Shown here: piece after piece, positions 1 through 64,000 of the stretch
How the letters are laid out: each line of letters begins with the position of its first letter
How positions within the stretch are numbered: the first letter of the stretch is position 1
From: Chitinophagaceae bacterium
Lineage (GTDB): Bacteria > Bacteroidota > Bacteroidia > Chitinophagales > Chitinophagaceae
DNA: 64,000 bases
Reading direction: 5' to 3'
Assembly (NCBI GenBank): GCA_947446645.1
Contig: CANFHA010000017.1
Span: forward strand, 1-64,000
Notes under the pieces: generated by a model
What the model was told of the DNA's origin: nothing
What the model saw: only the letters and a program-made list of their open reading frames with translations
The model's database searches: none
Translations under genes and position numbers: made by a program

Positions 1-30
1 CACGCATAACAATCCTAATTCCCTATCACC

Positions 31-1077
31 ATGAAAAACGAAAAACAATCGCAAGCCCGTGATCTATTTATGCACGCTGGCAAAACACAAACCGAGATAG
101 CCGATATCCTTGATGTGAACCGCAAAACCATTTATCTGTGGATAAAGAATGGTAAGTGGGAGGAAATGAGGCATGCCGCCGCACAGGCTCCCGGCATTAT
201 CATTCAGGATATCTACAACCACATCGGTGCTGTGAATAGAAAAATAAGCAGTCACGACGATGGTTGCCCTGAGCCAAAGGAAGTGGAAATGCTGCGCAAG
301 CTGCTCAAAATGACCTCTGATATCAATAAGAATCATGTCGGCTCCTACATTGAGGCATTCACAGAAATATCCACCTACATGCTCCATCGCGACATCCCCA
401 CCGGCCGCAAATTCGTTGGGCACGCAGATGATTTCATCCGTGGCAAATTCGGAGATGGCTCCTGGGAATTCAAGATCACCGACCGCACCAGGCAGAACGT
501 CGCAGATGTAGAGCACAACCTCAAAAAGCAAGAGGAACAAAACCTCGAACTGGAAAAAGATCTTTTCACCGAAACCAACGCCCACTCAGCAGCACCTGCC
601 GCAGACGATCACCTGCAAACTGACACCTGCAAACTGCCTACCGAAAAATCCCCAATTGCGCAAAACATGGGTAAAAACGGGGCATTTTCAAAAGCTACCG
701 AAAGTACCTTGAAACCCGCTCCAGTAAACAGTTTTAACTCAAATAGCAACAATTCAAAATGCCCCATATCGGCCATAAAAAAATATCTTAGTAACGGGGT
801 ATTTCCACTGCTGGACAATCCTCGGCCACCACTCGTAGCCCTTGGCTATGATGCTAATGTTCTTGCCGATAGATCAACATGGAAGTTTATATCGGTCGAC
901 AAAAGTGGCGTTCCCATTCGCAACGCTGCATACTATGCTACTTTACTGCCCGCCTTTCGCCCATCTCCCTTCCGCGAAGCCAACACCATCTGGATCAATC
1001 ACCCCGACGATCTCGAGAACTACATGCAGTACATAAAAATGGGCGACACTATTCGCCGCTACGATGACTTGAATTAG
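31..1077 (+). CDS. HTH-domain protein, terminase-small-subunit-like N terminus
   Basis: A 348-residue protein. Residues about 15-46 (KTQTEIADILDVNRKTIYLW and following) form a helix-turn-helix of the kind found at the N terminus of phage terminase subunits and DUF1804-like proteins, where it binds DNA. Residues about 160-250 are low-complexity, rich in Asn, Ser, Glu and Lys, and look like a linker. The C-terminal 100 residues (aromatic and Pro-rich, with LPAFRPSPF) match no family I recognise. No phage structural or large terminase gene is near, so a chromosomal DNA-binding role is more likely than packaging. The ATG at 31 has an A-rich upstream region typical of Bacteroidota. The coding call is firm; the function is an inference from the HTH alone. 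Confidence 0.7.
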   Translation: MKNEKQSQARDLFMHAGKTQTEIADILDVNRKTIYLWIKNGKWEEMRHAAAQAPGIIIQDIYNHIGAVNRKISSHDDGCPEPKEVEMLRKLLKMTSDINKNHVGSYIEAFTEISTYMLHRDIPTGRKFVGHADDFIRGKFGDGSWEFKITDRTRQNVADVEHNLKKQEEQNLELEKDLFTETNAHSAAPAADDHLQTDTCKLPTEKSPIAQNMGKNGAFSKATESTLKPAPVNSFNSNSNNSKCPISAIKKYLSNGVFPLLDNPRPPLVALGYDANVLADRSTWKFISVDKSGVPIRNAAYYATLLPAFRPSPFREANTIWINHPDDLENYMQYIKMGDTIRRYDDLN

Positions 1078-1149
1078 CGCCTGGTCAAGCTATAGCTTGA
1101 TTATTTTTTCTTATTTTTGAATAAGGCTGTGCATCCGCCTCTGTACATT

Positions 1150-2283
1150 ATGAAACCAATATTGCTCCTTGTTTTTTTATCATTGTTGTTTATACAACCG
1201 GCCCGCTGCCAGGTGAAAAGCTATTAACAGATACACCGCGAGCAAAAAGCGGCGGCCAAAGCATATGAAGACCTGGTAAGTGCTGCTGAAGGTGGTGACA
1301 TTAGCGCTTGTATCAAACTTGCTGATAGTCTTTACGAACGTAGTTATAACGCGAAACCTTGGTACCGGAAGTGCTGGGCTCAGGGCAATGCACATTGTGC
1401 TTATGGACTTGCGACTACTTTTTTAGCACCGGCGATGACCCAGGCGCAAATGGATTCGGCCGCATATTATCTAAAACTTGCCGTCAAAGCTGGCTCGCCT
1501 GAAGCCATGTGCCTGCTGGGGAGCTTCTACCATGGCGGCCGTAAGCCAGACTTATCGCGAATTGCCGAATACCGGTGCACTTTTCCGAAAGATACTATGA
1601 TGGGCCGTGTGCTTTATCAGCAGGCCGCTACACTAGACTATAAGCCGGCGCAGGAGAAACTGGACCTCTATGCTATTGCCGCTGGCAATCCGACTTTCGC
1701 TGGCTATAACGCCTACCAGAACGGCAATTACCGGCTGGCTTACCGGCTTTGGATAATTGGCGCGGTAGAGTAGCAGGATCCGGTAGCTATGTATAGCCTC
1801 GGTATCATGGAGCTCAACAACAATATGCCGAAAGATAGTACGGACTTCAGGAGACGCTATACCTGGCGCGACAATGACATCCGGACTGCCCGCGAGTGGT
1901 TCCAGGAAGCCGGAAGCTGGGGATACGCAAGTGGTTCTTACATGGCAGGCGAAATGTGGTACCGCGAAGGTGCGCGCGACTATGCGATCAAATATTGGAC
2001 GCAGGCTGCAGGACAAGGCTATTCAGGCGCATCAGAGCGCATCAGGAAGACAGAGAGCGACATGGCTCGCGAGCAGTCCGCACACGATGAATGGGTGAAG
2101 CAGTATAATGCGACCTTTAATGAAAGGGCACGAAACAATTTTTATAGTGCGCCGGAAAAAAGAACGCAGGCCACTACACCCACAACTACCAACTCTGCAA
2201 AAAGTGACCAGGAGATGTACGACAAGATGCACCACGAAGCGGACCAGCGGGAAAAATGGTACAATTATAATTGGGGACGCTGA
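1150..2283 (+). pseudogene. Sel1-repeat secreted protein, broken by two in-frame stops
   Basis: One reading frame runs from ATG 1150 to the stop ending at 2283, interrupted by TAA at 1225-1227 and TAG at 1771-1773, with no frame change. The N terminus (MKPILLLVFLSLLFIQPARC) is a signal peptide; the first stop follows codon 25, just after it. The rest carries tetratricopeptide-like Sel1 repeats (AAYYLKLAVKAGSPEAMCLLG, GRVLYQQAATLDYKPAQEKL, ARDYAIKYWTQAAGQGYSGA) over about residues 50-300, then a Gln/Glu/Lys-rich tail. Both stops sit where Gln codons (CAA, CAG) would fit by a C-to-T change. Sel1 proteins usually act as interaction scaffolds. Internal ATGs at 1435 and 1789 could give fragments, but both lack a signal peptide. 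Most likely a recent pseudogene. Confidence 0.8.
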
Positions 2284-2338
2284 CATCAGGTTGTGTCGGC
2301 TGATTGTGAAAAACTAATAGCCCTATAGGATAAACGGA

Positions 2339-2369
2339 TTTGTACGAAAGGCTATTGACGCTATCTTTG
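2339..2369 (+). promoter_or_regulatory. Bacteroidota-type promoter of the osmC gene
   Basis: TTTG at 2339-2342 and TATCTTTG at 2362-2369 are separated by 19 bp. This fits the -33/-7 consensus of the Bacteroidota primary sigma factor (TTG, 17-23 bp, TAnnTTTG). The ATG of the osmC gene is 27 bp further on. Confidence 0.7.
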
Positions 2370-2395
2370 TCCCTCAAACATTAAAACAAACACAC

Positions 2396-2809
2396 ATGAA
2401 ACGTAACGCAACTGCCGTATGGAACGGCTCTGGTAAAGAAGGTAATGGTAACCTGACCACGCAAAGCACTACACTCAACAAAACACAGTACTCATACAAA
2501 AGCCGCTTTGAAGATGGCGTAGGCACTAATCCGGAAGAGCTGATAGCTGCTGCGCATGCAGGCTGCTATACCATGAAGCTTTCCTTTGTACTGGGTGCAG
2601 CTGGCTTTACTCCCGATCAGCTGGAAACCAAGTGTGACATTACCCTCGATAGCGGTGTGATCACTAAAAGTGAGCTGAATGTAACCGGCAAGGTGCCTGG
2701 TATTACTGCTGAGCAATTTAAACAATACGCTGAAGAAGCACACGAAGGCTGCCTGGTAGGCAAGGCACTGAATTGCGAGAAGACACTGGTTTCAGTAACA
2801 TTGGGATAA
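2396..2809 (+). CDS. osmC: OsmC/Ohr-family peroxiredoxin
   Basis: A 137-residue OsmC-type thiol peroxidase that reduces organic hydroperoxides in the cytoplasm. The two active-site cysteines are visible: Cys57 in HAGCYTMK, after the conserved NPEELIAAAHAGC stretch, and Cys119 in EGCLVGKAL. The length and the start (MKRNATAVWNGSGKEGNG) match the OsmC subgroup rather than Ohr. It stands alone behind its own promoter and ends in a hairpin shared with the convergent hldD gene. Assignment to the superfamily is sure; the OsmC rather than Ohr name rests on sequence style. Confidence 0.92.
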   Translation: MKRNATAVWNGSGKEGNGNLTTQSTTLNKTQYSYKSRFEDGVGTNPEELIAAAHAGCYTMKLSFVLGAAGFTPDQLETKCDITLDSGVITKSELNVTGKVPGITAEQFKQYAEEAHEGCLVGKALNCEKTLVSVTLG

Positions 2810-2863
2810 TCGCACGCTCTTAGATAATTAAGGAGCTACTTATTCAGCTGCTGCTGTTGCAAC

Positions 2864-2896
2864 AGGTGTCCCACACCTCCAGGGTGTGGGACACCT
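2864..2896. terminator. Perfect 14-bp hairpin between convergent genes
   Basis: AGGTGTCCCACACC at 2864-2877 pairs completely with 2883-2896 around a 5-base loop. It lies between the 3' ends of osmC (plus) and hldD (minus). There is no strong T-run on either side, so termination would depend on the stem or on factors. Confidence 0.55.
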
Positions 2897-2916
2897 ATTA
2901 TAAACTTATATTGAAT

Positions 2917-3897
2917 CTAAAAATACCGGCCCTCTTTCAGATAATCGCTAACATACTCCTTTACCCCTTCCTCAAGTGAGTAGAATGGCTGGTTATAACC
3001 TGCTTTATGCAGTTTATCCATATCTGCTTCTGTGAAGTACTGGTATTTGTCGCGAATGTCCAGCGGGGTATCTACAAACACTATCTGTTCAGGTAGTTCC
3101 AGTGTGTCGAAGATAGCTTTTACAAGGTCTTTGAAAGGTCGGGCCTTGCCTGTGCCGCAATTGTAAAGCCCGTTGGCCGGCTGGTTTTGCATCAGCCATA
3201 CACAGATGCTGACCACATCTTTTACGTAGATGAAGTCGCGTATCTGTTCACCATCTTTATAGTCTGGATTGTGAGAGCGGAACAGTTTCACCTCGCCCTT
3301 TTCCTTTACCTGGTTATAAGCGTGGAAGATCACAGAAGCCATGCGTCCCTTATGAAATTCGTTTGGGCCAAAGACATTGAAGAATTTCAGGCCAGCCCAG
3401 AAAGGAGGAGTATTTTTTTGTGCTAATGCCCAGATGTCAAATTCGTTTTTTGAAACACCATAAGGGTTAAGCGGCTGTAGTTTTGAGGCTATGTCATGAT
3501 CGTCCTTATAGCCATACTCCCCATTGCCATAGGTAGCGGCAGAGGATGCATATACTAGTGGTATGTTGTTTTGGGTGCATAGTTCCCACATACGGATCGA
3601 ATAATCCAGGTTCCACTTTTTATGGACGGCATAGTCCATTTCGGTAGTATCTGTTCGCGCACCCAGGTGAAACACATAGCTGATAAGCCCCGGATGGGCC
3701 TGCTGCCATTCGAAAAACTGCTCACGATGCACCTTATGAATGAACTTCTTGCCTGCGAGGTTTTCGGTTTTACTTTCTACCGAAAAGTCGTCTACCAGCA
3801 CCAGCTGATCGTACCCCAGGCGGTCAAGAAATCCTGTCAGATAGCTGCCTATAAACCCGGCTGCTCCTGTTACAACAATCACATCATTTGGCTGCAT
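2917..3897 (-). CDS. hldD: ADP-L-glycero-D-manno-heptose 6-epimerase
   Basis: A 326-residue extended short-chain dehydrogenase. It converts ADP-D-glycero-D-manno-heptose to the L-glycero form, the last step in making the nucleotide-activated heptose for the LPS inner core. The NADP-binding Rossmann motif is at residues 11-17 (GAAGFIG) and the catalytic set is Ser118/119, Tyr146 and Lys150 (YASSAATYG and PYGVSK). The HLGARTDTTE stretch and the C-terminal FTEADMDKLHKAGY are typical of HldD (RfaD, GmhD). No other heptose genes are adjacent. The small membrane protein gene at 3907-4182 lies immediately upstream on the same strand (9 bp) and is probably co-transcribed. Confidence 0.93.
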   Translation of the reverse strand: MQPNDVIVVTGAAGFIGSYLTGFLDRLGYDQLVLVDDFSVESKTENLAGKKFIHKVHREQFFEWQQAHPGLISYVFHLGARTDTTEMDYAVHKKWNLDYSIRMWELCTQNNIPLVYASSAATYGNGEYGYKDDHDIASKLQPLNPYGVSKNEFDIWALAQKNTPPFWAGLKFFNVFGPNEFHKGRMASVIFHAYNQVKEKGEVKLFRSHNPDYKDGEQIRDFIYVKDVVSICVWLMQNQPANGLYNCGTGKARPFKDLVKAIFDTLELPEQIVFVDTPLDIRDKYQYFTEADMDKLHKAGYNQPFYSLEEGVKEYVSDYLKEGRYF

Positions 3898-3906
3898 GCG
3901 GGCTGT

Positions 3907-4182
3907 TTATTTTTCGCTCTTAGCTGTGTCCTTTGCAGGCGCAGCTTCAGCTTTAGGGGCTTCTTCAGCTTTCTTCTCACTCTTTTCACCGGCGGCCTCA
4001 TGCTTCATTTCTGTAGCTTCTTTTCCTTTTGCTTCGCCTTCTTCACCACCGCTTTCTGCTTTAATGAAGTTTACTGAAGCAATGAAAAGACCAACTATAA
4101 TAATTACCAGCCAAAAAGAATTCTTGAAAGATATTATAGTCTCTTTTTTGTCTGAATGACCGTGATTTGTATCGTGACTCAT
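3907..4182 (-). CDS. Small single-span membrane protein with charged Ala/Lys/Glu tail
   Basis: A 91-residue protein of unrecognised family. A short His-rich N terminus (MSHDTNHGHSDKKE) is followed by one transmembrane helix at about residues 23-42 (NSFWLVIIIVGLFIASVNFI). After it come about 45 residues almost wholly of Ala, Lys and Glu (KKAEEAPKAEAAPAKD), which should be disordered or helical and highly charged. It is 9 bp upstream of hldD on the same strand, which suggests an operon. The reading frame is credible from its topology and position. Its function is unknown. Confidence 0.65.
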   Translation of the reverse strand: MSHDTNHGHSDKKETIISFKNSFWLVIIIVGLFIASVNFIKAESGGEEGEAKGKEATEMKHEAAGEKSEKKAEEAPKAEAAPAKDTAKSEK

Positions 4183-4338
4183 GAGTTACTATTTTGTAGT
4201 GGTGCAAATGTAAACTTTTGGTGTCATTTTTCTAAATGGTGCCGGAAAAATTACGCTGGTTACATTTTGATATTTATGTATTGGCGCTGGTATTAACTTG
4301 GTTGCAGACAAAATTCCGGAACTACATATATTTACTGC

Positions 4339-4581
4339 ATGAAGCATATATGGTGCATTTTTCTCGTTTGGGCATTGGCGGCAACCAGCTGCCGCCGCTA
4401 TGATAACTATGTTTGCGACTGCAACAATGCCAAACATCCGGACAGCAGCCAGAGCTTCAGGCTGGGCGAGATTACACACATAACAAGAGGGTACGCAGAT
4501 ACTGCCTGCAATGTTTACCAGGGCAATTACCCCACAAATAGTTGCTTTGTAACTACTAAAAAACTGGGCGTCCCTATGTGA
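4339..4581 (+). CDS. Small lipoprotein, Cys-rich
   Basis: An 80-residue protein with an SPII signal: MKHIWCIFLVWALAATSC has a lipobox (AATSC) with the lipidated Cys at residue 18. The mature part is about 62 residues and contains further cysteines (YVCDCNN, TACNVY, NSCFV), which could form disulphides in the periplasm. It matches no family I know. A longer frame on the other strand covers the same DNA, but it lacks a recognisable start context or domain, while this one has a clean lipobox. It ends 53 bp before mtgA on the same strand. Confidence 0.6.
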   Translation: MKHIWCIFLVWALAATSCRRYDNYVCDCNNAKHPDSSQSFRLGEITHITRGYADTACNVYQGNYPTNSCFVTTKKLGVPM

Positions 4582-4634
4582 TGTATGTTCAACGGTCTTA
4601 TTTCTCCCAATAGTTATTATTTTTACCGCCACTC

Positions 4635-5363
4635 ATGGGGTCAAATAAATCAGTTGCCGGAGGGGTAGTAAGGTTCGTGTTGCGGGCAATGCTTATCCTG
4701 TTTCTTTCGTCCACGCTATACCTTGTCATCTGCAGGTGGCTGTTACCGCCCATCACACTGACGCAACTGGGCGCTGTAACAGGTGGCTATGGCCTGAAGC
4801 GCAGCTATGTAAGCTGGAATGAGATACCCCGTAACGTAAAGCTGGCAGCCATAGCCAGTGAAGATCAGTTGTTTCCGGAGCACAATGGCTTTGACTGGAA
4901 ATCGATAGATAAAAGTATGAATGCCAAACCACGCAAGGGCAAAAAGAGCAGGGAGCGGGGTGGGGGTGCCAGCACCATAAGCCAGCAAACGGCAAAGAAT
5001 GTGTTCCTTTGGCAGGGTAGCGGCTGGGGCCGGTATGTAAGAAAGGCGCCGGAGTTCTATTTTACCCAGCTGATAGAGTGGACCTGGGGTAAGCGCCGCA
5101 TAATGGAGGTATACCTGAATGTAATAGAAATGGGTCCGGGCATATTTGGTATTGAGGCTGCATCGAAAGCCTACTTTAATAAGCACGCCAAAGACCTGAC
5201 CCGCTCAGAAGCCGCAATGATCATTGCCTGCCTGCCCAACCCTAAAAAATATACAGTGAAGCCGGAGAGCCGGATAGTAGCATGGCGCACCGCCCATATA
5301 CTAGGCCAGATGGATAACCTGGAAGGAGATGAGGATGTGGAGGAGGTGATTAAAACGCCTTAA
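4635..5363 (+). CDS. mtgA: Monofunctional peptidoglycan transglycosylase
   Basis: A 242-residue GT51 glycosyltransferase that polymerises lipid II into glycan strands at the inner membrane. There is one N-terminal membrane anchor (residues about 13-34), then the GT51 domain. Its motifs are EDQLFPEHNGFDW (catalytic Glu76), GASTISQQTAKNVFLW (residues 111-126), RKAPEFYFTQLIEWTWGKRRIMEVYLN (Glu140 as the second acidic residue, written here in two parts of the motif) and the LNVIEMGPGIFG stretch. No transpeptidase domain follows, so it is MtgA and not a class A PBP. The flanking small lipoprotein genes at 4339 and 5436 are on the same strand, but a functional link is not evident. Confidence 0.95.
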   Translation: MGSNKSVAGGVVRFVLRAMLILFLSSTLYLVICRWLLPPITLTQLGAVTGGYGLKRSYVSWNEIPRNVKLAAIASEDQLFPEHNGFDWKSIDKSMNAKPRKGKKSRERGGGASTISQQTAKNVFLWQGSGWGRYVRKAPEFYFTQLIEWTWGKRRIMEVYLNVIEMGPGIFGIEAASKAYFNKHAKDLTRSEAAMIIACLPNPKKYTVKPESRIVAWRTAHILGQMDNLEGDEDVEEVIKTP

Positions 5364-5435
5364 CTAAGTTGTTAATAGTCAGTATCAGATTTGCTTGCGG
5401 CACAATTTTTACGTGCAAAGTGATAAACGCACACC

Positions 5436-5678
5436 ATGAAAACAGCAAAGATCGTTGCATTGGTACTCATATTGGCAATTGGGCTATTTACCCTCTCGTG
5501 CGGTAATGATGCCAGCAAGATGGGCTCAAGTACACCAATTGACTCTACAAATGTGAACGGTACTGCACCCGCCACCTATGGTGCCAATAACCCGGCAAAC
5601 GACCAACGCGATTCGAACCGTACCAATACCAATGACACTGGCACGAATGCGAAGAATGTACACAATACACCAAGATAA
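5436..5678 (+). CDS. Small Asn/Thr-rich lipoprotein
   Basis: An 80-residue predicted lipoprotein. Residues 1-22 form a type II signal (MKTAKIVALVLILAIGLFTLSC, cleavage before the Cys). The mature part is hydrophilic and low-complexity, rich in Asn, Thr, Ser and Asp (DSNRTNTNDTGTNAKNVHN), so it is probably unstructured. Such short, surface- or periplasm-facing lipoproteins are common in Bacteroidota and have no assigned role. It is convergent with the M20 peptidase gene, with a terminator between them. Confidence 0.6.
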   Translation: MKTAKIVALVLILAIGLFTLSCGNDASKMGSSTPIDSTNVNGTAPATYGANNPANDQRDSNRTNTNDTGTNAKNVHNTPR

Positions 5679-5700
5679 TTGCGGTATCAGTACAAAAAAA

Positions 5701-5724
5701 TGCACCGGCTCAGGGGCCGGTGCA
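5701..5724 (-). terminator. Intrinsic terminator of the M20 peptidase gene
   Basis: TGCACCGGC (5701-5709) pairs with GCCGGTGCA (5716-5724). On the minus strand the stem is followed by TTTTTTT, a full rho-independent terminator 21 bp past the peptidase stop. Confidence 0.85.
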
Positions 5725-5744
5725 GATATGTGTTCAGGTTTTAT

Positions 5745-7118
5745 TTACTTGCCGAATGACTCCGCAAAGTACTTGTGGAAATACGGTATGGTCTCAATTC
5801 CCTTATAAAAGTTGGCAACATCATACTTCTCGTTTGGCGAGTGAATATTGTCATTGTCCAGGCCAAAGCCCAGCAGCACGGTTTTTAAGCCCAGTGTCTT
5901 TTCGAAAAGTGCAATGATCGGAATACTGCCGCCACCGCGCGTTGGTATCGGGTCTTTTCCAAAGGTTGTCTGAATGGCCTTCGCTGCAGCTTTGTAAGCT
6001 GGCGAGTCTGTAGGCGTTACCACAGGCTCACCACCGTGGCCCTTAGTCACTTTTACAGTTACATAGCCCGGTGCTATACTTTCGAAGTGCTTCTGAAACA
6101 GTTCGGCTATTTCAGCAGGGCGCTGGTGCGGTACCAGCCTCATGGTGATCTTTGCGTTAGCTTTTGACGGCAATACTGTTTTAGAGCCTTCGCCCTGGTA
6201 GCCACCCCATATGCCGTTCAGGTCCAGTGTTGGCCTTACACCTGTGCGCTCAAGCGTGGTATAGCCCTTTTCGCCCCACACTTCGTTGATGCCGAGGTCC
6301 TTTTTATACTCTTCTATATCAAATGGTGCCAGGTTCAGTTCTTTACGTTCTTCGGGTGTCAGGTCCGCCACTTTATCATAAAAGCCCGGTATAGTTATAT
6401 GCCCGTTCTCATCGTGCAATGACGCTACCAACTTGCAGAGCGTATTGAGTGGGTTGGCCACCGCGCCGCCATATACACCACTGTGCAGGTCGCGGTTTGG
6501 CCCGGTCACTTCAATCTCCACTGCGCTAAGGCCGCGAAGACCTGTTTCTATCGATGGATGTTCCATGCTGATCATAGACGTATCCGAAACCAATACCACG
6601 TTTGCCTTCAGCTTTTCTTTATTATCCTCCAGGAATTTTCCCAGGTTGCCGGATCCTACTTCTTCCTCGCCTTCTATCATCACTTTTATATTGCATGGCA
6701 TTGTGTTGGTCTTTGCCATCATTTCCAGTGCTTTTATGTGCATAAACATCTGGCCTTTGTCGTCACAGGCGCCGCGTGCATAGATTCGGCCTTCCTTTAT
6801 TACCGGCTCAAAAGGACCACTTGTCCACAGGTCTAGCGGATCAGGAGGTTGCACATCGTAGTGGCCGTAAACCAGCACAGTAGGCAGGCTAGGGTCTACG
6901 ATCTTTTCCCCATATACTATCGGGTTACCTGCCGTGGAACATACTTCTGCATTGTCGCAGCCTGCTTTTAGCAGGTGGTCTTTTACTGCGTCGGCGCATT
7001 TGGCCACATCGGCCTTGTACTTGCTATCTGCACTTACAGATGGGATACGTAAAAGGTCCAGCAATTCATTTAGAAACCGGTCATTATTTTGCGATTGGTA
7101 GTCTTTCCAGGCTTGCAT
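5745..7118 (-). CDS. M20-family metallodipeptidase
   Basis: A 457-residue cytosolic M20/M28-clan dipeptidase of the CNDP/PepV-like group (often annotated dipeptidase). The metal-binding motifs are complete: His86 and Asp88 in VYGHYDVQPPDP, Asp119 in ARGACDDKGQ, the catalytic EGEEEVGSGN (Glu151-153), a later Asp in VVLVSDTSM, and the C-terminal GFGLDNDNIHSPNE that carries the last His ligand. The dimerisation (lid) domain is in the middle, about residues 190-350. There is no signal peptide. It has its own terminator and probably stands alone. Substrate is likely dipeptides released by other peptidases, which is inferred from the family. Confidence 0.92.
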   Translation of the reverse strand: MQAWKDYQSQNNDRFLNELLDLLRIPSVSADSKYKADVAKCADAVKDHLLKAGCDNAEVCSTAGNPIVYGEKIVDPSLPTVLVYGHYDVQPPDPLDLWTSGPFEPVIKEGRIYARGACDDKGQMFMHIKALEMMAKTNTMPCNIKVMIEGEEEVGSGNLGKFLEDNKEKLKANVVLVSDTSMISMEHPSIETGLRGLSAVEIEVTGPNRDLHSGVYGGAVANPLNTLCKLVASLHDENGHITIPGFYDKVADLTPEERKELNLAPFDIEEYKKDLGINEVWGEKGYTTLERTGVRPTLDLNGIWGGYQGEGSKTVLPSKANAKITMRLVPHQRPAEIAELFQKHFESIAPGYVTVKVTKGHGGEPVVTPTDSPAYKAAAKAIQTTFGKDPIPTRGGGSIPIIALFEKTLGLKTVLLGFGLDNDNIHSPNEKYDVANFYKGIETIPYFHKYFAESFGK

Positions 7119-7278
7119 GTGTATTTAATATTTAGACGTCAAAAGTAAGCGCAATAATTGTAAAATTCAGAAACTGCCCGTTGATATTGATTTCGCGTTT
7201 CTGTATCCAGTCTTCATAGTTCGTTAACAGTCGGTGGCGTGTGATTTTTATTCATATAATGGAACAAAATGAAAAGTT

Positions 7279-7764
7279 ATGAAAACATTACTGTTAATAG
7301 CGTTTATCGGATTATCGGTATGCGGCTATGCCCAAAATAAAGATCAGAAGAATTGGACGCAGAAAGTTGTAACCCATAAGCAGTCTGGTACGATTCAAAA
7401 TAATCAAATTGTTAGCTACGGTGCCATGCCGGAAAAAGGCGATGAAGCCAACCTGCCGGACTATGTCACGGTCTTGCCGCACGTGCCAAACAACTATGTC
7501 GCAGTTCCACCTGCGCCTGAGGCTTGCAGGGTATACCGGCAGCATAATATCGTAGTAAAGGAATGTCCCGGTACTTTTTACGACAATAATTCAGTTATGC
7601 AGTACAACGGTGAAGGTACTTGGTTGGGCTACTACCCTGAAAGTAAGGATGATGGAGATATGAAGGCAAATAACCTTGTAGCTCCGCAACATACAACGAT
7701 AAATAACTACAGGGGCGTTGCCCCGGCAGACGGCACCTTTTGCGCAGACTGTGATGCGTGGTAA
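7279..7764 (+). CDS. Secreted protein of unknown function
   Basis: A 161-residue exported protein. MKTLLLIAFIGLSVCGYAQ is a Sec signal with cleavage after YAQ, a common Bacteroidota form. The mature protein has no domain I recognise. It has four cysteines, one in PEACRVYRQ, one in VKECPGT and two in the C-terminal FCADCDAW, which could form disulphides or bind a metal. The middle is rich in Tyr, Pro and Asn. The start at 7279 is an ATG with an A-rich upstream stretch. The gene has no close same-strand partner. Confidence 0.6.
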   Translation: MKTLLLIAFIGLSVCGYAQNKDQKNWTQKVVTHKQSGTIQNNQIVSYGAMPEKGDEANLPDYVTVLPHVPNNYVAVPPAPEACRVYRQHNIVVKECPGTFYDNNSVMQYNGEGTWLGYYPESKDDGDMKANNLVAPQHTTINNYRGVAPADGTFCADCDAW

Positions 7765-7823
7765 AAAGAAAGTTGTTCATGATCAGAAAGGGAACTATCA
7801 CTTTCAAAAAGGTGGTAGTTTCC

Positions 7824-8582
7824 TCATTTCGTATATGTTGCTACCAATCTTCGGGCTTCCTCCTGCGTGTAAAAACTGAAATTACGGTAGCGTTCGTGCA
7901 CATCTATTATCTCTTCGATGGCGTCCGCCACCAGTTCTTTGTTGTTCCAGCTCCATATTTCTTTCAGCACTTTTTCCAGGCAACCTTTTTTGTAGCTTAT
8001 CTGGCCCAGCACGTGTACTAAAGTGGACCGTACCCGTTTTGTCTTGTCATCCTGCAACTCCTTCAGCAGCGGCAGGATGTCTTCAGGATGTGTGCGTCCA
8101 CGTAGTTCTATGCCGTGGCATATTTCTCGTCTTATCTCTTTGTCGGCATGGTGCAGGTAGCCCCGCGACCAGGTGATAACCGGCTCCGGGTTTTTCTCGC
8201 CCATTTTTTTCATAGAGCCAATTACCGCGTTTCGTACCGAATGATGCTCGTCAAATAGACCTTTATCGAAAAAGTGCTTTACAATATCAAAGTCATTTTT
8301 ACCTATCTCTCCGGCAGCATTCACGGTTGTTTGCCTTACTTTAGGTTCTGTATCTTCCCGCAGGGAGTTAAGCACTTCTATTAACGCAGGCTGCATTTTT
8401 TTATTGGCAATGTAAAGCCGGCCTGTAGCTATATAGGCCGCTTTGCGCACATAGGTATCGTCATCTGCAAAGTATTGGATTATACTGCCATGCTGTGCCG
8501 ACCGGAATCCATCGCTGAGGTCACGGCTCAGTTTTTCCACTAGAATGTTCCGCTGTTCTTTTCCAAGTTCGTAAAAGCTCAT
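7824..8582 (-). CDS. HEAT-repeat protein
   Basis: A 252-residue cytosolic protein made almost wholly of HEAT-like helical pairs. Recurrent patterns include DDDTYVRKAAYIATGRL, TEPKVRQTTVNAAGEIG, HHSVRNAVIGSMKKMGE and TKRVRSTLVHVLGQI, each with the D-x-x-VR-x-x-A layout of phycobilisome-lyase-type and PBS HEAT repeats. About six repeats span residues 35-230. Such scaffolds bind other proteins, and no catalytic residues are evident. It lies 38 bp downstream of the adenosine deaminase gene on the same strand and might share its transcript. The function is unknown. Confidence 0.8.
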   Translation of the reverse strand: MSFYELGKEQRNILVEKLSRDLSDGFRSAQHGSIIQYFADDDTYVRKAAYIATGRLYIANKKMQPALIEVLNSLREDTEPKVRQTTVNAAGEIGKNDFDIVKHFFDKGLFDEHHSVRNAVIGSMKKMGEKNPEPVITWSRGYLHHADKEIRREICHGIELRGRTHPEDILPLLKELQDDKTKRVRSTLVHVLGQISYKKGCLEKVLKEIWSWNNKELVADAIEEIIDVHERYRNFSFYTQEEARRLVATYTK

Positions 8583-8620
8583 ACCAGGTATTTAGACCTA
8601 TGGCAGGCAGAATTGTGTGA

Positions 8621-10069
8621 CTAAAGTTTATGTGTTACAATTACATCGTTTTCGAAATTCTGAAACCGCTTTCTCAATTGTTCTTTCAATCCCTCCTTTA
8701 CACCTTCTTCCTTAATAAAACTATAATCAATGCTATTGAAAACAAACTGCTTTATTTCCTTGTAGGGGATATCCTGGTAGCGACGGGCCAGCAGCACGTA
8801 CTGGCGCGTCAGGTTGGTTCTCAGTACTCCTGCATCATCTGTGCAGATCACTATGGGCACGCCTGCATTTCTGTACAACTCTATAGGGTGCTCGTCATTT
8901 TTTACCTTCAAAATAAACTCATTGCTTCCCAGGTTTATCTCTATGGGTATGCCACTACCGGCCATGTATTTCAGCAGGTCCTGACTTTTGGATTCGTAGG
9001 GTAAGTCTACGCCGTGGCCTATACGGCTGGCGCCGGCTGTCCTTACGGCAGCATTTATATGCCAGGTAAGCTCTTCGGGTTTCACCATGCCCAGCGCCAG
9101 CTCGCCGGCATGCATTGCATACTTTACTGCAGGGTATTTATTGTGCAGGTATTTGTACATCTGCATATGCAGCCAGTAGTCCCGCATGGATATTTCATTG
9201 TCTTCGGGTGCCACAATGTTTACGCCTACGATCAACGAACAGGTATTGGCGGATTCAAACGCTACAATAAGGTTTTTGAAAACATCGGTTGGAGGGATAA
9301 CGCGCACTACAAAGTTCTGGTAGCGCATTGTGAACGTGGAGTCATCTATACCAAGACCATAGTGCATTTTTTTCACCACATCATTGTTGAACGCTGTGGC
9401 GCATGCCTTGGCATTCCGGTCTTCTATCTGGCGGTACAGCTTGTCCAGTATTTCATTTGTCTTTGATTCATCACGGTTAGCCTGGGCTGCCCCAAGCTGG
9501 CTGTTAAAAGTAGTATCCAGGCCTTTTATGTTGCTGCAATGAATGGTCGTAAGCATGGTCTCTATATAGCTTACGTTCTCGCTTTTTGCCCTTCGCTTTA
9601 GTTCCAGTAAGCCAGTGTCTAATCTGCCGGGACCATCATTGGCGATGTTAAAGGCAGGGAATGTCTCGAAAAATTGCTTATCCGATGGATTGCTTATGCC
9701 GTTGTAATCCTTTACAGACCATTTCTGTATCAGCTTTTGTTTGAATGCCGTGAGTAGCCCCCGCTCCTTCAGATTGGAAAAGCGTACCCAGTTTTTATCA
9801 TTTGCAGGCGCTTTTTCCCGCACTTCCAGCGTGCTTTCATTTATCGCGAAGTCCTGCTGCACTACATAACTGATATAGGTTTCGGCATAGACCGATCCGC
9901 TGAAATGGTGGTGCAGGTCGCCACCCTTGGGCATGGCAGAAAAAAAAGCGGTAAGTGCTGCGGTGTTATTATTGATGCCAGTCAGGTAGTTACCAACCTT
10001 AGTTTCACTTGTCTGCCCCCATGAGGGGCAGGCAAGTGAAAGACATAAAATAAATATCAGTTTATTCAT
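8621..10069 (-). CDS. Exported adenosine deaminase-family protein
   Basis: A metal-dependent deaminase, 482 residues from the ATG at 10069. A longer frame begins 15 bp earlier, but MNKLIFILCLSLACPSWGQ is a clean signal peptide. The ADA motifs are present in order: GDLHHHFSGSVY (zinc-binding HxH near the N terminus), YAMHAGE, ASRIGHGVDLP and VICTDDAGVL (the catalytic Asp pair). The spacing and the long N-terminal segment before the ADA barrel resemble ADGF/CECR1-type and other long deaminases rather than the housekeeping cytosolic enzyme. The likely reaction is adenosine to inosine plus ammonia in the periplasm or outside the cell, perhaps for nucleoside scavenging. The substrate is inferred. 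The HEAT-repeat gene follows at 38 bp. Confidence 0.88.
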   Translation of the reverse strand: MNKLIFILCLSLACPSWGQTSETKVGNYLTGINNNTAALTAFFSAMPKGGDLHHHFSGSVYAETYISYVVQQDFAINESTLEVREKAPANDKNWVRFSNLKERGLLTAFKQKLIQKWSVKDYNGISNPSDKQFFETFPAFNIANDGPGRLDTGLLELKRRAKSENVSYIETMLTTIHCSNIKGLDTTFNSQLGAAQANRDESKTNEILDKLYRQIEDRNAKACATAFNNDVVKKMHYGLGIDDSTFTMRYQNFVVRVIPPTDVFKNLIVAFESANTCSLIVGVNIVAPEDNEISMRDYWLHMQMYKYLHNKYPAVKYAMHAGELALGMVKPEELTWHINAAVRTAGASRIGHGVDLPYESKSQDLLKYMAGSGIPIEINLGSNEFILKVKNDEHPIELYRNAGVPIVICTDDAGVLRTNLTRQYVLLARRYQDIPYKEIKQFVFNSIDYSFIKEEGVKEGLKEQLRKRFQNFENDVIVTHKL

Positions 10070-10144
10070 GTACTGGTAATACAAAATAGGCTATACAATG
10101 CTGGCTGTATACGCGGTAATTAAGAAAGGGTAGCGTTACCGGGT

Positions 10145-10579
10145 TTAGTTGATTCCCAGCAGTTCTACCTCAAATATCAGTGTGCTGTTCGGTCCTATCA
10201 CACCGCCCATCTGCCTGTCGCCATAAGCAAGGTGTGGTGGTATGAAAAAACGCCATTTGCTTCCGGTTGGCATTAACTGTACACCTTCTGTCCAGCCCTT
10301 AATTACCTGGCTCAACGGGAACGATGCCGGCTTGCCCCTCTGTACAGAACTGTCGAATATACTGCCGTCGATCATGGTGCCATGATAATGGCAGGTCACT
10401 GTATTGTAGGCTGTTGGCTTAGGGCCTGTGCCTTCTGTGATCACTTCATACTGCAGTCCGCTTGGCAATGCTGTTACGCCTGGTTTCTGCTTGTTGGCGT
10501 CAAGGAAGTCCTGGCCCGCCTTCAGGTTTGCTGCTGATTTTTCTTCTTTCATCTTAAATAGTTTATCGCTGAGACTCAT
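10145..10579 (-). CDS. FKBP-type peptidyl-prolyl cis-trans isomerase
   Basis: A 144-residue isomerase starting at the ATG at 10579 (MSLSDKLFKMKEEK). The frame extends 42 bp further, but the extra residues look like untranslated leader. A helical N-terminal segment (residues 5-40) is followed by the FKBP domain: GLQYEVITEGTGPKP, VTCHYHGTMIDGSIFDSS, FPLSQVIKGWTEGVQLMP and FFIPPHLAYGDR, ending STLIFEVELLGIN. The pattern is that of FkpA/FklB-type enzymes that speed proline isomerisation in folding. No signal peptide is seen, so it should act in the cytoplasm. A TACTTTTG element on the minus strand (10599-10606) may be its -7 box. Confidence 0.92.
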   Translation of the reverse strand: MSLSDKLFKMKEEKSAANLKAGQDFLDANKQKPGVTALPSGLQYEVITEGTGPKPTAYNTVTCHYHGTMIDGSIFDSSVQRGKPASFPLSQVIKGWTEGVQLMPTGSKWRFFIPPHLAYGDRQMGGVIGPNSTLIFEVELLGIN

Positions 10580-10746
10580 GACTTTAAATTTCAGGGTGCA
10601 AAAGTAGGTAAAATTAACCAATAGTTAACTGATTGAATATTTTTTGGATTATTATGTAGTGTCTTTACTGCTAGTGACCATTATTCGGTCGTGCACTTTA
10701 AATTTGAATGTGTAGAACTACTGCGACTTGTAAATGACTGAAATCA

Positions 10747-10776
10747 TTGGCCCAAGTATATTTTACGGTAACTTTG
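10747..10776 (+). promoter_or_regulatory. Bacteroidota-type promoter
   Basis: TTG at 10747-10749 and TAACTTTG at 10769-10776 stand 19 bp apart, matching the -33/-7 consensus. The gene at 10798 starts 21 bp downstream, so the 5' leader would be very short. Confidence 0.65.
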
Positions 10777-10797
10777 TGGCCCATAAAGAGATAATAG

Positions 10798-11658
10798 ATG
10801 AAGTTGAATAGTAAAGTGCTACTGGCTGTTTTAAGTATTATACTAATGACAGTTTCTGAAGGAAAGGCGCAAACGAAGTCTAAGAAGAAACATAAAACCG
10901 GGTCCATCTATTTTAGCTGGGGGTATAATCAGGAGTCTTACACCCGCTCGTCGATACACGTGAAGCAGGGTGCGCTGGGCAACGACTATGAACTGGTAAA
11001 TGTACGGGCTCAGGACCACCAGGGCTGGAATGACGGCATTACCAATAAAGCGCTTACCATTCCGCAATACAACTATCGCCTTGGCTACTATTTCAATGAA
11101 AAGCAGGACCTGGCAATAGAGCTGAACTTCGACCACACTAAGTACATTGTTTCCGGCAACCAGAATGTGCGCGTTAAAGGAACTTTTGGCAACAGGTCTG
11201 TGGACTCCTCAGTATTATATTCTGAGCAGACAGGAAATTATTACTTCCTCAACAATGGCGCTAATTTTTTTCTGTTCAACATCGTAAAGCGTGTTGGGCT
11301 ATATCATGTTCCCAGTAACAATGTGCGGGTAGATCTTACCGGCAAAGTGGGTATAGGCCCGGTGATACCGCACGTTGAAAATAGCTTTTTCGGTAATCGT
11401 AACGACCCTCATTTTCAGCTTGGTGGCTGGAATACGGGTGTAGAACTCGCGCTTCGGGTAACAATAATGAAATACGGCTACCTGGAATTTTCGCAGAAGC
11501 TGGACTACGCACGCTATAGCCACCTGAAAATATATGAGGGCGAAGCCCGCCAGGCCTTCGGCACTTATGAGTCTATTCTTAGTCTTGGGTTCATATTGCC
11601 CACCACTAAGGGCAACTGGATGTTTCATAAAGAAGCAACCGCTGCAAAAGATAAATAA
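10798..11658 (+). CDS. Outer-membrane beta-barrel-like protein
   Basis: A 286-residue exported protein. The signal peptide is MKLNSKVLLAVLSIILMTVSEGKAQ, with cleavage after KAQ. The mature part shows alternating aromatic/polar strands (SIYFSWGYNQESYTRSS, YNYRLGYYFNEKQDLAIELNF, YLEFSQKLDYARYSHLKI) of an outer-membrane barrel, though it does not end in the classic terminal Phe. This looks like a Bacteroidota family of uncharacterised barrel proteins. It has its own promoter. The role is unknown. Confidence 0.65.
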   Translation: MKLNSKVLLAVLSIILMTVSEGKAQTKSKKKHKTGSIYFSWGYNQESYTRSSIHVKQGALGNDYELVNVRAQDHQGWNDGITNKALTIPQYNYRLGYYFNEKQDLAIELNFDHTKYIVSGNQNVRVKGTFGNRSVDSSVLYSEQTGNYYFLNNGANFFLFNIVKRVGLYHVPSNNVRVDLTGKVGIGPVIPHVENSFFGNRNDPHFQLGGWNTGVELALRVTIMKYGYLEFSQKLDYARYSHLKIYEGEARQAFGTYESILSLGFILPTTKGNWMFHKEATAAKDK

Positions 11659-11723
11659 ATAGCGCCGGGATCGAAGGCCAAGAAACTTGGCTATTCACTA
11701 CAGTACTCTAATTACCGAATTGA

Positions 11724-12998
11724 CTAAGCCTTATATGGATTCTCAATAAACTTAACCATTGCAGGTATAAGTTCCGGGCTAAGTGGCAGTTGAGGATCTT
11801 TGTAAGTAGCCATGTTTTTCGCGCGGTCAGCCGGTGACTGTTTGAGCGGGTGGTTCATGCCTTCTATTATTTTCAGTTTGGCTCCCGGGCGTGCCTTCTT
11901 TAGTTCGTCCGCTTCGTTTACTTCCACCTGCATATCAGTTGTTCCCTGCAGAATGAGTACAGGTATAGTCAGTTTCTTTATCTCCTGTCGTGGCTCATAA
12001 TTCAGCCACGAGATCATATAGGGCTGCACCGAAGGGCGGAACAGCGACAGCAATGCGGGATTTACCTTTTTTACCATCAAGCCCTTATTAAGGCTATCAA
12101 ATATAATTTTAGCCTCAGTAGCCAGTTCGGCTGACTGCACGCGAAGCTGCTTTTCGATTATTTTATCGGCACGCTGCGCAATACCAGCTATGGAGATAAA
12201 CCCAGCTACGGGCTCCTTCCTGGCTGCGAGCATACCTACCAGTGATCCCTCGCTGTGGCCTGCAACAATTATTTTTGAAAACCGCGTATCACCTTTCAGC
12301 AGTTTTATATAGCTGGCAGCATCATTTACCATGTCTTCAAAGCTGGTACTGTCTTCCGACTTTGTTGCTTCTACGCTTTCACCTACACCGCGTTTGTCAT
12401 AACGCAGGGTGGCAATGCCCGCAAGGTACAGAGAGTCAGCTATCTGCTTGTAGGTGTTCGTATTCAAGCCTCCAGCTTCTGAATTGCCGCTACGGTCGGT
12501 AGGGCCAGAACCTGCGATAAGCAGCACTACCGGTACTTTGCCGCCGGTTTGCGGCATCATCAGTGTGCCATAGATGTTTCCGCTTTTTGTTTGTAGCACC
12601 ACGTTTGATTTCTCTTTCAGCAGGCTACTTGTATCTTCGCTGTATGGGTTGAAGCGGAATGATTCCAACCTGTTCTGCTTGTCAAGGGACACTATCAAGG
12701 ATAGGGTAGCCTTTGCAAATACCATTTTGTAGTAGCTGGCTCCGTGCTCTTCTTTTTTGAACTGGTAGCTCTGTACCTGGCCCAGCTGAGATGTAAGCTG
12801 TGTAAAGGTCTGCCTGGTTTTATCAAGCGGCATCAGCGCCTTCGATCGGTCAGACAGCATTGCATATATGCTATCCGACTGCTGGTGATTATAAAAATTC
12901 TGGAACTTGTTCACGGCGGCATCTACATCGGCATGGCTTTGCGCAAACACAGGTGCGCAAATGGCGGTCGCAGCAATAGCCAAAAATATATTTTTCAT
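11724..12998 (-). CDS. Exported alpha/beta hydrolase with DUF3887 domain
   Basis: About 424 residues from the ATG at 12998 (MKNIFLAIAATAICAPVFAQ, a Sec signal); an ATG at 13007 is also possible. Residues about 20-115 resemble DUF3887, a small cystatin/NTF2-like domain often fused to hydrolases. The rest is a serine alpha/beta hydrolase. It has the oxyanion stretch VLLIAGSGPTDRSGNS, the nucleophile elbow GHSEGSLVG, an Asp in LQGTTDMQVEVNEA and a His in IEGMNHPLKQ. It resembles YqjL-type or prolyl-oligopeptidase-like esterases, so ester or peptide hydrolysis in the periplasm is likely. The gene lies after the S41 protease on the same strand (about 50 bp), perhaps in one unit. Confidence 0.88.
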   Translation of the reverse strand: MKNIFLAIAATAICAPVFAQSHADVDAAVNKFQNFYNHQQSDSIYAMLSDRSKALMPLDKTRQTFTQLTSQLGQVQSYQFKKEEHGASYYKMVFAKATLSLIVSLDKQNRLESFRFNPYSEDTSSLLKEKSNVVLQTKSGNIYGTLMMPQTGGKVPVVLLIAGSGPTDRSGNSEAGGLNTNTYKQIADSLYLAGIATLRYDKRGVGESVEATKSEDSTSFEDMVNDAASYIKLLKGDTRFSKIIVAGHSEGSLVGMLAARKEPVAGFISIAGIAQRADKIIEKQLRVQSAELATEAKIIFDSLNKGLMVKKVNPALLSLFRPSVQPYMISWLNYEPRQEIKKLTIPVLILQGTTDMQVEVNEADELKKARPGAKLKIIEGMNHPLKQSPADRAKNMATYKDPQLPLSPELIPAMVKFIENPYKA

Positions 12999-13048
12999 AA
13001 TGTTCATTTGATTCAAGAAAGTATAATTTTCTTTTCTGCAATATACGG

Positions 13049-15322
13049 CTACCCTTTAATTATTTTCTCAGCCTCATCCATCAATTCATCTTTGCCGTCT
13101 TTTATACCTTGCAGGGTAGGCTTTACAACCTTATCTATTTTTACGCCTTTACGCTGGGTTTCAGTCCCATCAGGATAGAGTATGCCCAGGCCGGAGAACA
13201 TGGTGCGGATACCACCTGGCAGCATAATGGCTGAGACATCTCCATCTGCACCGGCTGTTGTGCTACCTATCACGGTTGCTCCCGGCACGGTTGATAGCGC
13301 CATAGTTGTATATTCAGCCTGGCTCTGAGTGGTGGCATTCACTATGATCACTGTTTTTCCCTTAAAGTGGCGTAGGTTAAGCCCTCCATTCCTTGCGCCT
13401 TTCTCGTACCTGAAACAGCCGGGGTAGCTCATATCGGGAGCCGTAAACTTTACAAAGCGCGATGGCCTTCCTTTTAGCCAACGGCCATAGGTGAATGGCA
13501 TAAAGGTGGATGGATAGCACCGCATATCTATAATAACCCCTTTTGTATGTCTGAATAGTGATTTAATATCGCCGATATCATCGTCAGTAAGGTTGGCCGG
13601 GTACAGATAGCCAATATTGCCCGGTAGTATTGTATATCCTTTATCGCCTGTGTTTTTCCGCTTTACATTCTCTAGTTCTATCCGCTGCGCAGGTACTTCT
13701 ATCTTGTCATTGCCGCGCCTTATTGTGAGGGTTGCATCTGCCTTATTACTGCGTAGCAGGAAGCCGTATGTGGCAGGCTGGTCGCGGAGCTGGGTTTCGT
13801 AGTTTGATGCCGGTGTTACCTCCAGGTATTTATGCACCAGCTCATCAACCGGCACGTTATCTATTCTTTCTATTACATCTCCTTTTTTTATTGTTTCCTG
13901 CACCAGGGGGCTATTGCTATAGTAATCGGTTACCACCAATTTGTTATCAATAAATGTTGCTTCAACCGGCAATATCAGACGGCCCTTCAGGTTTTCCAGC
14001 TGGTTGCCGCCGCCCCATATGTTGGCATGCGTGTCGTGTATGCGGCTTATAAGCTTGAGGCAAGCCCGCTGATACTGTAGCGTGTCGGCTGCATTCCAGA
14101 AGAGAGGCACGAATTCAGCCAGCACCTTGTTCCAGTCTTCCCCGATCAGGTGTTTGTCGGGAAAGAAATATTGCACCATGTTCCAATAGCGGTACAGTGC
14201 CAGAAGCCTTATGCCGGCATCCGGGTAGCTGCTTTTTGCATATCCGCGCTCATGTAGAAATACGGGGTTGCCGGTTCCGGCATTTGGCGCTACATAGTAC
14301 TGCCGCTTCTCGTTCAGCCTGTTGAGCCTGATGTAATCGAGTTTGGCCGTCAGTGTTGCCGGCAGATTGTCGTTAGCGAACAAGCAGCCAAAGTCTGGAA
14401 GCAACTTCATTTTTTTCGTATCATCAAGATCGCAGTCGCAGCATGATCTGCATACCGGAGGTCGGCCAAAATCATCTACCCAAACCTCCATTTCATGGTT
14501 TGCTGCTGCGAGATCTTTGGCATTGAGCACCTTGGGTAGCACCCTGCACAGTTCTGCATCCATGTTGTAGCCGCCGGCAGCAACACCGGCATGATAATAT
14601 TTTAAGAAGCCCCACAGCATGCCCAGATTGTTGAGCGCCTTTATTTTGTTGTCATTCAGCGGTGTGGCAGTAATGCCTGATGCTTGAGTAAATGCGGTAT
14701 CATTATCGGCAGCATAGCTGGACCGGGTAGCGGTATATGGCTGCGCAATGGCAATGTCTTTACCGTCTATCGTCAGCTTTAAATTGTCTAGCCAAACTTT
14801 GCCGCTACCCACTATAAGACCGCCGAAGTATATAGCTTTTACTTTGTCAGGGTCGTAGCTAAGATCTATTGAATATTCCTTCCAATCCGTAGTGCCTTTC
14901 ACAGGCCTGTTCATCATGTTGTCAAATCCAAGGTTTTCGTTGGCTTCTCCATCAAGTCTCATCCACAGCCAGGCTCCGGTGCCTGCCACATGCTCCGTTT
15001 TTACGTAGCCTGTGAGTTTAATATGCTTCCCCTTAAATACTTGGTTTACGCGGTACACCACGGGTGTCCATGGGCGGTAGCCCTGGGTCCAGTCTATCAG
15101 CAGCGAATAGCGCCCGCTATACTTCGTTACCGAATCAGCCTGGTATGCCTTGGTGGTGTCACTATTAGTACCATTCTGGTCGCGTACCGTACCAAAGCCC
15201 CAGCCAGCTGGCCTGCCATTATGGTCTAGTTGTTCAAAGTCCAGATTGTATACTGGCACAGGCTGCGCATGACCGGCGATTGCAGCAAGGCAGAGGGCGG
15301 CAACTAAGAGCAGTTTATACAT
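13049..15322 (-). CDS. Exported S41-family peptidase
   Basis: A 757-residue protein. Its signal is MYKLLLVAALCLAAIAGHAQ. Residues about 22-190 form a carbohydrate-binding-like jelly roll (YNLDFEQLDHNGRPAGWGF, KVWLDNLKLTIDG). A helical region follows, then a PDZ-like segment (KGDVIERIDNVPVDELVH, about residues 480-520). The C-terminal tail-specific protease domain has GVIIDMRCYP and the nucleophile region VNATTQSQAEYTTMAL. The layout matches Bacteroidota tricorn/CtpA-like S41 proteins. It should cleave proteins at or outside the inner membrane. An unusual Cys-rich piece, PPVCRSCCDCDLDD (about residue 290), may bind a metal or form disulphides. Confidence 0.88.
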   Translation of the reverse strand: MYKLLLVAALCLAAIAGHAQPVPVYNLDFEQLDHNGRPAGWGFGTVRDQNGTNSDTTKAYQADSVTKYSGRYSLLIDWTQGYRPWTPVVYRVNQVFKGKHIKLTGYVKTEHVAGTGAWLWMRLDGEANENLGFDNMMNRPVKGTTDWKEYSIDLSYDPDKVKAIYFGGLIVGSGKVWLDNLKLTIDGKDIAIAQPYTATRSSYAADNDTAFTQASGITATPLNDNKIKALNNLGMLWGFLKYYHAGVAAGGYNMDAELCRVLPKVLNAKDLAAANHEMEVWVDDFGRPPVCRSCCDCDLDDTKKMKLLPDFGCLFANDNLPATLTAKLDYIRLNRLNEKRQYYVAPNAGTGNPVFLHERGYAKSSYPDAGIRLLALYRYWNMVQYFFPDKHLIGEDWNKVLAEFVPLFWNAADTLQYQRACLKLISRIHDTHANIWGGGNQLENLKGRLILPVEATFIDNKLVVTDYYSNSPLVQETIKKGDVIERIDNVPVDELVHKYLEVTPASNYETQLRDQPATYGFLLRSNKADATLTIRRGNDKIEVPAQRIELENVKRKNTGDKGYTILPGNIGYLYPANLTDDDIGDIKSLFRHTKGVIIDMRCYPSTFMPFTYGRWLKGRPSRFVKFTAPDMSYPGCFRYEKGARNGGLNLRHFKGKTVIIVNATTQSQAEYTTMALSTVPGATVIGSTTAGADGDVSAIMLPGGIRTMFSGLGILYPDGTETQRKGVKIDKVVKPTLQGIKDGKDELMDEAEKIIKG

Positions 15323-15400
15323 GCGGACCTTGTTTGGATATTGCAGTGACGAATGTAGTATTTATGCACAAGAAACCAAGGTGATAATACGCTCAAAAAC

Positions 15401-15434
15401 GGAAAAGCCCCTCGCTTTCGCAAGAGGCTTTTCC
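15401..15434 (-). terminator. Intrinsic terminator of rplY
   Basis: GGAAAAGCC (15401-15409) pairs with GGCTTTTCC (15426-15434), with further partial pairing inside. Read on the minus strand it ends in CCGTTTTTG, a T-run. It lies 18 bp past rplY and separates it from the S41 gene. Confidence 0.8.
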
Positions 15435-15451
15435 TGATATTTATTATGTTA

Positions 15452-16096
15452 TTATTTCTTAGCTGCAGGTTTAGCTGCTGCTGCTGCAGGAGCTGCCGCT
15501 GCCTTGCCTGCAGGAGCCTTAGCTGCTGCTGCTTCAGTATCAGCCTGGCGCAGTGCGCGGGTAGTAACTACAGATGCAACCGGGATACGTGGTGAGTTAA
15601 GTATCTCAATGTTTTCTGCTACTACTTCCTGTACACGTATGTTGCCGTGTAGCTGCAGGTTAGTGATGTCAACTTCAATGCTCTCCCTAAGGTGCTTTGG
15701 ATAAGTGCGCACATTCAGAGATTTCAATTTCAGTTCCAGGCGTCCACCGTCTTTTACGCCCTGTGCCTGGCCTGTAAATTTCAGCGGCATTGTAGCCACA
15801 ACTTTGCGGTCTTCTACCAGTTCCAGGAAGTCAATGTGGTTGAGTTCGTCAGTAACTACATCAAACTGGATGTCTTTCATGATCGTCCTGTAAGTTTTGC
15901 CTTCTACAGAAATCTCTGCTATCTGGAACTCAGGAGTGTACACAAGTGTACGGAAATCCATAACAGGAGCACTGAAATGGATGGTTTCGTTACCACCGTA
16001 GATAACGGCCGGTACACGGTCTTCAGAACGAACCTGGCGTGTAGCTTTTTTACCAAGATCGCTTCTTTTTTTACCTTCAATTTTTACACTTTTCAT
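15452..16096 (-). CDS. rplY: 50S ribosomal protein L25/general stress protein Ctc
   Basis: A 214-residue L25 of the long CTC type, which binds 5S rRNA. The N-terminal L25 domain (MKSVKIEGKKRSDLGKKATR, residues 1-95) is followed by the TL5-type C-terminal beta domain (to about 185). A final stretch of nearly pure Ala, Lys and Pro (about residues 187-214, KAPAGKAAAAPAAAAAKP) is an added low-complexity tail seen in many Bacteroidota L25 proteins. The neighbour prs upstream on the same strand is a conserved pairing. The usual third partner, pth, is absent here; a terminator follows instead. Confidence 0.95.
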   Translation of the reverse strand: MKSVKIEGKKRSDLGKKATRQVRSEDRVPAVIYGGNETIHFSAPVMDFRTLVYTPEFQIAEISVEGKTYRTIMKDIQFDVVTDELNHIDFLELVEDRKVVATMPLKFTGQAQGVKDGGRLELKLKSLNVRTYPKHLRESIEVDITNLQLHGNIRVQEVVAENIEILNSPRIPVASVVTTRALRQADTEAAAAKAPAGKAAAAPAAAAAKPAAKK

Positions 16097-16214
16097 TTGT
16101 AGTGTTTTGCTATTTCAATACGGGCGATCTTCCGCCAAACATCCGGACTGAAATCTTTTTTAATAATTAAGGTTCCCTTTGTGGGGGCGGATTTTTTTGT
16201 ATAAACAGTCGTTG

Positions 16215-16330
16215 TATTAATTTAAAAATTTGAGAATTTGAAAATGTGCAATTCTCATATTATTCTACTACTTTTATTCTTACGCTACACCAATTTTCAA
16301 ATTTGCACATCTTCAAATTTTCAAATTGTA
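16215..16330. repeat. Facing period-7 AT-rich repeats between rplY and prs
   Basis: AATTTGAGAATTTGAAAATG (about 16227-16246) and, in inverse orientation, CAAATTTGCACATCTTCAAA and TTTTCAAATTG (about 16298-16328) share TTTGAAA-type heptads and the word GTGCAA/TTGCAC. They form a large imperfect inverted repeat across about 100 bp just past the 3' end of prs. Confidence 0.6.
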
Positions 16331-16331
16331 T

Positions 16332-17276
16332 CTATTTGCGGTTACTATGTATAAACAAAGAACTTATCGATTTATTCTCAAAAGTATTGCGGATGGCTAC
16401 TGCAAACAGTTCGCCGGTCGTTAATACTTTTATTTTACTGCACTCCTGCTTCAGAGGTATCGTATCACAAACTACCAGCTCTTCAAGCTCCGAATTCTCA
16501 ATATTCTGGTAGGCATTGCCACTGAGCACCGGGTGTGTGCAGAATGCCCTTACAGACAACGCACCCCTTTCTTTCAGTATTGCTGCCGACTTGCAAAGTG
16601 TACCAGCCGTATCACAAATATCATCTATCAGCACCACGTTTCTACCGCTTACATCACCTATCACCGTCATGGAAGCAATCTCGTTTGCGCGCTTGCGTTG
16701 CTTGTCGCAGATAACCATATCTGCTTCAAAATACTTGGCTACTTCACGCACCCGGTTAGTACTTCCTACATCGGGGGCCGCAAAGATAAGGTTTTCAATC
16801 TTAAGTTTTTCAATATACGGGATAAAAATAGCGGACGAATCCAGGTGATCCACCGGTATATCAAAAAAACCTTGAATCTGTGGTGCGTGCAGGTCCATGG
16901 TCATTACCCGGTTGGCGCCGGCTTCTGTAAGCAGGTTAGCAACCAGTTTTGATGCAATGGCGACACGAGGTTTGTCCTTCCTGTCCTGGCGTGCAAAGCC
17001 GAAGTAGGGTATTACCGCTGTGATATAGCCTGCCGAAGCCCTGCGCGCGGCATCGATCATCATGAGCAATTCCATGAGGTTATCGGCCGGTGCAAAAGTG
17101 GACTGTACGAGAAAAACATAGTCTCCACGAACAGATTCATTAAAAACAGGCTGAAATTCTCCATCGCTGAATTTTTGAATACTTAGTGCCCCAAGCGGCT
17201 TACCATAGTGTTTTGCAATTTTTTCTGCCAGGTAATTGGAGGCAGTTCCCGAGAATATTTTTACTGAAGAATCCAT
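16332..17276 (-). CDS. prs: Ribose-phosphate pyrophosphokinase
   Basis: About 314 residues from the ATG at 17276 (MDSSVKIFSGTAS); the frame runs 21 bp further. The enzyme makes PRPP from ribose 5-phosphate and ATP for nucleotide, His and Trp synthesis. The class I signatures are clear: FSDGEFQPVFNESVRG, the flexible loop YFGFARQDRKDKPR, the metal-binding DLHAPQIQGFFDIPVDHL, the KQRKRANE loop and the PRPP-binding VLIDDICDTAGTL. A TACCTTTG element on the minus strand (17295-17302) is a probable -7 box, which would put transcription only a few bases before this ATG. It is followed by rplY on the same strand. Confidence 0.95.
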   Translation of the reverse strand: MDSSVKIFSGTASNYLAEKIAKHYGKPLGALSIQKFSDGEFQPVFNESVRGDYVFLVQSTFAPADNLMELLMMIDAARRASAGYITAVIPYFGFARQDRKDKPRVAIASKLVANLLTEAGANRVMTMDLHAPQIQGFFDIPVDHLDSSAIFIPYIEKLKIENLIFAAPDVGSTNRVREVAKYFEADMVICDKQRKRANEIASMTVIGDVSGRNVVLIDDICDTAGTLCKSAAILKERGALSVRAFCTHPVLSGNAYQNIENSELEELVVCDTIPLKQECSKIKVLTTGELFAVAIRNTFENKSISSLFIHSNRK

Positions 17277-17478
17277 TGAGTGCGTTATGGACCGCAAAGG
17301 TAATAAAATCGTAACACGGTTTGGGCGGGTAGTTATTGTTTAATTACTAACAATTTGAGCGGAATTTGCGCCATATTGGCATTACGAGGCTTCATACGCA
17401 ACAATCAAACTTTGCGATTGCATCAGGATTGTTAGGCCGTAGGAATCTATATTCCCGTCTGCCTGACCCATTCAGATT

Positions 17479-17586
17479 TTAGGCCTGCGAAATACTGCTT
17501 ATACTAAAGGCTGCCAGCAATATAAATAAGCAGGTAAAAGCTGCAACTATCAGTCGGTCAGCATATGGAGAATAGGTTTCTTTCAT
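17479..17586 (-). CDS. Possible 35-residue membrane peptide
   Basis: ATG at 17586 opens a 35-codon frame ending TAA: MKETYSPYADRLIVAAF, then TCLFILLAAFSISSISQA. A polar N terminus is followed by one hydrophobic helix long enough to span the membrane. No Shine-Dalgarno sequence is seen, as is normal in this organism, and I found no good promoter. It sits alone in the gap upstream of prs. Short hydrophobic frames arise by chance, so this is only a candidate. Confidence 0.28.
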   Translation of the reverse strand: MKETYSPYADRLIVAAFTCLFILLAAFSISSISQA

Positions 17587-17716
17587 AAATAGAGATTTGA
17601 TCTTGCTATTATAGACGTGTAAAATGAAGGAAACGTTTGGATGGCTTTAATAGTCGTTTCAGACACGGGTGCCTCGACTTCGAACAAAGAAGAACTAGTA
17701 ATAACTGCAAAAAGAT

Positions 17717-17748
17717 GAGCGTATTCCAGTCGATACTGTAATACGCTC
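17717..17748 (-). terminator. Intrinsic terminator of trhO
   Basis: GAGCGTATT (17717-17725) pairs with AATACGCTC (17740-17748), with an inner CAGT/ACTG stem. On the minus strand it is followed by ATCTTTTTG. It lies 32 bp past the trhO stop. Confidence 0.8.
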
Positions 17749-17780
17749 TGTATTCATTTTAAGCTATCCTAATTGCTCTG

Positions 17781-18839
17781 TTAGTGTTCCAACTTATTCC
17801 AATCATCTCTATGCTTCCTCAGCGGGTGCTCCTTTGATTTGTTGAAGATCATTGGGCCGTTTTCACGTCCGGCACGGCGTATGCGCTGTTCGTCCGCAGG
17901 GAGATTCTTTTCTTCCATACATTCTTCGCTGCAGCAACCTTCCAGTTTTGCTGCACAGTCGGCACATTCTATGAAGAGCAGGTGGCAGCCATCATTTTTA
18001 CAGTTGGTATGCGTATCGCAGGGCTTGCCGCATATATGGCAGGCGGAAATAACGTCCTCTGTAATGCGTTCGCCCAGCCGCTCATCAAACACGAAATTCT
18101 TTCCCTTGAACTTAACCGGCAGGTTTTCTTCTTTGGCTTTACGGGCATATTCTATAATGCCGCCCTCTACGTGAAATACGTTTTTGAAACCATTGTGCAG
18201 CATGTAGGCACTTGCCTTTTCGCACCGTATGCCACCGGTGCAGTACATAATGATGTTGGTGTCTTTCTTATCCTTAAGCATATCGACGGCCATAGGCAGC
18301 TGATCGCGAAAGGTATCTGATGGTATTTCTATAGCATTCTCAAAGTGACCTACTTCATACTCGTAGTGGTTGCGCATGTCCACTATCACGGTGCCGGGCT
18401 GCTCTGCCAGCTCGTTATACTCTTTTGCTTTCAGGTATTTGCCCTTGCGCTCCATGCTAAAGGTAGGGTCATCGATGCCATCGGCCACTATTTTTGGCCG
18501 CACCTTCATACGCAGTACCCAGAATGACTTTCCATCGTCTTCCATGGCTATGTTCATACGGATACCGTTCAGATCGGGGTGTGCGGCATAGAGCGCATCA
18601 CGGAACGCCGTGTAATTACTGGCGGGAACACTTACCTGGCCGTTGATGCCCTCGTGGGCAATGTAAACCCGCCCAAAGACCTTAAGGGCATTGAATGCAA
18701 TGTAAAGGGAGTTGCGAAAAGCGCCCGGGTCCGCTACCGGGAAGTATTGGTAGAACGAAACAGTAGTGCGCGGCTCAGTTTCGGCCAGCATCAGTTGTTT
18801 CAGTTCTTCATTGTTTACGCGGTTGTGTAGCACTGGCAT
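17781..18839 (-). CDS. trhO: tRNA uridine-34 hydroxylase (rhodanese family)
   Basis: About 352 residues from the ATG at 18839 ([14 protein letters not shown]); an upstream in-frame start 30 bp earlier is possible. TrhO (formerly YceA, UPF0176) hydroxylates U34 of certain tRNAs to 5-hydroxyuridine using oxygen. The N-terminal ferredoxin-like domain has [11 protein letters not shown]. The rhodanese domain (about residues 125-230) has [14 protein letters not shown] and the active-site loop [12 protein letters not shown]. The C-terminal part is Cys-rich ([20 protein letters not shown] and [13 protein letters not shown]), a likely metal-binding module seen in this subfamily. It stands alone with its own terminator. 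Confidence 0.92.
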
Positions 18840-18997
18840 GGTGTACCTTCCTTGGTTTTTGATGTCCACCTTCGCTAAAAGCTATGGCGGATAAAAAAGA
18901 AAGCGCAAAGTTATGTAATTAGTAAAGCGAAAAAGGCTGATTTTGGTCATTCTAACAATTCATTGCATTTTAGAATATCGGGAAGTATTTTTACCAT

Positions 18998-19444
18998 ATG
19001 CGGATGTTTATTGCGTTCATGTGGGTTATGATTTCAATGTGCACCTCTGTATATGCGCAAAGTTCAAAGAGGGAACCCGGCGGCTCGACTCCGGAAGCTG
19101 ATTCTTTACTTACAGATACCTTTAGTGGCCTCATTCCATTTAAAAAACACAGAGACCCAGCCCGGTTAATATTGAAGCACTGCCGGTATTGTGATGAGGG
19201 TACTTTCGCAATCGTAGCAAGTCCCAGGGTTACATTTACATGTACTTCATTTAAATTTTCGGGTAAATGGACGGTATTGAGGGGCTCCGCTACGGATGAC
19301 AATGCAACCGTGGTGGAAATAGATGCGCCTGCACCAATAGGTTTATTATATTATTTGCGCCTCAAAAACGGAAACTTACAGCAGTTGGATAGCCTGCTGC
19401 GCGAGATAAAACCCATCAAAAATTATATGCTTTTAAAGCAATAA
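18998..19444 (+). CDS. Secreted protein, related to its downstream neighbour
   Basis: A 148-residue exported protein with signal MRMFIAFMWVMISMCTSVYAQ. The mature part has a Cys pair (KHCRYCDEGTF) and a strand-rich core ending FSGKWTVLRGSATDDNATVV and LLYYLRLKNGNLQQLDS. This last part aligns by eye with the next gene (YTGEWYMLPNKTTGDNTSII, LLLRKDGTLQELN). The pattern of a small barrel with a CxxC and a GxW strand recalls the N-terminal domain of NlpE-like proteins, but this is only a resemblance. Both genes are on the plus strand, 60 bp apart. Confidence 0.6.
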   Translation: MRMFIAFMWVMISMCTSVYAQSSKREPGGSTPEADSLLTDTFSGLIPFKKHRDPARLILKHCRYCDEGTFAIVASPRVTFTCTSFKFSGKWTVLRGSATDDNATVVEIDAPAPIGLLYYLRLKNGNLQQLDSLLREIKPIKNYMLLKQ

Positions 19445-19504
19445 CGTTGCTAAATATAGGGCAATCAAAAAAAATGACTATTTTTAAACGCGAAACGTAC
19501 ATCC

Positions 19505-20083
19505 ATGGTAATGAGATCTATTCTGGCTACAATACTGGTATCCCTTAATTTCTTTTCTGTAACAGGTCAAACAAAGGCAGATCCTGCCATGATTGCCACA
19601 GCGGCAGCTGTAGCGGGTACTTACACCTGTGAAGGTACCTGTATAGAGTGCGAAAGCAAACTGACAAAAATCAAGTTTACCGCAGACCCCAACAGCGATG
19701 GCGGAACATTTACTATTACCAAAGTGAACATTTACGACGATGCATCAAGGCGGGTAATGTATCGCTACACCGGCGAGTGGTATATGCTGCCAAATAAGAC
19801 GACTGGAGATAACACGTCTATCATAGTTGCAGATATCGATGATCTGCCAGAGCACCAGGAAAATTTCATGATGTTGCTTTTGAGAAAAGACGGTACGCTG
19901 CAGGAGCTTAATCGCAGGAATCCTGAAATTATGCCACTGTACGTTTTTAAGGATACTGCAGAACATGAATACTTTATAGCGCGCAGGCGCGATCACCCGA
20001 TACCGCTACGTAAGATGCTGTATGATAAGTATAACGCCAAGAACTACCTGAATCCAACACTGGAGCACATTTACAGGAAGTAA
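19505..20083 (+). CDS. Secreted protein with NlpE-like features
   Basis: A 192-residue exported protein. The signal is MVMRSILATILVSLNFFSVTGQ (an ATG at 19511 is also possible). Residues about 35-130 have GTYTCEGTCIECESKLTKI, a CxxxCxxC-like cluster, then FTADPNSDGGTFTITKV and YRYTGEWYML. This is the layout of NlpE N-terminal domains (C-x-x-C then a Gly-Thr-Trp strand), which in other bacteria sense copper or envelope stress. It is longer than its upstream relative by a C-terminal segment. It ends in an intrinsic terminator. The role is unproven. Confidence 0.6.
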   Translation: MVMRSILATILVSLNFFSVTGQTKADPAMIATAAAVAGTYTCEGTCIECESKLTKIKFTADPNSDGGTFTITKVNIYDDASRRVMYRYTGEWYMLPNKTTGDNTSIIVADIDDLPEHQENFMMLLLRKDGTLQELNRRNPEIMPLYVFKDTAEHEYFIARRRDHPIPLRKMLYDKYNAKNYLNPTLEHIYRK

Positions 20084-20208
20084 CCCCAAACCCCTCAAGG
20101 GGCTTCATATGGGATATATTTTGAGCAGTTGGTCTTAGATCAGTTGCTCATTTTTTATGTTCGCCTTTTTATCTCGTTTTTGAATAAGCCCCTTTAGGGG
20201 TTGGGGTT
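20082..20208. repeat. Inverted pair of CCCCT-AGGGG elements
   Basis: AACCCCAAACCCCTCAAGGGGCTT (20082-20105, split as AACCCCAAACCCCT and CAAGGGGCTT) and AAGCCCC-TTT-AGGGGTTGGGGTT (20186-20208) are near-perfect inverted copies. They flank 80 bp that holds a terminator. A third single copy is at 33243-33262 beside the DnaQ/GIY-YIG gene. Elements of this type are scattered between genes in many Bacteroidota. Confidence 0.65.
20123..20156 (+). terminator. Intrinsic terminator after the NlpE-like gene
   Basis: GAGCAGTTGGTC (20123-20134) pairs with GATCAGTTGCTC (20138-20149) as 12 pairs including three G-U, with a TTA loop, followed by ATTTTTT. Confidence 0.8.
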
Positions 20209-20209
20209 C

Positions 20210-20440
20210 TTATAACCACTTTAAGGGGTTTCTTCTGCGCTGCAGTATGTAATCCTTCATGTTCATCCAGAAAGCCAGCACCATGTATACGATGAGCGGA
20301 GAGCCCAGCGTGAGGAAAGAAATGTAAATGAACCACAGCCGGATGTGCGATGTGGCCACACCCATACGCTCACCTATAGCCTGGCACACGCCAAAGGCTT
20401 TCCACTCAATAAAGTTCTTTATGTTGTACAGTTTGCGCAT
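20210..20440 (-). CDS. PspC-domain membrane protein
   Basis: A 76-residue protein with a PspC domain. The first half (MRKLYNIKNFIEWKAFGVCQAIGERMG) holds the usual GVCxxIxE pattern, and residues about 32-60 form a transmembrane hairpin (HIRLWFIYISFLTLGSPLIVYMVLAFW). PspC proteins in other bacteria help sense phage-shock type membrane stress. Small solitary PspC proteins are common in Bacteroidota and their role there is unclear. No other psp gene is near. The stop lies beside one arm of the CCCCT repeat. Confidence 0.85.
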   Translation of the reverse strand: MRKLYNIKNFIEWKAFGVCQAIGERMGVATSHIRLWFIYISFLTLGSPLIVYMVLAFWMNMKDYILQRRRNPLKWL

Positions 20441-20575
20441 ACGGATATTGCAAATTTAGTCAAGTCTCTGATGACTACAACATTAGGAACAATATTTATG
20501 CCTGATTTTACTGTTTAATAACTTATCTGGCGCCAAGGGGGCGTCCGCTGTCCTAAAAAGGTTCCTGTTGGCGGA

Positions 20576-20611
20576 AAATACAAAACCCATCCGAAGATGG
20601 GCTTTGTATTT
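20576..20611 (-). terminator. Terminator downstream of aconitase
   Basis: AAATACAAAACCCATC (20576-20591) pairs with GATGGGCTTTGTATTT (20596-20611), one mismatch, CCGAA-type tetraloop region. It lies 45 bp past the aconitase stop on the minus strand; the T-rich tract is in the stem. Confidence 0.7.
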
Positions 20612-20655
20612 ATCTATTACTGTTTTTCTGGTCAACAAGTAAACCGGTCAATTAC

Positions 20656-22935
20656 TTACGCTGTTGCTGCTTCTGCTGCAAACTCGCTGCGTATTACATT
20701 CAGCGCACCACCTGCACGGAACCACTCAATCTGCTGTTCGTTGTAGGTGTGGTTCACTTTTATTTCCTGCTTGCTGCCGTCCTTGTGGTTGAGTACAAGT
20801 GTGAGCTGCTCACCAGGAGTGAATGATGTAAGACCCAGGATATCGATGTTGTCATCTTCCTGTATCTTTTCATAGTCTGCCTTATCGCAGAAGGTGATGG
20901 CCAGCATACCTTGTTTCTTAAGGTTGGTCTCGTGGATACGTGCGAAACTCTTTACGAGTATAGCACGAACACCAAGGTGACGTGGCTCCATGGCTGCGTG
21001 CTCGCGGCTGCTGCCTTCGCCATAGTTTTCGTCGCCCACTACTATGCTGCCTATATTGTGCGCCTTGTAAGCACGTGCGGTAGCAGGTACTTCGCCATAC
21101 TCGCCGCTCAGCTGGTTCTTTACTTTATTCGTATCCATGTTGAAGGCATTGATAGCGCCTATCAACATGTTGTTAGAGATATTATCAAGATGGCCGCGAT
21201 ATTTAAGCCATGGACCAGCCATAGATATATGGTCAGTAGTACACTTGCCAAACGCTTTGATAAGCAGTTTCAGCCCGGTCATGTCCTTGCCGTCCCATGC
21301 GTTAAACGGCTCCAGCAACTGGAGACGGTCGCTCTTAGGATCTACAAGTACCTGAACTTTAGAACCATCTGCAGCGGGCGCATGATAGCCCGCATCTTTT
21401 ACATCAAAGCCTTTGGGAGGCATTTCATAGCCTTTCGGCTCATCCAGCTTCACGTCTTCGCCCTTATCATTCTTCAGGGTATCTGTAAGCGGATTGAACG
21501 ACAGGCTGCCAGATATTGCAAATGCAGTAACTATTTCAGGAGATGCAACGAATGCGTGGGTAGAAGAAAGACCGTCATTACGCTTTGCAAAATTCCTGTT
21601 GAAAGAAGTAACTATGGTATTCTTTTTGGCAGGGTCGTCTACGTGGCGCGCCCACTGGCCTATGCATGGTCCGCAGGCGTTAGCCAGCACTACGCCGCCC
21701 AGCTTGTCGAATGTAGTCAACAGCCCATCTCGCTCTATGGTGTAGCGCACCATTTCAGAGCCGGGGGTAATGGTGTATTCGCTTTTTGCTTTCAGACCCT
21801 TGCTCATAGCATTTTCAGCTATGAACGCAGCGCGGGAAATATCTTCGTAAGAAGAGTTGGTACAGGAGCCGATCAGGGCTACTTCCACCGCATCAGGCCA
21901 GCCATGTTCTTTTACCGCAGCAGCCATCTGGCTGATAGGGGTAGCAAGATCAGGTGTGAACGGGCCGTTTACATGCGGCTCAAGGTCATCAAGGTTTATT
22001 TCTATAAGCTGGTCGAAGAACGCTTCAGGGTTGTCATATACTTCCTTGTCAGCGCGCAGGTCTTTAGCTACGCCATTGGCCAGCTGTGCAACATCTGCAC
22101 GGTTGGTGCCGCGCAGGTAGTCAGCCATTTTTTCGTCGTAGCCGAATATAGAACAGGTAGCGCCGATCTCTGCACCCATGTTGCAGATAGTGCCCTTGCC
22201 TGTGCAGCTAAGGCTGTCTGCGCCTTCGCCAAAATATTCTACTATAGCGCCAGTACCACCTTTCACGGTAAGTATGCCGGCTACTTTCAGTATTATGTCT
22301 TTAGCTGATGTCCAGCCATTCATTTTGCCTATCAGTTTCACACCTATTACCTTAGGCATTTTCAGCTCCCAAGGTAGGCCTGCCATTACATCAACTGCAT
22401 CTGCACCGCCTACGCCTATGGCTACCATACCCAGACCGCCGGCATTTGGTGTGTGGCTGTCCGTACCTATCATCATACCACCGGGGAATGCATAGTTCTC
22501 CAGTACTACCTGGTGAATGATGCCAGCACCTGCACGCCAGAAACCGATACCGTATTTATTAGAAATTGAAGCGAGGAAGTCATATACCTCTCTGTTTACA
22601 TCCATTGCAGTTGCCAGGTCGGCCGCAGCGCCTGTCTTTGCCTGTATCAGGTGATCGCAATGCACCGTGCTTGGTACTGCTACCTTTTCGCGACCACATG
22701 TGCTGAACTGGAGCAGGGCCATCTGGGCTGTTGCATCCTGCATAGCTACACGGTCAGGAGAGAAATTTACATAATCATGCCCACGTCCGTAGGCCTTTAC
22801 AGGCGCTTCGTAAGTGTGGGAATAAAGTATCTTTTCAGTGAGTGTAAGCGGGCGGCCCAATAATTTGCGTGCTGCTGCTACTTTTTCAGTTAACTGCTGG
22901 TAACTCTTCTGGATGAGATCAATATCAAATGCCAT
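20656..22935 (-). CDS. acnA: Aconitate hydratase
   Basis: A 759-residue aconitase that interconverts citrate and isocitrate in the TCA cycle. The length and pattern match the mitochondrial-type aconitase found in Bacteroidota rather than the 890-residue IRP type. The three 4Fe-4S ligands are in [11 protein letters not shown] and [10 protein letters not shown]. The domain 1 substrate motif [23 protein letters not shown] and the C-terminal swivel domain with [17 protein letters not shown] are present. A TAATTTTG box on the minus strand (22972-22979) is a probable -7 element. The gene symbol is given by function; the paralogue class is mitochondrial-like. Confidence 0.95.
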
Positions 22936-23054
22936 TGCGGAAATATTTTAAAAGTTTTTTAATTCAGGCTGCAAAATTACCGAAAAATGATACAAAAACT
23001 GAATAGTAAGCAAACTATATCGTGTTATGTTGCAAAATCAGGAAAATTCAATGC

Positions 23055-23087
23055 GCTCTTAGTCAGTTCGTTAACGGTGCTAAGAGC
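23055..23087. other. Unassigned 8-bp hairpin
   Basis: GCTCTTAG (23055-23062) pairs with CTAAGAGC (23080-23087) around a 17-base loop in the aconitase-gdh gap. It is upstream of the aconitase -7 box on the minus strand. It could be an operator or a structured leftover; no T-run follows. Confidence 0.3.
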
Positions 23088-23122
23088 AAAATTTGGTTAT
23101 TTTTAAATAGTATTAAAAACAA

Positions 23123-23148
23123 CAAAGGCTGCCCTAAGACAGCCTTTG
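23123..23148 (-). terminator. Intrinsic terminator of gdhA
   Basis: CAAAGGCTG (23123-23131) pairs with CAGCCTTTG (23140-23148). On the minus strand TTGTTTTTAA follows. It lies 28 bp past the dehydrogenase stop. Confidence 0.8.
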
Positions 23149-23176
23149 AATAAGTAAAAAGAGATTGCAAACCGAA

Positions 23177-24607
23177 TTATGGGAAGATACCCAGTTCTTC
23201 GTAAGATACGCCTACTTTGTTGATAGCCACGGTAAAGGCCGCAGTACGCATATCAACAGTGCCTTTGTGGCTCATCCATGCGTCACGGATCTCGTGGTAA
23301 GAACTGATCATTGTATCTTCAAGACCAGAATAAACCAGGTCCACTTCATCAGGACCGTGGAGCAGCTGCTCACGCTCGATGTCGGTAACCCTTTTACCCG
23401 TCAGGTCTTCTACAGACTTCAGCAGGAAGGTATTCTGATTTTCACTGAAACGCTTGTCCATACGGCCGAAACGAACGTGGCTCAGGTTTTTCAACCACTC
23501 GAAGTAAGAAACGGTAACACCACCTGCATTCAGGTACATGTCCGGTACTACTATCACGCCTTTACGGTCCAGTATTTCGTCAGCCTCAGGAGTCAGCGGG
23601 CCGTTCGCAGCTTCGCCTATTATTTTTGCCTTTATGCGGATAGCATTGCTGCCGTTGATCACATTTTCAAGTGCTGCAGGTATCAATATGTCGCACTCCT
23701 GCTCCAGTATATCTGCACCATTTTTGAAGTTGGTTGCACCCTCATAGTTAAGGATAGAACCGGTAGCCTTACGGAATTCTACTACTTTGTAGATGTCCAG
23801 GCCTTTTTCGTTGTAGATACCACCTTCGTACTCAGACAGACCAACTACAATAGCGCCGTTGTCGAAGAAGTATTTGGCAGCATGATAGCCCACATTGCCT
23901 AAGCCCTGTATGATCACCTTCTTACCTTCTATGCCGGTAGTAAGGCCTATTTTTTTCATGTCTTCAGCTATGTGGCACAGCTCGCGGATACCATAGTATA
24001 CGCCAAGACCGGTAGCTTCAGTGCGGCCACGAACGCCTCCTTGTGTTACCGGTTTGCCGGTAACGCAGGCCAGTGCATCTACTTCGCCCGGTTTCAGGGA
24101 AGCGTAGGTATCCACTATCCAGCTCATTTCGCGTGCGCCTGTACCGTAGTCAGGTGCAGGAACGTCTATGCCAGGGCCTATGAAGTTTTTCTTCACCAGC
24201 TCAGAAGCATAACGGCGTGTTATTTTTTCCAGTTCAAAAGGAGTGTATTTCTTCGGGTCGATTTTGATGCCGCCTTTTGCACCACCAAAAGGTACATTAA
24301 CAATAGCGCATTTATAGGTCATCAGCGATGCCAGGGCCATTACTTCGTCCTGGTTTACATCCATGCTGTAGCGGATACCGCCTTTACAAGGAAGCTTGTG
24401 GTGCGAGTGCTGCACGCGGTATGCTTCAATAACTTCTATGTTATCGCCTATGCGTACCGGGTATTTCATGCGATATACCGAGTTACAGGCCTTTATTTGC
24501 TCCAGTATTCCTGATTCGAAACGGGTATATTTTGCCGCTTTGTCAAAATTGCGTTCTACACCATGAAAAAAGCTGTAATGAGCGTGATGTGTTTTTGCTG
24601 CTTCCAC
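23177..24607 (-). CDS. gdhA: Glu/Leu/Phe/Val-type glutamate dehydrogenase
   Basis: A 476-residue amino-acid dehydrogenase of the glutamate dehydrogenase family, which links 2-oxoglutarate and ammonia to glutamate. The catalytic region is [13 protein letters not shown], preceded by the substrate-binding KGGIRYS. The Rossmann motif is [17 protein letters not shown]. The conserved ITxxYxxE-like and [19 protein letters not shown] motifs are present. No in-frame ATG fits the N terminus, so the start is probably GTG at 24607 ([20 protein letters not shown]). The N- and C-terminal extensions relative to the usual 420 residues resemble those of other Bacteroidota homologues. Coenzyme preference cannot be read. 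Confidence 0.92.
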
Positions 24608-24642
24608 CTTCGTTATTTATTTTTAGTGTGAGATAATTATAT

Positions 24643-24849
24643 TTATTTTCCTTCCTTTTCTAATTTGCTGATTTTGCGGTCCAGAATCACCAGGTACGTA
24701 AAAATCCCCGCAAAGATAGTAGCTAATACCATAACCACAACGTATATTTTACCGTCGGCTCTCAGCTTATCTGCCATCTCGGGTTGGGCATTGGCAGCTA
24801 TTGCGGTTATTAGTAATAAAAATATGGTTGTGAGTGTGCGCTTCGCCAT
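24643..24849 (-). CDS. CcmD-family small membrane protein
   Basis: A 68-residue protein from the ATG at 24849. The signal-like N terminus MAKRTLTTIFLLLITAIAANAQ is followed by a membrane helix (IYVVVMVLATIFAGIFTYLVIL) and a charged tail DRKISKLEKEGK. This is the Bacteroidota CcmD-like form that goes with the haem-handling CcmC. It begins just before the stop of the ccmC gene (the 3' end of ccmC is at 24851), so translation is probably coupled. Confidence 0.8.
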   Translation of the reverse strand: MAKRTLTTIFLLLITAIAANAQPEMADKLRADGKIYVVVMVLATIFAGIFTYLVILDRKISKLEKEGK

Positions 24850-24850
24850 T

Positions 24851-25543
24851 TTATTTATTTTCAAAGTCAAATCCAAATGCTGATTTATTTTCCTGCCTGT
24901 ACCTCACCAGCTCCAGCCTTATTTTCAGGGTAGCTATCCAGGCGCCAAGCAGGTTCCAGCCTATAACGGCTGGGTAGAAGACCATGCGCATATCGCTGTC
25001 CAGGTCATACTTGGCGAATGCCGGGTTGCCACCATTGCCTGGATGCAGGGAGTCTACCATGCGGGGCAGTATAAGCAGCAGCGGTATCATAAGTGCATAG
25101 GCAAAGACATTGTATACCGCGCCTATCTTGGCTTTCTTCTCATCGTCTTTAAGCCCGCTACGCAATATGCTGTATGCAAAATAGATGAGCATGCTCATAG
25201 CCGCGCCCAGCAACTTGGGATCAGGTACCCAGGCGGCGCCCCACGTAAATTTGGCCCACTCCATGCCGGTAACATAGCCCAATATATTGAACATAATACC
25301 CGTATTGGTAAATTGTACGGCGCGGATATCATCGCGCAGATCGCCGGTGCGCAGGTATTTGATAGAGTAATAGAATGCGGCGGTATATAGCACTATCATG
25401 GTAAACCACATAGGCACATGGAAGTAAAGATTGCGTATGGTCTCATTCAGGATATCGAGCCGGGGTACAGGCATAAGAAAACCTGCAACCACAACGTAAA
25501 GACACATGATGATACCGAGAATTTTCCACCACCAGCTACGCAT
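24851..25543 (-). CDS. ccmC: Haem exporter/cytochrome c biogenesis protein CcmC
   Basis: About 230 residues from the ATG at 25543 (MRSWWWKILG); the frame extends 45 bp upstream. The protein has six predicted membrane helices and the tryptophan-rich haem-binding segment FTWGAAWVPDPKLLGA, a variant of the WGxxWxWD motif of the CcmC/CcsA family. Conserved His residues are in NLYFHVPMWF and the DSLHPGNG region. It takes part in loading haem for cytochrome c maturation. The adjoining CcmD-like gene supports the call. ccmB and ccmA are not next to it; a methyltransferase lies upstream. Confidence 0.88.
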   Translation of the reverse strand: MRSWWWKILGIIMCLYVVVAGFLMPVPRLDILNETIRNLYFHVPMWFTMIVLYTAAFYYSIKYLRTGDLRDDIRAVQFTNTGIMFNILGYVTGMEWAKFTWGAAWVPDPKLLGAAMSMLIYFAYSILRSGLKDDEKKAKIGAVYNVFAYALMIPLLLILPRMVDSLHPGNGGNPAFAKYDLDSDMRMVFYPAVIGWNLLGAWIATLKIRLELVRYRQENKSAFGFDFENK

Positions 25544-25600
25544 CAGGGAAATGTAAATTTTTTGCAAAAGTAATTGTTTAACGAACAATCCCGAAATGAT

Positions 25601-26203
25601 TTATCTCGGCTTTTTATACACCTGTACAGTCCATGAGTCGCCCGCCGCATTGCTCACCTTAATTTTTTCTATCATTTCGAGTATCCCATTGAGTTCGGTC
25701 CATACACTTTCCCGTTCTTTCCCGTGTTTATCTACCATGCTTATTATGAAAATACCGCCGGGTGCCAGGTTTTTGAAAAGAGCTTGCACCGCATCTTTCG
25801 GGTTACGCACATAGTAAAGGCTTTCATTGTAAATAATGACATCGTAGGTGCCGTTAACCTGCAGGCTATCCAGGTTGCCAACTACAAAGGATGCTTTTTC
25901 ACTCTTTAGTGTTTGTGCATTTTGTATGGCTACCTCGCTGAAGTCTACGCCCAGGTAGGCCGCATAGTCAGTAGGGGCGAATTTTTGCAGCAGCACCCCT
26001 TCGCCACAGCCGAGGTCGAGTATTCGGGCAGAGCTAAAAAAATGCTTTGTGACGCCGGCAATCACACTATACCGTGCAAGCTCGCGGATATCGCTGAGGC
26101 CATCCCATTTTCCGGCGGTGTACTGCTGGTTAAATCTATATTTCTGCGACGTCTTCCTTTTTACAAAGGAAATGAACTGAGCCATAAGGCTTGGGTGCGG
26201 CAT
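25601..26203 (-). CDS. Class I SAM-dependent methyltransferase
   Basis: A 200-residue methyltransferase. An ATG at 26185 (MAQFISFVKRK) is an equally possible start. SAM-binding motif I is ILDLGCGEGVLLQKF, motif II is YLGVDFSEVAIQNAQ, and the post-II stretch is YDVIIYNESLYYVRNPKDAVQALFKNLAPGGIFIISM. This is the Methyltransf_11/25 pattern. The substrate cannot be told. Its stop is 57 bp before ccmC on the same strand, so they may share a transcript, but no link in function is evident. Confidence 0.88.
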   Translation of the reverse strand: MPHPSLMAQFISFVKRKTSQKYRFNQQYTAGKWDGLSDIRELARYSVIAGVTKHFFSSARILDLGCGEGVLLQKFAPTDYAAYLGVDFSEVAIQNAQTLKSEKASFVVGNLDSLQVNGTYDVIIYNESLYYVRNPKDAVQALFKNLAPGGIFIISMVDKHGKERESVWTELNGILEMIEKIKVSNAAGDSWTVQVYKKPR

Positions 26204-26276
26204 GGGTTAAATTTATCATTTTTTTTGGCGTCTGTGCCCCAATAATTATAACTATAAGGTGCTAAAAGAGAATGTT

Positions 26277-26714
26277 ATGGAAAACGACCTGAATGTAAAA
26301 GTGAGTGAAGAGATTAAAGCGCCGGTAAGCAAGGTATGGCAAGCACTGACAGATCCCGCCCAGATCAAGAAGTACCTGATGGGAACAGATGTTGTTACAG
26401 ACTGGAAGAAAGGAAGCTTTATTACTTACTCAGGTGAGTGGAAGGGCAAAAACTATGTGGACAAGGGTGAGATTATAGATATAGTACCGGGAAAGTTGCT
26501 GCATACTACCTACCTCAGCGGCATGAGTGGTAAAGCAGATAAGCCGGAGAACTACGCCAATGGAGTGTATGAGCTGGAAGATAATGGCACCACCACCACG
26601 CTAACCCTGACACAGGACAACAATAAGAATGTGCAGGAACAAAAACATGCAGAGGAGAACTGGAAAATGGTGCTGACCGGGATGAAGGATATGCTGGAAA
26701 AGAAAGCTGCTTAA
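26277..26714 (+). CDS. SRPBCC/AHSA1-family protein
   Basis: A 145-residue START-like fold protein beginning at the ATG at 26277 (MENDLNVKVSEEIKAPVSKVW); a GTG 18 bp earlier is in frame but less likely. The AHSA1 marks are APVSKVWQALTDPAQIKKYLMG at the N terminus, the GEIIDIVPGKLLHTTYL middle and the C-terminal amphipathic helix ENWKMVLTGMKDMLEK. Such proteins bind small hydrophobic ligands or activate chaperones. The exact role is not known. The glycosylase gene follows at 34 bp on the same strand. Confidence 0.85.
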   Translation: MENDLNVKVSEEIKAPVSKVWQALTDPAQIKKYLMGTDVVTDWKKGSFITYSGEWKGKNYVDKGEIIDIVPGKLLHTTYLSGMSGKADKPENYANGVYELEDNGTTTTLTLTQDNNKNVQEQKHAEENWKMVLTGMKDMLEKKAA

Positions 26715-26748
26715 GAATAAAGAACCTGAGACTCCAAAATAAAGCTAT

Positions 26749-27480
26749 ATGCCGGAAGGACCATCCATTGTAATATTGAAAGAGGAAGTGCAAGCCTTCG
26801 AGGGTAAGAAGATACTTGAAGTGAGCGGCAACAGCAAGATAGGTATAGAACGGCTTGCCGGGCAAAAGATCACTGATTTTAAAAGTTTCGGAAAGCAATT
26901 CCTTATTTGTTTTAAAACCTTCACGGTGCGCATACATTTTATGCTATACGGCAGCTACCGCATCAATGAAGGCAAGGACGCGCCGCCACGGCTAAGCCTA
27001 AAATTCAGCAAGGGGGAGCTGAACTTCTATGCCTGCTCGGTAAAATTTGTAGAAGAACCGCTGGATGAAGTATACGACTGGAGTGGGGATGTAATGTCGG
27101 ACGACTGGGATAACAAGGCTGCGCTGAAAAAACTACAAAGCATACCTGATACATTGATATGTGATGCCCTGCTCGACCAAAATATATTCGCAGGCGTGGG
27201 CAACATAATTAAAAACGAAGTGCTGTTCCGGGTGAAAGTTAATCCGCTGAGCAGGGTAGGGGCAATTCCGCTCAAATTGCTCAAAGTGATCGTCAAGGAA
27301 GCCCGGCACTACAGCTTCCAGTTCCTGGAATGGAAGAAAAAATTTGAGTTAAAGAAACATTGGCTTGCCCACACCAAAAAGATTTGCCCGCGAGACAATG
27401 TTCCTTTCTCCTTCGGTTATCTCGGCAAAACCAACCGCCGAACTTTCTATTGCAACCTTTGCCAGGTGCTGTATGAGTAA
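26749..27480 (+). CDS. Fpg/Nei-family DNA glycosylase
   Basis: A 243-residue base-excision repair glycosylase. MPEGPSIVILKEE gives the catalytic N-terminal Pro2 and Glu3 (after Met removal). The helix-two-turn-helix region with QNIFAGVGNIIKNEVLFR is the DNA-binding signature. The C terminus has a CxnC zinc finger, KICPRDNVPFSF then NRRTFYCNLCQ. PEGPS at the start leans to the Nei (endonuclease VIII-like) side, which removes oxidised pyrimidines, rather than MutM. It is rather short for either, so the exact subfamily is uncertain. Confidence 0.85.
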   Translation: MPEGPSIVILKEEVQAFEGKKILEVSGNSKIGIERLAGQKITDFKSFGKQFLICFKTFTVRIHFMLYGSYRINEGKDAPPRLSLKFSKGELNFYACSVKFVEEPLDEVYDWSGDVMSDDWDNKAALKKLQSIPDTLICDALLDQNIFAGVGNIIKNEVLFRVKVNPLSRVGAIPLKLLKVIVKEARHYSFQFLEWKKKFELKKHWLAHTKKICPRDNVPFSFGYLGKTNRRTFYCNLCQVLYE

Positions 27481-27490
27481 ATCGAAGCGA

Positions 27491-28177
27491 CTATTTCTTG
27501 CTATGTATGTTGTAATGCACGGCCACATAAAGCCCCGGCGTTAGTAAGTTGCCGCTAAGATGCGCAGCATATTCGTATACTTTGTTGCCCGGCTCTGACA
27601 CGGTGATATAGTAATCGTTCTTCCGCTCAAACAGCACCGTGTACTTAACACTCACCCCAAAACCCAGGTGCCAGTTTACTCCGGTATAAGCAGCGTATTC
27701 CATCCCTACATTTATAGCAGGGAAAAGATGGGTGATATTGGCGGTGGAGTCTATACTTGTCTGCAGTGTCTCGTTGCCACTGGGCGCCGCTCCCTTGGTC
27801 TTCATGTAGGTAAACCCAATGCCACCAAATAGCAGCAGCCGGTTTGTACCGTAGTCTGCAACAAAGTTTTCATTCACCATTACGGAAAGGTATTTAAGGT
27901 CAAGGGAGGCCACATTATTGCCTGCATATTGTAGTGGCAACCTTATTGCGCCATATGATGCACTTATACCCGGAAAGAACTGCAATTCCTCAGGCCGCCA
28001 TGCTGCCGCAACGTGTATTCCTGAACTTATTTGCCCTGAGTTGATTATTTTACTGCCTGTGAGAAGTTCGGGATAGGCGATGCCTACGCCTGCTGAGATA
28101 TCTAGTTGGGCATTGCAAAGATGTGGCGTGAACTGTGAGTACATGAGGATTACTATAAGGCAGGTGTATTTTTTCAT
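27491..28177 (-). CDS. Outer-membrane beta-barrel family protein
   Basis: A 228-residue exported protein with signal MKKYTCLIVILMYSQFTPHLCNAQ. Alternating strands such as LDISAGVGIAYPELLTG, RLLLFGGIGFTYMKTKG, WHLGFGVSVKYTVLF and the terminal LLTPGLYVAVHYNIHSK suit an eight-stranded barrel of the OmpA/PorT-like type. There is no periplasmic OmpA domain. It stands alone, convergent with the glycosylase gene. The function is unknown. Confidence 0.65.
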   Translation of the reverse strand: MKKYTCLIVILMYSQFTPHLCNAQLDISAGVGIAYPELLTGSKIINSGQISSGIHVAAAWRPEELQFFPGISASYGAIRLPLQYAGNNVASLDLKYLSVMVNENFVADYGTNRLLLFGGIGFTYMKTKGAAPSGNETLQTSIDSTANITHLFPAINVGMEYAAYTGVNWHLGFGVSVKYTVLFERKNDYYITVSEPGNKVYEYAAHLSGNLLTPGLYVAVHYNIHSKK

Positions 28178-28305
28178 TGCATTTGCTGACGGGATTAATG
28201 GGTATTTTATTGCTGGTTGTTTGATAGGTGACGAACTAAAGTTAGTTTTATATAGTGTTTAAGAATAGCTGGGCACGGCATTCCTGATTTTAATTTTTAA
28301 CCGCT

Positions 28306-28650
28306 ATGTTAGAATATGGAACGATTAAGACGGCGCTGGCCTTTTTAAAAGAGAATGGATACTACAGAGTAGGCGATATAAGGCTTGGTATAGATGAAGA
28401 GGGTGATTTCCTTGTAACTGGCTGGTCAAGTTGCTTCCATCTTAAAAGTATAACGAGATCAAATGCATTGGAAGAATTGCAGGAGATAAAGTCTTTATTT
28501 TATAAAATGCATGCAGAATCATCTGAATTGTCAGATTTTATTAAGGGTAGGAAAATTAAGTATAGTTTAGCCTATGATATGGGTAAGAGTGGTATAGGAG
28601 TGTGCTCTGAACAAGATGATATAGTTTCATGGCAGTTGGATTTAAAATGA
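28306..28650 (+). CDS. Hypothetical protein
   Basis: A 114-residue soluble protein without a signal peptide. It has a mixed alpha/beta pattern: GDIRLGIDEEGDFLVTGWS, then HAESSELSDFIKGRKIKYS and the C-terminal KSGIGVCSEQDDIVSWQLDL. I recognise no family. The base composition here is richer in AT than in its neighbours, which could mean recent acquisition, but the stretch is short. The ATG at 28306 opens the frame and the next gene begins 22 bp after its stop. Confidence 0.5.
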   Translation: MLEYGTIKTALAFLKENGYYRVGDIRLGIDEEGDFLVTGWSSCFHLKSITRSNALEELQEIKSLFYKMHAESSELSDFIKGRKIKYSLAYDMGKSGIGVCSEQDDIVSWQLDLK

Positions 28651-28672
28651 AATTTTTCGTAAAACTAGTGAT

Positions 28673-29932
28673 ATGACCAAACGCGCCTTCCTCAAAAACA
28701 CATCCCTCCTCGGTCTAGGGAGTTTAGTAAGCTTTTCTGCTATTGGCAAAATAGTGGATGCCGTATCTCATCTGCCTGCAGAGGCGGTGGCTAAAGATGA
28801 TGAGTTCTGGGCATCGATAAGGGGAGGATATAAGCTCAAGCCGGATTATATAAACCTGGAGAACGGCTACTATTCCATAATGCCGCAGGAGATACTGGAA
28901 AAATACCTGGACCATGTGCGGGAGGTGAATATGCAGGGTTCGTATTATATGCGCACGGTGCAGTTTGATAACAAAAATGCCGCTGCGGCAAAGGTTGCGG
29001 AGTTGGTGGGGTGTTCGCCTGAGGAAGTAATCATTACCCGCAATACCACAGAGAGCCTGGACATGATCATCAGCGGTATGGACTGGAAACCGGGCGATGA
29101 AGCTGTGATGGCCGAGCAGGACTACGGGGCAATGCTGGATATGTTCAAACAGGTGTCTAAGCGGTATGGCATGACCAACAAAATACTCTCTGTGCCAATG
29201 GACCCGAAGAGCGATGATGAGATCGTAGACATGTACGCAAAGGCAATCACTAAAAGTACAAAGCTGCTGATGGTGTGCCATATGATAAACATTACCGGGC
29301 AGATACTCCCTGTGCGCAAGATCTGCGATATGGCCCACGCCAAAGGTGTGCCCGTGATGGTGGACGGCGCGCATGCCATTGCTCATCTAAAGTTCAGTAT
29401 ACCTGATCTTAACTGCGACTACTATGGCGCCAGCCTGCATAAGTGGCTTAGCGTACCTCTTGGGGCTGGTATGCTCTATGTGAAAAAAGAGAACATAGCT
29501 AAGGTATGGCCTTTATTTGCCGACAGCAGTAAAATGGATAACGACATTGCCAGGCTGAACCACACAGGTACGTTGCCCGTGGCAACCGACCTGACAATAA
29601 CAGATGCCATCGAGTTTTACCATAGAATAGGCGCTGACCGCAAAGAGGCCCGCCTGCGCTACCTGCAAAACTACTGGGTGTCGAAGGTGCGCACTATGCC
29701 CCACGTGATCCTGAATACACCAACAGATACCGCGCGCTCATGTGGTATTGCTAATATGGGTATAAGGGGCGTGAAGCCGGCAGACCTTCAGAAAACGCTG
29801 CTGGATAAATACCGGATATATACTGTGGCTATAGACAGCGCCGGAGTGCACGGTTGCCGCATCACCCCCAGTGTCTATACTACCACAAAGGAACTGGATG
29901 TGCTGGTAGCCGCACTTGGAGAGGTGAAGTAA
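28673..29932 (+). CDS. Exported class-V aminotransferase-fold PLP enzyme
   Basis: A 419-residue PLP-dependent enzyme of the class V/isopenicillin-N-epimerase-like group. The N terminus, MTKRAFLKNTSLLGLGSLVSF, has a Tat-like TKRAFLK box followed by a hydrophobic core, so it is probably exported folded with its cofactor. The PLP pocket features are ITRNTTESLDMIISG, VMVDGAHAIAHL (the Asp and His that hold the pyridine ring) and the Schiff-base lysine in YGASLHKWLSVPLGAG. C-terminal VHGCRITPSVYTTTKELD completes the small domain. The reaction (desulphurase, epimerase or lyase) cannot be told. Confidence 0.85.
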   Translation: MTKRAFLKNTSLLGLGSLVSFSAIGKIVDAVSHLPAEAVAKDDEFWASIRGGYKLKPDYINLENGYYSIMPQEILEKYLDHVREVNMQGSYYMRTVQFDNKNAAAAKVAELVGCSPEEVIITRNTTESLDMIISGMDWKPGDEAVMAEQDYGAMLDMFKQVSKRYGMTNKILSVPMDPKSDDEIVDMYAKAITKSTKLLMVCHMINITGQILPVRKICDMAHAKGVPVMVDGAHAIAHLKFSIPDLNCDYYGASLHKWLSVPLGAGMLYVKKENIAKVWPLFADSSKMDNDIARLNHTGTLPVATDLTITDAIEFYHRIGADRKEARLRYLQNYWVSKVRTMPHVILNTPTDTARSCGIANMGIRGVKPADLQKTLLDKYRIYTVAIDSAGVHGCRITPSVYTTTKELDVLVAALGEVK

Positions 29933-30150
29933 TGCTGCTAATTATAGGCGCTAATCTGCAGCTCACCTAACACCTACCCTCCAGTTTCCAGAAGGGGATG
30001 ACTGGCGTTAGCGTCGGCCTGGAGTGATTAGTTCCCTCCTGCCAATCTACTCGCTCTACCGAACGTTTCAAAAAATAAATACATGCGCATTAAAGGGAAC
30101 TTTCGTAATTTAACGTTACTGAGTTCACACATAACAACTTGGAGATACAA

Positions 30151-31929
30151 ATGGAAGCACAAACAGCAACGCAATCAATACAGGGTGGTGGTTTTCTGAT
30201 ACAGCCCTCTACTCCTGAAAATACATTCACTCCTGAGGACTTTAATGAAGAGCAGCAAATGATCATTCAGATGTGCTCTGAGTTCCTTGAAAAAGATGTG
30301 CTCCCCAATATAATTGATATGGATGCGCAGAAGCCGGGCCTTATGCCGTCGCTGCTGGAGAAGGCCGGTGAGCTGGGCTTGCTAGGCGCTGCATTTCCCG
30401 AAAAGTATGGTGGACTAGGTAAGGACTTTGTAACCGCTACACTGGTAAACGAATGCCTTGGCGGCGGCCACTCTTTTGCGGTAGCTATGGCGGCGCATAA
30501 TGGTATAGGCTCGCTGCCAATATTGTATTTCGGTACAGAAGAGCAAAAGCAAAAGTATATACCCAAGCTCGCAACCGGCGAGATGAAGGGTGCCTATGCC
30601 CTTACCGAACCAGGCTCAGGCTCAGATGCACTGGGTGCAAAGACTACGGCCACGCTTACTGCCGATGGCAAAAGCTATGCATTGAACGGCCAGAAAATAT
30701 GGATCACCAATGCTGGCTTTGCTGATGTATTCACTGTATTTGCCAAGATAGACGGAGATAAATTTACCGCCTTTATTGTAGACAGAAATACACCCGGCCT
30801 CACCTTTGGTGAAGAAGAGCATAAGATGGGTATTAAAGGCTCCAGTACACGGCAGCTCTTTTTTGAAAACTGTATAATACCAAAGGAGAACCTGCTTGGT
30901 GAAATAGGCAAGGGGCACATAATAGCATTCAATATCCTGAATATAGGCAGGTTAAAGCTGTGCGCAGCTACATCTGGCGGTGCTAAGCTGGGGCTGAAGG
31001 CTTCTATCATTTATGCCAAGACACGTCAGCAGTTCAAAGTGCCTATAGCCAGTTTCGGCGCTATACAGCACAAGCTCGCAGAGATGGCTATACGATTGTT
31101 TGCCGCAGAGAGTGCACTGTTTCGCACTGCAAAGTGGATCGATGACAAAGAGCATGAACTGGAAACTGCTGGCAGGGAAGATGCACTGCTGGGTGCGGCC
31201 GAGGAATATGCAATAGAGTGCGCCATGCTTAAGGTATTGGGATCTGAAGCGCTTGACTTCGTGGTGGATGAAGGAGTACAGATATTTGGGGGTAATGGTT
31301 ACTCTGATGAATACAATATTTCACGCGCTTACCGCGATAGCCGCATCAACCGCATATTTGAAGGCACGAATGAGATAAACAGGCTGCTTACCCTGGATAT
31401 GTACCTGAAGCGTGCTATGAAGGGCCGTATCAACATTATGGGCCCGGCCATGGCGGTGCAGAAAGACCTGATGAGCATACCGGATTTCGACACAGACGAA
31501 ACACCGTTTGCCGCCGAACAAAAGGTGATAGCCAATTTCAAAAAAGCCATACTGATGTGTGCAGGTGCAGCGGCCCAAAAGCTGATGATGCAACTGGAGA
31601 CCGAACAGGAGATTCTCATGAACCTTGCCGATATGCTCATAGACACCTTTCAGGCTGAATGTGTGCTGCTGCGTGCTATGAAAATGACCAGCAGTAATAA
31701 TGCCAATGCTGAGGTTGCGGTGGATGTCGCCCGTACCTATATCTATGATGCAGCAGATCGCATAAACAGCGCAGGCCGTAATGCTGTAAATGCATTTGCT
31801 ACAGGCGATGAGCAACGCATGATGCTGATGGGCGTAAAACGCTACACCAAGGCAGATAGTTTTAATACCAAAGACGCACGCCGCAGGATAGCAGCAAAGC
31901 TTATAGAAACGGAGAAATATTTCTTCTAG
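30151..31929 (+). CDS. Acyl-CoA dehydrogenase family protein
   Basis: About 592 residues from the ATG at 30151 (MEAQTATQSIQGGGF). The core acyl-CoA dehydrogenase has YALTEPGSGSDALGAKTTA (FAD/substrate-binding), IWITNAGFADVF, and catalytic Glu in YRDSRINRIFEGTNEINR. About 150 extra residues follow the usual 380-430 and form a helical C-terminal domain like that of the VLCAD/ACAD9-like group. It catalyses the first step of fatty acid beta-oxidation, handing electrons to ETF. No other fad genes are adjacent. The long C-terminal extension suggests a preference for long-chain substrates or membrane contact, which is inferred. Confidence 0.92.
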   Translation: MEAQTATQSIQGGGFLIQPSTPENTFTPEDFNEEQQMIIQMCSEFLEKDVLPNIIDMDAQKPGLMPSLLEKAGELGLLGAAFPEKYGGLGKDFVTATLVNECLGGGHSFAVAMAAHNGIGSLPILYFGTEEQKQKYIPKLATGEMKGAYALTEPGSGSDALGAKTTATLTADGKSYALNGQKIWITNAGFADVFTVFAKIDGDKFTAFIVDRNTPGLTFGEEEHKMGIKGSSTRQLFFENCIIPKENLLGEIGKGHIIAFNILNIGRLKLCAATSGGAKLGLKASIIYAKTRQQFKVPIASFGAIQHKLAEMAIRLFAAESALFRTAKWIDDKEHELETAGREDALLGAAEEYAIECAMLKVLGSEALDFVVDEGVQIFGGNGYSDEYNISRAYRDSRINRIFEGTNEINRLLTLDMYLKRAMKGRINIMGPAMAVQKDLMSIPDFDTDETPFAAEQKVIANFKKAILMCAGAAAQKLMMQLETEQEILMNLADMLIDTFQAECVLLRAMKMTSSNNANAEVAVDVARTYIYDAADRINSAGRNAVNAFATGDEQRMMLMGVKRYTKADSFNTKDARRRIAAKLIETEKYFF

Positions 31930-31948
31930 AGATTTTCCTACACAGCCA

Positions 31949-31980
31949 GATTCGACAACTTTTTAAAAGTTGTCGAATCT
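31949..31980 (+). terminator. Perfect 16-bp palindromic hairpin
   Basis: AGATTCGACAACTTTT (31949-31964) is the exact complement of the next 16 bases (31965-31980). It is 20 bp past the acyl-CoA dehydrogenase stop and ends 15 bp before the next start, so it should act as terminator and perhaps block read-through into the small membrane protein gene. Confidence 0.6.
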
Positions 31981-31995
31981 TCAACACACGGCAAC

Positions 31996-32271
31996 ATGTA
32001 TTTTAAGTACTGCTTTCTTGGAGGCTTAGTTATTGCCTATCTGGTTGTTTCCATCAGGTCAATTATTGCAATTAAAAAGACTATTGTGTTGACCCGGAAA
32101 CAGAAACTTGTGAACATTATTCTCGTATTGCTGATACCTTTTTTATGGGCGATATTCGTCAAAGGTATTTTAACGAGGGAGCCAGGTTCCCACGAAGCTT
32201 CAGATGAAGTCCCTTTAAGTCAGTGCGAACCCGGAAATGGGTTTGCTGCGGGAGGGGATATGCACGCCTGA
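31996..32271 (+). CDS. Small two-helix membrane protein
   Basis: A 91-residue protein with two predicted membrane helices (YCFLGGLVIAYLVVSI and KLVNIILVLLIPFLWAIFVK) joined by a basic loop, then a polar tail with low conservation (EPGSHEASDEVPLS). The layout recalls the PLDc_N-type two-helix domain, but the motif is not certain. It is convergent with the ABC ATPase gene, 15 bp from its 3' end. The function is unknown. Confidence 0.5.
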   Translation: MYFKYCFLGGLVIAYLVVSIRSIIAIKKTIVLTRKQKLVNIILVLLIPFLWAIFVKGILTREPGSHEASDEVPLSQCEPGNGFAAGGDMHA

Positions 32272-32286
32272 ACATTTTCAAATTAC

Positions 32287-33048
32287 TTACCCCTCCCTCC
32301 ATTCCTTCCCAGTCATATTCAGGAACACATCTTCAAGGTTAGCTTCCTTCACCGCCTTGGTGCGTTTAAAGCCCGTTGATATTAGCTTGTCTATAAGTTC
32401 ATTCGGTGTGCTTAGTGCTATTATCTGTCCGCTGTCTATTATCGCTACGCGCTCGCAAAGCTCCTCGGCCTCGTCCATGTAGTGTGTGGTCAGTACAACG
32501 GTGCAGCCTCGCTCGCGCAGTTGTTTTATCAGTTCCCACAGGTTGCGGCGTGCCTGCGGGTCGAGTCCGGTAGTAGGCTCATCAAGGAAGATTATTTTAG
32601 GTTCATTGATAAGCGTAGTAGCTATTGAAAAGCGCTGCTTTTGTCCACCAGAAAGGTCTTTGAAACTGCTTTTGGCTTTTTCGCGCAGGTTCACGGTATC
32701 CAGTAAGGCCATAGCGTCTACGTCCTTATTGTAGAGCCCGGAGAATAGCTCAATGATCTGTTTGAGGTTAAGGTTAGGGTAGTAGCCGGCAGCCTGCAGT
32801 TGCACGCCTATTATGTTCTTTATCGCCTGCGGATCTTTATCAAGGTCTATACCGTCTACAATCACCTCGCCCGATGTTTTGGGACGCAGTGTTTCAATAA
32901 TTTCCAGTGTAGTGGTTTTGCCGGCGCCATTTGGTCCCAGCAGCCCGAATATTTCACCTTCTTTCACCTCGAAACTGATGCCTTTTACCGCCTCAAAATC
33001 GCCGTATTTCTTCACCAGGTTCCTGACCTTAATAATCGAATTGCTCAT
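32287..33048 (-). CDS. ABC transporter ATP-binding protein
   Basis: About 253 residues from the ATG at 33048 (MSNSIIKVRN). The frame runs 60 bp further. Walker A is GPNGAGKTTTLE, the signature is FKDLSGGQKQRFSI and Walker B is IIFLDEPTTGLDPQARR, followed by the H-loop LTTHYMDEA. It belongs to the DrrA/CcmA/NatA-like exporter class of ATPases, with a C-terminal extension that ends GKEWREG. The partner permease is not adjacent on either side, so the transported substrate cannot be inferred. Confidence 0.9.
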   Translation of the reverse strand: MSNSIIKVRNLVKKYGDFEAVKGISFEVKEGEIFGLLGPNGAGKTTTLEIIETLRPKTSGEVIVDGIDLDKDPQAIKNIIGVQLQAAGYYPNLNLKQIIELFSGLYNKDVDAMALLDTVNLREKAKSSFKDLSGGQKQRFSIATTLINEPKIIFLDEPTTGLDPQARRNLWELIKQLRERGCTVVLTTHYMDEAEELCERVAIIDSGQIIALSTPNELIDKLISTGFKRTKAVKEANLEDVFLNMTGKEWREG

Positions 33049-33262
33049 AATGGAATCAAAAATACAAAAGTTCGTACGTAACATGATGTTTGCGGTTTCT
33101 ACTTGCAAACTATGGTGATGGTGTTTTATGAGATTGCTTTACCACGGCCATCGCACGAGGCTAAACAGAGTAGTTCCCAATGAGGTGAATCAGTAAGAAA
33201 GCCGACGTATGTTCTATGGTTGAAAAAATATCCACAAGTACTCCCCTTTTAGGGGCCGGGGG

Positions 33263-34603
33263 TTAAAACGAAAAACATTTCTCAGGGAATTCCGTTGCAT
33301 GCCTGAATACCAGGTTGCGGATATAATCGTTGTCCTGTAGTGGCTCCAGCGTTTTTTGCAGGGTTTCTATGTTCTTTAGCTCCTGCTGCTTATCCTGTAT
33401 GTAGCCCATGCCATACAGGTTGCCTTCCATTACCAGTATGCAGCTGTGCTCATTATCATCAATACCCTTATCTATGAGTGCAAATGTAGGCAGGTGTTTG
33501 CGCATCCAGTTTATTGCCTCGTCTGCCTTAGCATTATAGGTAGCTGGTTCTGCATGTTCTTTGCATTCACAATCTGGGCTGGTAGCCACATTACATAGTC
33601 GCGGGCACAGTCCGAATTCAGCAATCAGTTCGCGCAGGCGCATGTGGCCCTCGGTTATGGTATTGAACGTATAAATAGGTTTATAGCTGCGCCGTATTTT
33701 CTCCACGGCAAACCGCATATACCCCTGCCGGTCTTCATAAGCAAACAACCCGAATTTTGCTAAGAAACCTCTCTGGCTGCGGTTGTGTACCGGCCACAGT
33801 CTGCGTATCTCGGCGCTCTCCAGTATGTGCGCCATTAGTTCGGTAGCACATTCCTTATAAGTGATGCGGTGGGTCTCTCTTAGAAAATCCTGCTTTTGCC
33901 GGTCTATCTTATTATTTGAAAAATGGCTCTTTACCCGCTTACGTATATTTTTTGCCTTGCCTATGTATATAGCTTTTCCTGCCACATTGTAGAAGTAGTA
34001 TACGCCCGACGTAGATGGCAATTGGTCCAGGTTTTCGACTGGCAGATGTGGTGGAAGGTATTGCTCTCGGTTTCTGCCCTTCAGCATCCCCATTATCACA
34101 CCTTCGGTATCTTTTTCCACTATCATGGCCAGCAGTTCTGCTGTTGCAAGTGCATCGCCACCTGCACGGTGCGCCTCTGCGTGGTTTATACCCAGTCGCT
34201 GGGTTAGTTTGCCGAGGCTATAGCCGTTAAGTCCGGGCAGTACTTTGCGTGCCAGGCGCACAGTACAAAGCTTTTTGGTCTCCAGTTCGTAGCCCGCGTT
34301 TTTCAGATGGTGTTTTACAAACGAGTAGTCGAAGTTTACATTGTGTGCCACGAATACTTTATCCTGTAGCAGCTCAAATACCTGGCCTGCGATCTCGTCA
34401 AACGATGGTGCGGTGGCAACCATGTTATTGTCTATACCAGTAAGCCGCTGTATAAAGTAGGGGATTGGCGTGTGCGGGTTCACCAGGCTCTCGTAAAAGT
34501 TGATCACTTTTACCCCATCATGAATTACGATAGCTATCTCCGTTATGCCGTTCCCCCCGGCATGACTCCCCGTCGTCTCTATATCTACTACTGCAAACAG
34601 CAT
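33263..34603 (-). CDS. DEDDh exonuclease fused to GIY-YIG nuclease
   Basis: A 446-residue fusion. Residues 1-170 are a DnaQ-type 3'-5' exonuclease: FAVVDIETTGSHAGGN (Exo I), VAHNVNFDYSFVKHHL (Exo II) and AHRAGGDALATAELL (Exo III, with the His of the DEDDh set). Residues about 195-275 form a UvrC/Cho-like GIY-YIG endonuclease: STSGVYYFYNVAGKAIYIGKAKNIRKRVKSH (split here as GVYYFYN and AIYIGKAKNIRKR). The C-terminal 170 residues contain a Cys cluster around CPRLCNVATSPDCEC. Such fusions are known in several phyla and are thought to act in DNA repair. No uvr gene is nearby. Confidence 0.88.
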   Translation of the reverse strand: MLFAVVDIETTGSHAGGNGITEIAIVIHDGVKVINFYESLVNPHTPIPYFIQRLTGIDNNMVATAPSFDEIAGQVFELLQDKVFVAHNVNFDYSFVKHHLKNAGYELETKKLCTVRLARKVLPGLNGYSLGKLTQRLGINHAEAHRAGGDALATAELLAMIVEKDTEGVIMGMLKGRNREQYLPPHLPVENLDQLPSTSGVYYFYNVAGKAIYIGKAKNIRKRVKSHFSNNKIDRQKQDFLRETHRITYKECATELMAHILESAEIRRLWPVHNRSQRGFLAKFGLFAYEDRQGYMRFAVEKIRRSYKPIYTFNTITEGHMRLRELIAEFGLCPRLCNVATSPDCECKEHAEPATYNAKADEAINWMRKHLPTFALIDKGIDDNEHSCILVMEGNLYGMGYIQDKQQELKNIETLQKTLEPLQDNDYIRNLVFRHATEFPEKCFSF

Positions 34604-34679
34604 CTACCTTTAAAGGTAAGAAATTTGCACGTTTGTACAGGTATAATCTTTTACGCCTATATCCAATTGAATAAAAAAA

Positions 34680-34707
34680 GTGTCCCGCACTTTGAGGTGC
34701 GGGACAC
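34680..34707 (-). terminator. Intrinsic terminator of the PQQ-propeller gene
   Basis: GTGTCCCGCAC (34680-34690) pairs with GTGCGGGACAC (34697-34707) around TTTGAG. On the minus strand it is followed by TTTTTTTATT, a classic rho-independent end 25 bp past the gene. Confidence 0.88.
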
Positions 34708-34732
34708 GTAAGAGGTAACTAAATTTAAATTT

Positions 34733-36091
34733 TTATCTGTTGTTGGCATCCAGGTAGTAACCGCCATTATCATAGCCGCTTATGCCACTGTTGTAACTCC
34801 TGCCTGTAAGGTCATTGATCACTGGTGAGCACTCGATCTGTCCGTTCACATTCTTGCTCCATTTCAGCGTTCCCGTTCCCGTATCTATAGCGTACAGTGA
34901 CTTGTCATAGCTGCCTACATACAGGCGGCCGTTGTATGAGATAGGGCTTGATTTTACAAGGCCCTTCGTAGCAAACGACCATTTGACACCACCGTTTATG
35001 ATGTTAAGCGCGTAAACGTTGTAGTCATGGCTGCCAATGTAAACCACTTGGTTAGCCACGTATGGCGATGAATAAATAGAGCTATGGGCGCTATCTATCC
35101 AGCGGCGCGCCGGCACGATGATCTTCATCATCGGGTTAATATTGGTATCCAGGCAATACACGCGGAAATCGCTGCCACCAAAAATACAAGTACCATTGTA
35201 AGCCGCAGGAGAGCTGAATATACCACCACGTGTCTTATATCTCCAGCGTTCTACACCTACTGATGGGGTAGGGCTGCCGGGAGGTGTAAGCAATATGCAG
35301 TACATATTGCTGTCTGCCACGCTGCCTATGTATAAGTATGGCGGAGCTATCGATGGCGATGAGTAAAAAGAGGCGCAAGGGGTTGTATTACCCCTGAGGG
35401 CAAATACTAACGATGAATCAGGTGTGTTTTTATATACTGCCGTATCGCCTTGCCTTTCTGGCTTATAACTCCAATTAGCTGTGCCCGATGGACCTGTTGA
35501 CTTATCTATGCTATACACAGTACCGTTGATGCTGGCGAAATAAACATTGCTGCCATATATGGTAGGTGAAGAGATAAGCGCGCCGTCCGCAATATATTCC
35601 CATTGCGTTACACCGGTGCCGGTATCTATGGCAAACAGGTGCCCGTTATCAGCCGCTACATAAAGCAAGTTACCGCTCGCAACCGGGGTAGCCTGGATAT
35701 TGAAATTCTGATTTTTATTCGGCAATATTTTCATTACCAGTTTACCCGTTTTGCCGTTCACTTTGTATATAGTGTCCGTCTTGCTTGGGTCGCGCTGTAT
35801 GTACGTTATATATACCATACCATTGTACACAATAGGTGACGGTGTGAATACAATTGGAACGTTCGGGTTGAGTAACAAATAGTTGGTAGGATTATAAAGC
35901 CCAAACTCCCAGTTCTTTTCGCCAGTTACCGGATCAAATGCATAAACCACCTGGTTGTCGCTGTTTACAATTACAGAGGGGTAGTAGTTTGTAGGTAATG
36001 GAGTGTCTGTGCTTGATTGCTTTTTGCAGGATACAAAAAACAAAGAAGCGGATAAAAGTGACAATGCGATACTTCTCCAGCGTTGTGGCAT
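34733..36091 (-). CDS. PQQ-repeat beta-propeller lipoprotein
   Basis: A 452-residue lipoprotein. MPQRWRSIALSLLSASLFFVSC has a lipobox (FVSC) with the lipid Cys at residue 22, followed by KKQSS. The mature part is built of PQQ-like blades: VYAFDPVTGEKNWEFGLYN, LFAIDTGTGVTQWEYIADG, VYALNIINGGVKWSFATKG and LYAIDTGTGTLKWSKNVNG. Short acidic and Gly/Tyr-rich residues (GYDNGGYYLDANNR) end it. It resembles BamB in fold, but Bacteroidota proteins of this type are mostly surface or periplasmic scaffolds of unknown role. The promoter at 36119-36149 and the terminator at 34680 make it a single-gene unit. Confidence 0.85.
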   Translation of the reverse strand: MPQRWRSIALSLLSASLFFVSCKKQSSTDTPLPTNYYPSVIVNSDNQVVYAFDPVTGEKNWEFGLYNPTNYLLLNPNVPIVFTPSPIVYNGMVYITYIQRDPSKTDTIYKVNGKTGKLVMKILPNKNQNFNIQATPVASGNLLYVAADNGHLFAIDTGTGVTQWEYIADGALISSPTIYGSNVYFASINGTVYSIDKSTGPSGTANWSYKPERQGDTAVYKNTPDSSLVFALRGNTTPCASFYSSPSIAPPYLYIGSVADSNMYCILLTPPGSPTPSVGVERWRYKTRGGIFSSPAAYNGTCIFGGSDFRVYCLDTNINPMMKIIVPARRWIDSAHSSIYSSPYVANQVVYIGSHDYNVYALNIINGGVKWSFATKGLVKSSPISYNGRLYVGSYDKSLYAIDTGTGTLKWSKNVNGQIECSPVINDLTGRSYNSGISGYDNGGYYLDANNR

Positions 36092-36118
36092 AAATGGAAT
36101 AATTGGTTTTCTAACGTT

Positions 36119-36149
36119 GCAAGATAAATGTTTTCAGTTAAAAGACAAA
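36119..36149 (-). promoter_or_regulatory. Bacteroidota-type promoter of the PQQ lipoprotein gene
   Basis: On the minus strand TTTG (36146-36149) and TATCTTGC (36119-36126) stand 19 bp apart, one base off the TAnnTTTG consensus. The ATG is 27 bp downstream. Confidence 0.55.
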
Positions 36150-36181
36150 GCGCAGCCCAACTACAGCCCGCTGTGCAAATA

Positions 36182-36216
36182 AAAATGCCTGTCTCTTGTT
36201 TAGAGACAGGCATTTT
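36182..36216 (-). terminator. Intrinsic terminator of hpf
   Basis: AAAATGCCTGTCTC (36182-36195) pairs with GAGACAGGCATTTT (36203-36216), a perfect 14-bp stem. Read on the minus strand it is followed by TATTTG, with the T-run partly in the stem. It is 23 bp past hpf. Confidence 0.8.
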
Positions 36217-36239
36217 ACTATTACAGTTGGGTTAACCCG

Positions 36240-36551
36240 CTAAGCTGCAGGGTAAACGACCTGCTTTTGCTTTTCTTTTTTCACTTTCGATACTATCGAG
36301 TCAAAAGCAAGGTCAAATGATTCTTCAAAAGTTTTACTCTGGTGCTTTACAAAATAGGTGTGCTTCGGCACATATATCTTTATCTCGGCAACTTTGTCCC
36401 TCACCTGCTGCGACAAATTATCCAATTTCAGATAAATCTCGGCTCCTATGATCTTGTCATGGAATGTTTGCAGCTTTTCCATCTTGGCATTAACATGGTC
36501 AAGTAGGTGTTTGTCTGCATCGAAATGCACGGTCCTGATTTGCACGTTCAT
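36240..36551 (-). CDS. hpf: Ribosome hibernation-promoting factor (short form)
   Basis: A 103-residue HPF/RaiA protein that binds the 30S decoding centre and stalls ribosomes in slow growth. It has the ribosome-binding helix-strand pattern: MNVQIRTVHFDADKHLLDHVNAKMEKLQTF, then KHTYFVKHQSKTFEESFDLAFDSI and the basic C-terminal VSKVKKEKQKQ (each split for length). The C-terminal dimerisation domain of long HPF is absent. It lies 28 bp after xerC on the same strand and ends in a terminator, so xerC-hpf is probably an operon. Confidence 0.9.
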   Translation of the reverse strand: MNVQIRTVHFDADKHLLDHVNAKMEKLQTFHDKIIGAEIYLKLDNLSQQVRDKVAEIKIYVPKHTYFVKHQSKTFEESFDLAFDSIVSKVKKEKQKQVVYPAA

Positions 36552-36579
36552 ATTTTTTATGTTTTATGGTTAAAAATAA

Positions 36580-37470
36580 TCACCCTCGCGGATGGTTTTG
36601 TCTGTGAATTTCTTTTAGCTTGTCAATGTTGTTATGCGTATATATTTGCGTGGCAGCCAGGCTGCTGTGGCCCAGCAAATCTTTAATGGCTTGTATATTA
36701 GCGCCGTTGTTCAGTAAGTGTGTAGCAAAAGTGTGCCGCAGCACGTGCGGGCTCTTTTTCTTCATGGTTGTTGTCTGCGCCATGTACTTAGTCACTACGC
36801 GGTACACGTAGCCGGCATACAGCGGTTCGCCCGTTTCCAGGTTCAGTAAGTATATGCAGTTGTGAACCTCAAGCTTACGCTTATCCTGTAGATAATCTCT
36901 TATACTGTCCAGCAGCACCGGGCTCAGCGGCACCAGCCTTTCTTTGTTGCCTTTGCCCAGTATCCTTACCTGGTTCAGGCTCCACTCTATGTCGGTTTCT
37001 TTAAGCTGCAGCAGTTCATTGCGGCGCATGCCGGTGGAGTAGAGCATCTCGCAGATCAAGCGGTCGGTAGCGCCACGGAAACCTTCTTCAAATTGAACTT
37101 CTTCGAGCAGGTGCTCGCTCTCCGTTTCTTTTAGGTATACCGGCAACCTGTCTGGCAGGCGCTGGGCATGCAATTGCCGCACAGGGTTCTTTTCTGTAAC
37201 GCCGTGCTTCTGTAAATATTTGTAAAACGAATTAAGGCTGGATATCTTCCTGTTTATTGTGCGGGCTGTTTGCTCTTTGCCTTTTATGCCGGCAAGCCAG
37301 CTGCGAATATGGAAGTGTGTGATCGGTGCTATCTCGGTGATCTCAAATTCCTGAGTAAGATAGTCGCTGAATTGCTGCAGGTCCTTAGTGTATGCAGTTA
37401 GTGTGTGAGGCGAATATCGCTTCTCAAACCTCAGGTACTGTATATAATCTGTTAGCCGCTCGTTAAACAT
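36580..37470 (-). CDS. XerC/D-type tyrosine recombinase
   Basis: A 296-residue site-specific recombinase of the Xer type, which resolves chromosome dimers at dif. The N-terminal SAM-like domain (FNERLTDYIQYLRFEKRYSP) is complete. Catalytic residues are Arg149 (YSTGMRRNELL), Lys173 (LGKGNKERLVPL), His242 and Arg245 (SPHVLRHTFATH), His268 (LGHSSLAATQ) and Tyr277 (IYTH). The short, unadorned length fits a chromosomal Xer rather than an integrase of a mobile element. Its ATG follows a 16-bp hairpin by only six bases (37477-37514). Operon with hpf downstream is likely. Confidence 0.9.
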   Translation of the reverse strand: MFNERLTDYIQYLRFEKRYSPHTLTAYTKDLQQFSDYLTQEFEITEIAPITHFHIRSWLAGIKGKEQTARTINRKISSLNSFYKYLQKHGVTEKNPVRQLHAQRLPDRLPVYLKETESEHLLEEVQFEEGFRGATDRLICEMLYSTGMRRNELLQLKETDIEWSLNQVRILGKGNKERLVPLSPVLLDSIRDYLQDKRKLEVHNCIYLLNLETGEPLYAGYVYRVVTKYMAQTTTMKKKSPHVLRHTFATHLLNNGANIQAIKDLLGHSSLAATQIYTHNNIDKLKEIHRQNHPRG

Positions 37471-37476
37471 AGTAAA

Positions 37477-37514
37477 ACCCGCTAAAGTAAATGTACGAAT
37501 TTACTTTAGCGGGT
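37477..37514 (-). terminator. Hairpin between rpsU and xerC, 6 bp from the xerC start
   Basis: ACCCGCTAAAGTAAAT (37477-37492) pairs exactly with ATTTACTTTAGCGGGT (37499-37514) around GTACGA. On the minus strand it is followed by TTTTACT and then the xerC ATG. It looks like the rpsU terminator, placed so close that it must also affect xerC initiation. Confidence 0.75.
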
Positions 37515-37564
37515 ACAAATATGTTTTAGTATAACGTCTATTATCAACGTTATCTAATTATTAA

Positions 37565-37762
37565 TTATGCGTCCATTTCGCCATTCAGCATCTGCTGCTT
37601 GTACACAGCTTTCAGAATTTCTGTGCGGCGCCTGATGGATGGTTTCGTAAATGACTGGCGGTCGCGAAGCTGGTTCAATACGCGGCTCTTCTCGTATTTC
37701 TTCTTGTACTTCTTGAGTGCCTTGTCAATGTTTTCGCAATCTTTTGAATCTATTATCAGCAT
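37565..37762 (-). CDS. rpsU: 30S ribosomal protein S21
   Basis: A 65-residue S21 of the small subunit. The sequence MLIIDSKDCENIDKALKKYKKKYEKSRVLNQLRDRQSFTKPSIRRRTEI (given here only in outline) has the basic, Arg- and Lys-rich form of Bacteroidota bS21. In this phylum bS21 helps cover the anti-Shine-Dalgarno end of 16S rRNA. Notably, AAAAGGGGG stands eight bases before the ATG (minus strand, 37771-37779), an SD-like sequence rare elsewhere in this window. The promoter is at 37795-37825. Confidence 0.94.
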   Translation of the reverse strand: MLIIDSKDCENIDKALKKYKKKYEKSRVLNQLRDRQSFTKPSIRRRTEILKAVYKQQMLNGEMDA

Positions 37763-37770
37763 ATAATATA

Positions 37771-37778
37771 CCCCCTTT
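37771..37778 (-). promoter_or_regulatory. Shine-Dalgarno-like element of rpsU
   Basis: Minus-strand AAAGGGGG, followed by TATATTAT and then the ATG. AAGGGGGT can pair with the UCACCUCCUUU end of 16S rRNA over about eight positions with one G-U. Most genes in this window show only A-rich leaders. Confidence 0.55.
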
Positions 37779-37794
37779 TGATAATTGAGGAGTG

Positions 37795-37825
37795 CAAAGG
37801 TAGTGATTTAAGTTATTTGAACAAA
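37795..37825 (-). promoter_or_regulatory. Bacteroidota-type promoter of rpsU
   Basis: On the minus strand TTTG (37822-37825), 19 bp, then TACCTTTG (37795-37802) followed by C. This is an exact match to the consensus. The ATG is 32 bp downstream. Confidence 0.75.
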
Positions 37826-37924
37826 TTTTTTAAACAATTTCACACATAAATTGAATAATTTTGGAGAAATTCCGTTTACTGAGGTGCAAAGATACTGCGA
37901 AAGACAAATTGGAACCCGGGTTAA

Positions 37925-38491
37925 ATGATGAAATACGCTGTTTCTACGATACTATTTTTTGCCATCAGCACTGCTGTTCTTTTTTCCTGTGCCAAATGGA
38001 AGGACCCTGCACCGCAGGATCTGGGACTTACTAATCCTTATTGCAACGATCCAGCTGCGGTGAACTACAACTGGGGTTTCCCCGGCCGGGCCGATAACTC
38101 AGTGTGCTTTTATCCTAATAGCCTTTTCATCGGCACCTACATGTTTTATGATTCGGTGTATCGCGATACATTATTTGTCGGCGCGGATAGTACTATTATA
38201 ACCCTATCTTCAATTGATCCGGATCCTACACACTCCAAACTGAATCTTACCGGCATCTGCGGACTAAACATTAAGCTCACAGCGCTGCCCGGCTACCAGG
38301 CTACGGTAGATACGCTGATAGGCGACACATCTACCATAACCCAGGGACAACATTACTGCGGCGTGCACGATACACTTAACGGAATCATTAGCCGCTCAAG
38401 GCTCGACTCTCCTACGGTTCTGCGTATGAGCTTCCTGGTAATGACGGACAGTGTCATTGCTACACATAACGGCACTGCCAAAAAACTTTAG
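37925..38491 (+). CDS. Lipoprotein of unknown function
   Basis: A 188-residue lipoprotein. MMKYAVSTILFFAISTAVLFSC ends in a lipobox (LFSC) with the lipid Cys at about residue 22 (the second Met may be the true start). The first mature part (NPYCNDPAAVNYNWGFPGRADNSVCFYPN) resembles the Cys-spaced motif of many Bacteroidota surface lipoproteins; it is given here only as NPYCNDPAAVNYNWGF. The rest is strand-rich (TLFVGADSTIITLSS, LNLTGICGLNIKLTA). Its stop is 3 bp before ribE, so the two genes may be co-transcribed, probably without a shared role. Confidence 0.7.
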   Translation: MMKYAVSTILFFAISTAVLFSCAKWKDPAPQDLGLTNPYCNDPAAVNYNWGFPGRADNSVCFYPNSLFIGTYMFYDSVYRDTLFVGADSTIITLSSIDPDPTHSKLNLTGICGLNIKLTALPGYQATVDTLIGDTSTITQGQHYCGVHDTLNGIISRSRLDSPTVLRMSFLVMTDSVIATHNGTAKKL

Positions 38492-38494
38492 ATC

Positions 38495-39085
38495 ATGTTT
38501 ACCGGTATTATAGAATCAGTGGCCACGGTGGCTGGCATTGATGCAGAAGGCTCCAATGTTCACTATACAATTTACAGTCCGGTAACGCGTGAACTAAAAG
38601 TAGACCAAAGCGTTGCGCATAATGGTGTATGCCTCACTGTAGTGGAGATAAGCGGTGATACCTACAAAGTAACCGCTGTAGCTGAAACACTGGCCAAGAC
38701 AAGCCTCGGCCAGTGGAAAACGGGAGACAACATAAATATAGAGCGCTCATTAAAGGTAGGCGACCGGCTGGACGGGCATTTTGTACAGGGCCACGTAGAC
38801 ACTACTGCCACCTGCATAGAAAAAAGAACGTTGGACGGCAGTTGGCTATTCCGTTTCCGTTTCCCCGAAAACTTTGCTGCACTCGTCATTGAAAAAGGTT
38901 CCATTTGCATTAACGGTGTGAGTCTTACCGCGTTCAACGCTGGCCGCGACGAGCTCACTGTTACTATAATTCCATACACCTATACACACACCAATTTTGA
39001 TAAGATAGAGGAGGGTAGCGTGGTAAATATGGAATTTGATGTGCTGGGCAAATATTTGCTTCGAAAGGAAGAATTGAACAAATAG
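38495..39085 (+). CDS. ribE: Riboflavin synthase (alpha subunit)
   Basis: A 196-residue riboflavin synthase, which turns two 6,7-dimethyl-8-ribityllumazine molecules into riboflavin. The two tandem lumazine-binding domains are present: the first begins MFTGIIESVATVAGID and has VAHNGVCLTVVE, the second has GHFVQGHVDTTATCIEK and GSICINGVSLTAFNA. A C-terminal amphipathic helix (EGSVVNMEFDVLGKYLLR) completes the trimer contact. No other rib genes flank it. Its start lies 3 bp after the lipoprotein stop. Confidence 0.95.
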   Translation: MFTGIIESVATVAGIDAEGSNVHYTIYSPVTRELKVDQSVAHNGVCLTVVEISGDTYKVTAVAETLAKTSLGQWKTGDNINIERSLKVGDRLDGHFVQGHVDTTATCIEKRTLDGSWLFRFRFPENFAALVIEKGSICINGVSLTAFNAGRDELTVTIIPYTYTHTNFDKIEEGSVVNMEFDVLGKYLLRKEELNK

Positions 39086-39330
39086 TCCCGTTCTGATTCT
39101 CCGCTGAACTAATATCTGAGTAGCATGAGCTTTAAACCGTTTAGCTGCTTAAGCACCTTTCATCAAACGGCAGGATTGTTCTAAGGCCAGGTTATAAGAA
39201 GCTATTCTTAGCCGTCCTTCATTACTTTCTTGTTAATTTCCGTATGTCATTTCGATTTGATGGTAAGAATATGAACTTTGTAAGAATACCGTGCTAAATT
39301 TATATGAACCGCTCAAAACCGGTATAGCTA

Positions 39331-40509
39331 ATGCCGTCTGTAATAAAAAGGATAAACGATTACAATGCGGGAATACCGCCTGCGCTGCATGAGCTTAAAT
39401 GGCGTGCCTTAAAGAGCAGCCCGTTTAGTTTCTATCGCGGCACCTGTCATTTGTTTGCTGCAGATTTTGTAAAGCTATATAAGTATAAGCCTAAGGTGAA
39501 AGCCTGGATATGCGGCGATCTTCACTTTGAGAATTTCGGATCCTTCAAAGGGGAGAACAGGCTGGTGTACTTTGATCTCAATGATTTTGATGAAGGCATT
39601 CTTGCAGGACCGGAACCGGAGGTATGCCGTTTTCTAACCAGCATTATTATTGCGGCAGGACAAATGAAAGTATCGGGTATTCCGCTGCACAAAGCCCTTC
39701 ACGATATTATGGGGGCATATACGTCCACATTGCAGAGCGGCAAGGCATTGATGCTGGAAGAAGAGGTAGCGCATGGTGAATTTAAAAAATATTTTGAGCA
39801 GGTAAGCACGTTTGATCATGATGCATTTATTGCAAAACGCACCTACAAGGAAAAGGGAGCGCTGTTGCTGAAAATCGACGATGTACATTTTATGGCTCTT
39901 AGCGATAGCCGCAAGTCGGCAATTTACGAAGGTGTGAAAAAGCTGCTGGACAACAATGATCGTTTCAGGCATCTTGTTTTCCAGGATGCCGCCTTTAGGA
40001 TAGCGGGCACCGGAAGCCTGGGGCTGGAGCGCTATTGTGTCTTGTGTTACAGTAAGAAGAAGGGTAAGCACTACCTGATAGATATAAAGGAGTCCAGGCC
40101 TTCGTGCTATAGCAGCGACATAAAGATAAAGCAACCGAAATTCAGGAATGATGCGGAGCGTACTAACCTGATCGCATATATGATGCAGTTCAACGCTCCT
40201 GCATTTATGGCATCTGTAGATATCGACGGCATCTGGTTCAGGGTGCGTGAGCTGCAGCGTGTAGCTGATAAAATGACCCTTGCTGATTTTGGAACTGATT
40301 TCAGTTCTTTCATAGCTGTCGCACGGCAAATGGCTGTCCTTATAGCATATGCGCATATCCGCAGCAGCGGCCATATGGGATCATCCACCGCTGATGACTT
40401 AAAGGCTTTCGCAAAGAAAAAACAGTGGCAGCAGGACATAATTGAACTAAGTAGTACGCTGGCCGCTAAGAACATTAAGTATTATCAGCAATATCTGAAG
40501 GTGGAGTAG
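39331..40509 (+). CDS. DUF2252-family protein
   Basis: A 392-residue protein of DUF2252, a family with a kinase-like fold (related to phosphotransferases). The family marks are SSPFSFYRGTCHLFAADF, WICGDLHFENFGSFKGENR (GDxHxxNFG motif) and VYFDLNDFDEGILAGPEPEVCRF, with the later GTGSLGLERYCVL (GxGSxG) and LIDIKESRPSC. These residues match the ATP-site pattern of aminoglycoside-phosphotransferase-like enzymes. The substrate is not known. The gene is isolated; 245 bp upstream show no other gene. Confidence 0.88.
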   Translation: MPSVIKRINDYNAGIPPALHELKWRALKSSPFSFYRGTCHLFAADFVKLYKYKPKVKAWICGDLHFENFGSFKGENRLVYFDLNDFDEGILAGPEPEVCRFLTSIIIAAGQMKVSGIPLHKALHDIMGAYTSTLQSGKALMLEEEVAHGEFKKYFEQVSTFDHDAFIAKRTYKEKGALLLKIDDVHFMALSDSRKSAIYEGVKKLLDNNDRFRHLVFQDAAFRIAGTGSLGLERYCVLCYSKKKGKHYLIDIKESRPSCYSSDIKIKQPKFRNDAERTNLIAYMMQFNAPAFMASVDIDGIWFRVRELQRVADKMTLADFGTDFSSFIAVARQMAVLIAYAHIRSSGHMGSSTADDLKAFAKKKQWQQDIIELSSTLAAKNIKYYQQYLKVE

Positions 40510-40577
40510 CCGGCATGATGGTAGTAATGGCTGCAACTAACTATGTGATTTCTTAACTTTGGGTAACAATTTTGAAT

Positions 40578-41393
40578 ATGCTTATTCGCGTCTTTACGGT
40601 GTTTTTTGTTTTACTTTCCTTGTTGGTGCATGGACAGTCGCAGTCCAGCACGCTATCAGCTGAATCATGGCTCGCCACCATCACCAAAGAGAAGAATAGT
40701 AAAAGGGGAAGTGATGGATCTGGCTTTGCATTGTATTTTGCCCCGTCCGGAAATATCAGGCAGCCCTATCTTGTTTATGTTCCAGTTTCTTATACTCCGG
40801 CAAAACCTATGCCGGTAATAATTTTCCTGCACGGTGCCATACTGGCAAGAGACAGCTTTCAATACAAAGATCCCGCTATAGCTAATGAACCAATTTTCTC
40901 AATAGCAGAATCCCTGAAAACTATCGTGGTATTCCCATTCGCCCGAGCGGACTTTAAATGGGCAGGGCAATCTCCAGCTTACGAAAATATCATTTCTATC
41001 ATTAAACAGGTAGAGCGTGATTACGATGTCGATAAGAACAAGGTATACATCGGCGGCATCTCAATGGGGGGGATAGCCACCTTTTGGTTTGTAAACAATC
41101 ATCCCGAAATATTTGCAGGATTCTACACTTTTTCTGCCGCTCCCCACAGCCCTGACGGAGAAATTAAATACAGCAACATAACAAAATCAAAGCCTCTCTT
41201 CTCGCTTAATGCAAAAGATGACCCGGTATTCTCTTATAGCGATATGGAGGCTGCATACAATAAGCACAAGGGCGATGCGCCCGGCTGGCACCATGCAACT
41301 GTAGATGCCGGAGGCCACAGATTCATTTACGGCAAGGGCGGTGAAGCCCAGGTAAAATCCCTGCTCTCAAATTTATTAGGCGATCAGCAATAA
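40578..41393 (+). CDS. Exported esterase/phospholipase-type alpha/beta hydrolase
   Basis: About 271 residues from the ATG at 40578; a TTG 6 bp upstream is also in frame. The N terminus MLIRVFTVFFVLLSLLVHGQ is a signal peptide. The hydrolase core has the oxyanion stretch MPVIIFLHGAILARD, the nucleophile elbow KVYIGGISMGGIATFW (Ser in GISMGG), an Asp in LNAKDDPVFSY and the His in VDAGGHRFIYG. It resembles carboxylesterase/phospholipase YpfH- and Est-type proteins and possibly feruloyl-esterase-like enzymes. It should act in the periplasm or outside. Confidence 0.85.
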   Translation: MLIRVFTVFFVLLSLLVHGQSQSSTLSAESWLATITKEKNSKRGSDGSGFALYFAPSGNIRQPYLVYVPVSYTPAKPMPVIIFLHGAILARDSFQYKDPAIANEPIFSIAESLKTIVVFPFARADFKWAGQSPAYENIISIIKQVERDYDVDKNKVYIGGISMGGIATFWFVNNHPEIFAGFYTFSAAPHSPDGEIKYSNITKSKPLFSLNAKDDPVFSYSDMEAAYNKHKGDAPGWHHATVDAGGHRFIYGKGGEAQVKSLLSNLLGDQQ

Positions 41394-41505
41394 TACCGCC
41401 TCATTTCTCCATACCCATCATCACACCCACTAATCAACTTATATCTTATCAACTAATCCCCCTTATTGGCATAGCTTTTTATATGGCTTGTTGAAAAAAA
41501 ACTAT

Positions 41506-42138
41506 ATGAAACACGTAAATACACACCACTTTCTATTGGCAGCAGCTCTGACATTAACCGTTGCCTGCAACGATTCATCAAGCACCTCTACCTCCACCAC
41601 AGACAGTACGTCCACTATGACAGCCAAGGTGGATACCGCTATGAAAGACATTAAGGAAGGCGCACAAAATGTAGCTGCCGATGTGAAAAATGCAGTAGAT
41701 GGTAACCCGGATTCAAATTTCGTGGTTAAAGCTACTGTGGCTAACATGGAGGAACTCCGCATAATACAGGAAGGCCTAGATAAAGGCACAGATAAAGACA
41801 TGAAGGGCCACGCTAAAATGATGCTTGCAGATCACAAGAAGCTGGGTACAACGGTTAAGGGTTACTCAACTAAGAAATCATATATGCTGCCTGATAATGA
41901 CGGTGGTAAAGGAGATGATGCCGTAGCATCGCTCAACAAGAATACAAAAGGAAAGGATTGGGATAAAGCTTGGGCCGATAAAATGGTAGATGGCCACAAA
42001 GACGCAATTGATCTGTTTGAAAAATACCAGGATAAAGTAAAAGATGCTGATCTGAAAGCAATGATTACCAATACATTGCCTACACTGCATTCGCACTTGG
42101 ATATGATGAAACAGCTCCAGGATAAACTGGGGAAATAA
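41506..42138 (+). CDS. DUF4142 lipoprotein
   Basis: About 210 residues from the ATG at 41506 (MKHVNTHHFLLAAALTLTVAC), a lipobox with lipid Cys near residue 21. A Ser/Thr-rich linker (DSSSTSTSTTDSTSTMTAKV) leads to the DUF4142 helical domain with NFVVKATVANMEELRIIQ, KDMKGHAKMMLADHKKLGT and MVDGHKDAIDLFEKYQDK. The His/Asp/Glu pattern of this ferritin-like four-helix domain is typical. DUF4142 proteins are frequent in Bacteroidota and are of unknown role. A terminator follows at 42188. Confidence 0.88.
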   Translation: MKHVNTHHFLLAAALTLTVACNDSSSTSTSTTDSTSTMTAKVDTAMKDIKEGAQNVAADVKNAVDGNPDSNFVVKATVANMEELRIIQEGLDKGTDKDMKGHAKMMLADHKKLGTTVKGYSTKKSYMLPDNDGGKGDDAVASLNKNTKGKDWDKAWADKMVDGHKDAIDLFEKYQDKVKDADLKAMITNTLPTLHSHLDMMKQLQDKLGK

Positions 42139-42187
42139 TTGCCTGATAGCTCACGGGTAATATTTTATTGAGCGCCCTTTAATTTTT

Positions 42188-42226
42188 TCCGGCAGATAGT
42201 CTCAACGACGTCTGCCGGATTTTTTT
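42188..42226 (+). terminator. Intrinsic terminator after the DUF4142 gene
   Basis: TCCGGCAGA (42188-42196) pairs with TCTGCCGGA (42211-42219), then TTTTTTT (42220-42226). It lies 50 bp past the stop. Confidence 0.85.
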
Positions 42227-42319
42227 AGCAGCAGCCACAACTGTTATGCTCACTAAATGAGAAAGTGTGTCTGTATTTATTCGTTTGCGGTAACGAATTT
42301 TGCTAATAATTGTAACGCT

Positions 42320-42679
42320 ATGATTGAGGAAAGTTTTGCTAAAAAATTTGCTGAAGAGTGGATTGAAGCTTGGAATAGCCATGATATCAGCGCCATAATG
42401 GATCACTATGCTAACGATATTGTGTTCCTACCGCCCTTCATCGTACAGGTCAATAATGATCCTACCGAAACAATCAACGGTAAAGACGAACTGGAACGCT
42501 ACTTCAGGCGCGCCCTGGATCTTTATCCTGATCTTCGTTTCGGGCTGCTGAATGTGTTGTCATCAGTTAATTCCATTGTACTTTATTACACGTCGGTTAA
42601 GGAATTGACAGCAGCTGAGTTTATGGAGCTTGACGAAAACGGAAAGGTGTTGAAGGTCTGCGCTCACTACAGTAAGTGA
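42320..42679 (+). CDS. SnoaL/NTF2-like protein
   Basis: About 119 residues from the ATG at 42320 (MIEESFAKKFAEEWIEAWNS); an upstream ATG at 42257 gives 21 unlikely extra residues. The NTF2-like pattern is AWNSHDISAIMDHYANDIVFLPPF, then NGKDELERYFRRALDLYPDLRF and strands IVLYYTSVKELTAAEFMEL and KVLKVCAHYS. This is the SnoaL-like fold; members are often small-molecule isomerases or of unknown function. Its partners on the plus strand are the RDD and GNAT genes, with gaps of 80 bp or less. Confidence 0.82.
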   Translation: MIEESFAKKFAEEWIEAWNSHDISAIMDHYANDIVFLPPFIVQVNNDPTETINGKDELERYFRRALDLYPDLRFGLLNVLSSVNSIVLYYTSVKELTAAEFMELDENGKVLKVCAHYSK

Positions 42680-42763
42680 CTTATAGAACAGCCTGAAGCC
42701 CTTTTAGAGATCCGGAAATTGGATAAATGATGTTGGTTTATTAAGTTTATTGCAAAGTCATTT

Positions 42764-43183
42764 ATGGAACAAATTGAGGAATCCGTATTTTCTGAAGTGC
42801 CGGTAGTGTATGCGAATTTTGGCACTCGCCTGGTTGCAGCGCTCATCGATGCTTTGATTATTATTGTTCCTTACAGGATAGGCCAGCATTTTCTGGGGCA
42901 TTCAATACTGCTGATGGCAGCAGTTTGGCTGTATTTTGCTTTGCAGGAGTCTGGGCGTTACCAGGCCACGATCGGTAAAAAGGCGATGCGGATAAAGGTA
43001 GTGGGCCTTGGCGGCAGGCGCATTACGTTTGGTCAGGCTACAGGCAGGTATTTTGGTAAGTTCATTTCTGTCATTATTTTATTCATTGGCTATTTCCAGA
43101 TGTTGTGGCATCCACAACGGCAGACACTGCACGATCAAATGGCCGGCACATTTGTAATAAAGGATAATCCAGTTGTATTTTAA
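42764..43183 (+). CDS. RDD-family membrane protein
   Basis: A 139-residue protein with the RDD domain. Its first helix begins YANFGTRLVAALIDALIIIVPY (Arg and Asp of the RDD signature), followed by AVWLYFALQESGRYQATIGKKAMRIKVVGLGG and the third helix FGKFISVIILFIGYFQML. The C-terminal HPQRQTLHDQMAGTFVIK is the usual RDD end. The function of this family is unclear; transport or stress tolerance has been proposed. The GNAT gene begins 3 bp after its stop. Confidence 0.88.
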   Translation: MEQIEESVFSEVPVVYANFGTRLVAALIDALIIIVPYRIGQHFLGHSILLMAAVWLYFALQESGRYQATIGKKAMRIKVVGLGGRRITFGQATGRYFGKFISVIILFIGYFQMLWHPQRQTLHDQMAGTFVIKDNPVVF

Positions 43184-43186
43184 GCT

Positions 43187-43789
43187 ATGAAAAAAGCACC
43201 GGACGTTATAGACAGCGACATACTTAGCGATCTCACCTTTGAACCACTTTCAAAAACAAACTGGCCTTTATTCGTGCAGCTGTTTGGCGAGCGGGGAGCC
43301 TGTGGCAACTGCTGGTGCATGTATTTCCGTTTGCCCAAAAATGAGTTTGTAGCTGGCAAGCAGGATGGTGGGAACAAAGACCGCATGAAAGAGCTCGTGT
43401 GGGCCGGTGAGCCCACGGGTGTGCTGGGCATCTACGAGGGTCAGGCGGTAGGGTGGTGTGCCCTGGCGCCGCGCACAGAATATCTGAAACTGAAAAACAC
43501 AAGGGTTCATAAGCCAATCGACGATGAACCGGTATGGTCTGTAACCTGTTTCTTTGTCGATAAGAATTTCCGGCGTATGGGCCTATCTGTCGCAATGCTG
43601 AAAGGAGTAATAGAAGTGGCCCGCAAGCAAAACGTGAAGATCATAGAAGCGTACCCCACAATCCCCACCCAGGATAAACTGCCTGATTCTTTTGCCTGGA
43701 TAGGTCTGTATAAGTCGTTTGAGCGGGCAGGCTTTAAGATCGTGGACCGCACTTCAAAAAGCCGCCCCATGGTCCGCTACTATGTTTAG
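43187..43789 (+). CDS. GNAT-family N-acetyltransferase
   Basis: A 200-residue GCN5-type acetyltransferase. The acetyl-CoA site is CFFVDKNFRRMGLSVAMLKG (the R-x-x-G-x-x-like loop), followed by the GNAT helix AMLKGVIEVARKQNVKIIEAYP. The N-terminal part has the GACGNCWCMYFRL motif common to a group of uncharacterised acetyltransferases. The ATG at 43187 is 3 bp past the RDD gene, so they likely form one operon. The substrate is unknown. Confidence 0.88.
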   Translation: MKKAPDVIDSDILSDLTFEPLSKTNWPLFVQLFGERGACGNCWCMYFRLPKNEFVAGKQDGGNKDRMKELVWAGEPTGVLGIYEGQAVGWCALAPRTEYLKLKNTRVHKPIDDEPVWSVTCFFVDKNFRRMGLSVAMLKGVIEVARKQNVKIIEAYPTIPTQDKLPDSFAWIGLYKSFERAGFKIVDRTSKSRPMVRYYV

Positions 43790-43809
43790 CGCCTTTCTGC
43801 ACAACAGGG

Positions 43810-45291
43810 TTATTTATCGTGAAATCCCGGGTATGCCGATTTCGGCCGGTCTTTGTCAAACTCCCCTGAGTAGATCAGCTTTCCCTTTTGCGTGAAACAT
43901 TCGCCCTTGCCGCTCTTTATTCCATCTCTCCAGTCTCCCTTATACACCTTGCATTTGTGGCAAAAGCTGATGCTTCGTTTTTGTTTGCGCGGAGATATTG
44001 TGTATACACCGTAGCCATTTTTACGATCGTTGGCAAAGTGACCTTCGTACTTGTCTCCTATCTTCCAGATAAAGGTTCCCTCTCCATTCTTCTGGTCATT
44101 TTTCCACTCACCTTCATAGGTGTCACCGCTTTCGTAGTAGTAGGTGCCTCGGCCGCTGCGCACATTGTTTTCAAAGTGGCCAAAGTATTTATCCTCGTTC
44201 AGCCAGTAGTATTTGCCTGATCCTGTCCTTACGTTTCTTTCGTAGTGGCCATCATATTTTTCTCCGTTCTTCCAGTAGCATATTCCGTGTCCGTGCATCT
44301 GGTTGTTCACAAATTGCCCGCTATAGCTGTGCCCCAAAGCCCATGAGAATGTACCGTTGCCGTACTCCATGTCATCTTTCCAATCTCCCTGGTATATATC
44401 GCCATTCTCAAAGTAAAAGCTACCCTTGCCGTTCTGCTTGTTGTGCTCATAGTGGCCCACATACCGGTCGCAGGTAGCCCAGGTAAACGCGCCCTCGCCC
44501 GATCTTTCTCCCTGCTCAAAATGCCCCTCATAGTCGTCGCCGTTCTTCCAGTGGAAATGTCCCTGCCCGTCCTCATTGCTGTTTTTCCACTCACCCTCGT
44601 AGGTGTTGCCGCTGACAAAATAATAGCTACCCTTGCCCGATAATTTGTTGTGCGCCACCTGGCCCACATATTTGTCGCCTGATCGCCATTCAAATACGCC
44701 TTCACCCGATTGTTCGTCGTCTGCCCAGCTACCTTCATACTTACTGCTATCTGCATAGTACATTATACCATGCCCTGATTTTTCGCCATTCAGAAAATTG
44801 CCGAAATATTTATTGCCGCTGTCATATACCTGTGTACCATAGCCGTCTGCTATGTCAAATGATCCGCCACTTTGCTGCAGCAATTTTCTGGCGTCTTCAT
44901 GCTTATTGTGCACCGCCCAGTAGTAAGCTGTAGTGCGGGATGTGGAAGTGATATATAGTGCGTTCACCGGTATACCGCCCGCCAGGCAGCGACTTATAAG
45001 TCCGGTATCACCCTGCCATGCCGCTTCATGTAGCAGTGTCCATCCCTGTCTGTTGCTGGCTTTTATGTCGGCACCCCTGGTCAGCAGGTCGGTAAGTGTC
45101 TTTATATCTTTTGGAGCGGGCTTCTCCAGTTCTGCCCTGAACAGTTCCATGGCCACTCTTCTCTTATGCTCCGGGCTGTTGTTGGTATCTGTTACCGCCT
45201 GTTTTTTGCCGGGCTTTATGTGTTGAGCATATGCGCAGGGGCCTATAAGTATCAGAAAACCAAGAATGACTTTTAAAAAAAAATTGCTCAT
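43810..45291 (-). CDS. Exported ankyrin-MORN repeat protein
   Basis: A 493-residue protein. MSNFFLKVILGFLILIGPCAYAQ is a signal peptide. Residues about 55-150 carry two or three ankyrin repeats (TRGADIKASNRQGWTLLHEAAWQGD, split from the full motif; AGGIPVNALYITSTSRTTAYYW). From about residue 165 to the end run 13 full MORN repeats and one partial repeat, each 23 residues with Y-x-G-x-(5)-G-x-G (YEGEWKNSNEDGQGHFHWKNG, YEGHFEQGERSGEGAFTW, YQGDWKDDMEYGNGTFSW). MORN repeats usually lie in the cytoplasm at membranes; here a signal peptide precedes them. The role is unknown. Some Bacteroidota MORN proteins act at the cell surface. Confidence 0.85.
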   Translation of the reverse strand: MSNFFLKVILGFLILIGPCAYAQHIKPGKKQAVTDTNNSPEHKRRVAMELFRAELEKPAPKDIKTLTDLLTRGADIKASNRQGWTLLHEAAWQGDTGLISRCLAGGIPVNALYITSTSRTTAYYWAVHNKHEDARKLLQQSGGSFDIADGYGTQVYDSGNKYFGNFLNGEKSGHGIMYYADSSKYEGSWADDEQSGEGVFEWRSGDKYVGQVAHNKLSGKGSYYFVSGNTYEGEWKNSNEDGQGHFHWKNGDDYEGHFEQGERSGEGAFTWATCDRYVGHYEHNKQNGKGSFYFENGDIYQGDWKDDMEYGNGTFSWALGHSYSGQFVNNQMHGHGICYWKNGEKYDGHYERNVRTGSGKYYWLNEDKYFGHFENNVRSGRGTYYYESGDTYEGEWKNDQKNGEGTFIWKIGDKYEGHFANDRKNGYGVYTISPRKQKRSISFCHKCKVYKGDWRDGIKSGKGECFTQKGKLIYSGEFDKDRPKSAYPGFHDK

Positions 45292-45395
45292 TATACCCTC
45301 AAATATATTTTATACCAGCTATTCAAAGTTATTAAATCAGGTTTCTATAACCAACTTAATCAATTACGGTGCCAATGTTGTCCGCCTTAAAACAA

Positions 45396-45420
45396 CAAAA
45401 GAGGCAAACTGCCTCTTTTG
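45396..45420 (-). terminator. Terminator downstream of the T9SS cargo gene
   Basis: CAAAAGAGGC (45396-45405) pairs with GCCTCTTTTG (45411-45420). On the minus strand TTGTTTTAAG follows. It is 21 bp past the gene's stop. Confidence 0.75.
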
Positions 45421-45440
45421 TCTTCTGTATAAGCTGAAAA

Positions 45441-46469
45441 TTATTCTATCACTAATTTCCTAGTTACCGTCTCTACGCCACACTGCAGGCGCACCAGGTA
45501 TAATCCCTTGGCCAGGCCGGTAGTATTATAAGTGGTAGGCGCTAAATTCTGTGCAGAACCTGCTGCTATTACTGCTATTTCCCTGCCGGTAACATCCGTC
45601 AGTGTTATACGCATAGGTTTGTTCGAGGTTGTGCTGAAGGCAATATTCAATTCGTTCTGTGCCGGATTAGGGTAGAGTGTCAGCGATGCTGTGAGGTTAT
45701 TAACCGTGGGTACAGCCGTCGGCGCTTTGCTTGGCACATAAGATACCAGTTCGTAGCTCGCAGATGCTGCTCCTGTTTGTGTTACCGTGCTAATGGTGAG
45801 TAGTGCAGAGTGAAAATTAGGCCTGTACCAGGTGTACGTGCTGATATTGAAGTTTTCTATGGTTGGGGTGCCAAACAGGTTGGTGCTGTCTGTAAAGTTT
45901 TGCGCACTGTGCACCCTTAGCACGCTGTCAAACGTAACGCCGCCTGGCAACATCAGTGTACCATAGCCATCACAAAATACACCCACAGTACCATTTTCTA
46001 CAGCAGTTGCCAGTGAAAAGGTAAGCGTGCCTGCGTAGGCATCAGTGAACGTGTCAAGGTAAGTAAATGGATAGTGGAGCTGGTCCATGAAGTTAGAAAG
46101 CACCAGGTTAGTATCCGCCGCCTGGTAATAACCTACCTGCGACAATTTACTGGCATCAGCACTAATGAACTGTATCAGGTGCGAGGGAGGTGCTGAAAGC
46201 GCCAGCGTGCTGCCCGGGAACATAGAACAGTGCGAAGTAGACAGGCACGACACTGCGTGACCCGTATCCACAGATGTAGTTACCATGCTGGAAAAATTCC
46301 AGGTCTGGGCGCCGGAAGGACCTTCTGTAACACCGGTAGTGTCACAGTTATGAACAACAAAGGCGTCTCCGATCTGCGGATTGAAATTTGCGGCAGTCAG
46401 GGTCGATTGTGCAGACGCTGCATAAGTGCTGCATACAATCATAAGCGAGGGCAATAGTTTCTTGTACAT
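45441..46469 (-). CDS. T9SS-exported protein with type A sorting domain
   Basis: A 342-residue secreted protein. The signal peptide is MYKKLLPSLMIVCSTYAASA. The C-terminal about 85 residues are a T9SS type A sorting domain: LTLYPNPAQNELNIAF, then RITLTDVTGREIAVI and GLAKGLYLVRLQCGVETVTRKLVIE (last part listed only as GLYLVRL and TRKLVIE). This directs the protein through the type IX system to the outside, with the signal removed. The N-terminal part is strand-rich and has no named domain. No T9SS machinery genes are in this window. Confidence 0.85.
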   Translation of the reverse strand: MYKKLLPSLMIVCSTYAASAQSTLTAANFNPQIGDAFVVHNCDTTGVTEGPSGAQTWNFSSMVTTSVDTGHAVSCLSTSHCSMFPGSTLALSAPPSHLIQFISADASKLSQVGYYQAADTNLVLSNFMDQLHYPFTYLDTFTDAYAGTLTFSLATAVENGTVGVFCDGYGTLMLPGGVTFDSVLRVHSAQNFTDSTNLFGTPTIENFNISTYTWYRPNFHSALLTISTVTQTGAASASYELVSYVPSKAPTAVPTVNNLTASLTLYPNPAQNELNIAFSTTSNKPMRITLTDVTGREIAVIAAGSAQNLAPTTYNTTGLAKGLYLVRLQCGVETVTRKLVIE

Positions 46470-46545
46470 GATATGATTTTAGGTTTTATATGAACTGCGA
46501 AGGTAGGCAAATCTAATCGCTATTCATTCATTTCATTATGCTTGC

Positions 46546-47178
46546 CTATTTGTTCCACGACCTAAAGTCATGCTCCAGGTCTTGAAGCACATTATAAAAA
46601 CTCTTTGCCCAGTAATTGCGGAATCCCATGCCGCCTGGCGCGCCGCTCATGCGGTTAGCGGCCAGCATTTTTTTGCTGCCCATGTCTACAAAAGTCACCC
46701 ACATAGATGCGTCGCCCTTATTCTTGTTCATTCCTTCTACAAAGAATAGCAGGCCAATGCCTGTTTTGCCTTTAAAATCATATCTGGATACCAGGCTGGC
46801 GACATCTTGCTCGTTAAGCAGCCGGTAATCTTCTGCTTTAGCTGTAAAATATTCGGCGTTCGATTTCTCGTTTGCCGCTTGTGTCACTTCCAGCGCATAG
46901 TTTACATTGCTGCGTTGTACCGCCTCGGCTACGTTGTATTTCTTTTGCTCGGCAATAAACAAGTTGTTCCACCCAGGGAAATATTTATTGCGCATGTCGG
47001 CATTTGTTATTGTGCCTGCATCTTTAAATTGCGTCGCGGTTCCTACATACTTCAGATGCGTGAAATCAAGACCCAGCCAGGTGATCGGTGTATTGTTGAA
47101 TATGTCGGACCTGGTTTGGCTAAAGCCTGTTCCCGATATAAGAATAACCGCCAATAAAAACAGTATGTTTTTTCTCAT
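46546..47178 (-). CDS. Secreted protein, member of a tandem pair (ITWLGLD family)
   Basis: A 210-residue exported protein with signal MRKNILFLLAVILISGTGFSQ. The mature core begins TRSDIFNNTPITWLGLDFTHLKYVG and continues with LLNEQDVASLVSRYDFK, TGIGLLFFVEGMNKNKGDASMWVTFVDM and YWAKSFYNVLQDLEHDFRSW (each motif shown in part). The same blocks appear in the neighbour at 47245. I know of no assigned function; the family looks specific to Bacteroidota. The two genes lie head to tail, 66 bp apart, and clearly arose by duplication. Confidence 0.7.
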   Translation of the reverse strand: MRKNILFLLAVILISGTGFSQTRSDIFNNTPITWLGLDFTHLKYVGTATQFKDAGTITNADMRNKYFPGWNNLFIAEQKKYNVAEAVQRSNVNYALEVTQAANEKSNAEYFTAKAEDYRLLNEQDVASLVSRYDFKGKTGIGLLFFVEGMNKNKGDASMWVTFVDMGSKKMLAANRMSGAPGGMGFRNYWAKSFYNVLQDLEHDFRSWNK

Positions 47179-47244
47179 TTGTGTTGTTTTTTGGTAATTA
47201 GATATAAAGTGTAAAACTAGCTTAAAATCCCCAATCTGAAGCTG

Positions 47245-47898
47245 CTACTGCCATTCTCCCATATGCTCACCAACTAGTGCCATAGCATTGTAGAAGCTCT
47301 TTGCCCAGTAATCGTCAACTGTATTACCACCCGCAGGTGCTGTTATTCTCTTACTGAGCAGTACCGTCTTATTACTCATGTTTACAAAGGTCACCCACAT
47401 AGAGGTTTCGCCCTTATCCTTATTCATTCCCTCTACAAAAAACAGCAGGCCAATTCCTTTTTTGTGATTGAAGTCATATTTGGCAACAAGCGATGCAATT
47501 TGCTTTTCGGTTAGCAACTGATATTCGCTGATGTTGCCCCTGAATCGCTTGTTGTCCTTATCAGAGAAGTGTTGTTTTACTGAGTTGTAATTAATTTTGT
47601 TAGTTACTTCCGTGCCGGGCTGGCCGCCGTGTGTTGCCACCAACCTCGCTTTCTGCATGTCTTCCCGTTCAGAAGGCCCTACGAACATGTTGCTCCATTT
47701 CTGGAAATAGTAAAACAGCACAGGCGTGCTCACATCTCCCGTATCATCTGTTTTGGTTTTACTATTGATGTACTTTAACTGGCTGCAATCCAGTCCCAGC
47801 CACGTTATTGGCGTTTCGCTAAAGATATCATCGCGTGTCTGTGCGTGTGCCTCTGCAGCCACAAACATGGTTATCAGCAACAGTGCAATATGCTTCAT
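47245..47898 (-). CDS. Secreted paralogue of the 46546 protein
   Basis: A 217-residue exported protein with signal MKHIALLLITMFVAAEAHAQ. It shares with its neighbour the blocks TPITWLGLDCSQLKYIN, LLTEKQIASLVAKYDFN, KGIGLLFFVEGMNKDKGETS, SMWVTFVNM and DYWAKSFYNAMALVGEHM. The divergence is large outside these blocks, so the duplication is not recent. It is the first gene of the pair on the minus strand. The gene is divergent from rpsJ, and the rpsJ promoter region lies between them. Confidence 0.7.
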   Translation of the reverse strand: MKHIALLLITMFVAAEAHAQTRDDIFSETPITWLGLDCSQLKYINSKTKTDDTGDVSTPVLFYYFQKWSNMFVGPSEREDMQKARLVATHGGQPGTEVTNKINYNSVKQHFSDKDNKRFRGNISEYQLLTEKQIASLVAKYDFNHKKGIGLLFFVEGMNKDKGETSMWVTFVNMSNKTVLLSKRITAPAGGNTVDDYWAKSFYNAMALVGEHMGEWQ

Positions 47899-48212
47899 TG
47901 TAGTAGGTTTTATAAAAAAAGATGAATGATCTTAGTGACAAGATATAGTTTTTCAATCAAAATGATTACTTTTGCAGCCCCTCTGAAAGTTGCCGAATCC
48001 CAATACTGGCAATACTTCCGGGGGACAACCAAAAAAGTATAAAAAATTTATTTAAAAAAGTTGGTTGAATTAAAACATTCATTACCTTTGCAGTCCCAAA
48101 TTTTTAGGGATGGAAGATGAGTAACAACGATTCTTCCGGAACATAAGACCAGGGGGATTAACACAAGAAGTTCGTAAACGATCTTTGAATAATAGTAAAA
48201 GTTATAAACAGT
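47899..48212. other. rpsJ upstream region
   Basis: A 314-bp divergent gap. It holds the rpsJ promoter (48061-48090). A TACTTTTGC box at 47967-47975 lacks a good TTG at the right distance but may be a second start. A long leader (about 110 bp) runs from the promoter to the rpsJ ATG. I see no gene in it. Confidence 0.6.
48061..48090 (+). promoter_or_regulatory. Promoter of the S10-spc ribosomal cluster
   Basis: TTGG at 48061-48064 and TACCTTTG at 48083-48090 (then C) are 18 bp apart, an exact match to TTG/TAnnTTTG. It precedes the rpsJ start by about 120 bp. Confidence 0.75.
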
Positions 48213-48518
48213 ATGTCTCAGCGTATCAGAATTAAGCTTAAGTCTTACGACCACAACCTGGTTGACAAATCAGCAGACAAGATCGTTAAGACTGTGCGCA
48301 ATACAGGAGCAGTGGTTACAGGCCCTATTCCATTGCCTACAGAGAAGAAGATCTTTACAGTATTGCGCTCGCCGCACGTTAACAAAAAGAGCCGTGAGCA
48401 GTTTCAGCTTTGCACGCACAAGCGTCTGCTGGACATTTACACGTCGTCTTCGCGCACAGTTGATGCTCTTTCGAAGCTCGACCTGCCAAGCGGTGTAGAA
48501 GTTGAGATCAAAGCATGA
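48213..48518 (+). CDS. rpsJ: 30S ribosomal protein S10
   Basis: A 101-residue uS10 of the small subunit (also the NusE antitermination factor in other bacteria). It has [22 protein letters not shown] at the start, [30 protein letters not shown] (shown as [20 protein letters not shown]) and the usual C-terminal GVEVEIKA. It opens the S10-spc cluster with a strong promoter 120 bp upstream. In most Bacteroidota it follows fusA; here it does not. Confidence 0.97.
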
Positions 48519-48646
48519 TAGCAGAATCGGAGATCAGGAATTAATTTTTGATTTGCGGGTTGAAAGCAGTTCTTTAATAAAATTGAAATAACAGTTATCC
48601 AGGGCCTTCCAAACGGTTACCTGGCTCTGGCTAAAATATAATAATA

Positions 48647-49264
48647 ATGAAAGGTATTATTGGTAAAAAAATCGGTATGACCAGCATATTCGAGCCGAAT
48701 GGCAAGCAAACGGCTTGTACCATCATCGAAGCTGGACCATGTGTGGTTACTCAGAAGAAGACCGTAAGTACCGACGGTTATGATTCCTTACAGATCGCTT
48801 TCGGCGAGGCTAAGGAAAAGAATACGACTAAAGCGATGATCAATCACTTCGCAAAGTCGAACACTACTCCCAAGAGTGTTGTAAAAGAGCTCAGAAATTG
48901 TTCCATTGATAAACAAGTAGGTGAAAACATCACTTGCGAAATATTTACCGAAGGTGAAAAGGTAAGCGTTATCGGCACCACCAAGGGTAAAGGTTTCCAG
49001 GGCGTTGTACGTCGTCACGGATTTAGCGGTGTGGGTGAAGCTACCCACGGCCAGCATGACCGTTCACGTGCTCCTGGTTCTATCGGTGGTTCATCTTACC
49101 CAAGCCGCGTATTCAAAGGAATGCGTATGGCCGGCCGCATGGGCACTGACCGTGTTAAGATCAAGGCACTGCGCGTTGTAAAAGTATTTCCAGAGCAGAA
49201 CTACATACTGATCAGTGGTTCGGTTCCAGGTCATAATGGTTCTATTGTTTTAATTCAGAATTAA
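48647..49264 (+). CDS. rplC: 50S ribosomal protein L3
   Basis: A 205-residue uL3 that nucleates 50S assembly near the peptidyl transferase centre. MKGIIGKKIGMTSIFEPNGK at the start and GTTKGKGFQGVVRRHGFSGVGEATHG (shown as GTTKGKGFQGVVRRHGF) with HDRSRAPGSIGGSSYPSRVFKGMRM in the middle mark the family. The 128-bp gap after rpsJ holds a hairpin (48599-48630). L4 begins 9 bp downstream. Confidence 0.97.
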   Translation: MKGIIGKKIGMTSIFEPNGKQTACTIIEAGPCVVTQKKTVSTDGYDSLQIAFGEAKEKNTTKAMINHFAKSNTTPKSVVKELRNCSIDKQVGENITCEIFTEGEKVSVIGTTKGKGFQGVVRRHGFSGVGEATHGQHDRSRAPGSIGGSSYPSRVFKGMRMAGRMGTDRVKIKALRVVKVFPEQNYILISGSVPGHNGSIVLIQN

Positions 49265-49273
49265 TTAGTAGTC

Positions 49274-49915
49274 ATGCAAGTTGACGTTTTAAATAGTAAA
49301 GGTGGAAAGACAGGCCGTTCAGTAGAATTGCCGGATGATATTTTCAACATGGAGCCTAACGATCATTGTATTTACCTCGCGGTAAAACAATATCTCGCTG
49401 CACAGCGACAGGGCACACACAAAACCAAGACCCGTGCAGATGTGCATGGCTCTTCTAAAAAGCTGCATAAGCAAAAGGGAACTGGTGGTTCGCGTAAAGG
49501 CAACATCCGTAACCCGTTGTATAAGGGTGGTGGTACCATCAATGGTCCGTTGCCACACGGCTATGCTTTCAAGCTCAACCGTAAGGTGAAAGATCTCGCT
49601 AAGATATCTGCACTGGTTTACAAGGCTCGTCAAAACAGGATTGTGATCGTAGAAGATCTGAAAATGGAGACGCCAAAGACCAAGGATTTCTCTGCGATAC
49701 TCAATACACTGCGCGGCGACAACTGGAAGTCAATGATTGTATTGCCTGAGTATGATACTAATGTTTATCTCAGCGCACGCAACCTGTCTGATAATAAGAC
49801 AGTAGTGCTTAGCGACATGAACACTTACGATCTTACAAATGCACAGGTGGTAATATTCACCGAAACTGCAGCTAAGATGTTCACTGAAGAAGCAGCTGAA
49901 GAAACAGCAGCATAA
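49274..49915 (+). CDS. rplD: 50S ribosomal protein L4
   Basis: A 213-residue uL4 that lines the exit tunnel. The tunnel loop KKLHKQKGTGGSRKGNIRNP is present, and the globular domain ends NAQVVIFTETAAKMFTEE. In Escherichia coli L4 autoregulates the S10 operon; no equivalent leader is certain here. It starts 9 bp after rplC and is followed by 110 bp before rplW. Confidence 0.97.
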   Translation: MQVDVLNSKGGKTGRSVELPDDIFNMEPNDHCIYLAVKQYLAAQRQGTHKTKTRADVHGSSKKLHKQKGTGGSRKGNIRNPLYKGGGTINGPLPHGYAFKLNRKVKDLAKISALVYKARQNRIVIVEDLKMETPKTKDFSAILNTLRGDNWKSMIVLPEYDTNVYLSARNLSDNKTVVLSDMNTYDLTNAQVVIFTETAAKMFTEEAAEETAA

Positions 49916-50025
49916 CCCAGGCGCCCACCCAGGTAGTTGGTAAGGTGATGAAAAGTAAAAAGTAGTAACAAATAATAATCGCTCTTAATGATCCTTACAG
50001 GGTTTGGAGCAAAAAAATAGAAACG

Positions 50026-50322
50026 ATGAAACTTTCAGAAGTGTTGGTACGGCCGGTGATCACCGAAAAGGTAAATCTCCAGATGGAGCGCAGTGGCCGC
50101 TACACATTCGTAGTAGGCAAGCAAGCCAATAAGCTCGAAATAAAGAAAGCCGTTGAAGAATTCTACGGAGTGAAGGTAGCAGATGTAAACACAGTTGTTG
50201 TACCTGCAAAAAGCAAAACCCGTTTTACAAAAGCTGGATTGCTCGCTGGCCGTAAGCCTTCTTATAAGAAAGCGATAGTAACGCTTGCTGCAGGCGAAAC
50301 AATTGATCTTTTCGTAGGATAA
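50026..50322 (+). CDS. rplW: 50S ribosomal protein L23
   Basis: A 98-residue uL23 at the tunnel exit, docking site for trigger factor and SRP. LSEVLVRPVITEKVNLQMER and YTFVVGKQANKLEIKKAVEEFYGVKVADVNTV (shown as NKLEIKKAVEEFYGVKV) are typical. It is followed by a 119-bp gap with GCTAAT-type repeats. Confidence 0.96.
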   Translation: MKLSEVLVRPVITEKVNLQMERSGRYTFVVGKQANKLEIKKAVEEFYGVKVADVNTVVVPAKSKTRFTKAGLLAGRKPSYKKAIVTLAAGETIDLFVG

Positions 50323-50441
50323 TTAAGTAAAGAGCCGGTTAGCTAATTAGCTGGTTGGTTCGAATGTAAAAATTAAATGATAATAATTGGTGGGCTCATT
50401 GGCTAGTAAGCTAATCAACACATCAGCTAATCGAAATAAAA
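50323..50441. repeat. GCTAATTAGC-type spacer repeats between rplW and rplB
   Basis: GGTTAGCTAATTAGCTGGTT (about 50338-50357) and AGTAAGCTAATCAACACATC then AGCTAATCG (about 50406-50434) share AGCTAAT words. They resemble the degenerate TTAGCTAA repeats found between genes in related genomes. Confidence 0.5.
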
Positions 50442-51293
50442 ATGGCATTACGTAAATACAAACCGGTTACAGCCGGAACACGCTGGAGAATAGGTAACGC
50501 TTACGCGGAGATCACCACTAATGTACCGGAGAAGAGTCTCCTGGAGCATCAGAGCGGTACCGGTGGCCGTAACGTGCAGGGCCGTCGTGCAATGCGCTAT
50601 ATAGGCGGCGGTAACAAGATCCAATACCGTCTTATCGATTTCAAACGCAATAAGAACGATATCAAGGCTACTGTTAAGAGCATTGAATACGATCCTAACC
50701 GTACGGCTTTCATCGCTTTGTTGCACTATGCTGATGGCGAAAAGCGTTACATCATAGCACCGCAGGGTCTCCAGGTAGGTGCAGTTATTGTCAGTGGAGC
50801 AGCCGCTGCTCCTGAGGTTGGTAATGCACTGCCTCTTAAGAACATGCCACTTGGTACTGTTGTTCATAACATAGAGTTGCAGCCAGGCCGCGGCGGAGCA
50901 CTTGCACGTTCTGCGGGCACTTACGCTCAGCTTAATGCGAAAGAAGAAAAATATTGCGTACTGAAAATGCCTAGCGGCGAGCTTCGTAAAGTGCTGAGCA
51001 CATGTATCGCTACAGTTGGTATCGTATCTAATAGCGATCACGCCCTCCAGTCAATGGGTAAAGCAGGTCGTAACCGTTGGAAAGGCATAAAGCCACGTAA
51101 CCGTGGTGTTGCGATGAACCCTGTAGATCACCCGATGGGTGGTGGTGAAGGTCGCTCTTCAGGCGGTCACCCACGTAGCCGTAAGGGTAAATACGCTAAG
51201 GGTGAGATCACACGTAGCACAAACAAGGCTTCGAATAAGCTGATCATACAGCGCAGAGACGGCAAGAAGTTGTCTTCGAAGTTCAAAAAGTAA
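50442..51293 (+). CDS. rplB: 50S ribosomal protein L2
   Basis: A 283-residue uL2, near the peptidyl transferase centre and needed for subunit joining. [24 protein letters not shown] marks the N terminus (split from the full motif), and [25 protein letters not shown] is the C-terminal signature holding the key His. The start ATG follows the GCTAAT spacer. rpsS follows at 69 bp. Confidence 0.97.
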
Positions 51294-51362
51294 TCCGCAA
51301 CTGCTTTAGCAGAAGGGTAGGGAAAACAGTAATAAAGTAATTAATTATAAAGTCAATAAGAA

Positions 51363-51632
51363 ATGGCTCGTTCAGTAAGTAAAGGACCTTATGTAGATGC
51401 AAACCTTGATAAAAAGGTTATGGCAATGAATGATGGCAAAGCGAAGAAGGGTGTTATAAAGACCTGGAGCCGCCGCAGCACAATCACTCCGGATTTTGTA
51501 GGGCAGACATTTGCAGTGCACAATGGCAACAAGTTTATCCCGGTATATGTTACCGAGTATATGGTAGGCCATAAGCTGGGTGAGTTTTCACCTACCCGCA
51601 ATTTCAAGGGTCACAGCGGTAGCAAGCAATAA
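51363..51632 (+). CDS. rpsS: 30S ribosomal protein S19
   Basis: An 89-residue uS19 of the small-subunit head. [19 protein letters not shown] and [24 protein letters not shown] (shown as [18 protein letters not shown]) are diagnostic. It stands in standard order between rplB and rplV. Confidence 0.97.
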
Positions 51633-51734
51633 TTGACTCCGCCTCAGCTATGGGGCAGATGTTTGAAAATAGAAATACTAATTAAATACAAATGCCCGGC
51701 ACCGCTTTAGGCTCCGGGGGCAAACAATAATAAA

Positions 51735-52115
51735 ATGGAAGCTGTAGCTCGCTTAAGAAATTTACCAACATCACCCCGCAAGATGCGCCTCCTGGCTGAT
51801 CTTATCCGTGGTATGGAAGTGGAAAATGCGCTGAATACTTTGAAATTCAGCACCAAACATCCTTCAGTGCCGCTTGAAAAGCTGCTGCTGAGCGCTGTGG
51901 CCAACTGGAGAGTAAAGAATGAAGGTGTGGATGTGGCTGAAGCCAACCTTATTGTAAAGACGATATTCGTTGATGGCGGTCGTGTTTTGAAGCGGATGCG
52001 CCCGGCACCACAGGGCCGCGCATATCGTGTACGCAAGCGCAGCAATCACATTACGCTCATCGTAGATAGCCGTAATGCAGTATCTGCACCAGCAACAACT
52101 GAAGCAACAGCTTAA
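51735..52115 (+). CDS. rplV: 50S ribosomal protein L22
   Basis: A 126-residue uL22 with the tunnel-loop hairpin. [22 protein letters not shown] and the loop [29 protein letters not shown] (shown as [20 protein letters not shown]) are clear. A short Ala/Thr-rich tail ([11 protein letters not shown]) ends it. It is 46 bp before rpsC. Confidence 0.97.
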
Positions 52116-52161
52116 TTTTTAGATACGGAATTTAAGATTTGAAATTTATAAAATAATAGTA

Positions 52162-53034
52162 ATGGGTCAAAAATGTAATCCTATAGGTAACAGGTTGGGC
52201 ATCATCCGCGGATGGGACTCAATGTGGTATGGCGAGAAAAAGGACTTCGGCCAGAAACTGGTAGAAGATCACAAAATCCGCAACTACCTCAATGCGCGTA
52301 TCAACAAGGGCGGGATTTCCCGCATAGTAATAGAGCGTACTCTGGGTAAGCTGATCGTAACGATCCATACTTCAAAGCCTGGTATCATCATAGGTAAAGG
52401 CGGCACTGAAGTTGACCGTATCAAGGAAGAGCTGAAGAAGCTGACAAAGAAGGATGACGTGCAGATCAACATTATGGAGATCCGCCGCCCTGAACTGGAC
52501 GCTATGATAGTAGGTGAGACCATTGCCCGCCAGATAGAAGGCCGTGTAAGCTATAAGCGCGCTATTAAGATGGCGATCTCTACAGCTATGCGCATGGGTG
52601 CTGAGGGTATCAAAATTAAAGCAGGTGGCCGTCTCAACGGTTCTGAAATAGCACGTAGCGAAGAATTCAAACAAGGCCGTACTCCTTTGCATACTTTCCG
52701 TATGGATATCGATTACGCTTCTGTTTACGCAATGACCGTATATGGCAAAATAGGCTTGAAGATCTGGATATGTAAAGGTGAAGTGCTCGGTAAGCGCGAA
52801 CTGAATCCTAACTTCTCTGCTAACTCAGACAACCGCGGCAACCGTCCTACAGGTGGTTTCCAGGGTGAGTCTCGTGGTGGCGAGCGCGGAGAGCGTGGTG
52901 GTGACCGCAGAGGTGGTGATCGTGGCGGAGACCGTGGTGGTGATCGCGGCGGCAACCGTAGCGGTGGCACCGGTGGTAACCGTGGTGGTGCCGGCGGCGG
53001 ACGCACAGGCGGCGCAGCGGGTGGACGCAGATAA
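52162..53034 (+). CDS. rpsC: 30S ribosomal protein S3 with Arg/Gly-rich tail
   Basis: A 290-residue uS3 at the mRNA entry site. The KH domain has [20 protein letters not shown] (GKGG at 78-81) and the C-terminal S3 domain ends near residue 220 ([11 protein letters not shown]). Residues about 225-290 are an extra tail of Gly, Arg, Asp and Asn in [10 protein letters not shown]-like units, ending AAGGRR. This is longer than the E. coli protein by about 57 residues. The tail is in frame with the same codon choice as its neighbours, so it is not a sequencing joint. Confidence 0.96.
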
Positions 53035-53076
53035 TAACAATATTTTTTTAGAGTACTTTAATAAAAAAGTGTAACA

Positions 53077-53499
53077 ATGTTACAGCCGAAAAAATCGAAA
53101 CATCGTAAAGCGCATAAAGGCAGGATCAGAGGCAACGCACAGCGTGGCGCTATGATATCGTTTGGCTCATTTGGTCTTAAGGCCCTGGAACCAAAATGGA
53201 TAAATAACCGCCAGATAGAAGCTGCACGTCAGGCACTTACCCGCCACATGAAACGTGAAGGTAATGTGTGGATCCGTATATTCCCTGACAAGCCAATTAC
53301 CCGCAAGCCTGCTGAAGTGCGTATGGGTAAAGGTAAGGGTAGCCTTGAATTCTGGGCTGCTGTTGTGAAACCAGGACTGATCATGTTTGAACTCGATGGT
53401 GTTCCATTGAAAGTAGCACAGGATGCACTGAAACTTGCAGCAGACAAGTTGCCGATCGCAACTAAGTTTGTGGTTCGTCACGACTATGCAGGAGAATAA
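53077..53499 (+). CDS. rplP: 50S ribosomal protein L16
   Basis: A 140-residue uL16 at the A-site. [20 protein letters not shown] begins it and [28 protein letters not shown] (shown as [20 protein letters not shown]) is the core motif with the Arg modified in other species. It is 42 bp after rpsC and 88 bp before rpmC. Confidence 0.97.
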
Positions 53500-53587
53500 G
53501 ATTAATTATTTTAATACCGTTGGTTTTTAAGTATTACGTTCAGAATACGGCTAATTACTGATCACCCAGCGACTAACTACTAATAAA

Positions 53588-53800
53588 ATGGCAAAAGCAA
53601 CCAAAGCGAAGGCAGATGATTATCGTTCGCTGGACACCGAAGCGCTGAATGAGCGGGTAAAAGACGAGGAACTGCGCCTGAAAAAAACCAGGTTCAGCCA
53701 TGCGGTGAATCCGATCGATAACCCGCTTTCTATCAAGACTCAGCGTCGTGCGATAGCAAGGCTGAAAACTGAACAGCGTAAAAGAGAATTAGGCTCATAA
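53588..53800 (+). CDS. rpmC: 50S ribosomal protein L29
   Basis: A 70-residue uL29 at the tunnel exit. DYRSLDTEALNERVKDEELR and the C-terminal QRRAIARLKTEQRKRELGS match the family. The upstream gap has CTAATTACTGATCAC-type degenerate repeats. rpsQ starts 12 bp downstream. Confidence 0.95.
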   Translation: MAKATKAKADDYRSLDTEALNERVKDEELRLKKTRFSHAVNPIDNPLSIKTQRRAIARLKTEQRKRELGS

Positions 53801-53812
53801 TTTATTATATCT

Positions 53813-54076
53813 ATGACGACGATCGAAAGAAAAAGCAGAAAAACCCGTATAGGGGTAGTAAGCAGCGACAAGATGACAAAAACCATCACTGTTACTGTTG
53901 AACGTAAAGTGAAACACCCTATATACGGTAAGTTTCTGAAAAAATCATCAAGCTTCCATGCACATGATGAGCAAAACAATGCCGGTATTGGTGACGTAGT
54001 GCGTATCATGGAAACTCGCCCGCTGAGCAAAACAAAACGCTGGCGCCTGGTAGAAATTATTGAAAAAGCTAAGTAA
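53813..54076 (+). CDS. rpsQ: 30S ribosomal protein S17
   Basis: An 87-residue uS17. [20 protein letters not shown] and [30 protein letters not shown] (shown as [20 protein letters not shown]) are diagnostic. It is in standard order and rplN starts 9 bp after it. Confidence 0.97.
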
Positions 54077-54085
54077 CTATTTAAG

Positions 54086-54454
54086 ATGATACAACAAGAA
54101 TCCCGGCTCAACGTAGCCGACAACAGCGGTGCAAAGGAAGTATTATGTATCCGCGTGTTGGGCAATTCGGGTCAAGATTACGCAGGTATTGGCGACAAGA
54201 TCGTTGTAACCGTAAAGGATGCGCTCCCAGGTGGTGGTGTCAAGAAGGGTACCGTTTCTAAAGCGGTTATCGTTCGCACAAAGAACAAGCTCCGCCGTAA
54301 AGACGGATCTTATATCAACTTTGATGACAATGCCGTTGTGCTCCTCAACGCAGCAGATGATCCACGTGGTACCCGTATATTCGGCCCGGTAGCTCGCGAA
54401 TTGCGTGATAAAGGATACATGAAAATTGTTTCCCTCGCACCCGAAGTATTGTAA
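54086..54454 (+). CDS. rplN: 50S ribosomal protein L14
   Basis: A 122-residue uL14, which contacts the small subunit (bridge B8) and is the RsfS target. [20 protein letters not shown] and the end [20 protein letters not shown] are typical. A TACCTTTGC box follows 9 bp after its stop. Confidence 0.97.
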
Positions 54455-54463
54455 AAATTATTG

Positions 54464-54471
54464 TACCTTTG
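54464..54471 (+). promoter_or_regulatory. Possible internal -7 box before rplX
   Basis: TACCTTTG, then CAGCCC, as in the rpsJ promoter, but no TTG lies at 17-23 bp upstream (the nearest is 12 bp off). It may be a weak internal start. Confidence 0.35.
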
Positions 54472-54516
54472 CAGCCCGTTAGACGAAAGCGGGTTTGAGA
54501 AGACAAATTTGTTAAG

Positions 54517-54855
54517 ATGAAAAAGAGATTTAAACCTAAGTTCAATATTAAGAAAGGCGACAACGTGGTTGTTATTGCCGGCGATGACAAAGACCGCAGT
54601 CAGCCACGCAAGGTGCTTACGGTAAACCCTGCTGAAGGCAAAGTGCTTATCGAAGGTGTTAACCTCGTAACTAAGCACATGAAGCCTAACGCTCAGAATC
54701 CGCAGGGCGGAATAGTGAAGGAAGAAGCTTTCATAGCCATCTCTAATGTGATGCTGTGGGATGCTAAGTCCAAAGCTCCGGCTCGTGTAAAACGCGACCG
54801 TACGGAAACAGGTTTTGTACGTGTATCTAAAAAATCAGGGGAGGTAATTAAGTAA
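54517..54855 (+). CDS. rplX: 50S ribosomal protein L24
   Basis: A 112-residue uL24, an assembly initiator. [20 protein letters not shown] is the KOW motif, and [20 protein letters not shown] follows. The stop overlaps the rplE start by one base, which suggests translational coupling. Confidence 0.96.
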
Positions 54856-55490
54856 TGGCAAAGACAAATACAAAAGGTAGTACCACATCTACCGTAGAAG
54901 CTGGCATCCAGGCTGCACTGCCTGCAGGCTATCAGCCAAGGCTTCAGGGCAAATACAGGACTGAAGTAGTACCTGCGCTTATGAAGCAATTCGGGTACAA
55001 ATCCGTTATGGAGTGTCCTCGCCTGTTAAAGATATGCCTCAACCAGGGTGTTAAAGGTTCTACATCTGATAAGAAGATGATAGACGACGCCGTGAATGAA
55101 ATGACTATAGTTAGCGGCCAGAAGGCTATACCTACTATGTCTAAGAAAGATATCTCGAACTTCAAGCTGCGTAAGAACATGCCTATCGGCTGCCGTGTTA
55201 CGCTGCGTCACATAAAGATGTATGAGTTCCTTGATCGCTTTATTTCCGTATCACTTCCACGTGTACGCGATTTCAAGGGTATCAGCGAAAAAGCATTCGA
55301 TGGCCGTGGTAACTATACTATGGGTATCAATGAGCAGATCATCTTCCCTGAAATAAACATAGACAAGATCGCTCGTATCAGCGGCATGGACATAACTTTT
55401 GTTACCTCTGCCAAAACGAACGAAGAAGCTTATGCGCTGTTGAAGGAAATGGGTATGCCATTCACTAACATGGAAAAAACAGGAAAATAA
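54855..55490 (+). CDS. rplE: 50S ribosomal protein L5
   Basis: A 211-residue uL5 that binds 5S rRNA. The core motifs are [22 protein letters not shown] (shown in part), [14 protein letters not shown] and [14 protein letters not shown]. About 25 extra N-terminal residues ([20 protein letters not shown]) exceed the usual 179-residue form; the L5 domain proper begins near residue 30. rpsN follows at 66 bp. Confidence 0.95.
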
Positions 55491-55518
55491 TTTATAAACG
55501 GTCTGTAGCCTTTTGTCT

Positions 55519-55546
55519 CACGACTTACGACTTACGACTCACGACT
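55519..55546 (+). repeat. Four-unit 7-bp tandem repeat upstream of rpsN
   Basis: CACGACT-TACGACT-TACGACT-CACGACT, 28 bp, ending 11 bp before the rpsN ATG. Confidence 0.8.
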
Positions 55547-55556
55547 AAAACAAACT

Positions 55557-55826
55557 ATGGCAAAAGAATCAGTAAAAGCCCGCCAGCGCAAACGCGAAGA
55601 AATGGTAGCTAAGTACGCCGTAAAACGTGCAGCCCTTAAAGAAGCCGGAGATTACGCAGGTTTGGATAAACTTCCGAAAAACTCTTCAGCTGTTCGTCTC
55701 AGGAATCGTTGCCAGCTTACTGGCCGTCCAAGAGGGTATCTCCGGTATTTCGGTGTATGCCGTTTGGTCTTCCGCGATATGGCGCTTGATGGCAAGATAC
55801 CAGGTGTTCGTAAAGCAAGCTGGTAG
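55557..55826 (+). CDS. rpsN: 30S ribosomal protein S14
   Basis: An 89-residue uS14 of the non-zinc type: no CxxC pair is present where the zinc form has it. [20 protein letters not shown] is the core motif and it ends [11 protein letters not shown]. It is encoded in the standard place between rplE and rpsH. Confidence 0.96.
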
Positions 55827-55933
55827 TATTTTATCACTGGCATAGCCAGGGGTTTAAGAAACGTTTCAAAGTCAGTAGTATAGTTTCACTGCTGATACTC
55901 GTAACAAATTAATTTACTAAACAAAATTTAAAA

Positions 55934-56332
55934 ATGGTAACAGATCCAATAGCAGACTTCCTGACCCGTATCCGTAATGCACAAATGGCCCGTCATCGTG
56001 TTGTTGAGATACCAGCTTCAAACGTTAAGAAGCGTATCACTGAGATACTTTATGATAAGGGTTATATCCTCAAGTACAAGTTTGAAGATGATAGCAAACA
56101 AGGTCTGATCAAGATCGCATTGAAATATGATCCGCAAACTAAAGAGCCTGCTATCAGGTCTTTGGAGCGCATAAGCCGCCCGGGTCTCCGCCAGTATGCA
56201 AAACCAGCTGATATCCGTCGTGTACAGAATGGTCTCGGTGTAGCTATCGTTTCTACTTCAAAAGGTGTAATGACCGACAAAGAAGCACGCACACAGAATG
56301 TAGGTGGTGAAGTAATGTGTAATATTTACTAA
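55934..56332 (+). CDS. rpsH: 30S ribosomal protein S8
   Basis: A 132-residue uS8. [19 protein letters not shown] begins it, and the C-terminal [22 protein letters not shown] is diagnostic. In E. coli S8 autoregulates the spc operon; no leader match is evident. Confidence 0.97.
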
Positions 56333-56423
56333 TAATAATAGAGGAAGGCTGACAATATTAAGTTCTCTATACGGTGACTGAACACGGCCTTTTTATTCCT
56401 TAATTTTAATTTTAATTTTTTTT

Positions 56424-56978
56424 ATGTCTCGTATAGGTAAGAAACCTGTTGAATTGATAAGCGGAGTAACGGCAACGATCTCTCCTGCTAATGAGTTTAT
56501 CGTTAAAGGCCCTAAGGGCGAATTAAGGCAGTCTATTGACCGCGATATTACTGTTAAGATTGAAGGTAATCAGATATTGATCGAGCGTCCTACAGACCAG
56601 ATCCGGCACCGCGCTTTACATGGTTTGTATCGCTCGCTTGTTGCTAATATGATAGTTGGTGTTAGCACTGGCTTCAAAAGGGAACTGGAACTGGTAGGTG
56701 TGGGTTATCGTGCTGCCGTTACCGGTCAGCAGATCGATCTTGCCCTTGGCTTTTCGCACAACATCATATTCGATCTTCCAAAAGAGATCAAAGCTTCTTC
56801 TATAGCTGAAAAAGGACAGAATCCAAGGATCATCCTGGAGTCTAATGACAAGCAATTGCTTGGCGCAGTAGCAGCAAAGCTTCGCAGCTTACGTAAGCCA
56901 GAACCATACAAAGGAAAAGGTGTTCGTTACTCTGATGAGATCGTTCGTCGTAAAGCTGGTAAGTCTGCTGGTAAATAA
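56424..56978 (+). CDS. rplF: 50S ribosomal protein L6
   Basis: A 184-residue uL6 near the sarcin-ricin loop. SRIGKKPVELISGVTATIS and the end KPEPYKGKGVRYSDEIVRRKAGKSAGK (shown as PYKGKGVRYSDEIVRRKAGK) are typical of the two-domain fold. Confidence 0.97.
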   Translation: MSRIGKKPVELISGVTATISPANEFIVKGPKGELRQSIDRDITVKIEGNQILIERPTDQIRHRALHGLYRSLVANMIVGVSTGFKRELELVGVGYRAAVTGQQIDLALGFSHNIIFDLPKEIKASSIAEKGQNPRIILESNDKQLLGAVAAKLRSLRKPEPYKGKGVRYSDEIVRRKAGKSAGK

Positions 56979-57070
56979 TTAATAGTAACGTTAGTACATA
57001 AGAATAAGTAATAAATCACTCCGGCAGCCACCAAGTAGAGCTAAGAAGAAACAGTTAGAATGTCCTGTAA

Positions 57071-57105
57071 TTTGACTTTTAGCTTTTGATTTTTGAATTT
57101 GAAAA
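57071..57105 (+). repeat. Period-7 AT-rich repeat before rplR
   Basis: TTTGACT-TTTAGCT-TTTGATT-TTTGAAT-TTGAAAA, five imperfect heptads in the 150-bp gap between rplF and rplR. Confidence 0.7.
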
Positions 57106-57129
57106 GTGAGCCCGTAAAAACCAGGTAAA

Positions 57130-57489
57130 ATGTCACAAGATCAAAAAGTAATCCGCCGTCAGAAGTTGCGTTGGCGCATACGCACTAAGCTTCATGGTAC
57201 TGCCCAGAGGCCAAGGCTTTCCGTGTTCCGCAGCAACAAAGACATATATGCACAGCTTATCAACGACGACAATGGTACTACCATTGCCGCTTGCAGCTCA
57301 CGCGAAAAGGATATTGCAGCAATAGCAGGAAACAAAGTTGAAAAATCGCTTAACGTAGGTAAAACAATAGCTCAGAAAGCGAAAGCGCTGGGTGTTGAAT
57401 CCTGCATATTCGATCGCGGTGGTTACTTGTATCACGGCCGTGTTAAATCGGTGGCAGATGGTGCCCGCGAAGGTGGTTTGAAATTCTAA
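57130..57489 (+). CDS. rplR: 50S ribosomal protein L18
   Basis: A 119-residue uL18, a 5S rRNA binder. LRWRIRTKLHGTAQRPRLSV and SCIFDRGGYLYHGRVKSVADGAREGGLKF (shown as FDRGGYLYHGRVKSVADGAR) are diagnostic. The rpsE start lies 25 bp after the stop. Confidence 0.97.
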   Translation: MSQDQKVIRRQKLRWRIRTKLHGTAQRPRLSVFRSNKDIYAQLINDDNGTTIAACSSREKDIAAIAGNKVEKSLNVGKTIAQKAKALGVESCIFDRGGYLYHGRVKSVADGAREGGLKF

Positions 57490-57514
57490 TTAGATCAGTT
57501 AATTAACAAGATAT

Positions 57515-58033
57515 ATGTCTAAGACTCAATTCAGTCGTATTAAAGGGGGAGACCTGGAACTTCATGAGAAAGTTGTGGCGATCAACCGCGTGGTGAAAAC
57601 CACAAAAGGTGGCCGTGCTTTTAGTTTCTCTGCACTTGTTGTGGTAGGTAACGGAGCTGGCGTTGTTGGCCATGGCCTTGGCAAAGCAAAGGAAGTTCAG
57701 GAAGCCATTACCAAAGGTATTGATGATGCTAAGAAAAACCTGATCAAAGTACCCGTAATGCATGGTACTATTCCTCACGAGCAGCTTGCTAAAGAGGGCG
57801 CAGCAAAGGTGATGATTCGCCCTGCAGCGCATGGTACTGGTGTTATTGCAGGAGGCAGCATGCGTGCTGTACTTGAAGCAGCCGGTATCACCGATATACT
57901 TTCTAAGTCTCTTGGTTCTGCTAACCCGCACAACGTGGTGAAAGCAACCTTCAGTGCTCTGGCACAGCTTCGCGAGCCTATCGCAGTAGCTAAGCAGCGC
58001 AACATCAGCCTGAAGAAAGTATTTAACGGGTAA
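57515..58033 (+). CDS. rpsE: 30S ribosomal protein S5
   Basis: A 172-residue uS5 with the dsRNA-binding-type N-terminal domain ([20 protein letters not shown]) and the C-terminal part with [20 protein letters not shown]. It acts in mRNA unwinding and decoding accuracy. Confidence 0.97.
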
Positions 58034-58069
58034 TATCCACTCCGGTTCTTCTGTTGAAGAGCAATGGAT

Positions 58070-58104
58070 TTTGATTTTTGAATTTTTACTTTTGAATTTT
58101 ATAA
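58070..58104 (+). repeat. Period-7 AT-rich repeat before rpmD
   Basis: TTTGATT-TTTGAAT-TTTTACT-TTTGAAT-TTTATAA, 35 bp ending two bases before the rpmD ATG. Confidence 0.75.
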
Positions 58105-58106
58105 CA

Positions 58107-58355
58107 ATGTCTAAGCTAAAGATAACACAGGTAAAAAGCGGTATTGATCGCATGGAGCGCCAGAAGCGTACGCTTAAAGCGTTGGGCCTGCGCAAAATGC
58201 ATGCTACTGTAGAAGTGGAAGGTACTCCGCAGATATTGGGTATGGTAAAAGCTGTTCATCACCTGGTAACTGTGGAAGCAGAAATAGGTGGTACTTATAC
58301 AACACTTACACCTATCACACTGCAGGAAAGCCTTAACAAGGCAAACGCCAAATAA
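58107..58355 (+). CDS. rpmD: 50S ribosomal protein L30
   Basis: An 82-residue uL30 from the ATG at 58107 (MSKLKITQVKSGIDRMERQK); the frame runs upstream through the heptad spacer without a real start. The core is the E. coli-like 58 residues (KALGLRKMHATVEVEGTPQILGMVKAVHHLVTVE, shown as TLKALGLRKMHATVEVEGTP). The C-terminal extension of about 25 residues is common in Bacteroidota. Confidence 0.93.
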   Translation: MSKLKITQVKSGIDRMERQKRTLKALGLRKMHATVEVEGTPQILGMVKAVHHLVTVEAEIGGTYTTLTPITLQESLNKANAK

Positions 58356-58424
58356 TTTAGTAATTTTATTTTAACTGATTTGCGAGCGGTTATACATTCC
58401 GCGCAAGTTCAAAAATTGTAAGCA

Positions 58425-58871
58425 ATGCAACTGCACAATCTGAAACCTGCTGAAGGTTCTACAAAAAAAGGAAAACGTATTGGTCGTGGTGAAGGTAGCG
58501 GCCATGGTGGCACAGCAACCAAAGGTACCAAAGGCCAGCAGGCTCGTACCGGTTACCAGTCTAAAAGAGGTCATGAAGGCGGCCAGATGCCAATCCAGCG
58601 TCGTATGCCAAAACGTGGATTCATCAATCCGTTCCGCGTTGAGTACAAAGTGTTCAACCTTGGTCAGCTTGATTTCCTGATCGAAAAATATAACTTACCG
58701 GAATTCACTCCGGACATTCTCTACATCAATGGTCTCATTAACCGTACTGATCTGGTGAAAATACTTGGTAACGGCGAGGTCAAAGCAAAAATACCTTTTA
58801 AGGTAAATGCAGCGAGCGCTAAAGCCAAAGAAGCCATTGCAGCCGCAGGAGCTACCATAGAGATTCTTTAG
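58425..58871 (+). CDS. rplO: 50S ribosomal protein L15
   Basis: A 148-residue uL15. MQLHNLKPAEGSTKKGKRIGRGEGSGHGGT (shown as LKPAEGSTKKGKRIGRGEGS) and the C-terminal KVNAASAKAKEAIAAAGATI are diagnostic. It is the last ribosomal protein of the block; a hairpin with a T-run lies between it and secY. Confidence 0.97.
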   Translation: MQLHNLKPAEGSTKKGKRIGRGEGSGHGGTATKGTKGQQARTGYQSKRGHEGGQMPIQRRMPKRGFINPFRVEYKVFNLGQLDFLIEKYNLPEFTPDILYINGLINRTDLVKILGNGEVKAKIPFKVNAASAKAKEAIAAAGATIEIL

Positions 58872-58877
58872 CACATG

Positions 58878-58907
58878 AGACGCATTTTTGGAAAAATGCG
58901 TCTTTTA
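58878..58907 (+). terminator. Hairpin with T-run between rplO and secY
   Basis: AGACGCATTTTT (58878-58889) pairs with AAAAATGCGTCT (58892-58903), followed by TTTATC. It is 7 bp past rplO, with secY 40 bp further on, so it should reduce transcription into secY-map. Confidence 0.7.
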
Positions 58908-58947
58908 TCGTTTATTCGCATTTCATTTTTGATCAACAACAGTTCCC

Positions 58948-60312
58948 GTGAAGAAATTTATTGATAAGCTTAAAAATATCTGGAGCATTGAAGAACTGCG
59001 TAAGCGTATAGTGTACACTATTTTGCTTGTGCTTGTATACCGCTTAGGTTGCTATATAGCTCTGCCAGGTATTAACCCTACTCGCCTTAACGATAGTCAG
59101 GGCCCCGGCGGTATCCTCGGTATCCTCAACATGTTTGCAGGTGGTGCATTTAGCCGTGCGTCTATCTTTGCACTTGGTGTTATGCCCTATATCTCTGCAT
59201 CTATCTTTATGCAGCTTGCCGGTATAGTTATACCGCAGGTTGCCAAACTTCAGAAAGAAGATAGCGGTCGCCGCAAGATCAATTCGTATACACGTTACCT
59301 TACTGTTATTGTTACTGCTTTCCAGGCAAGCGCTTATGTTGCTTACCTCCGCTCTCCCTCGTATGCTGCAGCATTGGCGCCAGACTATAGTCCTTTCATG
59401 TTCTGGTTGTCTACCATCGTTGTGCTTACCGCAGGTACACTCTTTGTAATGTGGATGGGTGAGAAGATCACTGATCGTGGCATTGGTAATGGTACTTCAC
59501 TGATCATCATGGTAGGTATCCTCGCTCGTTTCCCGCACTCTGTTATCGAAGAGTTCAGCGCTAAAAACGTTGGCGGCGGCGGCGGTCTGCTTATATTCCT
59601 CATTGAAATTGCAATATTCATCGCGGTTATCATTGGTCTTATCCTCCTTACACAAGGTGTGCGTAAGATACCATTGAACTATGCCCGTCGCATCATTGGC
59701 AGCACCAATGCTGCTAAAGAAGCAACTGGCGGCTCTCGTGATTTCATTCCGTTGAAAGTTAACTCTGCGGGTGTTATGCCTATCATCTTTGCACAGGCAC
59801 TGATGTTCATACCGACTATCTTTACAGGTTTTGCAACTAATGAAAAGGCAGCAGGTTTTGTACATGCCCTGTCTGATAACCGTTCTCTGTGGTACAACCT
59901 TGTTTATGCAGTAATGGTTATTGCCTTCACTTACTTCTACACAGCGCTTATCTTTAACCCAACAGAAATGGCCGATAACCTGAAGCGTAATAACAGCTTC
60001 ATACCAGGCGTAAAACCGGGTGAGGATACCGCTAACTATATTGCTACTATCATGGACCGTATCACGCTGCCAGGCGCTTGTTTCTTAGCAGTTGCAGGTA
60101 TACTTCCGGGCATTGCTACATTGCTTGGTGTTACCAGCGGTTTTGCATCATTCTTCGGTGGTACTTCAATGCTTATCGGTGTAGGTGTAATTCTTGATAC
60201 GCTGCAGCAAGTGGAAAGTTACCTGCTCATGAACCATTACGATGGTCTTATGAAAACTGGTCGTATCACTGGCCGCACAGCCGCTGCGCCCACTACCAGG
60301 GCATCAGCATAA
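58948..60312 (+). CDS. secY: Protein translocase subunit SecY
   Basis: A 454-residue SecY, the channel of the Sec translocon, with ten predicted membrane helices. YRLGCYIALPGINP and FNPTEMADNLKRNNSFIPGVKPG are signature stretches, and the plug and gating regions (GGAFSRASIFALGVMPYISASIF, shown as SRASIFALGVMPYISASIF) are intact. The start is GTG at 58948 (VKKFIDKLKNIWSIEELRKR). A rho-independent-type hairpin upstream may tune its level relative to the ribosomal proteins. Confidence 0.97.
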   Translation: MKKFIDKLKNIWSIEELRKRIVYTILLVLVYRLGCYIALPGINPTRLNDSQGPGGILGILNMFAGGAFSRASIFALGVMPYISASIFMQLAGIVIPQVAKLQKEDSGRRKINSYTRYLTVIVTAFQASAYVAYLRSPSYAAALAPDYSPFMFWLSTIVVLTAGTLFVMWMGEKITDRGIGNGTSLIIMVGILARFPHSVIEEFSAKNVGGGGGLLIFLIEIAIFIAVIIGLILLTQGVRKIPLNYARRIIGSTNAAKEATGGSRDFIPLKVNSAGVMPIIFAQALMFIPTIFTGFATNEKAAGFVHALSDNRSLWYNLVYAVMVIAFTYFYTALIFNPTEMADNLKRNNSFIPGVKPGEDTANYIATIMDRITLPGACFLAVAGILPGIATLLGVTSGFASFFGGTSMLIGVGVILDTLQQVESYLLMNHYDGLMKTGRITGRTAAAPTTRASA

Positions 60313-60383
60313 GTTGATTATTTTAAATTGGTCGATAGGTTAATAGTCCAGTTGTTGCACATCCCTGAAAATGATTTTTGGGT

Positions 60384-60411
60384 TTTGACTCTTGACTTTT
60401 GAATTTGAAAA
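60384..60411 (+). repeat. Period-7 AT-rich repeat directly before map
   Basis: TTTGACT-CTTGACT-TTTGAAT-TTGAAAA, 28 bp, ending at the base before the map ATG. Confidence 0.8.
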
Positions 60412-61233
60412 ATGGTTCACATACGTACAAAACAGGAAATTGAAATAATTCGAAGTAGTGCTCTAATGGTTTCTGCCACCTTAACCGAGGTGGCAAAATT
60501 TTTAAAGCCCGGTATCAAGACTATTTCTATAGATAAAATGGCCGAGCAGTTTATCCGCGACAATGGCGGCATACCCTCGTTCAAAAACTATCACGGTTTC
60601 CCTTACTCGCTTTGCATCTCTGTAAACGAGGTTGTTGTGCACGGTTTCCCCGGCGAATATGAGCTTAAAGACGGCGATATTATTTCTGTTGATTGTGGCT
60701 TTTACAAAAATGGTTATCACGGCGATTCGGCCTATACATTTGCTATTGGCGATGTAAAGCCGGAAGTACTGAAGCTGCTTAGAGTTACAAAGCAATCCGT
60801 TTATCTTGGTGTAGAGCAGGCCCGCGATCACAATCGCATAGGCGATATTTCTTACGCTGTAGAAAACTATACTAACCGCATACATGGCTACGGCGTTGTT
60901 CGTGAGCTGGTAGGTCACGGAGTTGGCAAAGAGCTGCACGAAGACCCACAGGTACCAAACAATGGTCGCCGTGGTGATGGCAAGAAGATAAAGGAAGGCC
61001 AGGTACTCGCTATAGAGCCCATGATCAATCTTGGCACCCGCGATGTAAAGACCCTCACAGATGGTTGGACGGTGGTTACTGCCGATGGTAAGCCCTCTGC
61101 TCACTTTGAGCATACCACAGCCGTGCGCAAAAACAAAGGTGAGCCACTTTCCTCATTCGCACCCATAGAAGCCGCAGAACAAGCTAATCCTGAGCTTAAT
61201 AGCAGTCATTACTACGCAGAGGCAGCTGTGTAA
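60412..61233 (+). CDS. map: Methionine aminopeptidase
   Basis: A 273-residue type I MetAP that removes the initiator Met. The metal ligands are in SVDCGFYKNGYHGDSAYTF (Asp pair), ELVGHGVGKELHEDPQVPN (His), VLAIEPMINLG (Glu) and AHFEHTTAV (Glu). It usually sits between secY and infA in this phylum, and here it ends the cluster. The C-terminal tail of about 20 residues (NPELNSSHYYAEAAV) is extra. Confidence 0.96.
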   Translation: MVHIRTKQEIEIIRSSALMVSATLTEVAKFLKPGIKTISIDKMAEQFIRDNGGIPSFKNYHGFPYSLCISVNEVVVHGFPGEYELKDGDIISVDCGFYKNGYHGDSAYTFAIGDVKPEVLKLLRVTKQSVYLGVEQARDHNRIGDISYAVENYTNRIHGYGVVRELVGHGVGKELHEDPQVPNNGRRGDGKKIKEGQVLAIEPMINLGTRDVKTLTDGWTVVTADGKPSAHFEHTTAVRKNKGEPLSSFAPIEAAEQANPELNSSHYYAEAAV

Positions 61234-61466
61234 TGGTTCAGTTTTCCTTTCGACATTTCCTTTCGATTGATAACATTTCTTCTTCCTGCTTTAATATTAG
61301 TCGAGTCACGCCTTACGGTTTGACTCAATTGGTTTTATGCTAACGTAAGTTTATCCAGACGCCACTTTGGTCATTTCCTTTTGAACCATCGCGGTATTCA
61401 TAACAAGTTCTTTCAGTGCAAATACTGGCACGATTTTTCCGCATTAGCTTTATTAATATTCACACT

Positions 61467-61616
61467 ATGATACGGAAACTAAGTTCTGGCAAGTACCGCA
61501 TTTATTCTCGCAAAGTAGACCCTAAAACACACCAAAGGAGAAATCTTGGCACATTCGATACTATGGATGAAGCAAAGAAGCATGAGCGCGAGATTCAGTA
61601 TTTTAAACACCATTAA
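61467..61616 (+). CDS. Small basic protein, conserved hypothetical
   Basis: A 49-residue protein starting MIRKLSSGKYRIYSRKVDPK and continuing THQRRNLGTFDTMDEAKKHE, ending REIQYFKHH. It looks like a short N-terminal Arm-type or integrase-like DNA-binding module with a basic strand pair followed by a helix. Similar tiny proteins occur in many bacteria and have no named role. The ORF could start 51 bp earlier, but the internal ATG gives the conserved start. The base composition is close to its neighbours. Confidence 0.6.
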   Translation: MIRKLSSGKYRIYSRKVDPKTHQRRNLGTFDTMDEAKKHEREIQYFKHH

Positions 61617-61624
61617 AGCGCTCT

Positions 61625-61777
61625 ATGAAAATTTCAAAGAAATCAAAATCGGAGGAAAAGACTAAAAAGAAGCACAAAAAGGAATCTTTGTTGCGCTCTT
61701 GTATCATTGGTGCATCTACGCCGCCACTGGGCCATATACCCTATAGGCCAGGAGAAAAGGATTGGGTATTTGACTGA
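61625..61777 (+). CDS. Possible 50-residue basic protein
   Basis: A 50-codon frame starting 8 bp after the previous stop: MKISKKSKSEEKTKKKHKK, then ESLLRSCIIGASTPPLGHI, PYRPGEKDWVFD. The first 20 residues are nearly all Lys, Ser and Glu. It matches nothing I know. The close spacing suggests one transcript with the gene at 61467. Confidence 0.35.
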   Translation: MKISKKSKSEEKTKKKHKKESLLRSCIIGASTPPLGHIPYRPGEKDWVFD

Positions 61778-61934
61778 TTGGCAGAACTTTAAACACCTCA
61801 GGCACGAAACATTGCTACTCATGTGCAATTATGTGCAAGAGCCTAAATCTGTAAATCTTGATCAAAGTTGCTACATCTATTATCTTTTACAGTCTTTATA
61901 AACTATTTTTGAGTTTATTCCGTAATACATATAA

Positions 61935-62669
61935 ATGAGTTGGTTCGAAAATTGGTTTGGTTCTCCGTTTTATAAGATACTTTATGAAAACAGGGATGAG
62001 TTTGAGGCGCAGGAGTTTGTAGAAAAACTGTTACAGTATCTGCAGCCGCCGCCAGGCAGTGCTATGCTCGATATAGCCTGTGGCGAAGGACGCTATGCCC
62101 GGCAGCTTGCTGAGCACGGCTTCAACGTCACCGGTATAGATATCTCACACCCAAGCATAGAAAAAGCAAAGGCATTTGAAACCGATAACCTGCAGTTTTT
62201 TGTGCAGGATATGCGCCTGCCTTTTTATATCAACTACTTCGATTACGCTTTTAATTTCTTCACCAGCTTCGGCTATTTTGCCCACGATCGTGATCACGCC
62301 CTGGCTGCAAGATCATTTGCTGCAGCCCTGAAAAACGGCGGCATACTCGTAGTCGACTACCTTAATTCAGAATTGGTATTGGCCAACCTTGTACCGCAGG
62401 AAACGGTGCAGCGCGGAAGCTATACTTTTAATATCACCCGTAGGGTAGAGCGCAAGCACATCATAAAGGAGATAAACTTTGTAGACGCGGACAAAAAGCC
62501 AAGGCAATATACCGAGCGTGTGGCCGCCTTTACCCAGTCTGACTTCGTGAAAATTTTCAAGCCCGCAGATATGCACCTGGTCAGCACCTTCGGCGACTAC
62601 CAGCTCGGTGCTTATCAGCCGGGTACGTCACCTCGACTCATCATGGTCTTTAAAAAGAAGTATGCTTAA
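61935..62669 (+). CDS. Class I SAM-dependent methyltransferase
   Basis: A 244-residue methyltransferase with MSWFENWFGSPFYKILYENR at the start. Motif I is AMLDIACGEGRYARQLAEHG and motif II is VTGIDISHPSIEKAK; the acidic and FNFFTSFGYFAHDRDH motifs follow. It resembles the UbiE/Methyltransf_25 group. The substrate is unknown. Its last 8 bases overlap the start of the PAP2 phosphatase gene (ATGCTTAA shared), so the two are translationally coupled. Confidence 0.88.
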   Translation: MSWFENWFGSPFYKILYENRDEFEAQEFVEKLLQYLQPPPGSAMLDIACGEGRYARQLAEHGFNVTGIDISHPSIEKAKAFETDNLQFFVQDMRLPFYINYFDYAFNFFTSFGYFAHDRDHALAARSFAAALKNGGILVVDYLNSELVLANLVPQETVQRGSYTFNITRRVERKHIIKEINFVDADKKPRQYTERVAAFTQSDFVKIFKPADMHLVSTFGDYQLGAYQPGTSPRLIMVFKKKYA

Positions 62670-63249
62670 GTCCATTCGCGATCTGGTAGTATATTATGAC
62701 CATGTTGCCTGGTATTACCTCAATACACAGTGGCATAATTCCGTTCTTGATCATATAGAGCCTTTTCTCAGAAATCAATGGTTTTGGGCTCCGCTATACT
62801 TGTTTCTGTTAGTGTTCATGACGGCTAATTTCGGGAAGAAAGGATGGATCTGGTGTGTTGTATATCTTATCTCCTTTATTCTTGCCGATCAGCTGAGTGC
62901 CACTGTAATGAAGCCTTATTTTCACCGCGTTCGTCCATGTAACAATCCCTACCTCGCTAACATTATTCATATCATTGTTCCATGTGGGGGAGGGTATAGT
63001 TTTCCCTCATCGCATGCGGCCAATCACTTTTCTATGGGCATATTTACTGCGGCTACCCTGGGCCGTCTTTTTAAGTGGGTGTGGCCGGTCGCCATTATAT
63101 GGGCTGCACTTGTAGCGTTAGCTCAGGTATATGTGGGTGTGCATTATCCGTTAGATGTTACCTGCGGTGGCATCATCGGTGCAATGATCGGATTATTCAC
63201 TGGCAGTATGTACAACAGGTATTTCGCGCTGGATAAGACTGTGAAATAA
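62662..63249 (+). CDS. PAP2-family membrane phosphatase
   Basis: About 195 residues from the ATG at 62662 (MLKSIRDLVVYYDHVAWYYL). The three PAP2 motifs are MKPYFHRVRPCNN (C1, K-x6-RP), GGYSFPSSHAANHFS (C2) and AQVYVGVHYPLDVTCGG (C3, with His and Asp). Five or six membrane helices fit the family (undecaprenyl-diphosphate phosphatase or lipid A 1-phosphatase-like). A link to the overlapping methyltransferase is possible, for example in lipid or glycan carrier handling, but is only inferred. Confidence 0.9.
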   Translation: MLKSIRDLVVYYDHVAWYYLNTQWHNSVLDHIEPFLRNQWFWAPLYLFLLVFMTANFGKKGWIWCVVYLISFILADQLSATVMKPYFHRVRPCNNPYLANIIHIIVPCGGGYSFPSSHAANHFSMGIFTAATLGRLFKWVWPVAIIWAALVALAQVYVGVHYPLDVTCGGIIGAMIGLFTGSMYNRYFALDKTVK

Positions 63250-63254
63250 TACCT

Positions 63255-64000
63255 CTACTGGCCGTTGTCCTTAAGGAATTTTGCCAGTTCCTCTTCATAG
63301 TTTTTGTAACTGAGTTTAGTATCCAGTGTGCCAAAATTTTCTTTGTCTACGGTGCTTGCGTAGGCCCACGTGGCGAAATCTACTTTACTGCTCTCAAAGT
63401 TGAACCAGTCCATCATCATCCCCACCTGCGAGGTGATTATCTGCTCGTTTTTCAGGCCATCTTTCAGCACATTCATCTTTTCGGTGTCCGTCTTTTTAGC
63501 GGCAACCTTTGTCTTCAGCTCGCTGGTCTTTGCCTCAGTCAGTGTGCCCATACTTTCGGCGGGTGCCGGCGATGCTACCGGGGAAGATGGCTCTATGTAT
63601 TTGTTGTCATTACCCGGGTCATTATTGTTATTATTTACCTGCGTAGAGGGTGAGCCCTGGTATTGATTTTCATTGTCCATGCGTGGTATTGCAGGGTTGA
63701 TCTGGCTGTAGCTGTTTATGTCCTGCTCCTGTATATCTGTAGCCCTGCTCATGGCCTCGTAGGTAAATACCGATATATACCCCCTGTGCGTAGCTACCCT
63801 GCCCGAATAGATGGCTACCTGGCGCATCTTTCCGCGCCGGTTAGGTTCCAGGGTATAGATCTTGAAGTTATGAAGGCCTGCAGGTAGCTCTCCTACCGTT
63901 ACTGATGTACCTGTTTTATTAAAGTATCGGCCATCTACTTCTACATTCAGCCGGCTGTTATCAGCCAGGCGCACTTTGAGCATAGATTGTGCAGAGCCGG
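63255..64000 (-). CDS. DUF4476 protein, 5' end cut by the window
   Basis: At least 248 residues. The reading frame is open to the right end of the window, where the codons read GSAQSMLKVRLADNS, so the ATG at 63983 is probably internal and the true start, with a signal peptide ending near the Ala-Gln, lies beyond. Residues near the N terminus form a beta-rich piece (SRLNVEVDGRYFNKTGTSV). After a Asn/Pro-rich linker comes DUF4476, with KMNVLKDGLKNEQIITSQVG and FATWAYASTVDKENFGTLDT. The family is frequent in Bacteroidota secreted proteins. The role is unknown. Confidence 0.8.
   Translation of the reverse strand, partial: GSAQSMLKVRLADNSRLNVEVDGRYFNKTGTSVTVGELPAGLHNFKIYTLEPNRRGKMRQVAIYSGRVATHRGYISVFTYEAMSRATDIQEQDINSYSQINPAIPRMDNENQYQGSPSTQVNNNNNDPGNDNKYIEPSSPVASPAPAESMGTLTEAKTSELKTKVAAKKTDTEKMNVLKDGLKNEQIITSQVGMMMDWFNFESSKVDFATWAYASTVDKENFGTLDTKLSYKNYEEELAKFLKDNGQ

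What the first reader, a model, noticed from the sequence alone, without database searches (positions are those of the whole stretch)
52834..53031. Arg/Gly-rich tail on ribosomal protein S3
About 65 residues of GGDRGG-type units follow the normal S3 end. RGG-like tails bind RNA and can be methylated in other systems. At the mRNA entry site such a tail might aid mRNA capture in a phylum that does not use SD pairing.
Basis: partly seen in the sequence, partly recalled or inferred. Interest (0 to 1): 0.5.

Follow-up and report, generated by a model that had tools for sequence, protein, structure and literature searches.

The report
Arginine-glycine tail on ribosomal protein S3
The small-subunit ribosomal protein S3 of this Bacteroidota bacterium ends in a floppy, arginine- and glycine-rich tail; across the sampled phylum such tails occur mostly in lineages that make little use of the usual ribosome-mRNA pairing signal, so the tail may help ribosomes catch mRNA another way, though this is not proven.

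Summary
S3 (290 aa) matches the bacterial S3 model over residues 1-211; the other 79 are a junction (RELNPNF...) and a 66-residue Arg/Gly tail without lysine, predicted disordered. Complete S3s fetched from the genus (26 of 26), the family (30 of 30) and named relatives (80 of 80) all have it; length drifts, composition holds.

SD-like leaders occur in 44 of 56 genomes with no or a short tail, but in 8 of 98 tailed ones. The link survives correction for ancestry (PGLS p=9e-4; 0 of 300 simulated traits match it), weaker with my first cut-off (p=0.021). It is presence/absence only: length and Arg number do not track SD use, some control proteins reach p 0.005-0.03, exceptions run both ways, and independent origins are few (perhaps three).

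Best explanation: a disordered polycationic RNA-binding tail near the mRNA entry side that raises 30S-mRNA affinity where SD pairing is unused. RNA binding and position were not tested; methylation remains unsupported. S3 extensions as such are known.

The parts
52162..53034 (+). rpsC, ribosomal protein S3 (uS3), 290 aa with stop codon
   Evidence: TIGR01009 E=5e-81; PF00189 and PF07650; S10-spc gene order
52162..52794 (+). canonical S3 body, residues 1-211
   Evidence: TIGR01009 matches residues 1-211 of 290; AlphaFold2 ten-residue block means 69-93 from residue 21 to 210
52795..52833 (+). junction [13 protein letters not shown], residues 212-224; (K)R-[DE]-L-[NS]-P-N recurs in many class Bacteroidia S3s seen
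   Evidence: tails listed
52834..53031 (+). R/G-rich lysine-free low-complexity tail, residues 225-290, predicted disordered
   Evidence: ten-residue block means of pLDDT 40-50 over 221-290, with 234-289 all below 50
52873..53001 (+). imperfect 12-, 21- and 24-base tandem arrays that code part of the tail

Best explanation
The tail is an intrinsically disordered, lysine-free R/G-rich extension of uS3, of the RGG/RG low-complexity kind. I think it most likely acts as a sticky polycation on the solvent side of the 30S head near the mRNA entry side: it raises the non-specific affinity of the subunit for single-stranded RNA, so that mRNA docks and stays long enough for start-codon selection in lineages where SD-ASD pairing is not used. 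Shown here: the tail exists, its composition is kept while its length drifts, it is predicted disordered, and its presence goes with weak SD leaders across the sampled phylum beyond shared ancestry. Inferred, not shown: RNA binding, location relative to the mRNA path (recalled from known ribosome structures), and the initiation role. Because the entry side meets mRNA downstream of the start codon while SD pairing acts on the upstream side, the tail could compensate for affinity but not for start-site choice.
For: Tail >=20 aa in 26 of 26 complete genus S3s, 30 of 30 family, 30 of 30 order, 24 of 24 class-call loci and 80 of 80 named relatives, but 17 of 30 phylum-call loci. Of 154 genomes, cut-off 25 aa: 56 tail-, mean ddG -1.95; 98 tail+, mean +0.87; SD-like (ddG<-1) in 44 of 56 against 8 of 98. 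Corrected for ancestry: PGLS slope 2.30, p=8.7e-4 (ddG) and 2.1e-3 (dG); without the inner Bacteroidia clade and L322 (n=111) p=6e-3; with GC as covariate p=5.5e-4; 0 of 300 simulated threshold traits reach the observed |t| 3.40 on ddG; Pagel-type dependent model LRT 21.9, p=2e-4. Two tail+ clades outside Bacteroidia and Rhodothermia, with unlike junctions, have weak SD: Chlorobia-like n=10 mean ddG 0.03 and family f123 n=8 mean -0.28, against -1.86 in each of the two main tail-less clades, n=12 and n=38. Published: Bacteroidia ribosomes occlude the ASD, and most Chlorobia mRNAs are SD-less (PMC9976891, passages).
Against: Presence only: tail length (PIC p=0.86, PGLS p=0.68), log length (PIC 0.18, PGLS 0.11) and Arg count (0.91, 0.61) do not track ddG. 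With the first cut-off (>=20 aa) the test was weaker: PIC p=0.067 (ddG) and 0.003 (dG); PGLS p=0.021 and 0.0025. Moving to 25 aa, chosen after seeing the data, reclassifies one genome (L368, a 22-aa tail that is not R/G). Control protein lengths: in PIC 3 of 16 reached p<0.05 on one measure (S19 0.016, L16 0.022, S17 0.0046); in PGLS 2 of 9 (S19 0.021, L16 0.015); in the two-trait test 1 of 5 (L4 0.031). Most controls were lengths, not presence/absence, so they do not match the S3 trait exactly. Exceptions: 12 of 56 tail- genomes lack SD and 8 of 98 tail+ keep it, most strongly family f38, L253/L254. Few independent origins. Genomes were picked by hand; the 20 were mostly picked for long S3 frames and their neighbours. 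Long S3 chains also occur in the PDB outside Bacteroidota, e.g. 274-275 aa (7kgb, 32nj) and 269 aa (8crx) (that these are actinobacteria that use SD is recalled).
Confidence: 0.38

Rival explanations
1. General electrostatic tail: like many r-protein extensions it binds rRNA and helps 30S head assembly or stability, with no special role in initiation; its link with SD use reflects a few deep lineages.
For: Extensions of the 11 ribosomal proteins studied there are found throughout bacteria and not specific to sub-groups, and disrupting them affects fitness or survival in Mycoplasma pneumoniae (PMC9534751, passages); tails in SD-using family f38; long S3 chains outside the phylum; no dose effect of length or Arg.
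Against: The link survives PGLS, a GC covariate and simulated traits, and length drifts freely, unlike what I would expect of a tail threaded through rRNA.
Confidence: 0.32
2. Condensate or polysome function: the tail makes ribosomes multivalent for RNA and tunes local crowding, polysomes or stress condensates rather than initiation.
For: R/G low-complexity composition; another Bacteroidota RNA-binding protein, B. thetaiotaomicron Rho, condenses with RNA through a charged disordered region (PMC13269538, abstract and passages).
Against: No direct evidence; does not by itself predict the link with SD use.
Confidence: 0.12
3. Mostly neutral low-complexity DNA: slippage adds and removes GGT-GGT-GAC-CGT-like units at a tolerant C-terminus.
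For: Tandem arrays; 48-99 aa length range among near relatives; 57-101 aa in the genus by another anchor.
Against: Never lost in 26 of 26 genus, 30 of 30 family and 80 of 80 named loci; Lys near zero, Arg share narrow, codons mixed; unlike junctions carry a similar kind of tail in other clades.
Confidence: 0.13
4. Methylated RGG substrate: arginines are modified to regulate RNA binding, as in eukaryotic RGG proteins.
For: Motif resemblance only.
Against: No methyltransferase was identified; the single search (PRMT_C) rang in no control genome, so it shows nothing either way.
Confidence: 0.04

Closest known systems
uS3 of PDB 7jil (252 aa; F. johnsoniae per PMC9976891) and the 246-aa uS3 of 9i5v
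   Same: same family; shared KGEVY-x-KRDL-x-P junction and a G-containing basic end
   Different: tails shorter, and Lys-containing in 7jil; whether they are resolved in the maps was not seen; the F. johnsoniae structure paper (10.1093/nar/gkaa1195, recalled) is not held
Disordered r-protein extensions, as catalogued in the Mycoplasma pneumoniae in-cell ribosome paper (PMC9534751, passages)
   Same: terminal, mostly predicted disordered, frequent across bacteria; M. pneumoniae S3 itself has a 17-aa C-terminal extension over E. coli
   Different: not described as R/G-rich or set against SD use in the passages read; they report no sub-group specificity, while within this phylum I find a lineage pattern
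RGG/RG low-complexity regions of RNA-binding proteins (recalled)
   Same: RGG and RG repeats, disorder prediction, net positive charge
   Different: interspersed with Asp/Glu; aromatic residues nearly absent (one Phe in residues 224-290); RNA binding and methylation untested; here on a core ribosomal protein

Membership tests
Bacterial ribosomal protein uS3 | full-length match to the bacterial S3 model and the S10-spc gene order | tested here: met
   TIGR01009 271 bits over residues 1-211, cut-off 114.5; neighbours L22 and L16
RGG/RG low-complexity region | closely spaced RGG/RG repeats | tested here: met
   three overlapping RGGxRGG sites in the tail; Arg 17-28% and Gly 33-51% in 28 tails
RGG/RG low-complexity region | intrinsic disorder | tested here: met
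   prediction only: residues 234-289 all below pLDDT 50
RGG/RG low-complexity region | binds RNA | not testable with these tools
   no binding data
RGG/RG low-complexity region | arginine methylation | tested here: inconclusive
   PRMT_C search silent in own genome and in all 14 controls
Compensator for missing SD pairing | presence goes with weak SD leaders beyond shared ancestry | tested here: met
   PGLS p=8.7e-4, 0 of 300 simulated traits, LRT 21.9; weaker with the first cut-off, some control proteins also below 0.05, and no link with length
Compensator for missing SD pairing | removal lowers mRNA binding or initiation | not testable with these tools
   needs a mutant

The most novel reading that the evidence does not exclude
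R/G-rich uS3 tails arose more than once within Bacteroidota (with three unlike junctions) as lineages dropped Shine-Dalgarno pairing, and act as a general mRNA-docking device on the 30S head: a proteinaceous, sequence-blind substitute for part of the affinity that SD-ASD pairing gives.
Probability: 0.25. Interest if true: 0.82.

Novelty: new variant of a known kind. Interest (0 to 1): 0.55.

Why it matters
How ribosomes that ignore SD sequences choose and hold mRNA is open; proposals in the passages I read name bS1, A-rich leaders and AUG depletion (PMC6847099, abstract and passages), not uS3. A conserved R/G tail on uS3 whose presence follows SD disuse within one phylum offers a concrete candidate that can be deleted in a laboratory strain. 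In ten answered paper searches I saw no listed paper on uS3 tails and SD use; most listings were capped and seen only as titles and abstract starts, and the library holds only open-licence PMC papers.

Tried and rejected
Paralogue or tail-sharing idea: no second S3 domain and no second tail found in the own genome. Dose effect of tail length, Arg, Gly or charge on SD use: none. Independent contrasts were weak, I think because each genome's SD score rests on about 16 starts; PGLS with a fitted lambda was then used, and both are reported. Rfam on the window: nothing at gathering scores. Arginine methyltransferase: uninformative. Minus-strand RSPP-rich ORF over the tail (52725-53006): mirror of the repeats, not taken as a gene. 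Solved structures were searched by sequence only; no fold search was run because the tail has no confident model.

Rows dropped before the 154-genome tests: of 162 (160 fetched regions, window, E. coli) E. coli was the outgroup; L298, L304, L354, L358 had fewer than 10 scored starts; L315, L320, L346, all long-tailed with weak SD, were lost to an anchor pattern, which works against the link. L5 starts were left out of the SD score. In one search the group labelled Rhodothermia (37) includes 4 loci that group with Bacteroidia, and L322 is in no group. The cut-off was changed from 20 to 25 aa after seeing the data. Regions were chosen by hand, one to a few per family, not at random; most was chosen for long S3 open frames and their neighbours.

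Full report
What is there. The window carries a normal S10-spc ribosomal-protein operon. Its rpsC, 52162-53034 (+), codes 290 residues. The bacterial S3 model ends at residue 211, so 79 residues are extra: a junction [13 protein letters not shown] and then 66 residues of RGG-, GDR- and GNR-like units. Residues 224-290 are 30 Gly and 15 Arg with no Lys and net charge +8; the S3 body, residues 1-211, has 23 Lys and 17 Arg. AlphaFold2 on 50 aligned S3s gives ten-residue block means of pLDDT 40-50 over residues 221-290. The genome has one S3 C-domain. RGGxRGG as DNA matches four times: three times in this tail and once elsewhere in a frame that reads SGGHSGG; the total is not above the backwards-read control, so the clustering, not the count, is the point.

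Conservation. Tail (>=20 residues after the last core strand): genus 26 of 26 complete S3s, own included, 2 more cut by contig ends; family 30 of 30; order 30 of 30; class- of 24; 80 of 80 named relatives from genome contigs, among them Flavipsychrobacter, Taibaiella, Chitinophaga and Niastella records; phylum- of 30. These loci are the best-scoring matches of each search, not random draws. Among 28 distinct tails of the genus and named near relatives the length runs from 48 to 99, Arg 17-28%, Gly 33-51%, Lys 0-2%, with Gly as GGT/GGC/GGA and Arg as CGT/CGC/AGA for the most part. Composition is kept, length is not. A single recent DNA repeat would not give mixed codons.

The sampled phylum is uneven: some lineages outside class Bacteroidia end S3 right after the core (for example GKRLSE). 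The control stretch often lies in the previous gene, so ddG is a relative score; plain dG is given beside it. E. coli scored 13 of 13 SD-like starts (dG at most -4.5) against 1 of 13 in control; the window genome 2 of 18 against 6 of 18. On 154 genomes SD-like leaders (mean ddG<-1) are found in 44 of 56 tail-less or short-tailed and 8 of 98 tailed genomes. Pooled starts: tail-less 536 of 868 against 0.31 background; inner Bacteroidia 76 of 705 against 0.26; family f123 34 of 115 against 0.19; Chlorobia-like 53 of 162 against 0.28; the remaining tailed group 166 of 608 against 0.30. Family f123 and the Chlorobia-like group therefore keep a slight excess of SD-like starts over background.

Correction for ancestry. 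A FastTree tree of 18 concatenated proteins (162 taxa) was used. With the first cut-off (20 aa) independent contrasts gave p=0.067 (ddG) and 0.003 (dG), PGLS p=0.021 and 0.0025. With 25 aa, which reclassifies only L368 (22 aa, not R/G-rich), PGLS gave p=8.7e-4 and 2.1e-3, and p=6e-3 (ddG) and 7e-3 (dG) without the inner Bacteroidia clade and L322; GC as covariate did not remove it (p=5.5e-4 and 4.8e-4; GC itself p=0.15 and 5.4e-4); 0 of 300 traits simulated on the same tree reached the observed t on ddG. A dependent two-trait model beat the independent one (LRT 21.9, p=2e-4; with an SD threshold of -0.5, LRT 21.1, p=3e-4). Its fitted rates put tail loss on SD-using backgrounds, faster SD loss on tailed ones and almost no tail gain, so tail loss in SD users is as good a story as repeated gain. 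Controls: in independent contrasts 3 of 16 other protein lengths fell below 0.05 on one measure (S19 0.016, L16 0.022, S17 0.0046); in PGLS 2 of 9 (S19, L16, about 0.02); in the two-trait test 1 of 5 (L4, 0.031). These controls were lengths or median splits, not presence/absence of a tail. Length, Arg number, Gly number and charge of the S3 tail show no link. Parsimony at 20 aa needs 5 changes; R/G or basic tails sit in three groups with unlike junctions: Bacteroidia plus Rhodothermia (often DLSPN), a Chlorobia-like clade (QRIDAIEEEE-like, then Arg-rich) and family f123 (GERRRRGGRGRGG-like).

Exceptions. Tail and SD: L253, L254 (f38), and more weakly L257, L260, L337, L338, L350, L352. No tail and little SD (ddG about -0.5 or higher): L359, L362, L372, L373, L376, L378. 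Long uS3 chains in the PDB from outside Bacteroidota (organisms recalled) suggest that a tail is not a mark of SD disuse in general.

Reading. The tail is most likely an RNA-sticky disordered extension. Its place on ribosomes is recalled: uS3 lines the mRNA entry on the 30S head. That fits docking or holding of mRNA, with start choice left to leader composition and structure, as shown for F. johnsoniae (PMC6847099, abstract and passages); ASD occlusion by bS21, bS18 and bS6 (PMC9976891, passages) explains why pairing is out of use in Bacteroidia. The alternative that the tail simply serves rRNA or assembly remains nearly as likely. Methylation has no support here.

Known or new. Extensions of bacterial ribosomal proteins, S3 included, are in print (PMC9534751, passages). 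In my searches I saw no listed account of R/G tails on uS3 in Bacteroidota nor of their link with SD use; the listings were mostly capped, uS3 is not named in PMC9976891, and the F. johnsoniae structure paper is not held. I rate it a new variant of a known kind.

Noticed in passing
window 46546-47178 and 47245-47898 (-): Two neighbouring, related reading frames (210 and 217 aa) with signal-peptide-like starts and a shared DIF-x-x-TPITWLGLD motif, just upstream of S10 on the other strand: probably a tandem duplication of a secreted protein of unknown function.
   Followed up: no
L349-L358 (family f123): Long S3 with a different junction (TPL-x-...-RPIVSAAGGERRRRGG-like) inside an otherwise mostly tail-less class; the order search returned only this family, and all 11 genomes have S3 open frames of at least 268 aa.
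   Followed up: partly
L253, L254 (family f38): Strong SD-like leaders together with a 53-56-residue S3 tail that starts GKVDLTPQG and ends acidic: the clearest exception to the link.
   Followed up: partly
L245-L249, L266, L268 (Chlorobia-like): The tail begins with an acidic stretch (QR[IL]D-x-IEE...) before the Arg-rich part, unlike Bacteroidia tails.
   Followed up: no
window 52725-53006 (-): A 93-codon antisense frame reading as RSPP repeats; a mirror of the tail's DNA repeats, not taken as a gene.
   Followed up: no
window 55520-55546, 56400-56419, 58068-58100: Short tandem repeats with units of 6, 7 or 14 bases in spacers of the ribosomal operon.
   Followed up: no
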